From Primulina eburnea (taxonomy: Eukaryota; Streptophyta; Magnoliopsida; Lamiales; Gesneriaceae): a DNA stretch of 64,000 nucleotides. Positions 1 through 64,000 of this stretch are shown here, in pieces (position 1 is the first letter of the stretch; each line of letters begins with the position of its first letter). The notes beneath the pieces were generated by a model that saw only the letters and a list, made by a program, of their open reading frames with translations, ran no database searches and was not told the origin of the DNA. The stretch covers positions 124,001 through 188,000 of the forward strand of contig NW_027330951.1 of the NCBI RefSeq assembly GCF_022965805.1. Reading direction: 5' to 3'. The translations under genes were made by a program, and so were the position numbers.

Positions 1-263
1 AAGACGAGTTAGCGTGGTGATTCCGGACTTGTAGCAGACTTGGTTTATTACTTGAATTTAGTAACTGAACCTTAGACTTAGATTGTACAGTATTGTACCT
101 TTTCTACTGAATTGTAGTTTTTATACAGACATGTATATTATCTAGATTCCATTACCTTCCGCATTTACATTTTAAAAACAAAAATTTTTAGACCCTGTTT
201 ATCATAACTGATAATTAAATCCCAACGATGATTAAGAAGATGATTAGCGTCCGGGTCCCCACA
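1..263 (+). repeat. 3' end of the 5' LTR of E1
   Basis: It aligns by eye with the last part of the E2 LTRs (5320-5586 and 11810-12077): same order of motifs, same AT-rich tail and the same GGGTCCCCACA terminus. The upstream part of the LTR lies outside the window. Confidence 0.8.
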
Positions 264-268
264 ACAGG

Positions 269-280
269 TGGTATCAGAGC
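269..280 (+). promoter_or_regulatory. Primer-binding site (tRNA-iMet) of E1
   Basis: TGGTATCAGAGC lies five bases after the LTR end. It is complementary to the 3' end of plant initiator methionine tRNA, the usual primer for minus-strand DNA synthesis in plant LTR elements. Confidence 0.9.
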
Positions 281-652
281 GATAGATCCTTTAGACTGAG
301 ATAGTCAGAGTTGATATATCCTCTAGACGGAGATAGAAGAGAATGATCGGGGTAGATTGAATTTTCTTTCCTTGCATGAGATTTATTTCAATGTTGATTA
401 ACATTGTGTGTGTGCTAGCATGATTTATTGCTTTCCCTATTACATGTTGTTTGTTATCTGAGTTGATTACAGCATGTAATTACCAAGCCTGAATCAGAAC
501 CGAGTCTGGATCAGAGGTATATGATCAGAGGAGGGCTGAGACAGATGGTATAGATTGTGTACCAATCTGTTTGATATTCCGATATACCGCCTCGGAGAAT
601 TCCAGAAAAGGATAGTACTTCGTCTGAACAGATAGATGCATCAGAAACTCAG

Positions 653-1492
653 ATGGAAGTAAAGTTGGCAGAATTCCAGTTATTTCAGCCGCCGATTCTG
701 AGTGGTACAGAGACGTCTGAAAAGTGTCAGGACTGGGTTGATGACATAGAGATATTGTTTGATCTACTGGATTGTACAGATGACCAGAGAGTTAAATTGG
801 TATTTCACCAATTACAAGAGGCTGCCAGAAGTTGGTGGATTACAATCAAAGGAGTATTAGCACTACGTGGTATTGTGATCACGTGGGAAGTTTTCAAGAC
901 TGAATTCTATCAAAGATTTTTCTCCGCCTCGTACCGAGAGGACAAGAAAGCAGAATTTGAGAAGTTAAGTCAAGGTCAATTGAATATTGATGATTATGCT
1001 GCTCAATTCTCTATTCTGTTGCGTTTTGTTCCTCATATGGCTAGGGATGATGAAGCTGTAGTGAATCAATTCATTAGAGGATTGAATTCGGAGATAGTTG
1101 CATTCATGAATCTACATCGACCCTATCACTTTGCTGATGTCTTGAGTAAAGCAAAGAGAGCAGAAGCGAGTCTGCTTCGACAATTAACGAGGTTGTGTGT
1201 GAGGCAACCCCAGACACCACAATCCCCTTCGAGATTTGAGCGTGGCAGTACGAGTGGAAAGCAAGACTTCCTGAAAACTCGAAAGAAGTCCTTCAAGAAG
1301 TTAGGAAGTGGACTGAGCGGTTCATCCAGCTCTAGTGGTTCCAGCGCGAGCTACCCTGGAGGGTACTGTAGGAATTGTGGAGGGAGACATTCCACTGAGC
1401 AATGCCGGGGGGTGACTGGCAGATGCAATGTCTGTAAACAACTGGGACACCTTGCTAGAGTCTGTCCCCAGAGAGGCTTCCGAAGAGGTTAG
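653..1492 (+). CDS. gag: Gag of E1 (capsid/nucleocapsid), open frame of 279 residues
   Basis: Gag forms the virus-like particle that packages element RNA. The N-terminal 190 residues contain the retrotransposon gag core (WVDDIEILFD and RSWWIT motifs, then FYQRFF and the YREDKKAEF block). A basic, Ser/Gly-rich linker follows. Two zinc knuckles close the protein: CRNCGGRHSTEQC (CX2CX3HX4C) and CNVCKQLGHLARVC (canonical CX2CX4HX4C), both with all cysteines. The chosen ATG leaves a shorter N-terminus than in E, D or F, which begin with MPPRR-like residues; the true start may lie upstream in a frame now broken. No pol follows. Confidence 0.85.
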   Translation: MEVKLAEFQLFQPPILSGTETSEKCQDWVDDIEILFDLLDCTDDQRVKLVFHQLQEAARSWWITIKGVLALRGIVITWEVFKTEFYQRFFSASYREDKKAEFEKLSQGQLNIDDYAAQFSILLRFVPHMARDDEAVVNQFIRGLNSEIVAFMNLHRPYHFADVLSKAKRAEASLLRQLTRLCVRQPQTPQSPSRFERGSTSGKQDFLKTRKKSFKKLGSGLSGSSSSSGSSASYPGGYCRNCGGRHSTEQCRGVTGRCNVCKQLGHLARVCPQRGFRRG

Positions 1493-1545
1493 GGAGCAGA
1501 GTCATTGGTGGTAATGACAGAAGAACAGACTCAGACCACGTCATA

Positions 1546-1794
1546 GGTACTCTTCTTTTATGATTATATTGCATATGTATTGATATGTACTAATGCATTT
1601 TTATGAGTATCTATGATTGATTAGCATGGAGATATGCTGTACCTATTGGGTTTGTTGTACTGTAGTATTACTTTTTATGTTGCATGCGATTTTATGATAT
1701 ATTTACTTTCTATTCACGATATATGCATACTAAGTCTTTAGACTCACTAGACTTGATTGTTGTAGGTACTGATGAGGTCGTGACCGAGGGCGGG
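1546..1794 (+). repeat. Old LTR fragment H1, part 1 (host of E2 and C)
   Basis: AT-rich, non-coding. It contains AGTCTTTAGACTCACTAG, also found in the LTRs of element L (about 51319 and 56727), and other weak matches to that LTR's 3' third. It stops at GCGGG, the target duplication of E2, and the same LTR resumes at 12078 and, after C, at 24054. The left boundary with E1 is approximate. Confidence 0.6.
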
Positions 1795-4700
1795 TGTAAT
1801 GCCCTGAAATTTAATCCTAGTAATCTGTAATTATTGATTTATAATTTGATATGATTATGAGAGGATTAATCGGGACATGAAATAAGATTACATGTGAAAA
1901 GTTGTGTGCGAGGCAGTAGCATAGGCGCACATGCGCAACCGGATGCGCGCACCTGCGCCAAATTTGTTAGAGTAGGTGCCCGTCGAGCCAAGTGTTGGCC
2001 GAGTGTTCACAATGAAACTCTATGTATAAGCAATCTTTATTTTAGTAATATTTGATATTATTATTATGGCACATCTTTATCTGTATACCCATGCTAGTTG
2101 CATAGATAAAGCCCTTTAATATACAAATAGTAGAAAGAATATGAGATGCTCATATGATGAGTATCATGAAACTCATATTTGTAATACTGTATATTCTAAA
2201 CGGTTCCTAGTCGATTCAGCCGCCACTAAGAAGGATATAGGCCGCTCGAGTTCGAGACTAGTATCTGCGATGTGAGTACCATGTTTCATTGGTAGGGGAC
2301 ATTGTGATGTCCGAACATGCAGATAGGTGCTCCTTGTAGAGTGCACTGAACAACCCTCCATAAAAGGACTTTCCAAGTGGTTCTCACTTATCGAGTGGAA
2401 ATGTCCTAGTTTATGGTTGTACAGAATTAGTCCTTATGACCCGGGACAACATTGAGACTCTATGTGCTAGAATTACACTTTGACTTGTTTACCGACTCTC
2501 ATGGGGTCATTAGGTGGCAAGGTTGGGTGTTCTGTCGAAACACATAGGAGTCGATACATTGTAGTCGGGGATTCACCGCTTACCTTCGGGTATGGATATC
2601 CTATGTGTTATCATGTGTATGTAGATCGAAATCTCTGGCCAGATTATGGTTGTAATTATGAAAGGGGTTTCATAGATTACACCATCGATGCAACCACAAC
2701 ATGACACATAGTATCGATTCATTGACAACTCTCGATAAACCAATGGTTGTCGAATCGATCGGGATATATGAGTTGAAGGGACCGTACTGTACGCTAACCA
2801 TAATTGAATGGTTCTTGCAGGCACTATCATGTGATACCTAGGGAATCACGTAAGCGATGCTGCTAGGCGTTTAACGTGATTGGTTGGCTACTATCAGACT
2901 TGAGTTCTGACGTTCTTATTATCAAGGTGTTGATAAATAAGAATGGAGCAATTGGGGTATGCTCATATAAGAACATGTTTAGTCCGAATCACATAGAGAT
3001 GTGAACCCACGGCTAGTTGTATCAATGAACCATTGAGGGCCACACAAGTACTAGCTTTCTAGATCCCGTTGAGAAGTAAAAATAGTTCAATGTGTTGAAC
3101 GGCTTATAAAGGAGTTTATAAGCGTGAGGAAAATTAGAAGTATGACTTCTATAAAGGAGAAATTAGTTCAATGTGTTGAACGACTTATAAATGAGTTTAT
3201 AAGTGTAAATGAAATAGAAGTATGACTTCTATAAAGAGAAATGTAAATTTTAATTTATGGAAGTGTTCCTAAATTAAAAGTTGGCCAAGATAATAATGTA
3301 TTTGAAAATTGTGATTTTCATAAACATTATTATGGACTAAATTAAATTAATTCAAGTGTTGAATTAATTAAACACTAGTGGGCCTAGTAGAGTCCAAATA
3401 ATTAAATTAATTCAAGTGTTGAATTAATTAAATATCATTGAGCCTTGTAGAGCCCAATTGAAAATAATTATTAAACTAGTGGGCTTGAGTAAAATCAAGT
3501 AATTGGTAAATGGTCTCAAATGGGTTTGAGACATTTAAATAAAAGTCCATGGGCTTTGTAAAGGTTACAAGCCCACATGCAAAGCATGCATGGGAGGTGA
3601 AAGGTTGGAGAATACTTTTTATTAAAAAATTGCATGGCATGCAACTTTTACACTTTTACTTTTTGCAACACCAAGACATGAAAAATTAATTCATTCTCCT
3701 TTCCCCTCCATGTGAGATGGCCGAAATTCTCAAGGACTTCTCTCCCAATTTTTCTTCTAATTTTGTTCTTCAATTTGTTGAAGCAACAACTCACTTCTCA
3801 AAGAAAAATGCCCTACATTTTCTAGTGCAAGTGTAAGGTGGATCTTTTAAGTTGGTGGTGGGCTTGATTGGAAGAAAGGAGTCCAAAAGAAAGGAGGAGC
3901 TTGTAGATCTTCATCCATCAAGAGCTAAAGTGTTTACACTTTAGTTGGAGCCATAAAATCAATCCTTGTGATTGATAGGTAATTTTCTCAACACCCTATG
4001 CTTGAAAGTTGAGATTTTTGTATATGCTACACTAGTACACATGGTGGCCGAAAATTTCCTTGTAAGAAAATGTGATTTTCGAAAATTTTTGTAGCTTCCG
4101 TTGCGTTTTTTGGTCACCTTATTCGATCCCTTTCAAAATTCGCATAAGACTTCGCGCATATGCGCGGAGGGTGTGCGCGCATATGCGCGAAGCCTATGCG
4201 AGGACCTCCAGATAAGATTTTTCGAGAATCCGGCCGTTTGATTTTGAATCCGACTTCGGTACTGTGTTTCTATCAACGCAGGCTACAATTGGACGTAAGT
4301 TTTGTTACGTTTAGACATGTCTTGAAATTATGATATTGTTGGAATCGAATACACTTCATATATTATTTTCTTGGTATGTTAGACATCATAGAATTGAAGT
4401 CAGACTGAGAAACGGATTGATTATGAAATTGTTTTGATTTTCTGATTATAAATCGATTGATATTGGATAGATTGGTATTATGGACTGATTACTGATGGTA
4501 TCGGATATGAGTTATGAATTGTAATTGTCGTCTGTTGATATGGTATTTACGGGGATACTGAGATTGTGCCGTTATGCCGTAATTTGAATTAAATCCAGAT
4601 TAATCAGACTCAGTGTTGAATTGAGAATGGAATATTGATATTATGGTTCTCGATATATCGTTTCAGATTTATAGAGACAGTCTTGAGTTCAGAATTGAGA

Positions 4701-5586
4701 TTTCTTCGGACCGTGACTACAAACGAAAGGTATAAGTCAATGTGGTATTGGGAGATCGACTCAAGTGGGATATACTTGAGTTTCCCTAAATCACATACTT
4801 ATGATTATGTTTTATCATTGTGTTCATTGTTTTGATTAAAATGCCCGTTCTATTGATTTATAGGAGCATGCATTAGACGAGTAATCTTGTGACCGAAGTA
4901 CCTGATAGTGGCGGGATCGCCACGGGCACATTGAACGATGTCACAAGATAGTGTATTGGCGATAATACCACAGTCTATGACGGATAATCAGGACACTGGA
5001 TGTTTGATTATATTGACGTGGATAGAACTGGAGTCTTTTCTATTACTGTTGGTCGATATAAAAAATACCAACATCTGGAAACCGGGATCCCTAGACTACG
5101 ATTGAGTCTAGTCTGAGTCGTGGAATCACGAGCATTGTCGAAAGTTTTATATTGATTATGTTTCAGAATTGGATACATATTGCTGTTACCTGTTCATGCT
5201 TTTATGTTTTTCATATGATTGCATGTTTCGTTGATTTATACTGGGATTAGATTATCACCGGAATTATCCAGCTGTTGTCTTGTTTGTATGTGTACATGAC
5301 AACAGGTGGGACAGGATCAGGGTCCAGGAGATGAGGAGAGATCGTGATAGAGTGGAGACTTCGGACTTTGATGTATATAGGTTTTTAACACTTGATAAGT
5401 AGATGTTGAACCTTAGGTTGTACTGATTTGTATACATTACAAGACTTGTACTTTATTTTTTACTGAGTTGTATATTAGTTTGATTTCACTACATTCCGCA
5501 TTAAAAAGAAATTGTGACCCTAATTACTTGATTAGTAAACCGATCATGATGACGATTAAGAATTGATTAGCGTCCCAGTCCCCACA
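1795..5586 (+). repeat. 5' LTR of E2, interrupted by a solo LTR
   Basis: The LTR proper is 1795-1964 plus 4136/4141-5586, about 1.6 kb without the insertion, against 1.9 kb for the 3' LTR. The two align through most of their length. The difference is mainly a shortened palindrome array and loss of the TG/TA microsatellite seen in the 3' copy. GCGC-rich palindromes lie at 1925-1960 and 4150-4190, on either side of the insertion. Confidence 0.9.
1965..4135 (+). repeat. Solo LTR (2171 bp) nested in the E2 5' LTR
   Basis: It begins TGTTAGAGTAGG, ends CCCTTTCA (TG...CA) and is flanked by AAATT at 1960-1964 and 4136-4140. Removing it joins the two halves of the E2 LTR in the order of the 3' copy. 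No primer site, polypurine tract or second LTR copy is seen inside, so it is read as a solo LTR left by LTR-LTR recombination. It is non-coding; short frames at 2173-2830 look fortuitous. Inside is an imperfect tandem duplication of about 85 bp (3079-3237) and a second near 3340-3455 (repeats of TTCAAGTGTTGAATTAATTA). Confidence 0.88.
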
Positions 5587-5591
5587 ACAGG

Positions 5592-5603
5592 TGGTATCAG
5601 AGC
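5592..5603 (+). promoter_or_regulatory. Primer-binding site of E2
   Basis: TGGTATCAGAGC, five bases after the LTR end at 5586; complementary to initiator-Met tRNA. The leader to the gag ATG at 5843 is about 240 bases and resembles the leaders of E1, D, E and F. Confidence 0.9.
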
Positions 5604-5842
5604 GATAGATCTTTCAGATTGAGATAGGAGTTAGTGAGCGAGGTAGATTAAGTTTTCTTTCCTGCTTTTGAATGCTAGCATGTCTTACTGCTTTAATACA
5701 TTTTACTTGTTTATCTGATTTTGATATGGTAATGTGTATTATTGAGTATGAATCAGAAGCGATTCTTGATCAGAGGTAAGATGATCAGAAAGGGGCTGAG
5801 ACATATTTATTATGTGATTGCTAACCTTTTTGATATTCAGAT

Positions 5843-6871
5843 ATGCCTCCGAGAAGAGTACCAGAGCAGGGTAGCGGCTCGAATCCTCCAATGGACGTTA
5901 CAGCCACTCCAATGGAGACAATATTGAAAAGATTTCAGTCATTTCATCCACCAACTTTGAAGGGAACAGAGACTTCCGCGGATTTTGAGAATTGGCTAGA
6001 TGATATTGAAATGCTGTTTGAGTCTTTGGAATATACTGATGAGCGGAAAGTGAAACTGATAGGACACCAGTTACATGACGTTGCCAAGAACTGGTGGATT
6101 ACGACGAAGAGGGCATTGGAACACCGAGGTACGACCATTACCTGGAATGTGTTTAGGACTGAATTCTATCAAATGTTCTTCCCAGTGTCGTATAGGAAGG
6201 ACAAGGGAGCCGAGTTTGCAAACTTGAGACAGTGCCATCTTAACATTGAGGAATATGTGGCCAAGTTCTCTTCACTATTGCGATTTGCTCCACATGTGGC
6301 TAAACATGATGAGGCCGTCGCTGATCAGTTCATAAATGGCCTAAATCTGGAAATATTTACTTCGGTAAATACTGGGAGACCGAACAACTTTACCGACGTC
6401 TTGAACAGAGCCAAGGGAGCCGAAGCCGGTCTGATTAGACAGAGAGGAGCTTTGTTTATGCTTCCAGCACCGGGACCACAACAACCACCTCCTCGATACG
6501 AAGGTGGCAGCAGCAGTGGCGGAAAGAAGGATTTCTTGAAAGCTAGAGGGAAGCAATTCAAGAAGTCAGGGAGCAGTTCTTCTAGCTCTGGGAGTCCTCG
6601 ACAGAGCCAGAGCTATACTGGACCTTATTTCAATACTTGTGGAGGGAGGCATTCCATTGAGCAGTGCCGAGGAATATTTGGCAGCTGTCGTATCTGCAAA
6701 CAACAGGGACATTTTGCCCGAGAATATCCACAGAGAGGTGCCCAGGGATCCCAGGCAGCAGAGTCATCTGGATCAGTGGCTCAGACAGGTAGACGACTAT
6801 CAGCTGTTCATTCTTTCCAGCCAGCACCGTCTACCCAGTCACAGCAGAGCCAGGAGGAATCCAGACAGTGA
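5843..6871 (+). pseudogene. gag: Gag of E2 (342 residues), zinc knuckles damaged, frame lost at the end
   Basis: It starts MPPRRVPEQGSGSNPPMDVT, the same start type as E and D. The gag core (FENWLDDIEMLFESL, NWWITTKRAL, FFPVSYRKDKGAEFANLR) is intact over residues 30-200, followed by a basic Ser-rich linker. The knuckle region near residue 270 has Phe in place of the first Cys, and the second knuckle ends in Tyr instead of Cys. Near 6860 the frame shifts: the Gag-to-protease linker (Arg-Gln-Gln-Ala-Arg, then the TKEQAQDAPDD block) continues in another frame. The protein probably could not bind RNA normally. Confidence 0.8.
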
Positions 6872-9800
6872 GCCAGCCTCTTAGACAGCAGGCCCGAGTT
6901 TTTGCTTTGACCAAGGAGCAGGCACAAGATGCACCTGATGATGTTGTGGCAGGTAACTGTTTTATTTTTGGTTATCCTCCATATGTATTGATAGATATTG
7001 GTGCATCACATACAATTTTTTTCTGAGAGGTTTGCATTGAGTCATGCATTACCTATTGAGTCGTTGTCTGCGGTAGTATCTGTCTCGTCTCCGTTAGGGA
7101 CAGGTTTGATATCGGTGAAGTCTGTGAAATCTTGTATACTGCAGTACGATGGGCATGTGATTGAGTTAGACTGTTAGACAGTGAAGTCTGTGAAATCTTG
7201 TATACTCCAGTGGTGTGTGAGTTTGTTGTTGTCTTTCCAGATGAGATTCCTGGATTACCTCCGATTCGAGAGATAGACTTCAGCATTGAGTTGATGCCAG
7301 GAACAGTTCCGATTTCGAGGGCTCCGTACAGGATGGCACCGATCGAGTTGAAAGAGTTGAAAGAACAGTTGGAGGATCTACTGGCCAAGGGTTACATCAG
7401 ACCGAGTGTATCTCCTTGGGGTGCTCCAGTACTGTTTGTGAGGTAGAAAGATGGGTCGATGAGACTTTGTATCGACTACCGGCAACTGAACAAGGCAACA
7501 GTAAAGAATAAATATCCATTGCCTCGTATTGATGATTTATTTGACCAGTTGCATGGTTCTTCGGTGTATTCCTAGATCGATCTGAGATCTGGATACCATA
7601 AGCTAAGAGTCAGGGATTTTGATATCTCGAAGACATCATTCAGAACCAGGTATGGACACTATGAATTTATTGTCATGCCATTTGGTTTGACGAATGCACC
7701 TGCGGTATTTATGGGATTAATGAACCGTGTGTTTCAGAAATATCTCGATGATTTTGTGATTATATTCATCGATGATATTTTGATTTATTCCAAGAATATG
7801 ATGGATCATGCCGAGCATTTGAGAATACTGTTGCGAATTCTGAGGGCCGAGAAACTGTATGCTAAATTGTCTAAATATGAGTTCTGGTTGAGACAAGTTG
7901 TATTTCTAGGTCTCATTATATCCGGAGACGGTATTTCTGTTGATCCCAGTAAGGTTGAGGCAGTGATTTCTTGGCCGAGACCGACGTCAGTGCCCGAGAT
8001 TCGCAGTTTTTTGGGTTTGGCAGGATATTATTGTTGATTCATCAAGGATTTTTCCAGTATTGCCGAACCGATTACTCAGTTGACTCAGAAGAATGGTCTG
8101 TTTGTTTGGTCTAAAGAATGTGAGACCAGTTTTCTTGAATTAAAGAAAAGATTGACCAGTGCTCCGGTGTTGACTATCCCGTCAGGTACTGGTGATTTTG
8201 TTGTTTATTGTGATGCATCTCACCGCGAATTAGGTTGTGTATTGATGCAGCGAGGGCATGTGGTTGCTTATGCCTCGAGACAGTTGAAACCCCATGGATC
8301 TTGCTACCCAATTCATGATCTTGAATTGGCAGCCACTGTCTTTGCATTAAAGATATGGCGACACTATCTATATGGTGAGAAATTCGAAATATATTCTGAT
8401 CACAAAATCTTAAAATATCTGTTTTCACAGTCCGAGCTGAATATGAGACAACGAAGATGGCTGGATTTATTGAAAGACTTTGATTGTGAAATCAAGTACT
8501 AACCGGGGAAATCCAATGCAGCAGGTGATGCACTGAGTCGAAAGGTATGTTCTTTGTCCTTATCGACTATGGGTGTTTCCAATTTGATTGAAGACTACTG
8601 TTTGTCTGGATTAGCTTTTGAAACAGATCGTCAGCCCTTGAAATTATGTGCTATTCGGGCTGAACCAGAGCTGATTTTGAAAATTAAAGCGGCTCAGAAA
8701 GTTGATCAGAATGTTCAAAACTCGATTGCGATGGTCAGAGCAGGACATCGATCAGAGTATCAGGTACGTGACAGTGTACTGTATGTGAATAATCATCTAG
8801 TTGTGCCGAATGTTTCGGATTTGAGACAGCTGATACTAGCAGAAGCGCACAACAGTCGTTTTAGCATTCATCTTGGTGGCAGGAAAATGTACAATGATTT
8901 GAAGACACAATATTGGTGGAAACAGATGAAGACTGATGTTGCAAAATTTGTTTCCAAGTGTCTGAATTGCCAACAGGTGAAGGCAGAAAGGAAGAAACCT
9001 GGAGGACTGTTACAGAGTTTGTCCATTCCTGAATGGAAATGGGATCACATTTCCATGATTTTGTGACACAGTTACCAAGATCCTCCCGAGGTTGTGATGC
9101 GATTTGGGTCGTGATTGATCGATTGACCAAATCTGCATGTTTCATTCCATACAAAGTGACGTACAGAAATGATCAGATGGCTGATATCTATGTCAAGAAA
9201 GTGGTTAGATTACACGGAGTGCCGAAGTCAATTGTCTCAGACCGTGATCCTCGGTATACTTCGCACTTCTGGCAGAGCCTGCAGCAAGCTCTCGGTACAA
9301 AGTTACATCTGAGTACCGCATATCATCCCAGACCAACGGTCAGTCAAAACGGACGATACAGACATTGGAAGATATGCTGAGAGCTGTAGTGCTTGACTTT
9401 AGCACTAACCGGCAAGATGCATTGCCTCTTTGTGAGTTTTCGTACAACAATAGCTATCAAACGAGTATTGAGATGCCACCTTTTGAGGAGTTGTACGGAA
9501 AGAAGTGCCGATCACCTCTTTATTGGGATGATATCTCTGAAGTTCCTGAGACTGGACATGATATGATCAGAGATATGACAGAAAAAGTGAAACTGATTCA
9601 GAAGAAAATGAAGGCAGCCCAGGACAGACAAGCCAAATATGCCAACCTTTGACGACGACCATTGGTATTTCAGGCAGGAGACAGAGTATTTTTGAAGATT
9701 TCTCCTTTCGGAGGTGTTGTTAGATTTGGCAAGAAGGGGAAGTTGTCTCCACGATACGTCGGTCCACATGAAATTCTTGAAAAGATAGGAGATCGTGCCT

Positions 9801-10153
9801 ATCAACTTGCATTGTCGCCTTCATTTTCGGGGATACATGATGTTTTTCATGTATCTATGCTGCGGAAGTATCTCCCTGATGATTCACATATTATTCAACC
9901 AGACGAGGTCGAACTAGATGAATCTCTGAGTTATGTTGAAAAACCGATAAGAATTATCGAACGCAAAGAGAAGCAACTCAGAACGAAGACTATTCCTTTA
10001 GTGAAATTTCAATGGACTCGTCATGGCACTGAAGAAGCCACTTGGGAGACTGAATCAGACATGAGAAAGGAGTTCCCAGCATTGTTTCACGAATGTAAGT
10101 TTTATTCTGTTTCTATTACATGCCTTCTTATTGATATGATGGATTACCTGTAA
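6872..10153 (+). pseudogene. pol: Pol of E2 (protease-RT-RNase H-integrase-chromodomain), broken
   Basis: Protease reads DIGAS instead of DTGAS and breaks soon after; about 300 bases are missing between protease and RT near 7170-7220. RT runs from about 7215 and keeps [10 protein letters not shown] near 7768, with stops at 7444-7446 and about 7573. RNase H (YCDASH near 8208) follows, with a stop at 8035-8037, and another stop at 8500-8502. Integrase has the His/Cys region (8850-8980), frameshifts near 9050 and 9335, and a stop at 9650-9652. The GPHEIL (GPY/F-type) motif and the chromodomain (about 9930-10085, ATWETE) close the frame. The chromodomain assigns it to the chromoviruses. Confidence 0.88.
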
Positions 10154-10175
10154 TTTCGAGGATGAAATCATATCT

Positions 10176-10190
10176 TAGGGGGGGGAGAAA
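10176..10190 (+). promoter_or_regulatory. Polypurine tract of E2
   Basis: A run of Gs followed by AGAAA directly before the 3' LTR start at 10191; this is the plus-strand primer site. It is preceded by TTTCGAGGATGAAATC, a signature also seen before the polypurine tracts of D, E and F. Confidence 0.85.
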
Positions 10191-10321
10191 TGTAATGCCC
10201 TGAAATTTAATCATAGTAATCTGTAATTATTGATTTATAATTTGATATGATTATGAGAGGATTAATCGGGACATGAAATAAGATTACATGTGAAAAGTTG
10301 TGTGCGAGGGCAGTAGCATAG

Positions 10322-10526
10322 GCGCACATGCGCGACCGGATGCGCGCACATGCGCCAAATTGGCAGAAGACTTCGCGCATATGCGCCAAGCCTATGCGAG
10401 GAACTCCAGAGAACCTCGCGCATATGCACGGAGATGGGTCGAGCATATGCGCGAGGCGATGTGCATGATACGCGCGGAGACATAGTGTCTCGCAAATATG
10501 CGCCGAGTAATGTCGCGCATATGCGC
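10322..10526. repeat. GC-rich palindrome array, GCGCATATGCGC type (E2 3' LTR)
   Basis: About eight exact or degenerate copies of the 12-base palindrome GCGCATATGCGC (variants with CACATG, CAAATATG or one changed arm) are separated by 10-30 unrelated bases. It lies 131-336 bases from the LTR start, in the presumed U3, before a long TA run. Confidence 0.8.
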
Positions 10527-10573
10527 GAGACGTGTTTTGCAAAGAAATGGGCCACGTTTTGAAAGCATGCATG

Positions 10574-10632
<59 letters not shown>

Positions 10633-10634
10633 AA
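10574..10634. repeat. Microsatellite (TG)n(TA)n(CA)n
   Basis: TG dinucleotides run into a long TA tract and then CA dinucleotides, so the whole is an inverted repeat of about 60 bases. It is missing from the 5' LTR of the same element, so it either expanded after insertion or was lost there. Confidence 0.9.
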
Positions 10635-12077
10635 CGTAATTAACCTTCAGAATCAGCAAAAAGGAAAACCAAAGCCAACTCTACATTCTTGATTTTAGAT
10701 TAGATTTTGCAAGAATCCGGCTGTTTGATTTTGAATCCGACTTCGGTACTGTGTATCTATCTACGCAGGATACAATTGGACGTAAGTTTTGTTACGTTTA
10801 GACATGTCTTGAAATTATGATATTGTTGGAATCGAATACACTTCATATATGATGTTCTTGGTATGTTAGACATCATATAATCGAAGTCAGACTGAGAAAC
10901 GGATTGATTATGAAATTGTTATGATTTTCTGATTATATATCGATTGATATTGGATAGATTGGTATTATGGACTGATTACTGATGGTATCGGATATGAGTT
11001 ATGAATTGTAATTGACTTCTGTTGATATAGTATTGACGGGGATACTGAGATTGTGCCGTTATGCCGTAATTTGAATTAAATCCAGATTAATCAGACTCAG
11101 TGTTGAATTGAGAATGGAATATTGATATTATGGTTCTCGATATATCGTTTCAGATTTATAGAGACAGTCTTGAGTTCAAAATTGAGATTGCTTCAGACCG
11201 TGACTACAAACGAAAGGTATAAGTCAATGTGGTATTAGGAGATCGACTCAAGTAGGATATACTTGAGTTTCCCTAAATCACATACTTATCATTATGTTTT
11301 ATCATTGTGTTCATTGTTTTGATTAAAATGCATGTTCTATTGATTTATATGAGCATGCATTAGACGAGTGATCTTGTGACAGAAGTACCTGATAGTGGCG
11401 GGATCGCCACGGGCACATTGCACGATGTCACAAGATAGTGTATTGGCGATAGTACCACAGTCTATGAAGCGTAGGTTAGGACACTGGATGTTTGGTTATA
11501 TCGACGTGGATAGACCTGGAGTCTTTTCTATTACTGTTGGTCGATATAGGAATACCAACATCTGGAAACTGGGATCCCAAGACTAGGATTGAGTCTAGTC
11601 TGAGTCGTGGAATCACGAGCATTGTCGACAGTTTTATATTGATTATGTTTCAGAATTGGATACATATTGCTGTTACATGTTCATGCTTTTATGTTTATCA
11701 TATGATTGCGTGTTTCGTTGATTTACACTGGGATTAGATTCTCACCGGAATTATCTGGTTGTTTTCTTGTTTGTATGTGTACATGACAACAGGTGGGACA
11801 TGATCAGGGTCCAAGAGATGAGGAGAGATCGTGATAGAGTGGAGACTTCGGACTTTGATGTATATATGTTTGTAACACTTGATAAGTAGATGTTGAACCT
11901 TAGGTTGTACTGATTTGTATACAGTACATGACTTGTACTTTATTTTCTACTGAGTTGTATATTAGTTTGATTTCACTACATTCCGCATTAAAAAGAAAAA
12001 TTTTATGACCATAATTAATTGATTAGTAAACCGATCCTGATGACGATTAAGAATTGATTAGCGTCTGGGTCCCCACA

Positions 12078-12149
12078 GCGGGGACCAGTGAGCTAGCTTG
12101 GGTCAGCAGTAGTAGGGACTCGAGGACCTCATGTTTAAGTTTATTCATC
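12078..12149 (+). repeat. Old LTR fragment H1, part 2
   Basis: Seventy-two bases between the E2 duplication (GCGGG, 12078-12082) and the copia duplication (TCATC, 12145-12149). GACTCGAGGACCTCATGTTT here matches the L-element LTR around 51415-51435. It links part 1 (to 1794) with part 3 (from 24054). Confidence 0.7.
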
Positions 12150-13138
12150 TGTTGGAAAGTAAATTCTGGAGTTTTGACAAAACATAAATCAATCGATTAA
12201 ATCAACTAATACGCGAAAGCAAATTTGGCAGCTGGATTTATCAACTGAAATCAGCTGACACAAACTGATCAGTTGAGAACTTATCAGTTAAAACATTCAG
12301 CCGAAAATATTAAAGCTTCTCAACTGAAGATACCTCGGGAAAGATCATTCAACAGACAGAAAGACATATCAGACAGCAACTGAATATGGAAAGTTGCACC
12401 TCGATCACTACAGCATAGAACAATGTGTTTCGGCTATTGCATTTAAGACGCCGTATCACAATCAATGAAGAGAACATCGCCCAAAGGAATAATGAAGAAG
12501 CAATCAACGGATACATAAATTCAAAGTTACCGTTGAAAAGACAAGTCTATAAATATGACTAAAGAGCAGTTGAAGAATGACGACGATCTATCAATCTCAA
12601 ACTTGCTATTACTCTGTCAAATCTCAACTCACTCTTATTAGACTTATTCGTAGCAATCAAGGCTACAAGTTGAGCAAACCAGCACTCTGTAATATTGATA
12701 ATTCAATAAGTGCTAAAGTTCAGTTACTTACAGAGATCATTGTATTATACTAAGAGTTCCAGTTTAGGCAATAGATAAGTCCTAACTGAAGTGGGTCTGT
12801 ACAAGTGCTGTACTCGATCAAAGTCTTTTAGTGAATATCCTATCTTTGAGATAGAAGGGGTGACGTAGGAGTTATTCAAATCTCCGAACATCCAGAAACA
12901 TATTGTGTTGTCTTTACTGCAGCCTTTCATTTTCAGTTAGATATTCTATCTTTCAATCAGTTTATTTTCCGCAACTGCTTATTCAGTTTAACTGATTGTT
13001 ATTGACCGACGAGATATTTAGTTCAGTTTGTAATAAAACTGAACTACCTTTTTCAAAGAACATTTAAATTCATAGAAGTGTTTATTCAACCCCCCCCCCC
13101 CCTTCTAAACACTCCTTAGTCAATAACCGATCCTATCA
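12150..13138 (+). repeat. 5' LTR of C
   Basis: 989 bp, TG...CA. A TATA box (TATAAATA, 12548-12555) places the transcript start near 12580. By eye it contains sixteen AACTG/CAGTT pentamers, six of them within 12236-12400 upstream of the TATA box. A long C run lies at about 13090-13102 (seven Cs in the 3' LTR). Confidence 0.93.
12548..12555 (+). promoter_or_regulatory. TATA box of the C LTR
   Basis: Perfect TATAAATA about 400 bases into the LTR; the same octamer is at 23468-23475 in the 3' LTR. This is the usual place for a copia U3 promoter. Confidence 0.75.
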
Positions 13139-13140
13139 AG

Positions 13141-13152
13141 TGGTATCAGAGC
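13141..13152 (+). promoter_or_regulatory. Primer-binding site of C
   Basis: TGGTATCAGAGC starts two bases after the 5' LTR end; complementary to initiator-Met tRNA. Confidence 0.92.
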
Positions 13153-13196
13153 AGGGCATATCCTATCAAAGACTATCTATACTCAATCTGATCGCT

Positions 13197-15146
13197 ATGT
13201 CCTCATTCAATAAGATTCCTATGTTCTCCAGAGAAGATTTCGATGATTGGAAAATAAGAATGCAGGCTCATCTAGCTGCACAAGACGATGACATGTGGTA
13301 CGTTATAACCGACGGGGCAAACACAGCTGTTGCTATTACTGAAGGGGCACCTCACCGAATTGAAAAGCCCAGAGATGAGTGGACTACTGAGGACTAGAGA
13401 AAGGCAAATCTAGACAATGTTGCAAAAGACATATTGTATAAGACACTGGACAAAGTAACGTTCAGTAAAATCAAAATGTGCAAAACCGCCAAAGAAATTT
13501 GGGAGAAGTTAATTCAACTTTGCGAAGGCAATGAACAAAACAAGGAAAACAAACTTTCAGTTGCTGTGCAGAAGTTCGACAACATCAGAATGAAGATGGG
13601 AGAAACAATGCAAGAATATGATGAAAGAACCAGCTGTATCATCAACGAACTGAATGCACTTGGAAAAGTATATACAAATAAAGAAGTAGCGTTGAAAGTA
13701 ATCAGAGGACTTCCCAAAGAATGGGATGTCAAAACTATGGCAATAAGGGAATCCAAAGATCTGAAAAAAGTTGAACTTCATGATTTATTTGCTGACCTGA
13801 AAGCATATGAGTTTGAACTTCAAACTCGAGAAGGAGAACCATCTACCCCAGCAGCAACTACTGCCTTAACTGCTGTTAGAAGTGAACCAACTGGTTCAGT
13901 TGAGAAAGCTGCTGATCAACTGAGCAATGATGCTATGTCACTATTCATTAAGAAATTTGGAAGATTCATGAGGAAAAATCAAGGCAATTTTCAGAAGAAT
14001 TATCAAAGAAACAACTCCAGAGAAGAGTCTAATGTATGTTACAACTGTGGCAAATCGGGTCACTTCATTGCTAACTGTCTCAAGCCTAAAAAGGACAATC
14101 AAGTCTCAACTGAAAGAAAGAAGAAAGTGTATGAGCATAAGAGGAGATCTAAGGACGACAAGAAGCCTTACAGAAAGAAACATGAAGTACTCTTAGCTGA
14201 AAATAGCAAAGCCAAATGGGCAAAAACTGACAGCGAAGAGTCAGAACCAGAAAGTTCTTGCAGTTCCAGTGAGGATGAGGAAGAAGTAACATGTCTAATG
14301 GCTGATAACATAGAAGATCAATCAAGCTATCAGCAGGTATTTGATTTTAGTTCAACTGATTTTACAAGAGAAGATTTCATCTCAACTCTTCATGACATGG
14401 TCAGTGAGTATCAAAAGCTTGCATTATCGTTTGAAAAAATCAGAGCAAAGCAAGATGATCCCAAAGACGATAAGACAAAAACTGATGAATCAGTTGATAT
14501 GTTGAGTCTGAGAAGGGAGATTGCTAAACTCAGAAATGAAAGAAGCAGGGATCAATTAATGATTGAAAAATTGTTGCTTGAAAATTCAAAGCACAATGAG
14601 CTTATTCAGGCTTGGAACAAATCATCTAAAGCTTTAACTAATATAAAGAATTCTCAGAAATCAGTTGATGATAAAACTGGTTTAGGATTCTGTAGTAAAG
14701 ATGATTTGTCTTCCCAAGATACTCAACCAAAACTGAATATGAACAAAGGGAAATATATTCACTTTGTAAAATCAGTTATGGTACAAGAACAAGCAGAGCC
14801 GAGTAAACTGATTGAACAGCCATCTCAGAATATGAATAAAGGAAAGAGATGTGGCATTGGGTATAATCCAAAGGGTAAGACTGACTCACGGAGTCAGCAA
14901 CTAAAAACTCTCAGCAGAAAATATTTAAATGGTTACTCAAACTACTATAACAGTAAGCCAGTTCAGAAAAGATATCGGTTGAACAATCAGTTGAAAAAGG
15001 ACAAAACACATGTTGTATCATCCACACACCATACACCAAGCACACACAGACAAGGAAGGACCATATGGAATACAGCAACAGGACGGTCAGTTAGACTGAT
15101 CCAAGTCTGGATTCCTAAAGGACTAATCAACTTTGGACCCAAATAG
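13197..15146 (+). pseudogene. gag: Gag of C, one internal stop (copia type)
   Basis: The ATG at 13197 (MSSFNKIPMFSREDFDDWKI) fits the usual copia gag start. An in-frame TAG at 13395-13397 replaces what should be Trp (EDW-RKANLDN); reading resumes in the same frame to 15146. The frame contains the UBN2-type gag region (KEIWEKLIQLCEG, VIRGLPKEWDVKTMAIRES), a zinc knuckle CYNCGKSGHFIANC (about residue 280 of the whole), then a long acidic, coiled-coil-prone tail (EESEPESSCSSSEDEEE and onward). Apart from the single TAG it is complete. The protein would assemble particles and package RNA. Confidence 0.88.
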
Positions 15147-15178
15147 AAAAGGGTACCAAAATCTTATTTTGTGTTTAA

Positions 15179-18100
15179 TTGCAGATAGTAGGTACAAGCA
15201 TTGGATCAATATGGTATTTGGACAGTGGATGTTCACGACATATGACAGGAGATTCAAATTTATTATCTCAATTGGTCAAATACATTGGTCCATACATCAG
15301 TTTTGGGGATAACTCCAAAGGTAAAACTGTGGGTAAGGGTAAGCTTATCCATGGTAACTTCACCATTAATGATGTTTTATTAGTCGAGAATCTTAAGTAT
15401 AATCTGATAAGCATTAGTCAGTTATGCGATAATGGATTCTCAGTTCAGTTTGACAAACACTCTTGTTCAGTCAAAAACTAAACTGAAGAGATTATTCTAA
15501 CCGGCAAAAGGTGTGGAAACACTTACAAAGTCAGCTGGAATGATCAACCTTATACACCAGTATGCTTTATTGCCTCTAAATCATCTCAAAACTGGTTGTG
15601 GCATAAAAGGTTAAATCATTTAAATTTTAAATCACTTGCCTATCTGAGTAAGCATGCACTTGTAACTGGTTTGCCCAAAATAAATTTTTCAAAAGAAAAA
15701 CTTTGCTCAGCATGTCAGTATGGAAAACAAGTACGATCCTCTTTCAAAAACAAAGGCTGTAAATCTTCATCCCGATGCTTAGAATTATTGCACATGGATC
15801 TCTTTGGTCCAATACCAGTCATGAGCTTAGGGGGAATGAAATACACCTTGGTGGTCGTAGATGACTTTTCAAGATTTACTTGGGTTATATTTCTCAAATC
15901 CAAAGACCATACTGCTGCACAACTGATTAAACTCTTCAAAAGACTTTTAAATGAAAAATTAGTTGGGATTGATCGAATCAGATCTGATCGAGGAACTGAA
16001 TTCATCAATCAAACACTTTCAAGCTTTTTAGAAAATACTGGAATCAAGCATGAGTTCTCAGCAGCAAGAACACCTCAGCAAAACGGTGTAGCTGAGAGAA
16101 GGAATAGGACTCTTAAAGAGGCTGCTAGAACAATGCTTGCTGATTCTGGTATTTCTCAAAGATTTTGGGCAGAAGCAGTAAACACTGCATGCTACACTCA
16201 GAAAAGATCTATGATTAATAAAAATCACATGAAAACACCATATGAGATCTGGCATGGAAGAAAAAGCATAATCACTTACTTCAAAATTTTTGGCTATAGA
16301 TGTTTTATTCATAACAATGGTAAAAATTATCTAAAAGAATTCGATGTCAAATCAGCAGAAGGAATATTCCTTGGATATTCATCAGTTAGCATAGCTTACA
16401 GAGTATTTAATAAGAAAACCTTAAATGCTGAAGAATCTGCACATGTTGATTTTGATGAAACGACACTAATTGATAAGCCAACTGATCAAGTTGAGCTAGC
16501 TGATCAATTTACAGATATCAGTCTGGAAGATGATGACTCAGACGAAAGTCGTAATAATCAAAATATCTTTCATAAACCTGAACCTGAGATATTGGATCAA
16601 CCAGCTGAATTGGAAGCAAATCTTGACAATCAGTTAGTGGAGCAAACTAATGAGAATCAATTAACAACTGAATCAGCTCCAACTGAAACTGAGAACATTC
16701 AGTTACCTAACGAAGAATTTGCTGACGGCGAAGCAACAAATGCTGAACTTAGATGGAAGAAATCACACCCTCCAGAACTGGTAATAGGTAACCCATCTGA
16801 TCCAGTAAGAACAAGAAATCAGATGCTCAATTTATTTATTCATTCAGCTTTTGTATCTCAAATAGAACCAACAAAAACTGACGAAGCTCTTGCTGATCCT
16901 AATTGGATTAATGCAATGCAAGAAGAGCTAAATCAGTTTGTTCATAACAATGTCTGGAACTTAGTTCCAAGACCAGCTTCTAAAACTGTTATAGGTACAA
17001 AATGGGTGTACAGAAACAAACTGAACGAAGATGGTTCAGTTGTGCGGAACAAAGCAAGGCTAGTGGCACAAGGATATAGACAAGAAGAAGGAATTGATTA
17101 TGATGAAACATATGCACCAGTTGCAAGACTGGAGGCAATCAGAATATTTCTTGCCTATGCATCCTTCAAGAACTTTAAAGTCTATCAAATGGATGTGAAA
17201 AGTGCATTCCTAAATGGCCAATTGCAGGAAGAAGTCTACGTTGAACATCCTCCAGGTTTTGTCAATCATAACTTCCCTGATCATGTTTATTATTTGAACA
17301 AAGCGTTATATGGTCTCAAACAAGCTCCAAGAGCTTGGTATGAAACCCTTTCAAAATTCCTAACTGATCATGATTTTTCCGTTGGATCAGTTGATAAGAC
17401 TTTGTTTAAATTTTCGAAAAATGATCATATCTTACTTGTTCAAATTTACGTTGATGACATTATTTTTGGGTCAACTAACCCCAAATTATGCAAGAAATTT
17501 TCCAAGTTGATGCAGGATAAGTTCGAGATGAGCATGATGGGTGAGTTGACATTCTTTCTTGGTTTACAAGTGAAGCAACTGGATTCAGGAACATTTATTA
17601 GTCAAACCAAATATACCAAGGAATTGCTGAAGAAATTTGGCATGGAATCTTGTTCAGCAGCAAGCACTCCAATGAGCTCATCAGTTAAATTAGACACTGA
17701 TCAAGGGGGAATATCAGTTGAGACGACACTATACAGAGGTTTAATAGGTTCTTTATTGTACCTAACTGCTAGTCGTCCTGATATTATGTTTGTTGTATGT
17801 ATATGTGCAAGATTTCAAGCTAATCCTAAGCAATCACATTTTTCTGCTGCCAAACGTATCTTGAAATATCTTAAAGGCACGGAAAATGTTGGATTATGGT
17901 ACTCTAAAGACTCATCTTTCAATTTAGTTGGCTATTCAGATGCAGATTATGCAGGATGCAAGCTTGATCGAAAAAGTACAAGTGGATCATGTCAGTTTCT
18001 TGGAGACAGACTGATCTCTTGGTTTAGTAAAAAGCAAACATCCATAGCAACTTCCACAACTGAAGCAGAATATCTTGCTGCTGGAAGGTGCTGTGCCCAA

Positions 18101-18391
18101 CTACTCTGGATTCAGCAACAATTGAAAGATTATGGTGTTGATGCAAAGGAATCACCAATATTCTGTGACAACACGAGTACAATTGCTATTACATACAATC
18201 CAGTTCTTCACTCCAGGACTAAGCATATAGATGTCAGACATCATTTCATCAGAGATCATGCACTGAAGAAGAACATCAGATTAGAATACGTCTCAACGGA
18301 ACAACAAGCAGCAGGCATCTTCACAAAACCATTACCAGAGGCTAAGTTTTCTTATTTCCGAAATATTCTTGGTTTAATTGATTTATCTTAA
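15179..18391 (+). pseudogene. pol: Pol of C: protease, integrase, RT, RNase H (copia order), one internal stop
   Basis: Protease is at the start (WYLDSGCSRHMTG). A TAA at 15479-15481 interrupts the frame, which resumes unchanged; the rest, 931 residues from 15596, is fully open. In that part the integrase has H3, H7, C37, C40 and catalytic D68, D131, E167 with 35 residues between the last two. RT follows ([15 protein letters not shown] near residue 525; YVDDIIFGS near 618), then RNase H (YSDADYAGC near 779; [14 protein letters not shown] near 875). The frame differs from gag, so expression needs a frameshift or another device; no ATG fits near the start. Confidence 0.9.
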
Positions 18392-18488
18392 GATATTATT
18401 AGTGATATAACTTCACTAACAAAATTAAGTGCAGAAAATAAGAACACAACAAATTAAAAATAATATTTCACTAAGAATACCAACGTTC

Positions 18489-18893
18489 TCAATGTACAGA
18501 AGAAATCATAGATCCAACTGTATCTAGCCATGCCCTAACCCAATCATTTAACTCATAAATTCGAACTCCAGCAAATGCCCTTGACTTTGAGATCTTATCA
18601 ACAACATGCCACTCCTTCCATAGCATTGCTTCTAAAAGACACTTGTCTTCAACCAAATCATTAACATGCCTAACCTCAAAACGAGCAAGGTATTTCAGCG
18701 CTCTTGCCTCCTGAGCACGAGTAGGAATGACACCGCTGTCACTCACCATCTTCAACTCATAAATCTTTTCCCAGGTTGTCAATACCTTCTGAAAAACATA
18801 TCTTTCCATTTTTCTTTTAATCTCAGTTAAGCGAGGGGCTGACTGATCAATCACATGAACGTGAGTGCTACTGCATGCATCAGAATCAGACAT
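18489..18893 (-). CDS. Antisense ORF 1 of C, 134 residues, unknown protein
   Basis: I do not recognise this protein. It lies about 100 bases after pol on the opposite strand and is open from ATG to stop. It is predicted mostly helical and rich in charged residues, with no signal peptide, membrane segment or zinc motif. It aligns without gaps to antisense ORF 2 through the middle: VF followed seven residues later by WE, then EL, then SG, a LE.ML.KE-like block (LEAMLWKE here) and a C-terminal W...W region. A TATA box stands 52-59 bases before the ATG. Being intact inside an element whose gag and pol have stops, and having a partner, argue that it is a real gene; its role is open. Confidence 0.6.
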   Translation of the reverse strand: MSDSDACSSTHVHVIDQSAPRLTEIKRKMERYVFQKVLTTWEKIYELKMVSDSGVIPTRAQEARALKYLARFEVRHVNDLVEDKCLLEAMLWKEWHVVDKISKSRAFAGVRIYELNDWVRAWLDTVGSMISSVH

Positions 18894-18944
18894 GTTGAAA
18901 TAGTTTTGGACTGATGAGGAATCATATTTTTATCACTATCATCT

Positions 18945-18952
18945 CATTTATA
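18945..18952 (-). promoter_or_regulatory. TATA box of antisense ORF 1
   Basis: On the minus strand it reads TATAAATG, 52-59 bases upstream of the ATG at 18893, giving an expected 5' leader of roughly 25 bases. Confidence 0.55.
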
Positions 18953-19216
18953 AGAAAAAGGTGTTGAAGAAGTTGAAGAATCACAAGTCAATTAAAGCGT
19001 CTCTCACATTTACCGAGGACATTTAAGATATCAGTTGATCATTGTCAACTGATAACAGTTTGAATTTTATTAGTTGTTTCATTATCAACTTATGAAAATT
19101 AGTTTTTCAGTTCATTTGTTTACTTATCAAAACTGATGACTGTTAACATTTCATTAGATCATATAACAAATAATTGTGTGAAGAAATAAAACAAAACGAT
19201 GCAATAAATATTTTAT

Positions 19217-19615
19217 TCATCCATAAATATTTGAAAGGATTACATTATCATAGGTTTCCTTCACACTAGCTATCCACATATTCATCCAAACAGCTAGTGC
19301 TGAGGACGAAGTTTTGCAGAAACTGTGTGAAGAAGTGATGCTGTTAAGAGTCTCCAACTCCTTGCGCAGCATCAGCTCATAGAGATGGCCTTCCTTGAAG
19401 GCATCCACCTCTGCAGAAATCTTTAAGTGCTCTCGCACTTCTCTCAGTTGGGCCATCCGCCTGAACGAAGTAACCCTTCCTGAGTTATATAGGAGCTCGA
19501 GCTCCAGTAACTCTTCCCAGTAGGGAAGACTAGCATAGAAAACTTTGTCTTCTATAGCAGCTTTCTGTGCTTCCAGCGAACAAGAATCAACGTTTGAACT
19601 ACTTGCTCCTGTCAT
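19217..19615 (-). CDS. Antisense ORF 2 of C, 132 residues, paralogue of ORF 1
   Basis: I do not recognise this protein either. It starts MTGASSSNVDSCSLEAQ and shows the same helical pattern as ORF 1, with matching spacing: VFYASLPYW against VFQKVLTTW, EL.L...SG, a LYELMLRKE block and a Trp-rich C-terminus. Identity is low, so the duplication is old. The ORF is open, has a perfect TATA box 50-57 bases before its ATG, and is separated by about 320 bases from ORF 1, which reads in the same direction. Possible roles include a silencing suppressor, a particle accessory protein or captured host sequence; nothing here decides between them. Confidence 0.6.
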   Translation of the reverse strand: MTGASSSNVDSCSLEAQKAAIEDKVFYASLPYWEELLELELLYNSGRVTSFRRMAQLREVREHLKISAEVDAFKEGHLYELMLRKELETLNSITSSHSFCKTSSSALAVWMNMWIASVKETYDNVILSNIYG

Positions 19616-19664
19616 TTATCTTTGAGTCTTTTCTGCTGATGCTTGTGACTAACTTCTCTATTCT

Positions 19665-19672
19665 TATTTATA
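19665..19672 (-). promoter_or_regulatory. TATA box of antisense ORF 2
   Basis: On the minus strand it reads CCTATAAATAAG, a perfect plant TATA box, 50-57 bases before the ATG at 19615. The spacing nearly equals that of antisense ORF 1. Confidence 0.65.
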
Positions 19673-20209
19673 GGCCAGGTGAAAGAAGATGAAAGGACAC
19701 TCCTTTAAAAGACGATTACACTACCAAGCCTTGGGATTATCTTAATCAGGATTATTTTATTTAATGCATCTATTTAGGGGGAATGAAGGTTTAAGAAGTT
19801 AACTGAGAAGACAGTCGTTAGTAAATTCTCAGCTGAATGGTATCAGTTTTTCCTAACTGATCGTTCAGTTGATTATTCAACTAATCTTCTCATCAAAGTT
19901 AAATAATTAAACCTATTATATTCCACATCAAATTACGTGACTGTCTGCTAATTCATGATGAATTTCAGTTTATAACGTGTACACATTTTTAACCGCTCAT
20001 TATTTTACACACACAATTATAGTACACGTACACATATTTTTACTCAAAATTTTACTGGACTGACACGTGTCCGAAAATTCAAAAAGTCAAAAAACATTAG
20101 TAATATTCCCCGCTTCATTTCAGTTTTCACGAGCACTTTATCTTTCTAAAGAACTCTCATTTCTCTTACTTTTTATCTTGAGAGATATCAGAATTTCTAA
20201 CACTTTCAA
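19673..20209. promoter_or_regulatory. Possible divergent promoter region between antisense ORF 2 and the extra sense ORF
   Basis: About 540 AT-rich non-coding bases separate the divergently read frames. The ten-base palindrome GACACGTGTC (20062-20071) contains a G-box, about 140 bases before the sense ATG. Several CAGTT/AACTG pentamers lie at 19800-19880. No clear TATA box for the sense ORF was seen, so sense expression from here is inference. Confidence 0.4.
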
Positions 20210-22896
20210 ATGGCAAACCAGATTCCAGCACATCTTTTGAACGCCATGGCTATCAACTTCAATTCAATTATGTCCATTACAGACGCTGATGTAAAGAAAG
20301 TATTTCAGCAACTGGAATCAGCAGGTTTAAAACCCTTTTTGGGTCTCTATGCTCAGGAAATTTATCCCAAAGAGCTTCACGACTTCTATTCAACAGGATT
20401 CATCAATTCTGATGAAAACATTGTTGCTACCATCAATAACAAAATAATGATCATCTCTGAAGATTATTTTGGAAATTTGTTTTCACTACCTTATGATGGG
20501 CTAGCACAATCAAAGCATCGGAAATCGAAGAAATGCAAACTTTACTCTCTGCAGATGGACGGAAAATCAAAGTTTCCGATCCCAAGAAGGAGTTAAAGCA
20601 CGAGGTGCAACTGCTGGCAGACATTGTAGCCAAAGGGCTTTTGGCGAAGGCTGGGTCCTTTGCTGCTCTGACTCTAGAAAAGTTTCAACTCATCACAGTA
20701 ATCATGACTGGACGACGAATCAACTGGAAGCATCTTCTATTCACTATTCTGAAGAACATGTTCTCTTCTGCTAAGCAATCCAAAGGTTTTGCTGTCCAGC
20801 TCAGTTATCTGCTGAAAAACCAAGGGTTAATTGCTGATGATTCTGACAGATTATCAAGATTCAAGGTGTTCAATGCTAAAAACATTCTACCATCAAAAAC
20901 CAAATTAGATCTTTCTCCTGAGAAATTCATCAAGATCAAGAAGGAAATTGGGATGGAGCAGGCTGCTCCCAAATCAGTCAAAGTTGCCAAGAACTTGACA
21001 AAGAAGAAAGAGTCAAAACGCAAACTGATTCTCAGTGATTCTGATAGTCAGAAGACTCTACCTCTTCAAATTGTCAAGAAACCAAGGACACTGAAGACCA
21101 AATCAGTTGATCATGTTAAATCCACATCCACTGATCAGGAAATGGATACAGGAATTCAGCAGCCAATTCAGAATGTTATCACAAAGGAAGTTTCAGTTGC
21201 ATCCTTAACTGAGGATCAGTTACCACTATCCTTATTTCTGCCAAACATCACTGCATCCAGCAAATCATCAAAACTTCCAGGGGTCAAAGCTCCACTGATT
21301 AGTATCTCATCTTACTCTTCTTTGCCGTTTGCCAGACCCACCGGAATAATACTCAGAGAAAATATTGACGCAACTACATCAGGATTAACTATCCCACACA
21401 TTTTGAGTGACTCTAAGGGCAAGAGTAAACTTCAAGAAGAACCCAGACCCTCAAATGCAATTCAGACTCACATTGACCTCATCTGGCAAGAATTCAATAC
21501 ATTTGCAGCAGAGAAGCATCAAGTTTTTGAGGAATGGGTCAATTTCAGAGTTAATGTTTTTGCTAAGGAACTGCGCAACAAATCCAAGTTGAAAAGATTT
21601 GTTGATCTAGAACGACTAGTGTTAAAAACAGTTAAGGCCTCCTCTATTCAGCAAGCTTTGCAAAGGAAGAAATATTTCTTCAACTTATATCGGGAACAAA
21701 AGTTGCAGCAAATAGTTGCTGAACTCAGGCAAAACTTTAATCCCCTTAGTCCAACTGCATTCAACGACAAAGCAGTCTATGCTCAATTGGAAACAGATCT
21801 GATCACACTGCAAGCAGAAATTAAAGACTGGGAAATGAGTCAAGAACTGATCATCCCAGAGATGTCTCAAAAAATTGCTGAAGAAGCTCCAGCTGAACAT
21901 TCAGTTGGAAACCTAGTCACGGATCTTGCTGGTTCTTCATCTCAACCAGAAGGTATTTCATCAATTGCTCTATCTTCATTCGAGACAACACCTACAACTA
22001 ATACTCCTAAGATGTATTCTGAGGCTGAGCTGAAATTGGGAAACATTGATGAAGTCGTTCAGTCAGTCGTTAAGGAAATATCTACAGTTGATCACTCTGC
22101 TGATCAAATCAATCCGGAGGTCACTATTGCTTTGAAAGAACCTGGACAACCTGATCTATCTACTGATCCGGTTCACTCCACTAATGAGACAGACACTTTG
22201 ATCAATCATCCTTTAGAGGCACCAACTTCAGTTCTTTTGTCATCTGCTGAACAGAACCCTTCTTCACCACCTCAGGATCTAGATGAAATCACTGCTGATG
22301 ATATTCCAGTTCAAGGAGAAATAGCTGAAACTGATATTTCAGTTCAAAATGTTATTGAATCAGTCTCAACTGATCAAACTTTGGTTATTTCTGAGCACAT
22401 CTCTAAAGAACCAGGAACATCTTATCAGTCTCCTCCTTCATCTTCTACAGATGTTGAACTTATCTTGGAAGAAGTTCAGCACTTACAGAATAAGATGGAG
22501 CAAATGATCTCTACCATCTCCAAAATTCAGAACACACAATTATCTCACACTCTAAAGCTGGACCATTCACATGCGTCCAACTTAGAGAAACTGAATAAAC
22601 TTCAGAAAAATATGGACTCTCTTGACCAAATTGTAAAGGATCTGAAGCAGGGACTAATCAACTCTTTCTCTACAAATCAGGATGTCAACAGTCAACGAAT
22701 TGGGCGACTGGAAACCTCCGTTTCAAAGCAGATAGAATTACTGCAGATTTCCTTCACTACTATGGCCACAAGTATCTCATCAGATGTAAAACTTCTATCC
22801 ATCGATGTTAAAAAGCTCTCAGACAAAATGGAGGTATTTGACAAAAAGGGGAAAGCAGCTGAAACAACTGATATCATTTGTCCAGTTATTTTGTGA
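20210..22896 (+). pseudogene. Extra sense ORF of C (aORF), long coiled-coil protein, one frameshift
   Basis: It starts MANQIPAHLLNAMAINFNSI at 20210. The first 128 codons leave frame near 20500-20535; the next frame is open for 787 codons to 22896, and the sense of the sequence continues across the shift. The N-terminal part (to about 20930) is globular and reminds me of domains annotated as putative plant transposon protein in retroelements (memory, unverified). The centre is Ser/Thr/Pro/Glu-rich and low in order. The C-terminal 130 residues (about 22450-22850) form heptad-like helices (EEVQHLQNKMEQM, NLEKLNKLQKNMDSL). I see no signal peptide or membrane helix, so it is unlike a typical envelope protein although it sits where SIRE elements carry an env-like ORF. 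Confidence 0.7.
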
Positions 22897-23057
22897 TTCA
22901 GTTAAGTTGAAGAATTAATCAGACTATTATTATCAACTGATATCATTTTCTCAGACGTTATATTATCTACAAGGAACCCAGCTATTCTATGATTCAGTTG
23001 CGTAATATATTATCAACAAATAGCTGAATTAAATCTCTTGGTTTTGTCAAACACCAT

Positions 23058-23068
23058 AAAGGGGGAAA
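23058..23068 (+). promoter_or_regulatory. Polypurine tract of C
   Basis: AAAGGGGGAAA ends one base before the 3' LTR at 23070; plus-strand primer site. Confidence 0.9.
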
Positions 23069-23069
23069 T

Positions 23070-24053
23070 TGTTGGAAACTAAATTCTGGAGTTTTGACAA
23101 AACATAAATCAATCGATTAAATCAACTAATACGCGAAAGCAAATTTGGCAGCTGGACTTATCAACTGAAATCAGCTGACACAAACTGATCAGTTGAGAAC
23201 TTATCAGTTAAAACATTCAACCGAAAATACTAAAGCTTCTCAACTGAAGATACCTCGGGAAAGATCATTCAACAGATAGAAAGACATATCAGACAGCAAC
23301 TGAATATGGAAAGTCGCACCTCGATCACTACAGCATAGAACAATGTGTTTCGGCTATTGCATTTAAGACGCCGTATCACAATCAATGAAGAGAACATCGC
23401 CCAAAGGAATAATGAAGAAGCAATCAACGGATACATAAATTAAAAGTTACTGTTGAAAAGACAAGTCTATAAATATGACTAAAGAGCAGTTGAAGAATGA
23501 CGACAATCTATCAATCTCAAACTTGCTATTACTCTGTCAAAATCTCAACTCACTCTTATTAGACTTATTCGTAGCAATCAAGGCTACAAGTTGAGCAAAC
23601 CAGCACTCTGTAATATTGATAATTCAATAAGTGCTAAAGTTCAGTTACTTACAGAGATCATTGTATTATACTAAGAGTTTCAGTTTAGGCAATAGTTAAG
23701 TCCTAACTGAAGTGGGTCTGTACAAGTGTTGTACTCGATCAAAGTCTTTTAGTGAATATCCTATCCTTGAGATAGAAGGGGTGACGTAGGAGTTATTCAA
23801 ATCTCCGAACATCCAGAAACATATTGTGTTGTCTTTACTGCAGCCTTTCATTTTCAGTTAGATATTCTATCTTTCAATCAGTTTATTTTCCGCAACTGCT
23901 TATTCAGTTTAACTGATTGTTATTGACCGACGGGATATTTAGTTCAGTTTGTAATAAAACTGAACTACCTTTTTCAAAGAACATTTAAATTCATAGAAGT
24001 GTTTATTCAACCCCCCCTTCTAAACACTCCTTAGTCAATAACCGATCCTATCA
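23070..24053 (+). repeat. 3' LTR of C
   Basis: 984 bp, almost identical to the 5' LTR. Differences seen by eye are about fifteen substitutions, a one-base indel and a shorter C tract. TATA box at 23468-23475. It is followed by the duplication TCATC. Confidence 0.93.
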
Positions 24054-24265
24054 TCATCTTTTCATGTTCAAACTCATTTTTATCATGTTGAATTATTTTT
24101 AAGTTTTTGTTTTGAAACACAATATTTACTTCGCTGTTACTTTTAAGTTAAATCTATTTATCAGTTTATTTTATAAATGATGCATGTTATTTATTTAAAG
24201 AGAAATTTTTTTAATAATTCCACAGCATTACGAATACGAAATACGGGCCTCTACATGTCCATTCA
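24054..24265 (+). repeat. Old LTR fragment H1, part 3 (probable LTR end)
   Basis: AT-rich, with TTATTTATAAA and a T-rich stretch in the same order as the end of the L-element LTRs (51575-51649). It probably ends near CTCTACA at about 24265, but no primer site follows, so the LTR is not attached to its own internal region. Confidence 0.5.
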
Positions 24266-24559
24266 TACAGATGGGTGATCATATGATGATGCACTGAACA
24301 ACCCTCCCTCGGACTGTCCAAGTGGTTCTCACTTATCGAGTGGAATAGTCCGCAGTTATGGTTGTACACCATTAGTCCTTACCCGGGACAATGTAGAGGC
24401 TATATGTACTAGCATGCACTAGTGACTACTAACATGTATAAATTCCCATACATATTCTGGTGGAGTCAAGAATTAAATTAACATATGAGTTAATTATATA
24501 ATTAAATAATGGTTATTTAATTTAATTAATAAATATATATACATTTTATATGGTGATAT

Positions 24560-24601
<42 letters not shown>

Positions 24602-25417
24602 ATTAATATATAATGTATTATCAAAAGTTGATAAACTTGTTATATATTAATAATATGAAAATTTAATTATAATGAAAATATAGAGTCCTTGTGGGAGATG
24701 GACTCCTAATTAGATTAGAAGTCTCACTCTAAAAATACACCATTAGGGCTCATTGTTGGATGATAAAAAATAGCACACAAAATTGAATACTCTTTGGCAA
24801 CAATTCTCGGCCACTTCACAAAATTTGGGAGAAGAAATTTTGGCCAAAAAGCAAATTGGATTTGCTTAATTAATGATTGAGAATCATTATTTATTGGTTA
24901 ATGATTGATTAAGAATCAACAAGCACAAAATTTACCAAAATATTCCCACTTTGAAAATAAACTTCGGTCATCTTGACTTGGTGAAGAAATATTTTCAGCC
25001 TTCCTTGTTCTTCCACCGTCGCGCCGTCGTCGCTGCACCGTCTCCAGATTTTGGAAATTCGGAGGCTACAGTCTCAACACACAATTCGTTTGGATTTTCT
25101 CGTGCAAACCAAATGAGGAAAGCAGTCTTCGATCGTGGACCTTATTAGGCGATCAAAGGAGAACAGCCGTTCGTAGAAATATACAAGAAGTGCTATCTCC
25201 GCTTAAAAACCAGAATAGATTGGAGTTCAGCGTTTAATACGCAAAGGTATAACTCTAAACACCCTATGAATGTTTTTAAACACACGACGCCCAAGCAAAA
25301 TTTTGGAACTTCTGCTGCGTCTTGGGTGCGAAAATACAATGTCACAACAATATGTTTATTGGATGAATATATTATGTTATTCACTAAATATAGATGGAAT
25401 CAGGGATCGAAGAAAAT
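24266..25417 (+). repeat. LTR-like fragment, relative of the 2171-bp solo LTR
   Basis: Between 24288 and 24400 it shares several blocks with the solo LTR (2345-2455): GCACTGAACAACCCTCC, CAAGTGGTTCTCACTTATCG, TTATGGTTGTACA and ACCCGGGACAA. The rest is AT-rich and non-coding. Termini were not found; the last 80 bases or so before ATAGC may belong to the pararetrovirus fragment that resumes at 34184. A frame at 24951-25148 is not supported as a gene. Confidence 0.5.
24563..24598. repeat. (AT)n microsatellite
   Basis: About eighteen AT units inside the LTR-like fragment. Confidence 0.9.
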
Positions 25418-25422
25418 ATAGC

Positions 25423-27359
25423 TGTGGGGACCCGGGCTCTAATTTTTTTCTTTGGGATTAACACGGATCATTAATATAAAAAGTGGATCAAATTTTTGCT
25501 TTTACATTAACTCAAATGAAAGTTAACATAAGAAGATTCTATGTTATTCAACAACATAATATACAAACATAAGATACAAATATGTCTGGTTCCAAACCAT
25601 ATTCGACAACTAGTAATTAAATACAGTACATGCCAAAAGTACAACTACTAGTTCTTCTGCTATGCCCGAGATCTCCACGCTATGTCCATCTCTCATCCTC
25701 TGCGTGACCCAGATCCTGCCCCACCTGTTGTTATGCACACATACAGACATAACAACAGCCGGAAACTCCGGTGAGAACAAATCCCAGTATAAACATGTAT
25801 ACATGCATATAATCAATTAAACATGAAACATGCTATCATGAATGACATCATATGCACATGCAATGCAATGCGAATCAAACCATGTCTGGACTCGACTCGA
25901 CTAGAACTCTAGGGATCCCGGTGTGAATAAGACGTCAATGGCTGTCACCTACCCTCCCACTCGGGGTGACTGTACGTCTTATTCCTAGACTTCGGTCTGA
26001 GCTGTATCAACGACTGCAATAAGAGTAATGGCTACTCCTAAGCTGAGATACACCGAACATCTAGATAGTTGACAATGACTGTCAACGACGCTCCTATCTT
26101 AAATGCAATGAATATCAATCTGTAAACAAAGCATGGCAAGATTTGTATACAAGTTCTATGAACAAATCTATAAACAATCATAATCAAATCTAGATATAAA
26201 CAATAAAACAAGTATGTGATTTTGGTTGGGAAACTCAAATGTGATCTCATTTGAGTCGTAATTCCCCAAACAAAACATGTACTATACCTTTCGTCGCACA
26301 GTTGCTGTCACGGTCGCCAAACTGAATCTGAAATGGAAATGTTGATATACAATCTATCAATCTCTAATCTAAATCAACACATATCCAATTCACTACGTGA
26401 TCTCGATACAATTTGACGGCATAACGACGTAATTCTCGATACCGGTCAATCCAATTCTTAACAGATATCCACACTATCTCATTCTCAATCATTCTCATTC
26501 ATAATCCAATACAATATCCATCCAAAACACAATAATTCTGCCCCAATAATTCATAAACCATACTGAAATTCATAGGAAATGCATATGATATCATTTCTTT
26601 GATCCGTTTACAAATATATCATGCTCAATACGTCAAGAACACAATATAACTATCATATTCTAATTTCCCAAACATCTGAATTTCGAAATCTGTTGAAATT
26701 ACATAAAACTTACATCACTTTGTAGCTAGTAACGAGAGGAGCTCAAAACCGCAGTCGGATTTGAATTTGGATGGCTCAATCTTCTAAAATCACAATTACA
26801 AGTGAAAGGAAACTTGAAAGCCTTTCTTCCTCAGAAATCCCCGGTTCTTGCTAATGAAATGAGAAGAATTCGAGGCAAATCTGTATATATACCTTGCATA
26901 TTTTCGTACACATGGCAATCCATTTGGACTACACGTCTCGCGCATATGCGCGGACACTACTCGCGCATGTGCGCGAGACCTACTGTCTCGGCAGCTTGGC
27001 AGAAATCACGCTCGCGCATATGCGCCACTTATCTCGCGCATATGCGCCCAAGCTTCTGGACCGACCGCGAATATGCGCGACTAAACTCGCGCATGTGCGC
27101 CATAGCTGCTGGAGGTATCGCGCATATGCGCGCATTGTCTCGCGCATGTGCGCCGAGGCTACTGGAATTCACGCGCATGTGCGCGCATATCTTCGCGCAT
27201 GTGCGCTGGAGCTTCGACCCTTCTCATTTCTTTTGATTGTCTCCTCATCTTTAATGTACATTTTCCTTTTCTTTTCTAGTCCACTATAATACATCTACAA
27301 TCACCTTAATTATCAACAATATCAGTCTGATTATGATAACTAAATCTTCGAGCCTTACA
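25423..27359 (-). repeat. 3' LTR of D
   Basis: On the plus strand it reads TGTGGGGACC...GAGCCTTACA. In element direction the palindrome array (26940-27206) comes first, then a TATATATA stretch at 26884-26891, then transcribed AT-rich sequence. Frames inside are repeat artefacts. Confidence 0.93.
26940..27206. repeat. GC-rich palindrome array, GCGCATRTGCGC type (D 3' LTR)
   Basis: Ten copies of GCGCATATGCGC or GCGCATGTGCGC (one reads GCGAATATGCGC) lie 153-420 bases from the LTR start, separated by 10-35 unrelated bases. The same ten units, one base better, are at 33759-34025 in the 5' LTR. The TATATATA stretch lies about 50 bases beyond the array in element direction. Confidence 0.9.
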
Positions 27360-27376
27360 TTTCTCCCCCTCTAAGA
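27360..27376 (-). promoter_or_regulatory. Polypurine tract of D
   Basis: On the minus strand AGAGGGGGAGAAA directly precedes the 3' LTR; CGAGGACGAAATC lies just upstream, as in E, E2 and F. Confidence 0.88.
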
Positions 27377-27455
27377 AATGATTTCGTCCTCGAAATTGTA
27401 GATGATCAGTTCAATTACATACAAAATGCAATACAAGCAAAATTTCATACGTACA

Positions 27456-29540
27456 TCATGTAAATAACTCGGGATATCTTTGTCTCATGATTGTCTCTGT
27501 CTCCCAAGTCGCTTCCTCAACGCCATGACGACTCCACTGAACTTTCACAAGTGGAATAATCTTTGTTCTGAGCTTCTTTTCTTTCCGATCAAGGATCTGT
27601 ATCGGTTGTTCCACGTAGCTCAAGGTCTGATCAAGTTCAGCTTCGTCAGGTTGAATGACATGAGAAACATCTGGCATATATCTTCGTAACATTGATACAT
27701 GAAACACGTCATGTATTCCGGATAGAGAAGGAGGAAGTGCAAGTCGATAAGCTCGATCGCCAATCTTCTCAAGAATCTCGTAAGGACCAATGTATCGAGG
27801 AGATAGTTTCCCGCGTTTGCCAAATCTTACAACGCCTCTGAAAGGGGAAATATTTAAGAATACTCTATCTCCTGCCTCAAATACTAACGGTCTACGTCTG
27901 ATATTGGCGTACTTTGCTTGTCGATCTTGTGCTATCTTCATTCTCTTCTGAATGACTTTCACCTTCTCCGTCATGTCACGAATCATATCTGGCCCAAGTT
28001 CTGGTACCTCTGCAACGTCATCCCAGTATAGCGGAGATCTGCACTTCTTACCATATAAAGCTTCAAACGGTGCCATCTCAATGCTCGTCTGGTAGCTATT
28101 GTTGTAAGAGAATTCGCAAAGAGGTAGAGAATCTTGCCAACCAATGCCAAAATCTAGCACGACGGCTCTCAACATATCCTCTAGAGTCTGGATAGTCCGT
28201 TCTGACTGTCCGTCTGTCTGAGGATGATAAGCAGTACTCAGGTGTAATGTCGTACCTAGAGCCTGCTGTAAGCTGTGCCAAAAGTGAGAAGTGAATCGTG
28301 GATCACGATCTGATACGATAGACTTCGGCACTCCATGCAACCTGACTACCTCTCGAATATAAATCTCCGCCATCTGATCCTGTCTATACATCATTCTGTA
28401 TGGAATGAAACAAGCAGATTTGGTCAATCTGTCAATAATAACCCAAATCGCATCGCAGCCTCTGGATGATCGTGGTAACTTCGTCACAAAATCCATGGAA
28501 ATGTGATCCCATTTCCATTCTGAAATGGCTAAACTTAGAAGTAATCCACCAGGCTTCTTCCTCTCAGCTTTCACCTGTTGGCAGTTCAAACACTTAGACA
28601 CAAATTCGGCAATGTCTGACTTCATTTGCTTCCACCAGAACTGTGTCTTCAAGTCATTATACATCTTCCTGCCACCAGGATGAATGCTGAACCGACTACA
28701 ATGTGCCTCTGTCAGAATCTGCTGTCTTAAATCTGTAACATCTGGCACAACTAGACGGTTATTCACATACAACACATGATCTCGTACCTGATATTCTGAT
28801 ACATGCCCTGATCTGACCATTTGGATCGATTTCTGCACATTCTGATCGGTTCTTTGTGCTTCCTTGATCCTCATAATCAAATCGGGCTCAACTTGGATCG
28901 TAAAAAGTCGTAGTGGCTTACTATATGTATCAAATTCTAATCCAGATGTACAGTAATTTTCAACTAACTTGTTAACACCTATCGTCGATAAGGACAAAGA
29001 ACATACCTTACGACTCAAGGCATCTGCTGCTGCATTTGACTTCCCTGGATAATATTTGATTTCACAGTCAAAGTCTTTCAAAAGATCTAGCCATCTACGC
29101 TGCCTAATATTCAGCTCTGATTGAGAAAATAGGTACTTCAGGCTTTTGTGATCGGAGAAGATCTCAAATTTCTCGCCATAGAGATAATGACGCCAAATCT
29201 TTAATGCAAATACGATAGCCGCCAATTCTAGATCATGAATGGGGTATCGGATCTCGTGTGGCTTCAATTGTCTCGAGGCGTATGCGACCACATGACCTCG
29301 CTGCATAAGAACACATACCAAACCTCTGTGAGAGGCATCACAATATACAATGAAATCACTCGTACCTGAAGGTATCGTCAGTACTGGGGCACTGGTCAGT
29401 CTTTTCTTCAACTCTAGAAAGCTAGACTCGCACTCCTCTGACCAAACAAATGGTGCATTCTTTTGCGTCAATTGAGTTATTGGCTTTGCAATACTGGAGA
29501 AATCTTTGATAAATCTTCTGTAGTATCCGGCTAAGCCCAT
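27456..29540 (-). pseudogene. pol: Pol of D, second part: end of RT, RNase H, integrase, chromodomain
   Basis: 694 open codons after a TAA. RNase H has D68 (YCDASH), E105 and D130. Integrase has the zinc-binding H280, H287, C317, C320 and catalytic D350, D411, E447, with exactly 35 residues between D411 and E447. The GPYEIL motif (GPY/F module) is near residue 585. The chromodomain spans about 643-690 ([16 protein letters not shown]), the mark of chromoviruses and probably the reader that targets new copies to heterochromatin. All key residues are present; only the preceding TAA separates it from the RT core. Confidence 0.92.
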
Positions 29541-29552
29541 GAAACTGCGTAT

Positions 29553-30356
29553 TTATGGTACAGAAGTCGGTCTCGACCAGCTGATCACAGCTTCCACTTT
29601 ACTCGGATCAACAGAAATACCATCTCCAGAAATGATATGCCCCAAGAATACAACTCGATTCAGCCAAAACTCACACTTTGACAATTTAGCATACAATCTC
29701 TCATTTCTCAGTGTCTGCAACACAATCCTGAGATGTTCTGCATGCTCATTCCTATTCTTAGAATACACCAAAATGTCATCAATGAAGACAATCACAAATT
29801 CATCCAAATATTTCTGAAACACTTGGTTCATCAAGCCCATAAATACCGCAGGAACATTGGTTAAACCAAAAGGCATGACAATAAATTCGTAATGTCCATA
29901 CCTGGTTCGAAATGCTGTCTTTGGTATGTCTATATCTCGAACTCTGAGCTGATGATACCCAGAACGCAAATCAATCTTCGAATACACGGAGGATCCCTGC
30001 AACTGATCAAATAAATCATCAATCCTAGGCATAGGATATTTATTCTTGATCGTTGCCTTGTTCAGTTGCCTGTAATCAATACATAAACGCATCGAACCAT
30101 CTTTCTTTCGTACAAACAGCACCGGAGCGCCCCAAGGAGATACACTAGGTCTAATATATCCCTTGGCTAGAAGATCTTCTAACTGTGCTTTCAGTTCTTT
30201 TAGTTCGATGGGTGCCATCCTATACGGAGCCCTCGAAATAGGGACGGTACCTGGTGTAAGATCAAAACTGAAATCTACCTCTCGAAACGGAGGTAATCCT
30301 GGGATTTCATCTGGAAAAATATCTGGAAATTCCCGTACTACTGGCAAATCCGCCAA
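29553..30356 (-). pseudogene. pol: Pol of D, first part: reverse transcriptase core
   Basis: 267 codons, same frame as gag-protease upstream and integrase downstream. RT motifs: [19 protein letters not shown]129 in [21 protein letters not shown], and FIDDIL with D193 and D194. It ends at a TAA (29553-29555) where F reads Glu in VPEIRSF. A TAG at 30372-30374 cuts it from protease; F has Gln at that position. RT is therefore split from both neighbours by single point changes. Confidence 0.92.
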
Positions 30357-30371
30357 CGCCGGGCTCGACTT

Positions 30372-31988
30372 CTACATATCTACAGCATAAATAAAGAAAC
30401 CATCCGCTCCTTTCTGTAACAATCTGTTCATAGTAAGAGCCGAAATCAAGGGAATCCGAGATCTGGAACCCTTCCCGTAGAATTTCCACTCGTCTGTCAT
30501 CTCGGGTCTGAATCTGACAATCTTGTGGAAACAATCCACGGTAGCTCTGTACTTCGTTAGCATGTCAATACCAACTATACAGTCAAAATCAGCTAGACCC
30601 AACACTATACAATCTAGGTCAATCTCATGCCCCTCAAACTGTAGAATGCAATGTCTAACCGTAGTTACAGATATCAATCCACTTCCCAACGGAGAATTAA
30701 TAGATACAACTTCTAACAAAGACTCAACAGGCAATGAATGTAATAATGCAAATCGTTCTGATATGAATGTATGCGATGCACCTGTATCTATCAAGATATA
30801 AGCAGGATAACCATAAAGAGAGCAGTTACCTGCTATCACATCATCTGGTGCATCTTGTGCTTGCTCTTCGGTCAATGCAAACACTTGGGCCTGTTGCCTC
30901 GGAGGTTGACTCACCGTCTGACTACCTCGGCCTCTGGGTTGAGTCGGTGCTGGTGGAGGCTGAAAAGAGTGAACCGATGATGCCTGCCGCTCAAACTGAG
31001 GTACTGAACCGGATGCTCTTCCACTCTGGCCTTGCTGTACACCTCTCTGTGGATAGACTTTGGCAAAATGCCCCGGTTGCCTACAAATGTTACATCGGCC
31101 CGTAACTCCCTGGCACTGTTCAGTCGCATGCCTACCTCCACAAGAATTGCAGTAGACACCTGAAGTTCTTGAACTTTGATCAAAACCAGTCTGTCTTGAT
31201 CCGCTGGAGCTGAACGAACTGCTCCCAGGTCGCTTAAACTGTTTCCCCTTCGCCTTCAGCTGTTCCTTTCTGCCACTGCTACTACCACCACTATCAAATC
31301 TTGAAGGGGGTGGAATGGTAGGTGCTGGTGGTCTCGGTATCGGAGCAACATAAGGAGCACTCCGCTGCCTCAACAATCCTGCTTCTTCACCCTTGGCTCG
31401 ATTCAATGCATCCGCAAAGTTATTAGGTCTTCCCGTGTTTACCAAAGTAAAGATGTCCGGGTTCAAGCCATTTATGAATTGGTCCGCCACCGCCTCGTCA
31501 CTACCTGAAACATGGGGTGCAAAACGAAGCAAAGAAGAGAATTTGGCAACGTACTCCTCAATGTTCAGTGGCCCTTGCCTCAGATTGGCAAATTCAGCGC
31601 CTTTATCTTTACGGTAGGATACAGGGAAGAATCGCTGATAGAACTCAGTCTTGAACACTTTCCATGTAATCTCAGTGCCACGCTGTTCTTGTGCTCTTTT
31701 GATATTCAACCACCAATGTTTAGCAATGTCTTGCAGTTGATGGCCAATGAGCTTCACTCTCTTCTCATCACTGTACCCTAGAGACTCGAACAACATCTCA
31801 ACATCCTCCAACCAGCTTTCACATTCGATTGCATTTTCTGTACCCTTTAAGGTCGGTGGTCGGAATGACTGGAATCGCTTTAATAGGGTCTCCATGGGCG
31901 TAGCAGTAACATCCATCGTATCTCCGAATGTGCTACCCTGTTCTAGCGCTGGTGGTCGTACTGGCACAACTGCTCTTCTAGGAGGCAT
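30372..31988 (-). CDS. gag-pro: Gag-protease of D (538 residues)
   Basis: It starts MPPRRAVVPV at 31988. The gag core covers residues 30-210, with a basic linker to 275. The first zinc knuckle is CNSCGGRHATEQC (280-292); the second (299-312) has Tyr in place of its last Cys. Aspartic protease follows with [10 protein letters not shown] at 401-410. The frame ends at an in-frame TAG after protease, so as written it yields Gag-protease without RT. The frame is otherwise continuous with RT. Confidence 0.9.
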   Translation of the reverse strand: MPPRRAVVPVRPPALEQGSTFGDTMDVTATPMETLLKRFQSFRPPTLKGTENAIECESWLEDVEMLFESLGYSDEKRVKLIGHQLQDIAKHWWLNIKRAQEQRGTEITWKVFKTEFYQRFFPVSYRKDKGAEFANLRQGPLNIEEYVAKFSSLLRFAPHVSGSDEAVADQFINGLNPDIFTLVNTGRPNNFADALNRAKGEEAGLLRQRSAPYVAPIPRPPAPTIPPPSRFDSGGSSSGRKEQLKAKGKQFKRPGSSSFSSSGSRQTGFDQSSRTSGVYCNSCGGRHATEQCQGVTGRCNICRQPGHFAKVYPQRGVQQGQSGRASGSVPQFERQASSVHSFQPPPAPTQPRGRGSQTVSQPPRQQAQVFALTEEQAQDAPDDVIAGNCSLYGYPAYILIDTGASHTFISERFALLHSLPVESLLEVVSINSPLGSGLISVTTVRHCILQFEGHEIDLDCIVLGLADFDCIVGIDMLTKYRATVDCFHKIVRFRPEMTDEWKFYGKGSRSRIPLISALTMNRLLQKGADGFFIYAVDM

Positions 31989-32224
31989 GTATCTAATAAT
32001 CCAACTGATTAGAATACAAGATATACAACTGTCTCAGCCCTCCTCTAGTCAGTTACCTATGATCTAGAATTGGTTCCGATCCAGTTTATTACACGCTGTA
32101 ATCAGTCAAATAACAAACAACATGTAATAATGAAAGCAATAAAGCATGCTATCATATCAAAAGCAAGGAAGATGACTCGATCTACCCCGCTCATTCTATT
32201 CTATCTCAATCTACAGAACCTATG

Positions 32225-32236
32225 GCTCTGATACCA
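32225..32236 (-). promoter_or_regulatory. Primer-binding site of D
   Basis: GCTCTGATACCA on the plus strand, the complement of TGGTATCAGAGC, next to the 5' LTR. Confidence 0.92.
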
Positions 32237-32241
32237 CCTGT

Positions 32242-34178
32242 TGTGGGGACCCGGGCTCTAATTTTTTTCTTTGGGATTAACACGGATCATTAATATAAAA
32301 AGTGCGTCAAATTTTTGCTTTTACATTAACTCAAATGAAAGTTAACATAAGAAGATTCTATGTTATTCAACAACATAATATACAAACATAAGATACAAAT
32401 ATGTCTGGTTCCAAACCATATTCGACAATTAGTAATTAAATACAGTACATGCCAAAAGTACAACTACTAGTTCTTCTGCTATGCCCGAGATCTCCACGCT
32501 ATGTCCATCTCTCATCCTCTGCGTGACCCAGATCATGCCCCACCTGTTGTTATGCACACATACAGACATAACAACAGCCGGAAACTCCGGTGAGAACAAA
32601 TCCCAGTATAAACATGTATACATGCATATAATCAATTAAACATGAAACATGTTATCATGAATGACATCATATGCACATGCAATGCAATGCGAATCAAACC
32701 ATGTCTGGACTCGACTCGACTAGAACTCTAGGGATCCCGGTGTGAATAAGACGTCAGTGGCTGTCACCTACCCTCCCACTCGGGGTGACTGTACGTCTTA
32801 TTCCTAGACTTCGGTCTGAGCTGTATCAACGACTGCAATAAGAGTAATGGCTACTCCTAAGCTGAGATACACCGAACATCTAGATAGTTGACAATGACTG
32901 TCAACGACGCTCCTATCTTAAATGCAATGAATATCAATCTGTAAACAAAGCATGGCAAGATTTGTATACAAGTTCTATGAACAAATCTATAAACAATCAT
33001 AATCATATCTAGATATAAACAATAAAACAAGTATGTGATTTTGGTTGGGAAACTCAAATGTGATCTCATTTGAGTCGTAATTCCCCAAACAAAACATGTA
33101 CTATACCTTTCGTCGCACAGTTGCTGTCACGGTCGCCAAACTGAATCTGAAATGGAAATGTTGATATACAATCTATCAATCTCTAATCTAAATCAACACA
33201 TATCCAATTCACTACGTGATCTCGATACAATTTGACGGCATAACGACGTAATTCTCGATACCGGTCAATCCAATTCTTAACAGATATCCACACTATCTCA
33301 TTCTCAATCATTCTCATTCATAATCCAATACAATATCCATCCAAAACACAATAATTCTGCCCCAATAATTCATAAACCATACTGAAATTCATAGGAAATG
33401 CATATGATATCATTTCTTTGATCCGTTTACAAATATATCATGCTCAATAAGTCAAGAACACAATATAACTATCATATTCTAATTTCCCAAACATCTGAAT
33501 TTCGAAATCTGTTGAAATTACATAAAACTTACATCACTTTGTAGCTAGTAACGAGAGGAGCTCAAAACCGCAGTCGGATTTGAATTTGGATGGCTCAATC
33601 TTCTAAAATCACAATTACAAGTGAAAGGAAACTTGAAAGCCTTTCTTCATCAGAAATCCTCGGTTCTTGCTACTGAAATGAGAAGAATTCGAGGCAAATC
33701 TGTATATATACCTTGCATGTTTTCGTACACATGGCAATCCATTTGGACTACACGTCTCGCGCATATGCGCGGACACTACTCGCGCATGTGCGCGAGACCT
33801 ACTGTCTCGGCAGCTTGTCAGAAATCACGCTCGCGCATATGCGCCACTTATCTCGCGCATATGCGCCCAAGCTTCTGGACCGACCGCGCATATGCGCGAC
33901 TAAACTCGCGCATGTGCGCCATAGCTGCTGGAGGTATCGCGCATATGCGCGCATTTTCTCGCGCATGTGCGCCGAGGCTACTGGAATTCACGCGCATGTG
34001 CGCGCATATCTTCGCGCATGTGCGCTGGAGCTTCGACCCTTCTCATTTCTTTTGATTGTCTCCTCATCTTTAATGTACATTTTCCTTTTCTTTTCTAGTC
34101 CACTATAATACATCTACAATCACCTTAATTATCAACAATATCAGTCTGATTATGATAACTAAATCTTCGAGCCTTACA
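32242..34178 (-). repeat. 5' LTR of D
   Basis: 1937 bp, nearly identical to 25423-27359. Palindrome array at 33759-34025 (ten units) and TATATATA at 33703-33710. It is followed on the plus strand by the target duplication ATAGC. Confidence 0.93.
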
Positions 34179-34183
34179 ATAGC

Positions 34184-35119
34184 AATGCAAATATTCTTCG
34201 CCAAAATGACAATTCCCTGAGGAGAAATGATAACAAGGGAATATTTCATTGGCAATCCAGATACGCTGGCACGAAGAGCATCTTTTCTCGAAGGAAAAAT
34301 GGCAGAATTGTGTCATATGGCAGCATTATAAAAGAACTACAAACGATTAAGGAGTATTAACAACCGTACTCCTTAGTGTTGTAAAGAAAATGATCTTCCA
34401 ACAATTATTGGAAGTAAACCACAAAGACATAAGAAGAAAATTTTTATAACTCATCCTCATGTAAGAATTGGAAAAAGTTCTTGGAAACCAAAAACAATAT
34501 GGTCCAGACAAAAGGTCAAATCTTACAAATCTGGGCAAAGGAGCGGACCATCAAGAATGAGGACATCATACCAAGCATCGAGTATATCTCGAAGTAAGGG
34601 AAGAACACCTACGAAGAACACTTTCAAAAGAATTCACACCCGAGCTAATGAAAGTTTTAAGGATTGTAATTGCTGGACATGTGGAGAAAGACGTCATATC
34701 TCAACCAACTGTCCAGAAAATGAAAAATAGGAATTAAATGCTTTGATCCAACCCCGGATATTGAAAAAACAATTTATTATCAGGATCTGGTTCAAGTATA
34801 CCTGTTTGAGGATATTGCCTTAGACGAAAGTATATATGAAAACAATTCTTAAATCAAGAAGAATTTGTTGGAACAAAATCAAAATTTGACTGAGAATGAG
34901 GTGTTTCGACATGAAACACATGAAGATTTGTCTGGTTTCTTTAGTCAGACAACAATATCCCATAACATGGTCCAAAAGATATTGAGAGAAAATCCTAGTC
35001 TTCAGAGGTATCAAGGATTCTCTGTAGGACAAGTAGATAAATTTCTAGGAAGTCTTGGCCTAAGAAATAAAAATCATTATCTAATCTATAAGGTTTCTGA
35101 TCGATCAAAACTTGCACTG
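34184..35119 (+). pseudogene. P1: endogenous pararetrovirus (Caulimoviridae-like) capsid/zinc-knuckle fragment
   Basis: Plus-strand readings, broken by several stops and frame changes, contain EYFIGNPDTLARR near 34230 and a zinc knuckle CWTCGERRHISTNC at 34671-34712 (CX2CX4HX4C), then an acidic stretch with QDLVQVYLFEDIALDES near 34780 and a last open part at 34865-35119. The order capsid region, zinc knuckle, acidic linker fits the end of the capsid part of plant pararetroviruses. Protease and RT are absent, and element T begins at 35120. The left part was displaced by D, so up to about 80 bases before 25418 may belong here. Non-functional. Assignment rests on remembered motif patterns. Confidence 0.55.
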
Positions 35120-36588
35120 TAAAATCCTTGGTAAAAATTAATAATATTTAAGCTCGAAATAATCACAAGTGCACGATATCAAGTAATAGTATAATGTACA
35201 TGAGTACGGTTATCGTTCCACTAGATACTGTATTTCGCAATCATTAATTCCAGTTATTAAACCTTTAGCAACGAAATTTGAATGATTATTTACTACTACT
35301 ACTACTACTACTACTATGTTTCAATAAAAAAAACTCAATGAAAAAGTTCACGAATTAAAAGCTGAAATATATAAGCTAAAATGGTTAATTAAAGTAGGAG
35401 AAATGAATTTGTTTGGAATCTCGGTTCACCTACCCCTCGTCACTTACTTAACTCGTTCGATAGTGATCTACGATTCCGGCAAGGTTTTCTATCTAATTGA
35501 ACACTCTCTTTCGAGATATGCCAAATTAATTATACTCAGTGAAGTAATTAAATTTCTTTAATTATTTATCAAAGGTGAATTGCATGTCGTTTTATGAAAT
35601 ACCCTAGCTTTCATGCCCACTGGACTATGACTATCGACGTGTATCCGACTTCATATTTATATGTAAATTGTAAATCCACGGACTATGCTACTCGTTCTTA
35701 TCACGGACTATTCTCTCGAACTCACTCGCAATATAAGATCGTTATTAAAGTAAGCTATGCTTCAACAAATGTGATAAAACAATAGCACACTCAAGAATTA
35801 ACCAAAAATAGAAATATGAATTAACTAAACTCGGTTTTGGGGTAGGATCCCCTTAAATCCCAACAAATAATGTACATTAGCTACAAGATGTCATGATTGA
35901 AATAAGCAAAACAATGTTTAAACAATAGAAATTAAATTAGAAATACTAGTTGTGACGAAATTGCGAAGAACGGTTCCCTGAAATCTTGAAATCTCTTTTC
36001 CAAGCCTTGCTCCAAGCTTTTTCACCCTTTTCTAAACTCCTTGGCTGCTGAATAATGTCCGAATTTTGTCCCTAGGGTTACTTGTTGCAGCCTCCCACCT
36101 TCCAAGTTTAATGAAAGTCAAATAGGAAAATTTCCTTGTTGAGTCGCGCTAGGGCGGTCAAGTTTCACCGCCCTAGCGCGCGGTCTTCTGTCATGTTGGT
36201 CGACTGCTCTTCCTCTCGCGCTGGGGCGGTCAAGTTTTACTGCCCTAGCACAAGGTCTTCTGATCTATTGGATGTTTTTCCTGCACCTCGCACTTGGGCG
36301 GTCATGTTTCACCGCCCTAGCGTGAGATCTTCTGCCCTGTTCCTTCATCCTCTCACGTTGGGGCGGTCAAGTTTTTCTGCCCTAGCACAAGGTGTTCTTT
36401 CATGTGCTCATTTTCGGTTGAATTTTCTTCCTTTGCGCCTTTCTCCTGCACATTCGTATAACATAGTGAGATGCGATCCTATACAATAAATTAAGATAAA
36501 ATAGAGAGAATGCAGACTCCAAACAACCAAAACGATGCAAACTACGACTCCCACGATGCACTATAACACGTAAATATGACCTCTATCA
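35120..36588 (-). repeat. T: 3' LTR of an unidentified LTR element
   Basis: On the minus strand it starts TGATAGAGGTCAT at 36588 and ends GGATTTTACA at 35120. A purine tract (TATGGAGGGGT) stands immediately before the start, which identifies a 3' LTR. It is non-coding, with a GC palindrome array at 36145-36388 and an (ACT)n run at about 35290-35315. The frame at 36136-36489 is produced by the array. Confidence 0.7.
36145..36388. repeat. GC-rich inverted-repeat array, GGGCGGT...ACCGCCC type (T LTR)
   Basis: Four hairpins of about 36 bases, the first being GCGCTAGGGCGGT, a short AT-rich loop, then ACCGCCCTAGCGC. The others are more degenerate (CTGCCCTAGCAC arms). They lie 200-444 bases from the LTR start, spaced about 65-75 bases apart. 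Confidence 0.85.
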
Positions 36589-36852
36589 ACCCCTCCATAC
36601 TAATTTTTGGCTCCATACTAACTTTTCGTTCGCCTTCAAGCAAAATAGGATGCATGACACAACAACTCAAAAAGTAGCATGTTGGTGCATTCATGGTTCT
36701 GGTTTGTCTCAGCGAATGTCATCCCATCTTTTATCCACTAACGTAAGACCCCGGTTGCAGATTTCACTACGAGATTTCAACACTACAATCTTTCATGGAT
36801 TAACAAAAAAACGCGTGTGTGTGCAATGTTGGCTCAAGCACCAAGCATTTCC
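36589..36852 (-). mobile_element. Remnant of the internal region of T
   Basis: Polypurine tract (36589-36600 on the minus strand) and about 250 further bases without a recognisable domain, cut at 36853 by LTR Q. Nothing codes here. Confidence 0.5.
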
Positions 36853-37393
36853 TGTAACGTCCCATAAATTTGAAGGTCCACGTATACCACGTGCATGCAG
36901 GTTATTAAATTCCTTATGTATTTTAATTAATTGTTTAAATTGATAAATTGATTATGTGATATGTTTATATGATGTTAGAATAGTTTTCTTCATGGTTTCA
37001 TAAAAATGTATTTTTAAGGTTATTCGAGTTGCGATTAAGAAACGGCGACCGAGGGCTGAAAATGGAGAATATTTTACTAAATAATTGTTTTTAATTAAGG
37101 GTGATTCTTTTTCTTATTTTTGAAAATAAAGAGTTTTGAGGTGATTTTATACGCCGAGACGTAATTTTATCGGTATTCGATTTTGAACAAAAATACGAAC
37201 ATTTTGACAACTCGACTAATATTTTCACAACCTTTTGCTAAAGAAAAAATTTTAAATATTAAAGAGCTTGTTGGGCCTCATATACCTTGATTATTGGGCT
37301 TAGGCTTGCACATGAGTTTTAATTAAAATAAAAAGCCATCAAACCCCACAATTACACACACAACTCACGCACACCACACACACAAACACAAGG
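36853..37393 (+). repeat. Old LTR Q, part 1 (L-like family)
   Basis: It starts TGTAACGTCCCATAAATTTG, close to the L LTR start, with the same CACGTG box near the tip (first of the two boxes mutated). CTAATATTTTCACAACCTTTT matches the L LTR near 49312. It is interrupted by E at CAAGG. Confidence 0.75.
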
Positions 37394-37904
37394 TGTGGGG
37401 ACCCGGACGCTAATCATGTTCTTAATCATAATTGGGGACTAATTAATCAATTATAAAACAGGGTCTAATTTTTTTTTTAAAATACAAAGCGAAAACGTAA
37501 TGTAATTTACTCAATTACATATTAAACATGAATATACAAATCTTGTGTTATCTACAAGAATTCAACTAGGTTCAACTGCATATCAGTACTGAATCCTATG
37601 TTTCTTCGAAGCCCGGATCTCCACGCTATCTAATCTTCTCTCATCTTCTTCTTGACCCTGATCCAGCCCCACCTGTTGTCATGCACACATACAAAACAAG
37701 ACAACAGCCGGATAACTCCGGTGAGATATGAATATCCCAGTATAAACAATGTAGACATGCAGTCATATAAAAGCATATACGAAAGCATATAAGAATTATT
37801 CATAACATGTCTCAAATCAGAAACCTAAATCCATATCAAACATTCAATAATCATGAATGGCATAAACAATGTAAATCAACATGTCATATCAGACTCAACT
37901 CAAC

Positions 37905-37990
37905 CGACGCGTTGTCTCAGACTCGACTCCACTGACGCGTCGTCTCAGACTCGACTCCACTGACGCGTCGTCTCAGACTCGACTCAACTC
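37905..37990. repeat. 28-bp tandem repeat in the E LTR
   Basis: Unit GACGCGTCGTCTCAGACTCG plus ACTCCACT; about three copies here, about two in the other LTR (43641-43697). Copy number thus differs between LTRs of one element. Confidence 0.8.
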
Positions 37991-38097
37991 TATCCTAGGG
38001 ATCCCGGTGTCTGAATAATAATAATTATACCGAATCTCAGTCGATAGGCATGACTCAATCCCTAAACGGCATCGATATAATTCATATATCCAGTGTC

Positions 38098-38330
38098 TGG
38101 GCGAATCAGCCGCAGAATTGACGAATCAGTCAAGAATTAGGCGAATCAGCCAATAACCAGACGAATCAGCCTGTAATTAAGCGAATCGGCTTAAGTTTAG
38201 ACGAATCAGTCCATAACCAGACGAATCAGTCGGTGACTAGGCGAATCAGCCCATGACTCAACGACTCAGTAGTCAATACATGCATTCAGTATCTAAGCAA
38301 ATCAGTCGATGACTAGCAAATCAGCAGTCA
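38098..38330. repeat. About 20-bp tandem repeats (CGAATCAGYC) in the E LTR
   Basis: Eleven variants of RCGAATCAGYC at intervals near 20 bases; the same block is at 43808-44035 in the other LTR. It lies in the transcribed part of the LTR, well beyond the TATA stretch. Confidence 0.85.
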
Positions 38331-39119
38331 TTACATGCAGTGGCTATAAATCAATAGACTACAATCATAAGTCTCATCAATTGCAAATATCAATGCAATA
38401 AATGAAAGTATGTGATTTAGGGAAACTCGAGTCAAACCTCACTCGAGTTGTGCAATCCCAACTCAACATTAATTTATACCTTTCTTTCTGATACTCTGAC
38501 TCTGTCGAAGTCTCGAACCCAACTCTGTCAATACTCAATCTGACAAGAACAATATCAAGGGTATAATATCAATACACCATTCAATCAATACTGGATATAA
38601 TCAGAATTCAATCAAATTCTGTTTCAACAACATAACGTCATAGTCTCAATATACCCAGCATTATCCTCTCAGTCAGATATCAATTCTAACGTCTTTTACT
38701 CGATAATCACTCAATTCTGATATCAAATCTCAATCAACTCAACTCCGAAAATCATAACAATTCCATATGGTATCTATTCTTCAGTCCGGTTTCGATTATA
38801 CGATGTCTAACATGCCAAGAACATCATATATGAATCATATCAGATTCTGACAATACCATACTTTCAGAACATATCAAAACGTAGAAAAACTTACGTCCAG
38901 TTGTAGCCTACGTCGATAGGAACTCAATATCGAAGTCGGATTCAAAATCGGACGGGCGGATTTTTCACAAAAGGCGTAAGGATTTTTCAATAAAATGACA
39001 GAACCGTTTCTCGATTCTTTCGTCTGAATTCTCCAGCAATTCACGCATGTATATATATATACATATACATCTCGGACATGCAGCAAGGCAAATGGCACAC
39101 CCCGCGTGCAACACGTCTC

Positions 39120-39331
39120 GCGCTCGGGCGGTGGCAATTTACCGCTCGGGCGCGAGCTCGGCGCTCGGGCGGTTAAAACGTACCGCCCGGGCGCGGTAGG
39201 TTCTTTCCTCACTCTATGTTCCTCGGCGCTCGGGCGGTCAAAAACTACCGCCCGGGCGCCACCTCCTCTGCTCGAACATTACCTTATTGAACATTGGCGC
39301 TCAGGCGGTCATCTTCTACCGCTCGGGCGCC
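39120..39331. repeat. GC-rich inverted-repeat array, GCTCGGGCGGT...ACCGCCCGGGCGC type (E 3' LTR)
   Basis: Four hairpins with stems of about 12 bp and loops of 8-10 bases, 154-365 bases from the LTR start. In the 5' LTR (44806-45039) a 21-base part is duplicated, giving an extra half unit. Confidence 0.9.
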
Positions 39332-39484
39332 ACATGTTCTGCCCGAAAATCACATAACTCATATGTGTTACCCAATTTGATCTCGGAGTGGTCCAACTAT
39401 ACTCATATCCGTTCCTTATCAATAAATCATCTCAGATTACGTTAATCATTTCAGATTACGTTAATCAAATTCTTGGGCATTACA

Positions 39485-41737
39485 TTTCTCCCCCTCTAAG
39501 ATATGATTTCGTCCTCGAAATCACAGGCAGTCAAATCATATCAATAAGAAGGTATACAAAAGAAGCTAAATAAATAACACATATCAGTGAAATAACTCTG
39601 GGAATCTCTATCTCATGTCAGACTCAATCTCCCAGATAGCTTCTTTAATGCCATGACAACTCCACTAAATCTTTCCAAGTGGAATAGTCTTTGTTCTGAG
39701 CGGATTATTCTTTCCGATCAAAAAATTTAACTCGGTTTCTCAACATAACCCAATGTCTCATTCCATTCAGCCTCAATTATCAACAGTCATCATCCGACGT
39801 TGACTTATTTGGCTTATTTATTTTGGGCTGCCTTCATTTTCTTCTGACTCAGCTTCACTTTTCAGTCACATCTCTGATCATGTCAGGTTCGATCTCAGGA
39901 ACCTTAGAGATATCATTCCACTAAAGAGGGAATCGACACCTCTTTTCGTACAACACTTCAAAAGAAGTCATTTCAATACACCTCTGATAGTTGTTGTTGT
40001 ACGCAAATTCACAAATGACAATAAATCATGTCAACTAGTGCTAAAATCTATCACTATAGTTCCTAGATATTCCCCAGTATCCGGATAATTCGCTCTGATT
40101 ATCCGTCAATCTATAGACGATAGGTAAAAGAGTTTGTGATCTATTCTGCCAAAATACAAAATCAACCAGAAATCATGGTATGATATCGTCAATTTAGGCA
40201 TTCAGTGCAGTCTAATCACTCTTCTGATACATTCTATGGTGGCATTCTTGTCTTTCTGACCACTTCTCTGACATCAATCGGTGTCATTTGATCATGTTTG
40301 TACATTATCTAGTACAAACTGATAGATATAGATTGAACAATCTGTCAATCTTAATCATATCATATTATAATCTGTAAAAATGACGGTAATTTCATTACGA
40401 AGGCTATAGAAATGTACTTCTATTTCTATTTAAGACTTCACAATTCTGTAATAAATATTCTGATTTCTATCTTTCTATCGTTTCTGTTAGCAATTTAGAC
40501 ATATCAGTACAATTTCTGCCAACATTTCAATACAATTCTGTTATAACTGATCTCATCTGTCTATATCACAACTATCTGTTTGAATACAATACAGTCTCAA
40601 TCATCAGACTGAACACTGAATCCATGACTGTAGGCTTCTAACAATATCTGTTCTTTCTGATTCGAACTATTTGATATACACAAATCAGTTAATAACATAA
40701 ATTAAAGAGGAAATACCTACCTGGTATTCGGCTCTGACTATCAATATCAAGCTTTGCTATACAATTCTGACACATCTGACATCACAGAATAATCAATCTC
40801 ATATAAAATACAAAATCACATATCTGTTACTTTGATCGACACTCTGTTCTGACTATCGATATTGATTTCTAAACATTCTAATCAGCTTTTTGTACTGCTA
40901 ACGTTTCAAAATCAGCTTTGATTCGGACGATACAACATAATCTCCGTTGTCCACTATCAGTCTCAAATACATATTCAGAATATCATCAATATTCAATCAG
41001 ATTCAAAACATGCTAAATTCATAAACCGCAACTGTCTGACACTGATGTCAACCTCAGCTGACTAATCACGGTTTAACTCTGTTAAAATCAACTGATGTAT
41101 CATCTTTAGATTTAAAAATCTCTGAACCCAATATGTCTCAATCGGGATTTACCAATTCAACAGTTTCTAATATTCAATCAAGACTAAAATCAATCTCTCT
41201 GATTGGAATCAGCTCTGAAGTCTTATCAGAGAAACATCAAGAACTTTCTTATCATTGGTAAATCAACCAATGATAGACTCAACTTCAGTAAATCGACTGA
41301 ATACATAAGGAGTCACTCTACTCCTTTCTGTAATAATCGAGTCATAGCTAGTACGAATATCAAAGGAATTCTCAGTCTAGAATTCTTATCGTACAATATT
41401 CATCTCTTTATCATCCCAGATCTGATTCTCACCATCTTCTGGAACTAATATATGGTAGCTCTGTACTTGATCAACATATCAATATCAGTAATGCAGTTCC
41501 AAAATCATAGAACACCAGTACAATATCATCTACCACACAATCTAACTCGATCTCATTCTTATCCTACTGTAGTATACAAGTTCTAACAGAAATCACTGAT
41601 ACAAGATCTTTTCCCAAAAGAAAAGAACAAATACTACAGTAAATAGGGACTCAACAGATAATGCATGTATCAATGCAAATCTCTCAAAAATAAAAGTATG
41701 TGAATCACCGGTATCCCTCAATACACATGCAGGAAAA
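39485..41737 (-). pseudogene. pol: Remains of pol of E
   Basis: After the polypurine tract (39485-39500 on the minus strand) only scattered similarity to D remains: the chromodomain and integrase C-terminus near 39600-40050, an integrase-like stretch at 40200-40450, and a protease-like stretch at 41270-41720. I found no RT motif; the interval 40500-41200 shows nothing recognisable and RT seems to have been lost. Stops occur in all frames. Decay is far beyond what the similar LTRs would suggest. Confidence 0.75.
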
Positions 41738-42856
41738 TCAAACAAAGCAGTTACCTGCAACATCATCATCTGGTTCTTCCTGAGCCTGCTCCTCGGTCAA
41801 AGCAAATACTCTGGCCTGCTGTCTAGGAGGCTGGCCAACTGTCTGGCTTCCTCCTGGCCTCTGCTGTGACTGAGATGGTGCTAGCTCAAATGAACGAACA
41901 GCAGCTGATGGTCTACTCCACTGTGCCGCTGATCCAGATGGTTCAGCTCCCTGAAATCTTTGGGAACCCCTCTGTGGACATACTCTGGCAAAATGTCCCT
42001 GTTGTTTGCAGAAGTGGCAACTACCAAGTACTCCTTGGCATTGCTCAGTGGAATGTCTCCCTCCACAATTTCCGCAGTACATGCCAGTATAACTCTGCTG
42101 AGAACCACTAGAGCTAGAAGAACTGCCACCAGGCTTCTTAAACTGCTTTCCTCTAGCCTTAAGAAAATCTTTCCTTCCACCACTGTTACTGCCACTCTCG
42201 AATCGGGGAGGTGGTTTCGGTGGTCTCGACACTGGAGGAACAAATTCAGCTCCTCTCTGCCTTATCAGGCCCGCTTCAGCGCCCTTTGCTCTATTCATGG
42301 CATCAGCAAAGTTATTCGGTCGTCCTGTGTTCACCAATGTAAAAATATCAGGATTCAAGCCATTGATGAACTGATCAGCAACGGCTTCGTCATTTCCAGC
42401 CACATGTGGAGCAAACTTCAACAAGGTAGAGAACTTGGTCACATATTCTTCAATGTTCAACTGACCCTGTCTCAAATTGGCAAACTCCGCCCCCTTGTCT
42501 TTTCTGTACGATATTGGGAAAAATCTCTTATAAAACTCAGTTTTAAATACATCCCAAGTAATAATCGTACCTCGTTGCTCCAAGGCTCTCTTCATTGTAA
42601 CCCACCAGCTTTGTACAACATCAAGCAACTGGTGCCCAATCAATTTAATCCGGCGCTCATCACTGTACTCCAGTGAATCGAACATCAACTCAATACTACC
42701 TAACCAACTCTCACACTCGACTGATGTCTCAGTACCCTTCAGCGTGGGTGGTTTGAATGACTGAAACCTCTTCAGCAAGGTTTCCATTGGAGTCGGTGTT
42801 ACATCCATTGGAGGATTCGATGTACTACCCTGTTCTGGAATTCGTCTAGGAGGCAT
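41738..42856 (-). CDS. gag: Gag of E, intact, 372 residues
   Basis: It starts MPPRRIPEQGSTSNPPMDVT. The gag core is complete (WLGSIELMFDSLEYSDERR, QSWWVTMKRAL, FFPISYRKDKGAEFANLR). Two zinc knuckles, CGNCGGRHSTEQC and CHFCKQQGHFARVC, retain all cysteines and histidines. The frame extends through the acidic linker (EEQAQEEPDDD) and stops just where protease would begin. It is the best preserved gag of the window. It could supply particle protein or be retained for packaging in cis. Confidence 0.9.
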   Translation of the reverse strand: MPPRRIPEQGSTSNPPMDVTPTPMETLLKRFQSFKPPTLKGTETSVECESWLGSIELMFDSLEYSDERRIKLIGHQLLDVVQSWWVTMKRALEQRGTIITWDVFKTEFYKRFFPISYRKDKGAEFANLRQGQLNIEEYVTKFSTLLKFAPHVAGNDEAVADQFINGLNPDIFTLVNTGRPNNFADAMNRAKGAEAGLIRQRGAEFVPPVSRPPKPPPRFESGSNSGGRKDFLKARGKQFKKPGGSSSSSSGSQQSYTGMYCGNCGGRHSTEQCQGVLGSCHFCKQQGHFARVCPQRGSQRFQGAEPSGSAAQWSRPSAAVRSFELAPSQSQQRPGGSQTVGQPPRQQARVFALTEEQAQEEPDDDVAGNCFV

Positions 42857-43111
42857 ATCTGAAACTCAAAAGGATTAGTAATCCAATCCAACACACTTGT
42901 TTCAATTCAGTCTCTCCTCCGATCATCTTACTGCTGATCGAGAATCAATTCAGATTCGTTCCCAATAATACATATTACAAAATCAAATCAGATAAGTCAA
43001 GTAACACGTATTATATACAGCAGTAAAGCATGCTAGTCATCACAAGCAAGGAAAGAAAATTCAATCTACCCCGCTCACTAGCCTCTTCTATCTCAATCTA
43101 AAGGATCTATC

Positions 43112-43123
43112 GCTCTGATACCA
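43112..43123 (-). promoter_or_regulatory. Primer-binding site of E
   Basis: GCTCTGATACCA on the plus strand, beside the 5' LTR. Confidence 0.92.
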
Positions 43124-43128
43124 CCTGT

Positions 43129-45192
43129 TGTGGGGACCCGGACGCTAATCATGTTCTTAATCATCATTGGGGACTAATTAATCAATTATACAACAGGGTC
43201 AAAATTGTTTTTTTTAAAATACAAAGCGGAAACGTAATGTAATTTACTCAATTACATATTAAACATGAATATACAAATCTTGTGTTATCTACAAGAATTC
43301 AACTAGGTTCAACTGCATATCAGTACTGAATCCTATGTTGCTTCGAAGCCCGGATCTCCGCGCTATCTAATCTTCTCTCATCTTCTTCTTGACCCTGATC
43401 CAGCCCCACCTGTTGTCATGTACACATACAAAACAAGACAACAGCCGGATAACTCCGGTGAGATATGAATATCCCAGTATAAACAATGTAAACATGCAGT
43501 CATATAAAAGCATATACGAAAGCATATAAGAATTATTCATAACATGTCTCAAATCAGAAACCTAAATCCATATCAAACATTCAATAATCATGAATGGCAT
43601 AAACAATGTAAATAAACATGTCATATCAGACTCAACTCAACCGACGCGTCGTCTCAGACTCGACTCCACTGACGCGTCGTCTCAGACTCGACTCAACTCT
43701 ATCCTAGGGATCCCGGTGTCTGAATAATAATAATTATACCGAATCTCAGTCGATAGGAATGAATCAATCCCTAAACGGCATCGATATAATTCATATATCC
43801 AGTGTCTGGGCGAATCAGCCGCAGAATTGACGAATCAGTCAAGAATTAGGCGAATCAGCCAATAACCAGACGAATCAGCCTGTAATTAAGCGAATCGGCT
43901 TAAGTTTAGACGAATCAGTCCATAACCAGATGAATCAGTCGGTGACTAGGCGAATCAGCCCATGACTCAACGACTCAGTAGTCAATACATGCATTCAGTA
44001 TCTAAGCAAATCAGTCGATGACTAGCGAATCAGCAGTCATTACATGCAGTGGCTATAAATCAATAGACTACAATCATAAGTCTCATCAATTGCAAATATC
44101 AATGCAATAAATGAAAGTATGTGATTTAGGGAAACTCGAGTCAAACCTCACTCGAGTTGTGCAATCCCAACTCAACATTAATTTATACCTTTCTTTCTGA
44201 TACTCTGGCTCTGTCGAAGTCTCGAACCCAACTCTGTCAATACTCAATCTGACAAGAACAATATCAAGGGTATAATATCAATACACCATTCAATCAATAC
44301 TGGATATAATCAGAATTCAATCAAATTTTGTTTCAACAACATAACGTCATAGTCTCAATATACCCAGCATTATCCTCTCAGTCAGATATCAATTCTAACG
44401 TCTTATACTCGATAATCACTCAATTCTGATATCAAATCTCAATCAACTCAACTCCGAAAATCATAACAATTCCATATGGTATCTATTCTTCAGTCCGGTT
44501 TCGATTATACGATGTCTAACATGCCAAGAACATCATATATGAATCATATCAGATTCTGACAATACCATACTTTCAGAACATATCAAAACGTAGAAAAACT
44601 TACGTCCAGTTGTAGCCTACGTCGATAGGAACTCAATATCGAAGTCGGATTCAAAATCGGACAGGCGGATTTTTCATAAAATGACAGAACCCTTTCTCGA
44701 TTCTTTCGTCTGAATTCTACAGCAATTCACGCATGTATATATATATACATATACATCTCGGACATGCAGCAAGGCAAATGGCACACCCCGCGTGCAACAC
44801 GTCTCGCGCTCGGGCGGTGGCAATTTACCGCTCGGGCGGTGGCAATTTACCGCTCGGGCGCGAGCTCGGCGCTCGGGCGGTTAAAATGTACCGCCCGGGC
44901 GCGGGAGGTTCTGTCCTCACTCAATGTTCCTTGGCGCTCGGGCGGTCAAAAACTACCGCCCGGGCGCCACCTCCTCTGCCCGAACATTACCTTATTGAAC
45001 ATTGGCGCTCGGGCGGTCATCTTCTACCGCTCGGGCGCCAAATGTTTTGCCCGAAAATCACATAACTCATATGTGTTACCCAATTTGATCTCGGAGTGGT
45101 CCAACTATACTCATATCCGTTCCTTATCAATAAATCATCTCAGATTACGTTAATCATTTCAGATTACGTTAATCAAATTCTTGGGCATTACA
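43129..45192 (-). repeat. 5' LTR of E
   Basis: 2064 bp, close match to 37394-39484. Length differences come from one fewer 28-bp repeat, a small deletion near 44680 and a 21-base duplication in the palindrome array (44806-45039). Confidence 0.92.
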
Positions 45193-46030
45193 CAAGGACT
45201 CCTCTTGGCAGCACACCACACACTTCTTTGAAGAAGAAAAGCCATGGGAATTGATGGAGAAATCAGCAATCTTTCACCCCTTATCTCCCCGCCGACGTTC
45301 TTCATATCGCAAGCCGTTTTCGTGCGTTATAAACGCAAAGGCACGCCACAAATCTTTCTTTTTTCATCTATCACACCCTAATATGTGTATGATTATTGTT
45401 TGCATAAAAAACATGATCCCCTCTTGAATATTTTCGTATTATGCATATCTATGTGATTAAAGCATGAGTTTTTGTTCCAAAACTTGATGTGTTATTTCAT
45501 GAAGGGGATGCCATCATCGGGACCCAAAAAAGGGAGATTTTAGGAGTGCTTGAATGTCCCTAGGCCACGGTTTAGAGGCTGCACCAAATCAAGGACTAAG
45601 CTTGATCGACGTGAAGCTTGGTGATGCACTAGGGTTCGGTCTTCTGTCATAAAGGAATACAATAGTTAGATATGGGTAGGATCACTACCAGGAGACTTAA
45701 GGGATGGTATGGGGGTCCTAGGGTGGCCGTGCAAGGGCTGGAAGCAAGCGTGGAGAGGGGAAAGCGCTATGTAAAGAACCTAGGACTAGCTACGGTGTTT
45801 TGAGGAATTAGGAGAAGGGCCTGCACGGAACTCTCACAGGGTGAAGGGATGGACTCTTATGGGCCCTAGCCATGAGTCAGGAGGGTCCACGCATGGCTGG
45901 AAGGGCAGGAAAGAGAGCCACGCCCGGCTAGGACTCTTCCTAGCCGCGGCCGAGCGTTTGTAAAGGAACCTAGTGCGTATCTATGTAGGGGCAGTATGTA
46001 TGGATCTAATAGGTTCCTAGAGGGTTCGGT
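45193..46030 (+). repeat. Old LTR Q, part 2
   Basis: It continues part 1 after E (duplication CAAGG at 45193-45197). It is non-coding; no frame is convincing. The 3' half of the LTR is missing: near 46030 the sequence changes to the LTR of F, which itself lacks its start, so the join is a deletion breakpoint. Confidence 0.55.
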
Positions 46031-46346
46031 GGAAAGGAGGCCGAGAGCTAAGCGCACAGGCGGTCATGAAGAAATGCACCCGCGGTGCTTGGTGCGAGAA
46101 ATCCACCTTTACTTCTTATGTTGACACATGGCATGGTATATATATAGATGGTGGCATGGCTCATTCTCTTCCCATTTCAGCAGCTGAGAACCGAGAACAA
46201 GAATAGAATTCCTTCAAGCTTTCCTTGTGGTAGACTTTGAATTGTGAAAGAATTACATATCCAAATTGTGAACCAAGTAGAGATTCTTGTTTCTTGCATC
46301 AAGGGCTGTCAAAGGGTATACATTTTAGTAATTTCCAGCATGTTTG

Positions 46347-46386
<40 letters not shown>

Positions 46387-47665
46387 TGGGAGAATTATGA
46401 TTTTAGCTCTATGATATGTTCCTGTGATTATGAAGATAATATATTCGCAACCGGATCGATCGAGAAAATGATATGATATGCGATTGTTTTAGATTTCCAG
46501 CATGTTTGAGTCAAGAATATACAGAATTGGCTTTATGGATTCTGTCTTGAGGAGTATGAATTATTGAGATGTGTTTATGATAAGAATTGTGAGTTATGAT
46601 ATTGATTATGGTTGTGTTGATATGACCGGTATCGAGAACTACGCCGTTATGCCGTCGAAAATTGTACCGAGATCGATTATTGATATGTACAAGACTTGCT
46701 TTGAGTTGTATTTTGATATGGTACCTCTCAACATTCCCATTTCAGATTTGGATTGATAGACTTGATATTCGACTTCGAGATCTCGATTTATTCCGACGGC
46801 AAGAAAGTTATAATTCATGTGAATTCGGGGAGATATGACTCGAATTAGAATTGATTCGAGTTTCCCAAAATCACATACTAATCGTTGTTTATATTGTGTT
46901 ATGTTTATGCTTTGTTTGTAGATTTATATTCAAGCATTTAAGATAGGAGAGTCATTGGCAGATTTGCCAAATTTCTAGATGTTCGGTGGTATCGACGCAT
47001 AGGAGCACAGACTTCCTCCGATTGTAGACATTCGACAAAGACAGGACCGAAATCTTGGAATAAGACGTACCGTTACCACGATTGGGTGGGTAGGTGACAG
47101 ACAATGACGTCTTATTCACACTGGGATCCCTAGAGCTAGAGTTCGAGTCGAGTCAAGATATGATTTGATTTGATTTGAGTTGCATGCTTATATTGCTTTG
47201 GTTTCATAGATTATGGAACCCATTGGTATTGCTTTTATTCATGTTAGTGTGCTTCATGATTTATATTGCGCATATGCATGTATAACATGTTTTATACTGA
47301 GATTCGTTATCACCGGAGTTTCCGGCTATTGTTGTGTTTGTATGTGTGCATGGCAACAGGTGGGACATGATATGGAGCTCGACAAGGATGAGAGATTGAT
47401 AGAGTGGTGATCACGGGCATGGAGGATTACTAGTGGTTCTTACTAGACATGTACTCTGTGTAAATTGTAGTTGGTAGTGAACACTAGTTTGTATGATGAA
47501 AATAGAACAAGACTTGTATCTATTTATGTTTGAATGAAATAAAGTGTTGGGAATGATTTATATACATTTGAATAAATGTTAAAAAGCAAAAAAAAATTGA
47601 CCCGCAATTTTTAGAAAAGATCCAATAAATCCCAAAAGAATTGAGTTAGAGCCCGGGTCCCCACA
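46031..47665 (+). repeat. 5' LTR of F, 5' end missing
   Basis: It begins inside the palindrome array (GGAAAGGAGGCCGAGAGC, matching 61057 on) and ends GGGTCCCCACA at 47665. TATATATATA is at about 46137-46146, with a TA/TG microsatellite at 46347-46386. About 350 bases of the LTR start are absent. Confidence 0.85.
46347..46386. repeat. (TA)n(TG)n microsatellite
   Basis: TA units followed by about twelve TG units, within the F LTR. Confidence 0.9.
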
Positions 47666-47670
47666 ACAGG

Positions 47671-47682
47671 TGGTATCAGAGC
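47671..47682 (+). promoter_or_regulatory. Primer-binding site of F
   Basis: TGGTATCAGAGC five bases after the LTR end; gag leader from 47683 to 47924. Confidence 0.92.
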
Positions 47683-47924
47683 AGTAGGTTCTGTAGACTG
47701 AGATAGAATAGAATGAGCGGGGTAGATCGAGTCATATTCCTTGCTTTTGATGTGCTAGCATGATTTATTGTTTTCCCTATTACATGTTGTATTGTTATCT
47801 GAGTTGATTGCAGCATGTATTTGTAAATACTGAATCAGAACCGATTCTAGATCAGAGGTATATGATCAGAGGAGGGCTGAGATAGCTTGTATAGATTGTG
47901 TACTAATCTTGTTGATAATCAGAT

Positions 47925-48912
47925 ATGCCGTCTAGAAGAATACCACAACCAGCTGCAGGTCAAGTGCCAGAACAGGGTAGTACGTCAGGTACTCAGATGG
48001 ACGTTACTGCTACACCTATGGAGACGTTATTGAAGAGGTTTCAATCATTCCATCCCCCGACTTTGATGGGCACGGAGACTGCAGTAGATTGTGAGAGCTG
48101 GCTAGACGATATAGAAATGCTATTTGAATCTCTTGCTTATACAGATGAACGGAGAGTGAAACTTATTGGGCATCAGTTACAAGAAGTGGCGAAGAGTTGG
48201 TGGCTTACCACGAAAAGAGCATTGAAGCATCGAGGGATCGATATTACTTGGAAGGTATTCAAAGATAAATTTTATCAGTGTTTCTTTCCAGTCTCCTATC
48301 GAAAAGACAAAGGGACAGAATTTGCCAACTTGAGACAGGGGCAGTTGAAAATAGAAGAGTATGTTGCCAAGTTTTCTTCCTTGCTCCGATTTGCACCACA
48401 CGTGGCAGGAAATGACGAAGCGGTCGCGGACCAGTTCATCAATGGTTTAAACCCTGATATTTTTACTTTGGTGAACATGGGGCGACCCAACACTTTTTCT
48501 GATGCACTGAATAGAGCGAAAGGAGCCGAGGCTGGCTTGATTAGGCAGCGAGGAGATACCTATACTGTTCAGAGTCAGAGACAGCCACAGCCCGCCGCAC
48601 AGTTTCCACCACCTCCTCCTCGATTTGATAGTGGAAGCAGTAGTAGTGGCAAGAAAGATTATTTGAAAGCTAAAGGCAAGCAGTTCAAGAGATCAAGGAG
48701 CAGTTCGTCGAGCTCCAGTGGGTCACGACAGAGAGGTCCTGGCCAGAGTTCAGAGTATACAGGTGTTTATTGTAATACTTGTGGAGGCAGGCATGCCACT
48801 GAGCAGTGTCAGGGAGTCATGGGCCGATGCAATATTTGTAGACAGCCGGGACACTTTGCCAAAGTGTGTCCCTAGAGAGGTGCACAAGAAGCTCAGAGTG
48901 TAGGAGCATCTG
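47925..48912 (+). pseudogene. gag: Gag of F, stop after the zinc knuckles, then cut by L
   Basis: It starts MPSRRIPQPAAGQVPEQGST. The gag core is complete, followed by a Ser-rich basic linker and two knuckles, CNTCGGRHATEQC and CNICRQPGHFAKVC, both with every ligand. A TAG at 48873-48875 follows, where relatives have Gln (CPQRG). The frame would continue to 48912, where L is inserted, and resumes at 57065 (linker with ALTEEQA). Confidence 0.88.
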
Positions 48913-51649
48913 TGTAACATCCCGAAAATCTGAAAGTCCACGTGAACCACGTGCATGTAAATTATTAATTTTCTTTGATATTTTATTAAATTCTTGTAAA
49001 GCATTAAATGCATGTTTATTTTATTGATTTGTGTTTAATTATTTTATGCATAATTCATGCATGATAGGATTTAATTCAAGAAATTCATACATTAGGATTT
49101 CTAGGTGCATTTCACGATCAAAGAGAAATGGAGACCGGAGAAATTTCAGGAAAAATATTTTATTACATAATTAATTTTTTATTAATTAAAATAAGGTGTT
49201 TTAAAGGTGTTTTTTTTTCAAAATAGGATATTTATGGATATTTTTACCTGCAGGATTTTAATTTTTATCGGTACGCAAATTTTATCAAAATGGGGGACTT
49301 TTTAAGAGTTCGGCTAATATTTTCAAAACCTTTTCAACACGAAATATTTTTTGGGAGTGTATTTGAATTTAACGAGCCAACTTTTGAACTCATTAGACTT
49401 AAATATTATTTTAAACCTTTAATTATCAAGGTTAGAGCCCATTAACCTTTTTAATTGCAACCTCATTAAGCCTAATTAAATCCCTTAACCTCCCGTAACC
49501 CCCCACAGCTGATACACGTCCCTCTCCATTCAGATTCTCTCCCCATTCAGCATTCCCCACCCTCAGTTTCAGAGCTCCACGATTGAAGGCGTCGGTTATC
49601 TCTTGTTTTGCAAAAGAAAAGCTTCAACCGGGTCTCCCTTTGCATTGTTCTTGTTTTTCAATCTTCAAGGCACGCTCCGTACCCTTATTTCTGCATCATT
49701 TACGTCTTATACATACTGTACGTGATGTGTTATATGTGTGTGTATATCTCGATCCAGCCATACCAGGGAAGGTTTCCGTTTGTTCTTGTCAAATACATGT
49801 ATTCTTTGTTTTACACTCACGTTTTAATGTACCGTGCAAGGGGCTGCGGGGTTTTGGTTGCAAGGGAGTTTAAAATATCAAGAATTAAAGGGCTTAAGGG
49901 TTGGAGGCTAGCCTTGGTCGAGTAAGGCTCATTGTGTGCATAGGCCGATGGGTTTGGGGAGTGTTTCCTTGGAGACTTGCGGCTGTTGGTATATTATAAA
50001 TTTCATGGGGCTGTAACCCTGATGCTTGTACATCCAGTAGGGTCTAGTAAGACGTTAGAGGTGAACCATGGATGTGTGGTTGAGAGAGGAGCTCGATCAT
50101 TGGAAGGGTAACTCGATCGTGTGTGTAGAGGAGATTCGATGCTCTTCTGTAAATGGCTTCGTGCAGCAGCAAGCGCGTTGGTTTGACTTGGTTTAGGAGG
50201 TCCCTTAGAGCATTAAGAATGAGATTAAATGGCTGGACAGGTGGTTGTATCAGAGGGGACCGAAAGGTTAGGGGATTGGGGGCCATGTGTTGCAAGTTGA
50301 GTATAGAATAGTGGAGAGGCTAGAGTTTGTCTCTTTTGGGATATATCAGCGAAGTTTTTTGGGAAAATATTATAGTATTAGGGACCTTTAAGTATTTTTT
50401 AGATATGATAAAAAGTTGTGAAATTTTTGATTAAGTTTCGAGCCGATTCGGGTTAAAATCGGGACTTCGGTCCAAGTTTTGGAATGAACCGGATAAGTTG
50501 TGATTTTGGCTCGAGTTTACATCTAGGGATACTTATAAAAATATTTTGGGACATTTTAAGGAGTTTGGTAAGCTTCGGGTCAATTTTAGAGGTCCAGGGT
50601 TGAAACAATAATTTTTGGGTTTCTGGGGGCAAAATGGTCATTTTGCACTCGGGGTGAGATTTGGTCTTGGCAGCCCTGAGCACAAATTCATGATATTTTA
50701 AATGTTCATGAATCATGTTTATGGTTTTTATGCAATTATGATAAATACTGTGCATGCTTGGTTTAAATGAAAAGTTACGCATATGCATGTTTTTATTAAG
50801 TGATGAAAATGACGATATTTTTGAAGGATGGGAATTGATTGTGACTGACGATGTATAGGTATATGATGATATGATTGGAGATATCGTCAGGGAAAAGGCC
50901 CCAGAGGGAGCCCGTTTACGGGAGAAGGCCCCAGAGGGAGCCCGACGATCGTATTTCCATTGACATGATATGATAGGCCTGGGCTCAGTGGGCGGATAAT
51001 GTTGTCGCTGATGTCCCCCGCCACCGGGTACCATGGTTTTTATAGATGGATCCATCGATAGAGCTGATACGATAGAGCTGATACGAAAGTCACAACTAAT
51101 GAATTGAATTCAAGTAAAAGAAAATGTTTATGTTTATGACACGATGAGCTGTTTTGACACGTATATGATGATATGAGATGACATGAGTTGACACGACATG
51201 ATTTTTACGACACGTTTACGTTATGCTTTATGTTCATGAAACATATGTTGAGTATGATATTTTTCACTGTTGTGTGCTATGTATATGTACTTTTTATTAA
51301 CAGTACAGGTGTGTTGAGTCTTTAGACTCACTAGGCGTGTGTGATGCATGTGAGCTTGTTATTGAGAGGACTGAAGGTGCTGAACACTGAGTAGACAGAC
51401 CTGGTGTGGTGACACGACGCGAGGACCACATGTTTTCCGCATTTTGTTTTTATGAGATTTGAGAGGATATGAACATTTTTATATGCTGGTTTTGATACGC
51501 TGATGATTTTCACAATTTTTACTCGTTTATGTTTGCGCACTATTTATATTGTCAAATACTTAAGACATTTTAAAATGTTATTTATAAAATGCAAGCTTTT
51601 ATTTTTTAAAAAAAATATTTCCGCGCTTTTAAAATTAGTAGATGTTTCA
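48913..51649 (+). repeat. 5' LTR of L
   Basis: 2737 bp. Two CACGTG boxes nine bases apart lie at the tip (48939-48944 and 48948-48953). It is non-coding; short frames at 49583-49925 and 50453-51055 recur at 54992-55334 and 55863-56463 only because the LTR is repeated. Confidence 0.93.
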
Positions 51650-51651
51650 GT

Positions 51652-51663
51652 TGGTATCAGAGC
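51652..51663 (+). promoter_or_regulatory. Primer-binding site of L
   Basis: TGGTATCAGAGC two bases after the LTR end at 51649. Confidence 0.92.
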
Positions 51664-54310
51664 AAGGGTCCTGTATAGGGTTGTGCCACCTCCAGCTTCT
51701 GCCGCTCAGTCTTCAAGCCTCAAGTCTGTAAGTTTAAAGGTTTTAAATATTTTTAATGCTATCAACTGCATGTTTACATGATATACGTTTTACAGTACAT
51801 GTTTATTTGTCGGTATGTTTTGAGATTTGATGTTTCAAATTTAATTTAATTTTATTTTTTATGCATATTGCGACATGAGTTGAGAAATCATATGTTTTTC
51901 ATGCATACTGGCATTGTGGTGGAATTGGACATGATTAGGAATTTGGCTATTGGACATTAGGAAATTGTTGAAAATGATTTGAATAAATTGATTTGTAGTT
52001 AGTAGTACTGATGTTGTATTTTTGGGTCATAAGTTAATCATGAAAAAATTATGAATGTTTATGGGACATGTAGATTTTCTAAGAAATTACTGATGTTATG
52101 TGGTTCCTAGCTGAGTTAAGTTTTGAGGATTTCATGTAAGGAATAACGATTGGAAGACTACGACGATCTTTGGAAGTATCAAATGTAGAAATTATTTAGG
52201 ATACATGCTCTAACTAGTTGGATTTAAGGATTGAATTGCATTAATTTCGAATTTTAAGGATCTAATTGTAATAACCAATAAATTGAGGACCTAAGCACAA
52301 AATAAAATCCTAAGAGACTATTTACGAATTTACCGAATTTTGGATTAAATTCTGAGTTTCGAAAATTTTAAGGAAAATTTAATGGGTACAACAATGCAAA
52401 TTTCGAATAATTGTAGGGCCAGAATTGTAATCTTCGAGAGCTTTAATGGCCAAATTGCAAATTTCGAAAATTTTTCTGGATTAAATTCGAACTTTTTGGA
52501 ACAATTGGGTTAAAGCAGTAATTTTTCCAGAATATGAAATTGATTTTGGGTCTAATAAACTTAAGATTATTGAACTTTATGTTACAAGAAACCTATAAAA
52601 TGGAATTAGGAACACCAAGAACTTATGGGTAATTGTGGAATTTTCGAGATTTAGGACAAATTGGATAATATTCGAGGAAAGTAAGAATTAATGTTACAAT
52701 GTTTAAGAAATTTTGGGACTTAGTTAGCAGTAAGTGAGAATTGAATGGTTTAAATGATAAGAATTTTCAGTGATTTAGGCTTGAGGGAAATTTAGAACTT
52801 TTCGATATCGTAGTTATAATGTTATAGAAAATGTTAATCAAGGACATTGTAGGATGAATCAATCTTGGGCTTGAAAATTTAAGCGTTGGGAATTAATGTT
52901 GTGGCAAATTAAGAATTTCAGTGATGACGATTTAAGATAAATTTGATCTATTAGTTAAGTTATAAGATAAGACAATAAGTTAACTTATTTTTGGGAGCTT
53001 AAAGTTTGATCTATCATAAGTTTTAGTCATGATCTTATCAGTTAAGATTATTATACCTTGTGGGAATTTAAATTTATTTTCTAGAAAGTTGAGTATGATT
53101 GATGGTTAGGTTATTTTATAGATGCATGTAAGAATTGAGGTTGACACCTTGTCTTGAAGAATTTTTGTAAGTCATGAAGAAACTTGGGAATAAGTGAATA
53201 TGTGTGTTGGAATTATGTTATCCAACCCTATTTGGGTTGCGTAAGTTTGAATTTCAAATTTAGGGGATATGTGTTCATGCGAAAATTTGGGTGAAATAAA
53301 AGCAAAAAGGAATTAGTTGTGTTCAACATAAGTTATCAATGGACGAATGTTAAGATTTTTTATCGAGTAAGAAATTTAAAACCTTGATATGGAGATTCTG
53401 GAACTCTACGGGTTATAAGTGAAGTTGATTTATTAAAATTATTCCAAGGCTATCATCGGATAACTTAATAAGTTTTATACGCTAGTACTAATTAAGCATT
53501 AAGGATACGTAAGAATGCGACATTTGTTCCAACGAGGAAAGTTCAAGGGTCGTAAGCCTCAAATTTCTTGCAATTGGGAAGATAATAGTTTAAGCATGTA
53601 ACTGGTGCTAGAATGATTTTATTATTTAGGTAGAAGATCGATATCGTATGTTTTGGGTTTTATGGATTAACACTACTCGAATTTAAGATTTGCAACAGCG
53701 TTATGTTGGGATGTACTTCTAAATATTAAGTTATGTAAGTTTGGTGTGGTAAGATAAAGATTCGATTCAAGGATCTTATGCTAATATTATTATGAGGTTT
53801 AGATAAGGTTTAACTTTTAAGTGTTTTACCCAGTATAGAAGTCGATTAAAAAAAATTTTGATTCTAAGATCTCCTAAGGCGAACTGCATGAATGCCAATA
53901 CTTGGATTTGAATCTTTAACATATCTTGGGTTCAATAAATTTAAGAAAGGATGATGTTAAGATTTCAATATTGGAATATAATATATCAATGAACATTTTG
54001 GGTATAATATAAGCAAGTAAGATGCAATAAAATTCGGACTACCATTTCTAATATTGGAGAGTTTAAGAAAAGTTGAAATTCGAGGTTATAGAAAATAGAA
54101 CTAAGTTACCATAAGTTGTTTTAAGTTGCGATCCGCAAACGAGGATTTAGGTAGACAAATTTAATTAGGATTGAGGACACGTACATTTTAACAATTATTT
54201 TCTCAGAGTAGTGCAGCGGAAGCGTATATTATATTATTGAGATATTAGAATTAAGAGTCTAAAATTTTTGTGTATCGAGGATAAGCGAATTTCGGGGACG
54301 AAATTCAATT
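51664..54310 (+). mobile_element. Non-coding interior of L
   Basis: About 2.65 kb, AT-rich, with no frame longer than about 60 codons beyond 51800 and no gag, protease, RT or integrase motif. The last part reads TTTCGGGGACGAAATTC before the polypurine tract, a close variant of the signature found before the tracts of the Ty3 elements here; this suggests a Ty3 chromovirus origin. Confidence 0.8.
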
Positions 54311-54324
54311 TAAGGGGGGAAGAT
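54311..54324 (+). promoter_or_regulatory. Polypurine tract of L
   Basis: TAAGGGGGGAAGAT immediately before the 3' LTR at 54325. Confidence 0.88.
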
Positions 54325-57059
54325 TGTAACATCCCGAAAATCTGAAAGTCCACGTGAACCACGTGCATGTAAATTATTAATTTTCTTTGATATTTTATTA
54401 AATTCTTTTAAAGTATTAAATGCATGTTTATTTTATTGATTTGTGTTTAATTATTTTATGCATAATTCATGCATGATAGGATTTAATTCATGAAATTCAT
54501 GCATTAGGATTTCTAGGTGCATTTCACGATCGAAGAGAAATGGAGACCGGAGAAATTTCAGGAAAAATATTTTATTACATAATTAATTTTTTATTAATTA
54601 AAATAAGGTGTTTTAAAGGTATTTTTTTCAAAATAGGATTTTTATGGATATTTTTACCTGCATGATTTTAATTTTAATCGGTACACAAATTTTATCAAAT
54701 TGGAGGACTTTTTAAGAGTTCGGCTAATATTTTCAAAACCTTTTCAACACGAAATATTTTTTGGGAGTGTATTTGAATTTAACGAGCCAACTTTTGAACT
54801 CATTAGTCTTAAATATTATTTTAAACCTTTAATTATCAAGTTAGAGCCCATTAACCTTTTTAATTGCAACCTCATTAAGCCTAATTAAATCCCTTAACCT
54901 CCCGTAACCTCCCACAGCTGATACACGTCCCTCTCCATTCAGATTCTCTCCCCATTCAGCATTCCCCACCATCGGTTTCAGAGCTCCACAATTGAAGGCG
55001 TCGGTTCTCTCTTGTTTTGCAAAAGAAAAGCTTCAACCGGGTCTCCCTTTGCATTTTTCTTGTTTTTCAATCTTCAAGGCACGCTCCGTACCCTTAATTC
55101 TGAATCATTTACGTCTTATACATACTGTACGTGATGTGTTATATGTGTGTGTATATCTCGATCCAGCCATACCAGGGAAGGTTTCCGTTTGTTCTTGTCA
55201 AATACATGTATTCTTTGTTTTCCACTCACTTTTTAATGTACCGTGCAAGGGGCTGCGGGGTTTTGGTTGCAAGGGAGTTTAAAATATCAAGAATTAAAGG
55301 GCTTAAGGGTAGGAGGCTAGCCTTGGTCGAGTAAGGCTCATTGTGTGCATAGACCGATGGGTTTGGGGAGTGTTTCCTTGGAGACTTGCGGCTGTTGGTA
55401 TATTCTAAATTTCATGGGGCTGTAACCCTGATCCTTGTACATCCAGTAGGGTCTAGTAAGACGTTAGAGGTGAACCATGGATGTGTGGTTGAGAGAGGAG
55501 CTCGATCATTGGAAGGGTAACTCGATCGTGTGTGTAGAGGAGATTCGATGCTCTTCTGTAAATGGCTTCGTGCAGCAGCAAGCGCGTTGGTTTGACTTGG
55601 TTTAGGAGGTCCCTTAGAGCCTTAAGAATGAGATTAAATGGCTGGACAGGTGTTTGTATCAGAGGGGACCGAAAGGTTAGGGGATTGGGGGCCATGTGTT
55701 GCAAGTTGAGTATAGAATAGTGGAGAGGCTAGAGTTTGTCTCTTTTGGGATATATCAGCCGAAGTTTTTTGGGACAATATTATAGTATTAGGGAACTTTT
55801 AGTATTTTTAAGATATGATAAAAAGTTGTGAAAATTTTGATTATGTTTCGAGCCGATTCGGGTTAAAATCGGGACTTCGGTCCAAGTTTTGGAATGAACC
55901 GGATAAGTTGTGATTTTGGCTCGAGTTTACATCTAGGGATACTTATAAAAATATTTTGGGACATTTTAAGGAGTTTGGTAAGCTTCGGGTCAATTTTAGA
56001 GGTCCAGGGTTGAAACAATAATTTTTGGGTTTCTGGGAGCAAAATGGTCATTTTGCACTCGGGGTGAGATTTGGTCTTGGCAGCCCTGAGCACAAATTCA
56101 TGATATTTTAAATGTTCATGAATCATGTTTATGGTTTTTATGCAATTATGATAAATACTGTGCATGCTTGGTTTAAATGAAAAGTTACGCATATGCATGT
56201 TTTTATTAAGTGATGAAAATGACGATATTTTTGAAGGATGGGAATTGGTTTTGACTGACGATGTATATGTATACGATGATATGATTGGAGATATCGTGAG
56301 GGAAAAAGCTCAGAGGGAGCCCGTTTACGGGAGAAGGCCCAGAGGGAGTCCGACGATCGTATTTCCATTGACATGATATGATAGGCCTGGGCTCAGTGGG
56401 CGGGTAATGCTGTCGCTGATGTCCCCCGCCGCCGGGTACCACGGTTTTTATAGATGGATCCATCGATAGAGCTGATACGATAGAGCTGTTACGAAAGTCA
56501 CAACTAATGAATTGAATTCAAGTAAAAGAAAATGTTTAAGTTTATGACACGATGAGCTGTTTTGACACGTATATGATGATATGAGATGACATGAGTTGAC
56601 ACGACATGATTTTATACGACACGTTTACGTTATGCTTTAAGTTCATGAACGATATGTTGAGTATGATATTTTTCACTGTTGTGTGCTATGTATATGTACT
56701 TGTTATTAACGGTACAGGTGTGTTGAGTCTTTAGACTCACTAGGCGTGTGTGATGCAGGTGAGCTTGTTATTGAGAGGACTGAAGGTGCTGAACACTGAG
56801 TAGACAGACCTGGTGTGGTGACACGACCCGAGGACCACATGTTTTCCGCATTTTGTTTTTATGAGATTTGAGAGGATATGAACATTTTTATATATAGGTT
56901 TTGATACGCTGATGATTTTCACAATTTTAACTCGTTTATGTTTACGCACTATTTATATTGTCAAATACTTAAGACATTTTCAAATGTTATTTATAAAATG
57001 CAAGCTTTTATTTTTTTAAAAAAAATATTTCCGCGCTTTTAAAATTAGTAGATGTTTCA
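54325..57059 (+). repeat. 3' LTR of L
   Basis: 2735 bp, nearly identical to the 5' LTR, including the paired CACGTG boxes at its tip. F gag resumes just after it. Confidence 0.93.
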
Positions 57060-57064
57060 ATTTG

Positions 57065-60000
57065 GTTCAGTATCTCAGCCAGAGCGGCAAGCATCATCTG
57101 TTCATTCCTTCCAGCCGCCACCTACAGAGACTCAGTCCCGAGCCAGAGGTAGCCAGACAGTGAGTCAACCTCCCAGACAGCAGGCTCGAGTGTTCGCACT
57201 GACAGAGGAGCAGGCCTAGGATGCTCCAGATGATGTGATTGCAGGTAACTGTTTTCTTTGTGGTTATCCTGCATATGTGTTGATAGACACAGGTGCATCC
57301 CATACATTTATTTCTGAGCATTTTGCATTGACACATGCATTGCCTGTTGAGTCATTGTCTACTGTAGTGTCTATTTCTTCTCCGTTGGGAAGTGGTCTGA
57401 TATCTGTGACTTCAGTTAGACATTGTATACTACAGTTTGAGGGGCATGAGATTGATTTAGACTGTGTTGTACTTGGCTTATCTGATTTTGATTGTATTGT
57501 CGGGATTGACATGTTAACCAAGTACAGAGCTACCGTAGACTGTTTTCACAAGATTGTCAGATTCAGACCTGAAATGATAGAAGAATGGAAATTCTACGGT
57601 AAAGGTTCCAGATCTCGGATTCCCTTAGTGTCTGCTCTGACTATGAGTAGATTGTTGCAGAAAGGAGCAGAGGGGTTCCTTGTCTATTCTGTAGATCTAC
57701 AGAAATCGAACCCGAAATTGGCAGATTTGCCAGTAGTACGGGAGTTTGCAGATGTATTTCCTGACGAGATTCCAGGGTTACCTCCAATTCGAGAGGTAGA
57801 TTTCAGCACAGATCTTGTGCCAGGTACTGTTCCTATATCTCGAGCTCCGTGTAGGATAGAGCCGATAGAATTGAAAGAATGGAAAGCTCAGTTAGAAGAT
57901 CTTCTAGCCAAGGGATATATCAGACATAGTGTATCTCCTTGGGGTGCACTAGTGTTATTTGTGCGAAAGAAAGACGGTGCGATGAGATTTTGTATCGACT
58001 ACCGGCAACTGAACAAGGCGACGGTAAAGAACAAATATCCATTGCCTCGTATCGATGATTTATTTAATCAGTTGCAGGGATCCTCTGTTTATTCCAAGAT
58101 CGATCTGAGATCTGGATATCACCAGCTACGAGTAAGAGATGTTGACATACCGAAGACGGCATTCCGAACCAGGTATGGACACTACGAATTTATTGTCATG
58201 CCTTTTGGTTTAACGAATGCTCCAGCGGTGTTTATGGGATTGATGAACTGTGTCTTTCAGAGGTATTTGGATGAGTTTTTGATTGTTTTTATCGATGAAA
58301 TTTTGGTGTATTCCAAGAGTATGACTGAGCATGCCGATCATTTGAGAATTGTATTGCAAACATTGAGAAATGAGCAATTGTATGCTAAACTGTCAAAGTG
58401 TGAGTTTTGGCTGAGACAGGTTGTCTTCTTGGGTCATATCATATCTGGAGACGGTATTTCTGTAGATCCGAGTAAAGTTGAAGCTGTGATCAGTTGGCCG
58501 AGACCGACCACTGTGCCTGAGATACGCAGTTTCATGGGTTTAGCAGGGTACTATCGGCGATTCATTAAAGATTTCTCCAGCATTCCGAAGCCGATTACCC
58601 AGTTGACACAGAAGAATGCACCATTTGTATGGTCTGAGTATTGTGTGTCTAGCTTCCTAGAGTTGAAAAAGAGGCTGACCAGTGCACCTATCTTGATGAT
58701 TCCTTCAAGTACTGGTGATTTCGTTGTATATTGTGATGCATCTCACAGAGGGCTAGGATGTGTTCTTATGCAGCGAGGACATGTGATCGCATATGCCTCT
58801 AGACAGTTGAAGAATCACGAGACCCGATACCCAATTCATGATCTTGAATTGGCGGCAATTGTTTTTACATTGAAGATTTGGCGTCACTATCTTTATGGAG
58901 AGAAATTGAGATTTACTCTGATCACAAGAGCCTGAAGTATCTGTTTTCTCAGTCAAAGTTGAACATGAGACAGTGTAGATGGCTCAATTTGTTGAAAGAT
59001 TTTGATTGCGAGATCAAATACTATCCAGGGAAGTCAAATGCAGCAGCAGATGCCTTGAGTCGAAAGGTATGTTCTTTATCCTTATCGACTATAGGTGTTT
59101 CGAATTTAGTTGAAGATTCCTTTTTGTCTGGATTGACATTTGATACAGATAGTAGACCGCTACGACTTACTTCGATTCAAGTTGAGCCAGATTTGATTAT
59201 GAGAATCAAGGAAGCCCGAAAAACTGATCAATCGATTGATATGGTCAGATCAGGACATCAGTCAGAGTATCAGGTACATGATTGTGTTCTGTATGTGAAT
59301 AACCGTATTGTAGTGCCAGATGTTCCAGAATTGAAACAACAGATTATGTCAGAAGCGCACTGTAGTCGGTTTAGTATTCATCCTGGTGGCAGAAAGATGT
59401 ACAATGACTTGAAGACATAGTTCTGGTGGAAACAGATGAAGTCAGATATTGCCAAATTTGTGTCTAAGTGCTTGAATTTCCAACAGGTGAAGGCCGAGAG
59501 AAAGAAGCCCGAAGGTCTACTTCAGAGTCTGTCTATTCCTGAATGGAAATGAGATCACATTTCCATGGATTTCGTGACGAAGTTACCTCGATCATCCCGG
59601 GGCTGTGATGCGATTTGGGTCATTATTGACAGATTAACCAAATCAGCGTGTTTTATTCCATACAGAATGACATACCGACACGATCAGATGGCGGAGTTGT
59701 ATGTTAGAGAGGTAGCCAGATTGCATGGTGTACCGAAATCTATCGTATCAGATCGTGATCCCCGATTCACTTCACATTTCTGTCACAGTTCGCAGCATGC
59801 TTTAGGTACGATATTGCACCTGAGTACTGCTTATCATCCTCAGACAGACGGACAGTCAGAGCAGACTATCTAGATTTTAGAGGATATGCTGAGAGCCGTA
59901 GTGCTAGACTTTGATGCTAGTTGGCAAGATTCACTGCCACTTTGTGAATTCTCGTACAACAACAGCTATCAGACGAGTATCGAGATGGCACCGTTTGAAG

Positions 60001-60605
60001 CTTTGTATGGGAAGAAGTGCAGATCTCCGTCGTACTGGGATGATATATCTGAGGTACCAGAACTTGGGCCTGATATGATTCGTGAAATGACTGAGAAAGT
60101 AAAGATAATTCAGAAGAGAATGAAGACGGCACAAGATAGACAAGCCAAGTATGCGAACGTCAGACGTAGACCGCTAGTAGTTGAAGAAGGGGATAGAACA
60201 TTTTTACAGATTTCTCCTTTCAGAGGCATAGTCAGATTTGGAAAGCGTGGAAAGTTGTCTCCTAGATACGTCGGTTCGTATGAGATTCTGAAGAAGATTG
60301 GCGATCGAGCATATCGACTTGCTCTTCCTCCTTCTTTATCTAGGATACATGACGTTTTTCATGTATCGATGTTGCGTAGATATATGCCAGATATTTCTCA
60401 TGTCATTCAGCCTGACGAAGCCGAGCTCGATCAGACTTTGAGTTATGTTGAACAACCGATACAGATTCTTGATCGGAAAAAGAAGCAGCTCAGAACGAAG
60501 ACTATTCCGCTTGTGAAAGTTCATTGGAGTCGTCATGGCATCGAAGAAGCAACTTGGGAGACAGAAGCAGATATGAGACAGAGACATCCCGAGTTATTTA
60601 CATGA
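57065..60605 (+). pseudogene. pol: Pol of F: protease, RT, RNase H, integrase, chromodomain, broken
   Basis: The linker has a TAG at 57217-57219. A 566-codon frame (57235-58935) then holds protease ([10 protein letters not shown]) and RT. The RT catalytic motif reads FIDEIL, so the second active-site Asp (58297-58299) is Glu. A frameshift near 58905 falls in RNase H. Integrase (58878 on) has stops at 59418-59420, 59550-59552 (Trp to TGA) and 59871-59873, and one zinc-binding Cys is Phe (CLNFQQ). Catalytic Asp in SDRDP and the Glu in QSEQ remain. GSYEIL and the chromodomain (to 60605, ATWETE) close it. Not functional. Confidence 0.9.
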
Positions 60606-60691
60606 TGTGAGTATTTCTTCAATTTTGATTATATTGTTTTTCATATATGATTTGATGGAATTGCCGGCGATTTCGAGGACAAAATCATTTC

Positions 60692-60706
60692 TTAGAGGGA
60701 GAGAAA
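60692..60706 (+). promoter_or_regulatory. Polypurine tract of F
   Basis: TTAGAGGGAGAGAAA before the LTR start TGTAAGGC at 60707; preceded by TTTCGAGGACAAAATC. Confidence 0.85.
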
Positions 60707-60909
60707 TGTAAGGCTTGAGATTTATTAGTTTTCATTGATGTGATATTCGAAGATATGAGAATGCATTACATGTAATGAGAGGCACTAGATTTATTAGTCT
60801 TCATTGATGTGATATTCGAAGATATGAGTATGCATGACATGTAACGAGAAGCACTAAGTGAGATGAGAGTAGGAAGACATGAAAAATTAGAGTTTTGAAT
60901 GCAAGGAAG

Positions 60910-61120
60910 ACCGCACCCGCGGTTGGGTTCATGAAATGTGGAAGAGTTACAGTAGCATGAGCGCACCAGAGCTAGGAAGCTACCGCACCCGCGGTTGATG
61001 GACAGAGACTTGGGCATTTTTACAGTAGTGACACCGCACCCGCGGTCGTCGGTTTTGGAAAAGTGGAAAGGAGGCCGAGAGCTAAGCGCACCCGCGGTCA
61101 TGAAGAAGCGCACCCGCGGT
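60910..61120. repeat. GC-rich palindrome array, ACCGCACCCGCGGT type (F LTR)
   Basis: Five units. The first three are ACCGC-ACCC-GCGGT hairpins (60910, 60982, 61033); the last two start AGCGC. They lie 204-414 bases from the LTR start and about 50 bases before a TATATATATA run. Confidence 0.85.
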
Positions 61121-61170
61121 GCTTGGTGCGAGAAATCCACCTTTACTTCTTAAGTTGACACATGGCATGG

Positions 61171-61180
61171 TATATATATA
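61171..61180 (+). promoter_or_regulatory. Presumed TATA region of the F LTR
   Basis: TATATATATA within GGTATATATATAG, just after the palindrome array; the same stretch is in the 5' LTR near 46137. Confidence 0.5.
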
Positions 61181-61268
61181 GTTGGAGGCATGACTCATTC
61201 TCTTCCCATTTCAGCAGCTGAGAACCGAGAACAAGAAATATTTTATTTCTTGCTGGAAAATATAAATT

Positions 61269-62059
61269 TTATAACCATTTGAAAAAATCTAAATTTAATT
61301 TAGTTTCTTCCACCCATTCTTTATATCTTAAAGAATATAAATCTTGTTGCTTTGAGTTTAAGTAACTTAAAAACCATTTTTTCTTATTTAAATTTTTAAC
61401 CTTTTCTAAACGTTTTTGAATAGGATTATTATAATTAATAACCATAACATTATAACCCATATCAGAAAAAGTAGGAGAATCTGATTTTCTATTATTAACA
61501 GAATAACTTCTTTGAAAACGAGAAGTGCTAGATTCAGAAAGATCAACCTTATATTCTGGTTGAGATATATTATCCTTAGTCTTTTGAAGCCCAGATATAC
61601 TGATTTTTTCAAAATCAGATATAGAAGAAGTAGAATTTCTACTTTCTTCTGGGAGTTTGATCCTTAAATGTCTTTGAGATGAGAATTTTATTTCAACATC
61701 ACCATCTACATATTGAACTATACTTTCTAGTTTTCTAGATTCTTCTTTAATAGTAGGAGCAATATTCTCCATTTTCCAGATTTCTGGTAAAGTAACTTGA
61801 TTCCAATTTATTGTTTTGGGAATCATAATATTACTTTTAATAATATCGGTAATAAAGAGATTAGTTTCACCTCTTTTAGAACTAATTTGATTAGAATTAA
61901 TTCTAAAATTAGAGATTGTAGAATTTATAACTTTATAACAAATTCTATATAATAGAACAACATTTTCTGTACCATCTATCATATCGAAACCTTCAGTTTT
62001 TATATTTAATGTGAGGGCTTTTATAAATACTCTTGAATCAACATATAAATTATATGTTC
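61269..62059 (-). pseudogene. P2a: pararetrovirus movement-protein-like fragment
   Basis: On the minus strand an open stretch runs from about 62059 to 61269 (longest ATG-started frame 61269-61982, 237 codons). It contains a segment of the type seen in 30K-superfamily movement proteins of Caulimoviridae (NVVLLYRICYKVINST), then DGDVEIKFSS, a Ser-rich region and a C-terminal helix-rich end (SLRYKEWVEETKLNLDFF). The N-terminus is missing. In virus genomes this region precedes the capsid region on the same strand; here the two face apart. An old genomic copy, not a complete virus. Family assignment is from remembered patterns. Confidence 0.55.
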
Positions 62060-62826
62060 ATGAAACTGGAGAAGAATCTTGTGAGATTCATCCCCCTTTT
62101 ACTAATTTACAAATTAAAAAGGGAAATAAAGAAATTTATGCTACTCCCATAAAATCTGAAATAGGGCATGGTAATTTTGACCATATAATTCAGCAAAATA
62201 ATTTCACTAATCTCACTTTACATTCTTTAAGAAATCAAACCACTAGGATAGAAGAAATTCTTTCTAAACCCAAACAAGACATGTCTAGAGGAGAAAGTTG
62301 TTCTAAAGCCTTGATGATAAAACCTCCCCCTAATCTTAAGCAAGAAAAATTTCTTTTAAGCTCTAAAAAAGATGAAGATTTTATGGAAGGTCTAATAGAC
62401 CGATTACAAAAAATTAATATAAAAGAAAAAGGTTCTATTTCGGTAATTACCAAAGATGAACAACTTGAAAATTCTTCAAGTTCTTCTGAAGATGAAATGC
62501 AGATTAATAAAATGCATAAAGTATCAATTGTAAAACCTTTTTATAAAAAGGCAACACCTATAGATCTTCAAATTGAAGAAAAGAAAGATTATATTCAGTT
62601 TAATGGCGAAGCCATTACTGAATGGAATATAGATGGGAAATCTGAATATCAGATTAAAACTATTATTAAACAAATGTTAATATACTCTTCTGCCGCAAAA
62701 ATTAAAGGTAATAATGATAGGCAGATTGCTCAAGAAATTATTACCGGTTTTACTGGCCAACTTCAAGGTTGGTGGATTTCTATCTTTCAAAAGACGCAAA
62801 GAATAAAATTCTTAACTCTTCTATAA
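62060..62826 (+). pseudogene. P2b: pararetrovirus capsid-region-like fragment
   Basis: The plus-strand frame (open from 62011; the first 15 or so codons are antisense of P2a) has PPFTNLQIKKGNKEIYATP, then IIQQNNFTNLTLHSL, a Ser/Glu-rich stretch, and a conserved core with ITEWNIDGKSEYQI (near 62614) and ITGFTGQLQGWW (62743-62778). Such cores occur in plant pararetrovirus-derived polyproteins before the zinc knuckle. The frame shifts or ends near 62800, and element G begins at 62849. Zinc knuckle, protease and RT are absent. Confidence 0.55.
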
Positions 62827-62848
62827 TTGATTTAAATGGAAGAGAAGA

Positions 62849-64000
62849 TGTGGGGACCCGGACGCTAATCAAGTTCTTAATCATCATTGGGACTAATTAA
62901 TCAATTATAAAACAGGGTCTAAAAATTTTTCTTTTTAAATTGCGGAACGTAGTGAAATCAAGACATATATACATATCAGTATATAAAATACAAGTCCTGT
63001 ATTACAACACATTTATTCAAACTAGGGTTTGAAAACTACTATCAAGTATTCAACCCTATCTCTAGTCCAAGTCCGGTGCCACCACTCTAATCACGATCTC
63101 TCTCTTCATCTCTTGGACCCTGATCCTGTCCCACCTGTTGTCAAGTACACATACAGACAAGACAACAGCCGGATAAACCGGTGAGAATATACTCCCAGTA
63201 TAAATCAACGAAACATGCAATCATATAAACAATATAAAGCATGTAATCAGGTAACTGATATATGTAACAAAGTCTGAAACATAATCAATATCAAACTGTC
63301 GACAATAATCGTAGCTACATTATTCAGACTAGACTCAGTCCTAGTCTAGAGATCCCGATTCCAGAAGTTGGCATGCGTATATCGACTAGCAGTAATAGAA
63401 AAGACTCCAGTTCTATCCACGCCGATATGGTATCGATCAACAGTAATAGAAAAGACTCCAGTTCTATTCACATCGATACGGTATCGATTACTAGTAATAG
63501 AGGAAGCTATTATTCTATCCACATCAATATAGTACCGATTAACAGTAATAGAAGCAACTCTAATTCTATCCACATCGATATGACATCGATTACCAGTAAT
63601 AGAAGAGCTACTAATCTATCCACATCGATACAATATTGATTAACAGTAATAGAAAAAGCCACCATCCTATCCACATCGATAGCCAACATCCAGTGACAAT
63701 CTTTGGCACATCCGCCAATACACAATCTTATGACATCGTGCAATGTGCCCGTGGTGATCCCACCACTAACGGCACTTTTGTCATAAGACTACTCGTCTAA
63801 TACCTGCTGTCTAAAATCAAGAGAACAAGTATATCAATCAACCAATGCAAATATCAATGCAGTAAAGTAAAGTATGTGATTTAGGGAAACCCAAGTCTAA
63901 ACCGACTCAAGTCCATCTCCCAATACCACATTGAATTATACCTTTTTTTCGTCAGTTTCTGGCTCAGTCGATATCTTGAACTCACAATCTGTCTGGTACT
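62849..64000 (-). repeat. G: LTR of a Ty3 element, partial (continues beyond the window)
   Basis: On the plus strand it starts TGTGGGGACCCGGACGCTAATC like the LTRs of E and E2 read backwards, with matching motifs throughout (CCACCTGTTGTCAAGTACAC, AAGTATGTGATTTAGGGAAA). Whether it is a solo LTR or part of a full element cannot be seen. Frames inside come from the 51-bp repeats. Confidence 0.85.
63379..63690. repeat. 51-bp tandem repeat in LTR G, six copies
   Basis: AGTAATAG recurs at 63391, 63442, 63493, 63544, 63595 and 63645, intervals of 51, 51, 51, 51 and 50. The unit contains AACAGTAATAGAAAAGACTC and TATCCACATCGATA. E2's LTR has one copy of the same unit (around 11500-11555, opposite strand). 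Confidence 0.92.

Follow-up and report, generated by a model that had tools for sequence, protein, structure and literature searches.

SIRE elements are abundant in plant genomes. One of them, in Primulina eburnea, raises the question of whether two open frames on its minus strand, between pol and an extra sense ORF, are genes of the element or stand open by chance. The first-pass annotation had read them as a duplicated transcription unit, each frame with its own TATA box, and had named open frames in other copies and a dN/dS below 1 among the signs to look for. We examined the two frames, here called A and B, in the 64,000-nucleotide stretch in which they were noticed (contig NW_027330951.1, positions 124,001 to 188,000; the window) and in further copies found by searching the 812 Mb genome.

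The host is a SIRE-type Ty1/copia element

A and B lie within an LTR retrotransposon of 11.9 kb (12150-24053) of the SIRE type of Ty1/copia. Its features, in window coordinates, are:

12145..12149, no strand: target-site duplication TCATC, left copy, read from the flank
12150..13138, plus strand: 5' LTR of 989 bases, TG...CA, carrying a poly-C run (13090-13102); found as a direct repeat, ends checked
13139..13152, plus strand: spacer AGTGG, then primer binding site TATCAGAGC of the tRNA-Met type, checked against the Sirevirus junction in PMC2829016 (excerpt)
13197..15146, plus strand: gag, starting from a first ATG at 13197 and interrupted in frame by a stop at 13395; the open part, 13434 to 15146, carries Retrotran_gag_2 and a zinc knuckle
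15596..18391, plus strand: the part of pol that begins with the integrase and goes on to reverse transcriptase and RNase H, an open frame of 931 codons
18489..18893, minus strand: antisense gene A, 134 codons in the window copy
18945..18952, minus strand: TATA box of A, TATAAATG
19212..19217, minus strand: AATAAA starting from the last base of the B stop codon, a possible poly(A) signal
19217..19615, minus strand: antisense gene B, 132 codons
19665..19672, minus strand: TATA box of B, TATAAATA
20210..22896, plus strand: extra sense ORF downstream of pol, at the 'env-like' position of SIRE elements (eORF-3'F), divided here between the overlapping frames 20210-20596 and 20533-22896
23060..23067, plus strand: polypurine octamer AGGGGGAA, 10 bases before the 3' LTR, then AT/TG (motif in PMC2829016, excerpt)
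23070..24053, plus strand: 3' LTR, 984 bases
24054..24058, no strand: target-site duplication TCATC, right copy

The pol frame contains the Pfam domains rve (residues 63-160) and RVT_2 (residues 451-694); integrase thus lies ahead of reverse transcriptase, which places the element in Ty1/copia. The first-pass annotation had described both gag and pol as carrying stops. This holds for gag, which is interrupted at codon 67 counted from the first ATG, and for the stretch from gag to 15596, but not for the part from integrase to RNase H, which is open throughout. The K2P distance between the LTRs is 0.0144, and at substitution rates of 1.3e-8 to 7e-9 the element inserted 0.55-1.03 million years ago.

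The element matches Sirevirus motifs given in the excerpt of PMC2829016 in its primer binding site junction, its polypurine tract (PPT) and attachment site, its poly-C integrase signal and its sense ORF after pol. The 5' LTR ends in CA and is followed by AGTGG and TATCAGAGC; the published junction has the spacer ATTGG or its G variant, the substituted base being left unspecified in that passage. At the other end AGGGGGAA is followed by AT and TG (23060-23071), as in Sirevirus PPT and attachment sites, and the excerpt gives the terminal A of the octamer for ToRTL1 and Tnd-1 as well. Each LTR carries a C run close to its end, at 13090-13102 (5' LTR) and 24011-24017 (3' LTR). Copies of AGGGGGAA occur at 19776 and 23060 in the linker and at 15829 and 17704 in pol, and AGGGGGAG, looked for alongside them, is absent. 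The window linker therefore holds only two PPT copies, against a published Sirevirus mean of about four (PMC2829016, excerpt).

The sense ORF after pol, in its two overlapping frames, occupies the place of the SIRE eORF-3'F, which the excerpted survey of PMC6317226 found in 74% of SIRE elements. It matched no Pfam family above the cut-off.

Beyond the element the window holds a tandem repeat at 27012-27213, with a 53-base period and three registered copies that are 76-77% alike. Beside it lies a Ty3-looking pol ORF on the minus strand (27456-29540).

Two related frames on the minus strand

Both frames (A, 134 codons; B, 132) and both TATA boxes, TATAAATG at -59 to -52 of the A ATG and TATAAATA at -57 to -50 of the B ATG, were found where the first-pass annotation had placed them. 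They run antisense between pol and the 3' LTR, the position of an aORF-3R. We simulated 2000 first-order Markov sequences of the linker (18392-20209) and counted minus-strand ATG ORFs of at least 130 codons. Five sequences had one or more such ORF and none had two, the number present in the real linker. Together with the selection seen in both genes (below), this upholds the earlier judgement that chance antisense frames are unlikely.

The proposed relatedness of A and B was likewise borne out. BLASTP aligned the two proteins without gaps over 101 residues at 26% identity (E 3e-6). Their Smith-Waterman score of 102 was reached by none of 3000 shuffles (mean 28.5, maximum 60), and hhalign of the family profiles, built from 7 and 5 sequences, aligned 108 gap-free columns (probability 96.95, E 1.3e-10). 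Judged from these alignments, A and B are true paralogues. At the DNA level only chance-level matches remain (E of at least 4), indicating that the duplication is old.

Copies across the genome

Protein searches with A and B gave 4656 and 4599 first-look candidates, of which 150 were scored for each gene. No internal stop was present in 122 of the 150 A copies and 135 of the 150 B copies, fractions that are optimistic because the scored sets are the best-scoring copies and not a random sample. In the 28 interrupted A copies among these best-scoring rows we counted 31 internal stops (18 TGA, 13 TAG and no TAA), a pattern that would fit decay through deamination of methylated cytosines. The 15 interrupted B copies of the best-scoring 150 had 5 TGA, 6 TAG and 4 TAA.

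We fetched 93 loci, representing 89 distinct places once the same-place repeats L009, L010, L030 and L033 were dropped. These comprise 45 loci of subfamily SF1, including the window's own copy (L001), 28 of SF2, 8 of SF3, one locus without B (L053, kept outside the subfamily counts) and seven deeply diverged copies. L001-L008 were chosen by DNA similarity, L009-L078 by A protein matches, and L079-L086 by B matches, picked for their absence from the A list. L087-L093 came from matches to P0002, a relative of A; they are 7 of 150 rows, picked across the identity range. Loci selected through one gene make the open-frame counts of that gene too favourable, and the counts below are to be read accordingly.

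Among copies found by DNA, the 40 closest share 95-97% identity with the window. SF2 DNA is about 94% alike to the window in A and about 74% in B, and all 8 SF3 loci align with A and B over at least 397 bases at 87-90%. The ATG of A is in place in 45/45 SF1 and 27/28 SF2 loci, and that of B in 41/45 and 25/28. Frames of at least 125 codons are open for A in 38 of 45 SF1 and 25 of 28 SF2 loci, and for B in 32 of 45 and 22 of 28. Most SF1 and SF2 loci fetched thus keep both frames open, one of the signs set out at the start. Retention in most copies, with conservation like that of other element genes, is as described for an aORF-3R, albeit among best-scoring copies and not random ones.

The window copy of A is shorter than usual, with 134 codons against 140 in 36/45 SF1 and 24/28 SF2 loci. 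In a comparison with L022, L058 and L079, most copies extend to 140 codons and finish in a Trp-rich end, and the final residues are missing from the window copy.

Purifying selection on both frames

We estimated dN/dS by NG86 with Jukes-Cantor correction, which is rough where dS exceeds 1, and limited circularity by judging each gene on loci chosen through the other. For B, the comparison of SF1 with SF2, whose loci were almost all chosen by A or by DNA, gave dN 0.237, dS 1.17 and a ratio of 0.201 over 1260 pairs. For A, the comparison of SF1 with SF3, in which B had picked the SF3 loci and A most of the SF1 loci, gave dN 0.071, dS 0.338 and a ratio of 0.211 over 360 pairs. The window copy, which was not itself selected, gave A ratios of 0.17 against L079 and 0.21 against L083. 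A likewise gave 0.18 between SF1 and SF2, and B gave 0.063 between SF1 and SF3, where the loci were chosen by B. Ratios between subfamilies are therefore well below 1 throughout, the second sign named in the first-pass annotation (A 0.18 and 0.21, B 0.20 and 0.06 for SF1 against SF2 and SF3). For pol, 416 pairs between SF1 and SF2 (32 and 13 loci, after exclusion of those with gappy matches) gave 0.127.

Within subfamilies the B ratio is 0.28 in SF1, 0.55 in SF2 and 0.21 in SF3, compared with 0.06-0.20 between them, as expected when inserted copies decay freely. For A the values are 0.15, 0.29 and 0.16 within and 0.17-0.21 between subfamilies, and a rise like that of B is not clear.

Frame controls were run for A on SF1 against SF3 and for B on SF1 against SF2. 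Wrong-frame ratios ranged from 0.8 to 2.6, except in the opposite-strand frame that faces the third positions (0.186 for A, 0.379 for B). Opposite-strand frames contain 7.1-8.7 stop-bearing codons per pair, and the plus-strand frame with facing third positions is excluded as a coding frame by its stops alone (7.1 per pair opposite A, 8.0 opposite B). Codon-level purifying selection is thus strongly supported in both A and B.

The two genes disagree about the nearest neighbour of SF1. By A it is SF2 (dS 0.17, against 0.34 for SF3); by B it is SF3 (0.52, against 1.17 for SF2). When SF2 (L040-L058) and SF3 (L079-L086) are compared with window positions 18391-20600, A shares its history with pol, and B shares a different one with the start of the sense ORF. 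In the SF2 loci that have an alignable piece, the N-terminal part of the sense ORF matches that of the window at only 74-77%. This disagreement indicates that the linker has been reshuffled, most simply, on these distances, by recombination with a breakpoint between A and B.

Promoter boxes and flanks

TATAAAT lies at -75 to -38 of the A ATG in 88 of the 89 loci; the remaining one, L087, is mis-anchored and has the box at -41 of its true ATG. Before B the box is found in 84 of the 85 loci with an alignable 5' end, L093 being the miss and three loci being unalignable. Shuffled upstream stretches contain TATAAAT in 2.5% (A) and 1.3% (B) of cases, a contrast inflated by the kinship of the copies. 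The box survives several indels between itself and the ATG (-41 to -65) in a region that is otherwise diverged.

The wider proposal of a duplicated transcription unit fared less evenly. In its favour, both genes keep the box, and the 12-mer CTATAAATAAGA found before A in 5 of the 7 deep copies is exactly that of B in SF1, the other two deep A copies having TTATAAATAAGA. Of seven A/B pairs compared upstream, four had a similarity reached by 0/500 shuffles, and the others were reached by 8, 25 and 261. With TATAAAT masked, the similarity of L079 was reached by 19/500 shuffles, that of L058 by 41/500 and those of the other five by 311-475, clearly no better than chance. Among three downstream pairs L079 alone stood out (4/500). 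A promoter and 3' flank common to A and B beyond the TATA box is thus unproven after masking.

AATAAA overlaps the B stop in at least 22/45 SF1 and at least 22/28 SF2 loci and also in L088. We set it aside as evidence for a poly(A) signal, since it occurs at B in 0/8 SF3 loci and within 160 bases of the A stop in only 1 of the 79 scored SF1-SF3 loci. At the A stop itself it is found in 2 of 3 deep loci.

Conserved boxes would also be expected if the antisense RNAs were what matters, pairing with element RNA and tuning silencing or copy number while the frames are passengers. Both units lie inside the span of the full-length sense transcript, and regulatory antisense transcription is discussed for plant and animal retroelements (PMC7264820, excerpt). 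Such a model does not predict that third positions vary most, nor a dN/dS of 0.06-0.21 between subfamilies, nor that the window's A-B spacer would be matched in only 1/8 SF3 loci and unmatched in the other seven. Antisense RNA as the sole function is largely refuted, and we hold it to be very unlikely.

Deeply diverged copies and the age of the pair

All seven deep copies have A and B in the same relative order and strand. Three of them (L088, L091, where B has 126 codons, and L092) keep both frames open and both boxes, at amino-acid identities to the window of 58-72% for A and 59-68% for B. The other four (L087, L089, L090 and L093) have an open A and a broken B that is frameshifted, cut or ends in another frame. 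B may be more dispensable than A, or the deep copies with a broken B may simply be dead.

Bootstrap 95% limits for the window against deep copies were 0.14-0.42 for A with L088 (ratio 0.25), 0.14-0.44 for B with L088 (0.26) and 0-0.31 for B with L092 (0.18). Measured against the window, A had an upper limit below 1 in 7/7 deep copies, as did B in the 4 of 7 whose frame could be used. Among the deep copies themselves, B of L088 gave 0.51 against L091 and 0.66 against L093, with limits reaching 1.7 and 1.2.

These copies bear on the simplest alternative, that A and B are chance open frames carried by a recent burst of near-identical copies. The 95-97% identity of the 40 closest copies is what such a burst would leave. 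Yet frames are open at amino-acid identities to the window of 57-72% (A) and 58-68% (B), no simulated linker of 2000 had two frames, and selection is significant in both genes. Chance is refuted by the dN/dS values with their bootstrap limits, and its probability is practically nil.

In a protein tree of 13 A and 10 B sequences the two genes are split by a branch of 1.9 with support 100, and each half holds a group of deep copies, some nodes having low support (52-62). This split means that the duplication is older than the split of the sampled subfamilies. On the tree's evidence, the pair formed before these subfamilies diverged and was then inherited together.

Predicted proteins

Neither A nor B matched a Pfam family, a PDB sequence or a clear fold, and Transposase_28 (PF04195) went unmatched at E values up to 1 in A, in B and in all 10 members of one further alignment. 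AlphaFold2 models, built from input alignments of three and four sequences, are all helical and confident, with pLDDT 80.6 for A and 82.7 for B and pTM 0.70 and 0.74. The predicted pI is 7.8 for A and 5.2 for B. Proteins of this size can enter the nucleus passively.

A search for homologous proteins returned only three relatives, and no named host gene was among them. P0001, a Primulina eburnea protein of 194 aa, starts with about 46 N-terminal residues of B, after which it runs into foreign sequence that looks like a Ty3 integrase. It is probably a chimeric gene prediction across nested elements.

We asked whether the pair could be a nested element, or a captured pair of host genes, sitting in the linker with a life apart from the retrotransposon. 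Promoter boxes of their own and the absence of relatives among described protein families would suit such guests. Against this, the order of pol end, A and B is as in the window in 8/8 SF3 loci, pol sequence is present in 57 of the 58 loci checked (in some as short pieces), and the constant order and strand in the seven deep copies and the lack of a named host gene among the three relatives point the same way. On the loci covered here, we regard this origin as highly improbable.

Discussion

A and B are very probably paralogous protein-coding accessory genes of a SIRE-lineage copia element, with their own TATA promoters and trans-acting products. Computation shows that they are homologous, that both are under purifying selection, that their start codons (ATG) and TATA boxes are conserved, and that some deep copies still carry the pair. 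From these properties we infer that the genes are transcribed, translated and functional, and that the two proteins act jointly. An old duplication would have produced A and B in antisense orientation between pol and the env-like ORF. Without relying on the LTR, the TATA promoter of each gene would drive its minus-strand transcription and yield a short mRNA whose leader measures some 10-35 bases. The encoded proteins, helical and about 15 kDa in size, would act in trans and aid the propagation of the element.

As to what they do, we tentatively favour a nuclear regulator of the element's own expression, by anti-silencing or by antisense-gene regulation such as has been suggested for maize Grande gene23. 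No domain or known fold speaks for any one role, and involvement in particle assembly or in RNA export is about equally probable. A more specific scheme has the two paralogues pair into a two-subunit counter-silencing or regulatory complex encoded wholly in antisense, whose LTR-independent promoters escape LTR silencing and whose genes are missed by surveys of frames of at least 250 codons; we consider it unlikely.

The proteins could instead restrain the element, as p22 does in Ty1, interfering with its own particles for copy-number control. Ty1 does encode a small restriction protein that acts in trans (PMC4599808, excerpt), and independent promoters would let dosage rise with copy number. 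However, neither A nor B showed sequence similarity to gag in the window, and selection for a self-restricting protein inside an element is expected to be weak. Self-restriction appears quite unlikely.

The nearest known counterparts are the antisense ORFs of Ty3/gypsy elements (aORF-3R or eORF-3'R) such as maize Grande gene23, rice RIRE2 and Silene Retand, which are also antisense, between pol and the 3' LTR, and kept in most copies. Grande gene23 is reported to have its own promoter (PMC7264820, excerpt). In contrast to these ORFs, A and B belong to a SIRE-type Ty1/copia element, form two paralogues with a TATA box each, and encode short proteins of 130-144 codons; unlike the TRP28 proteins of Retand they showed no Transposase_28 domain. 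The excerpt of PMC7264820 mentions antisense promoters for AtRE1 and Mdoryco1-1, and none of its antisense extra ORFs is said there to be copia. The likeness is functional, to an antisense accessory gene of the Grande and Retand kind; the novelty lies in the lineage, in the pairing and in the codon-level constraint shown for both genes. Our literature search, mostly outside subscription journals, did not turn up antisense genes paired in this way in any copia element.

A looser analogy is offered by HBZ and APH-2 of HTLV, antisense retroelement genes with a promoter of their own whose products act as nuclear regulators (PMC11963269 and PMC7264820, excerpts). The HTLV antisense promoter sits in the 3' LTR (PMC7264820, excerpt), unlike the boxes of A and B.

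The survey in the excerpt of PMC6317226 counted extra ORFs of at least 250 codons only, so that genes of 130-144 codons would go unrecorded, and it calls the function of SIRE extra genes speculative. An antisense pair under constraint comparable with that of pol, with conserved core promoters, would be a tractable case for the function of such extra genes. Our findings suggest that length cut-offs in surveys can hide genes of this kind, and a pair kept by selection suggests that the element depends on two helper proteins.
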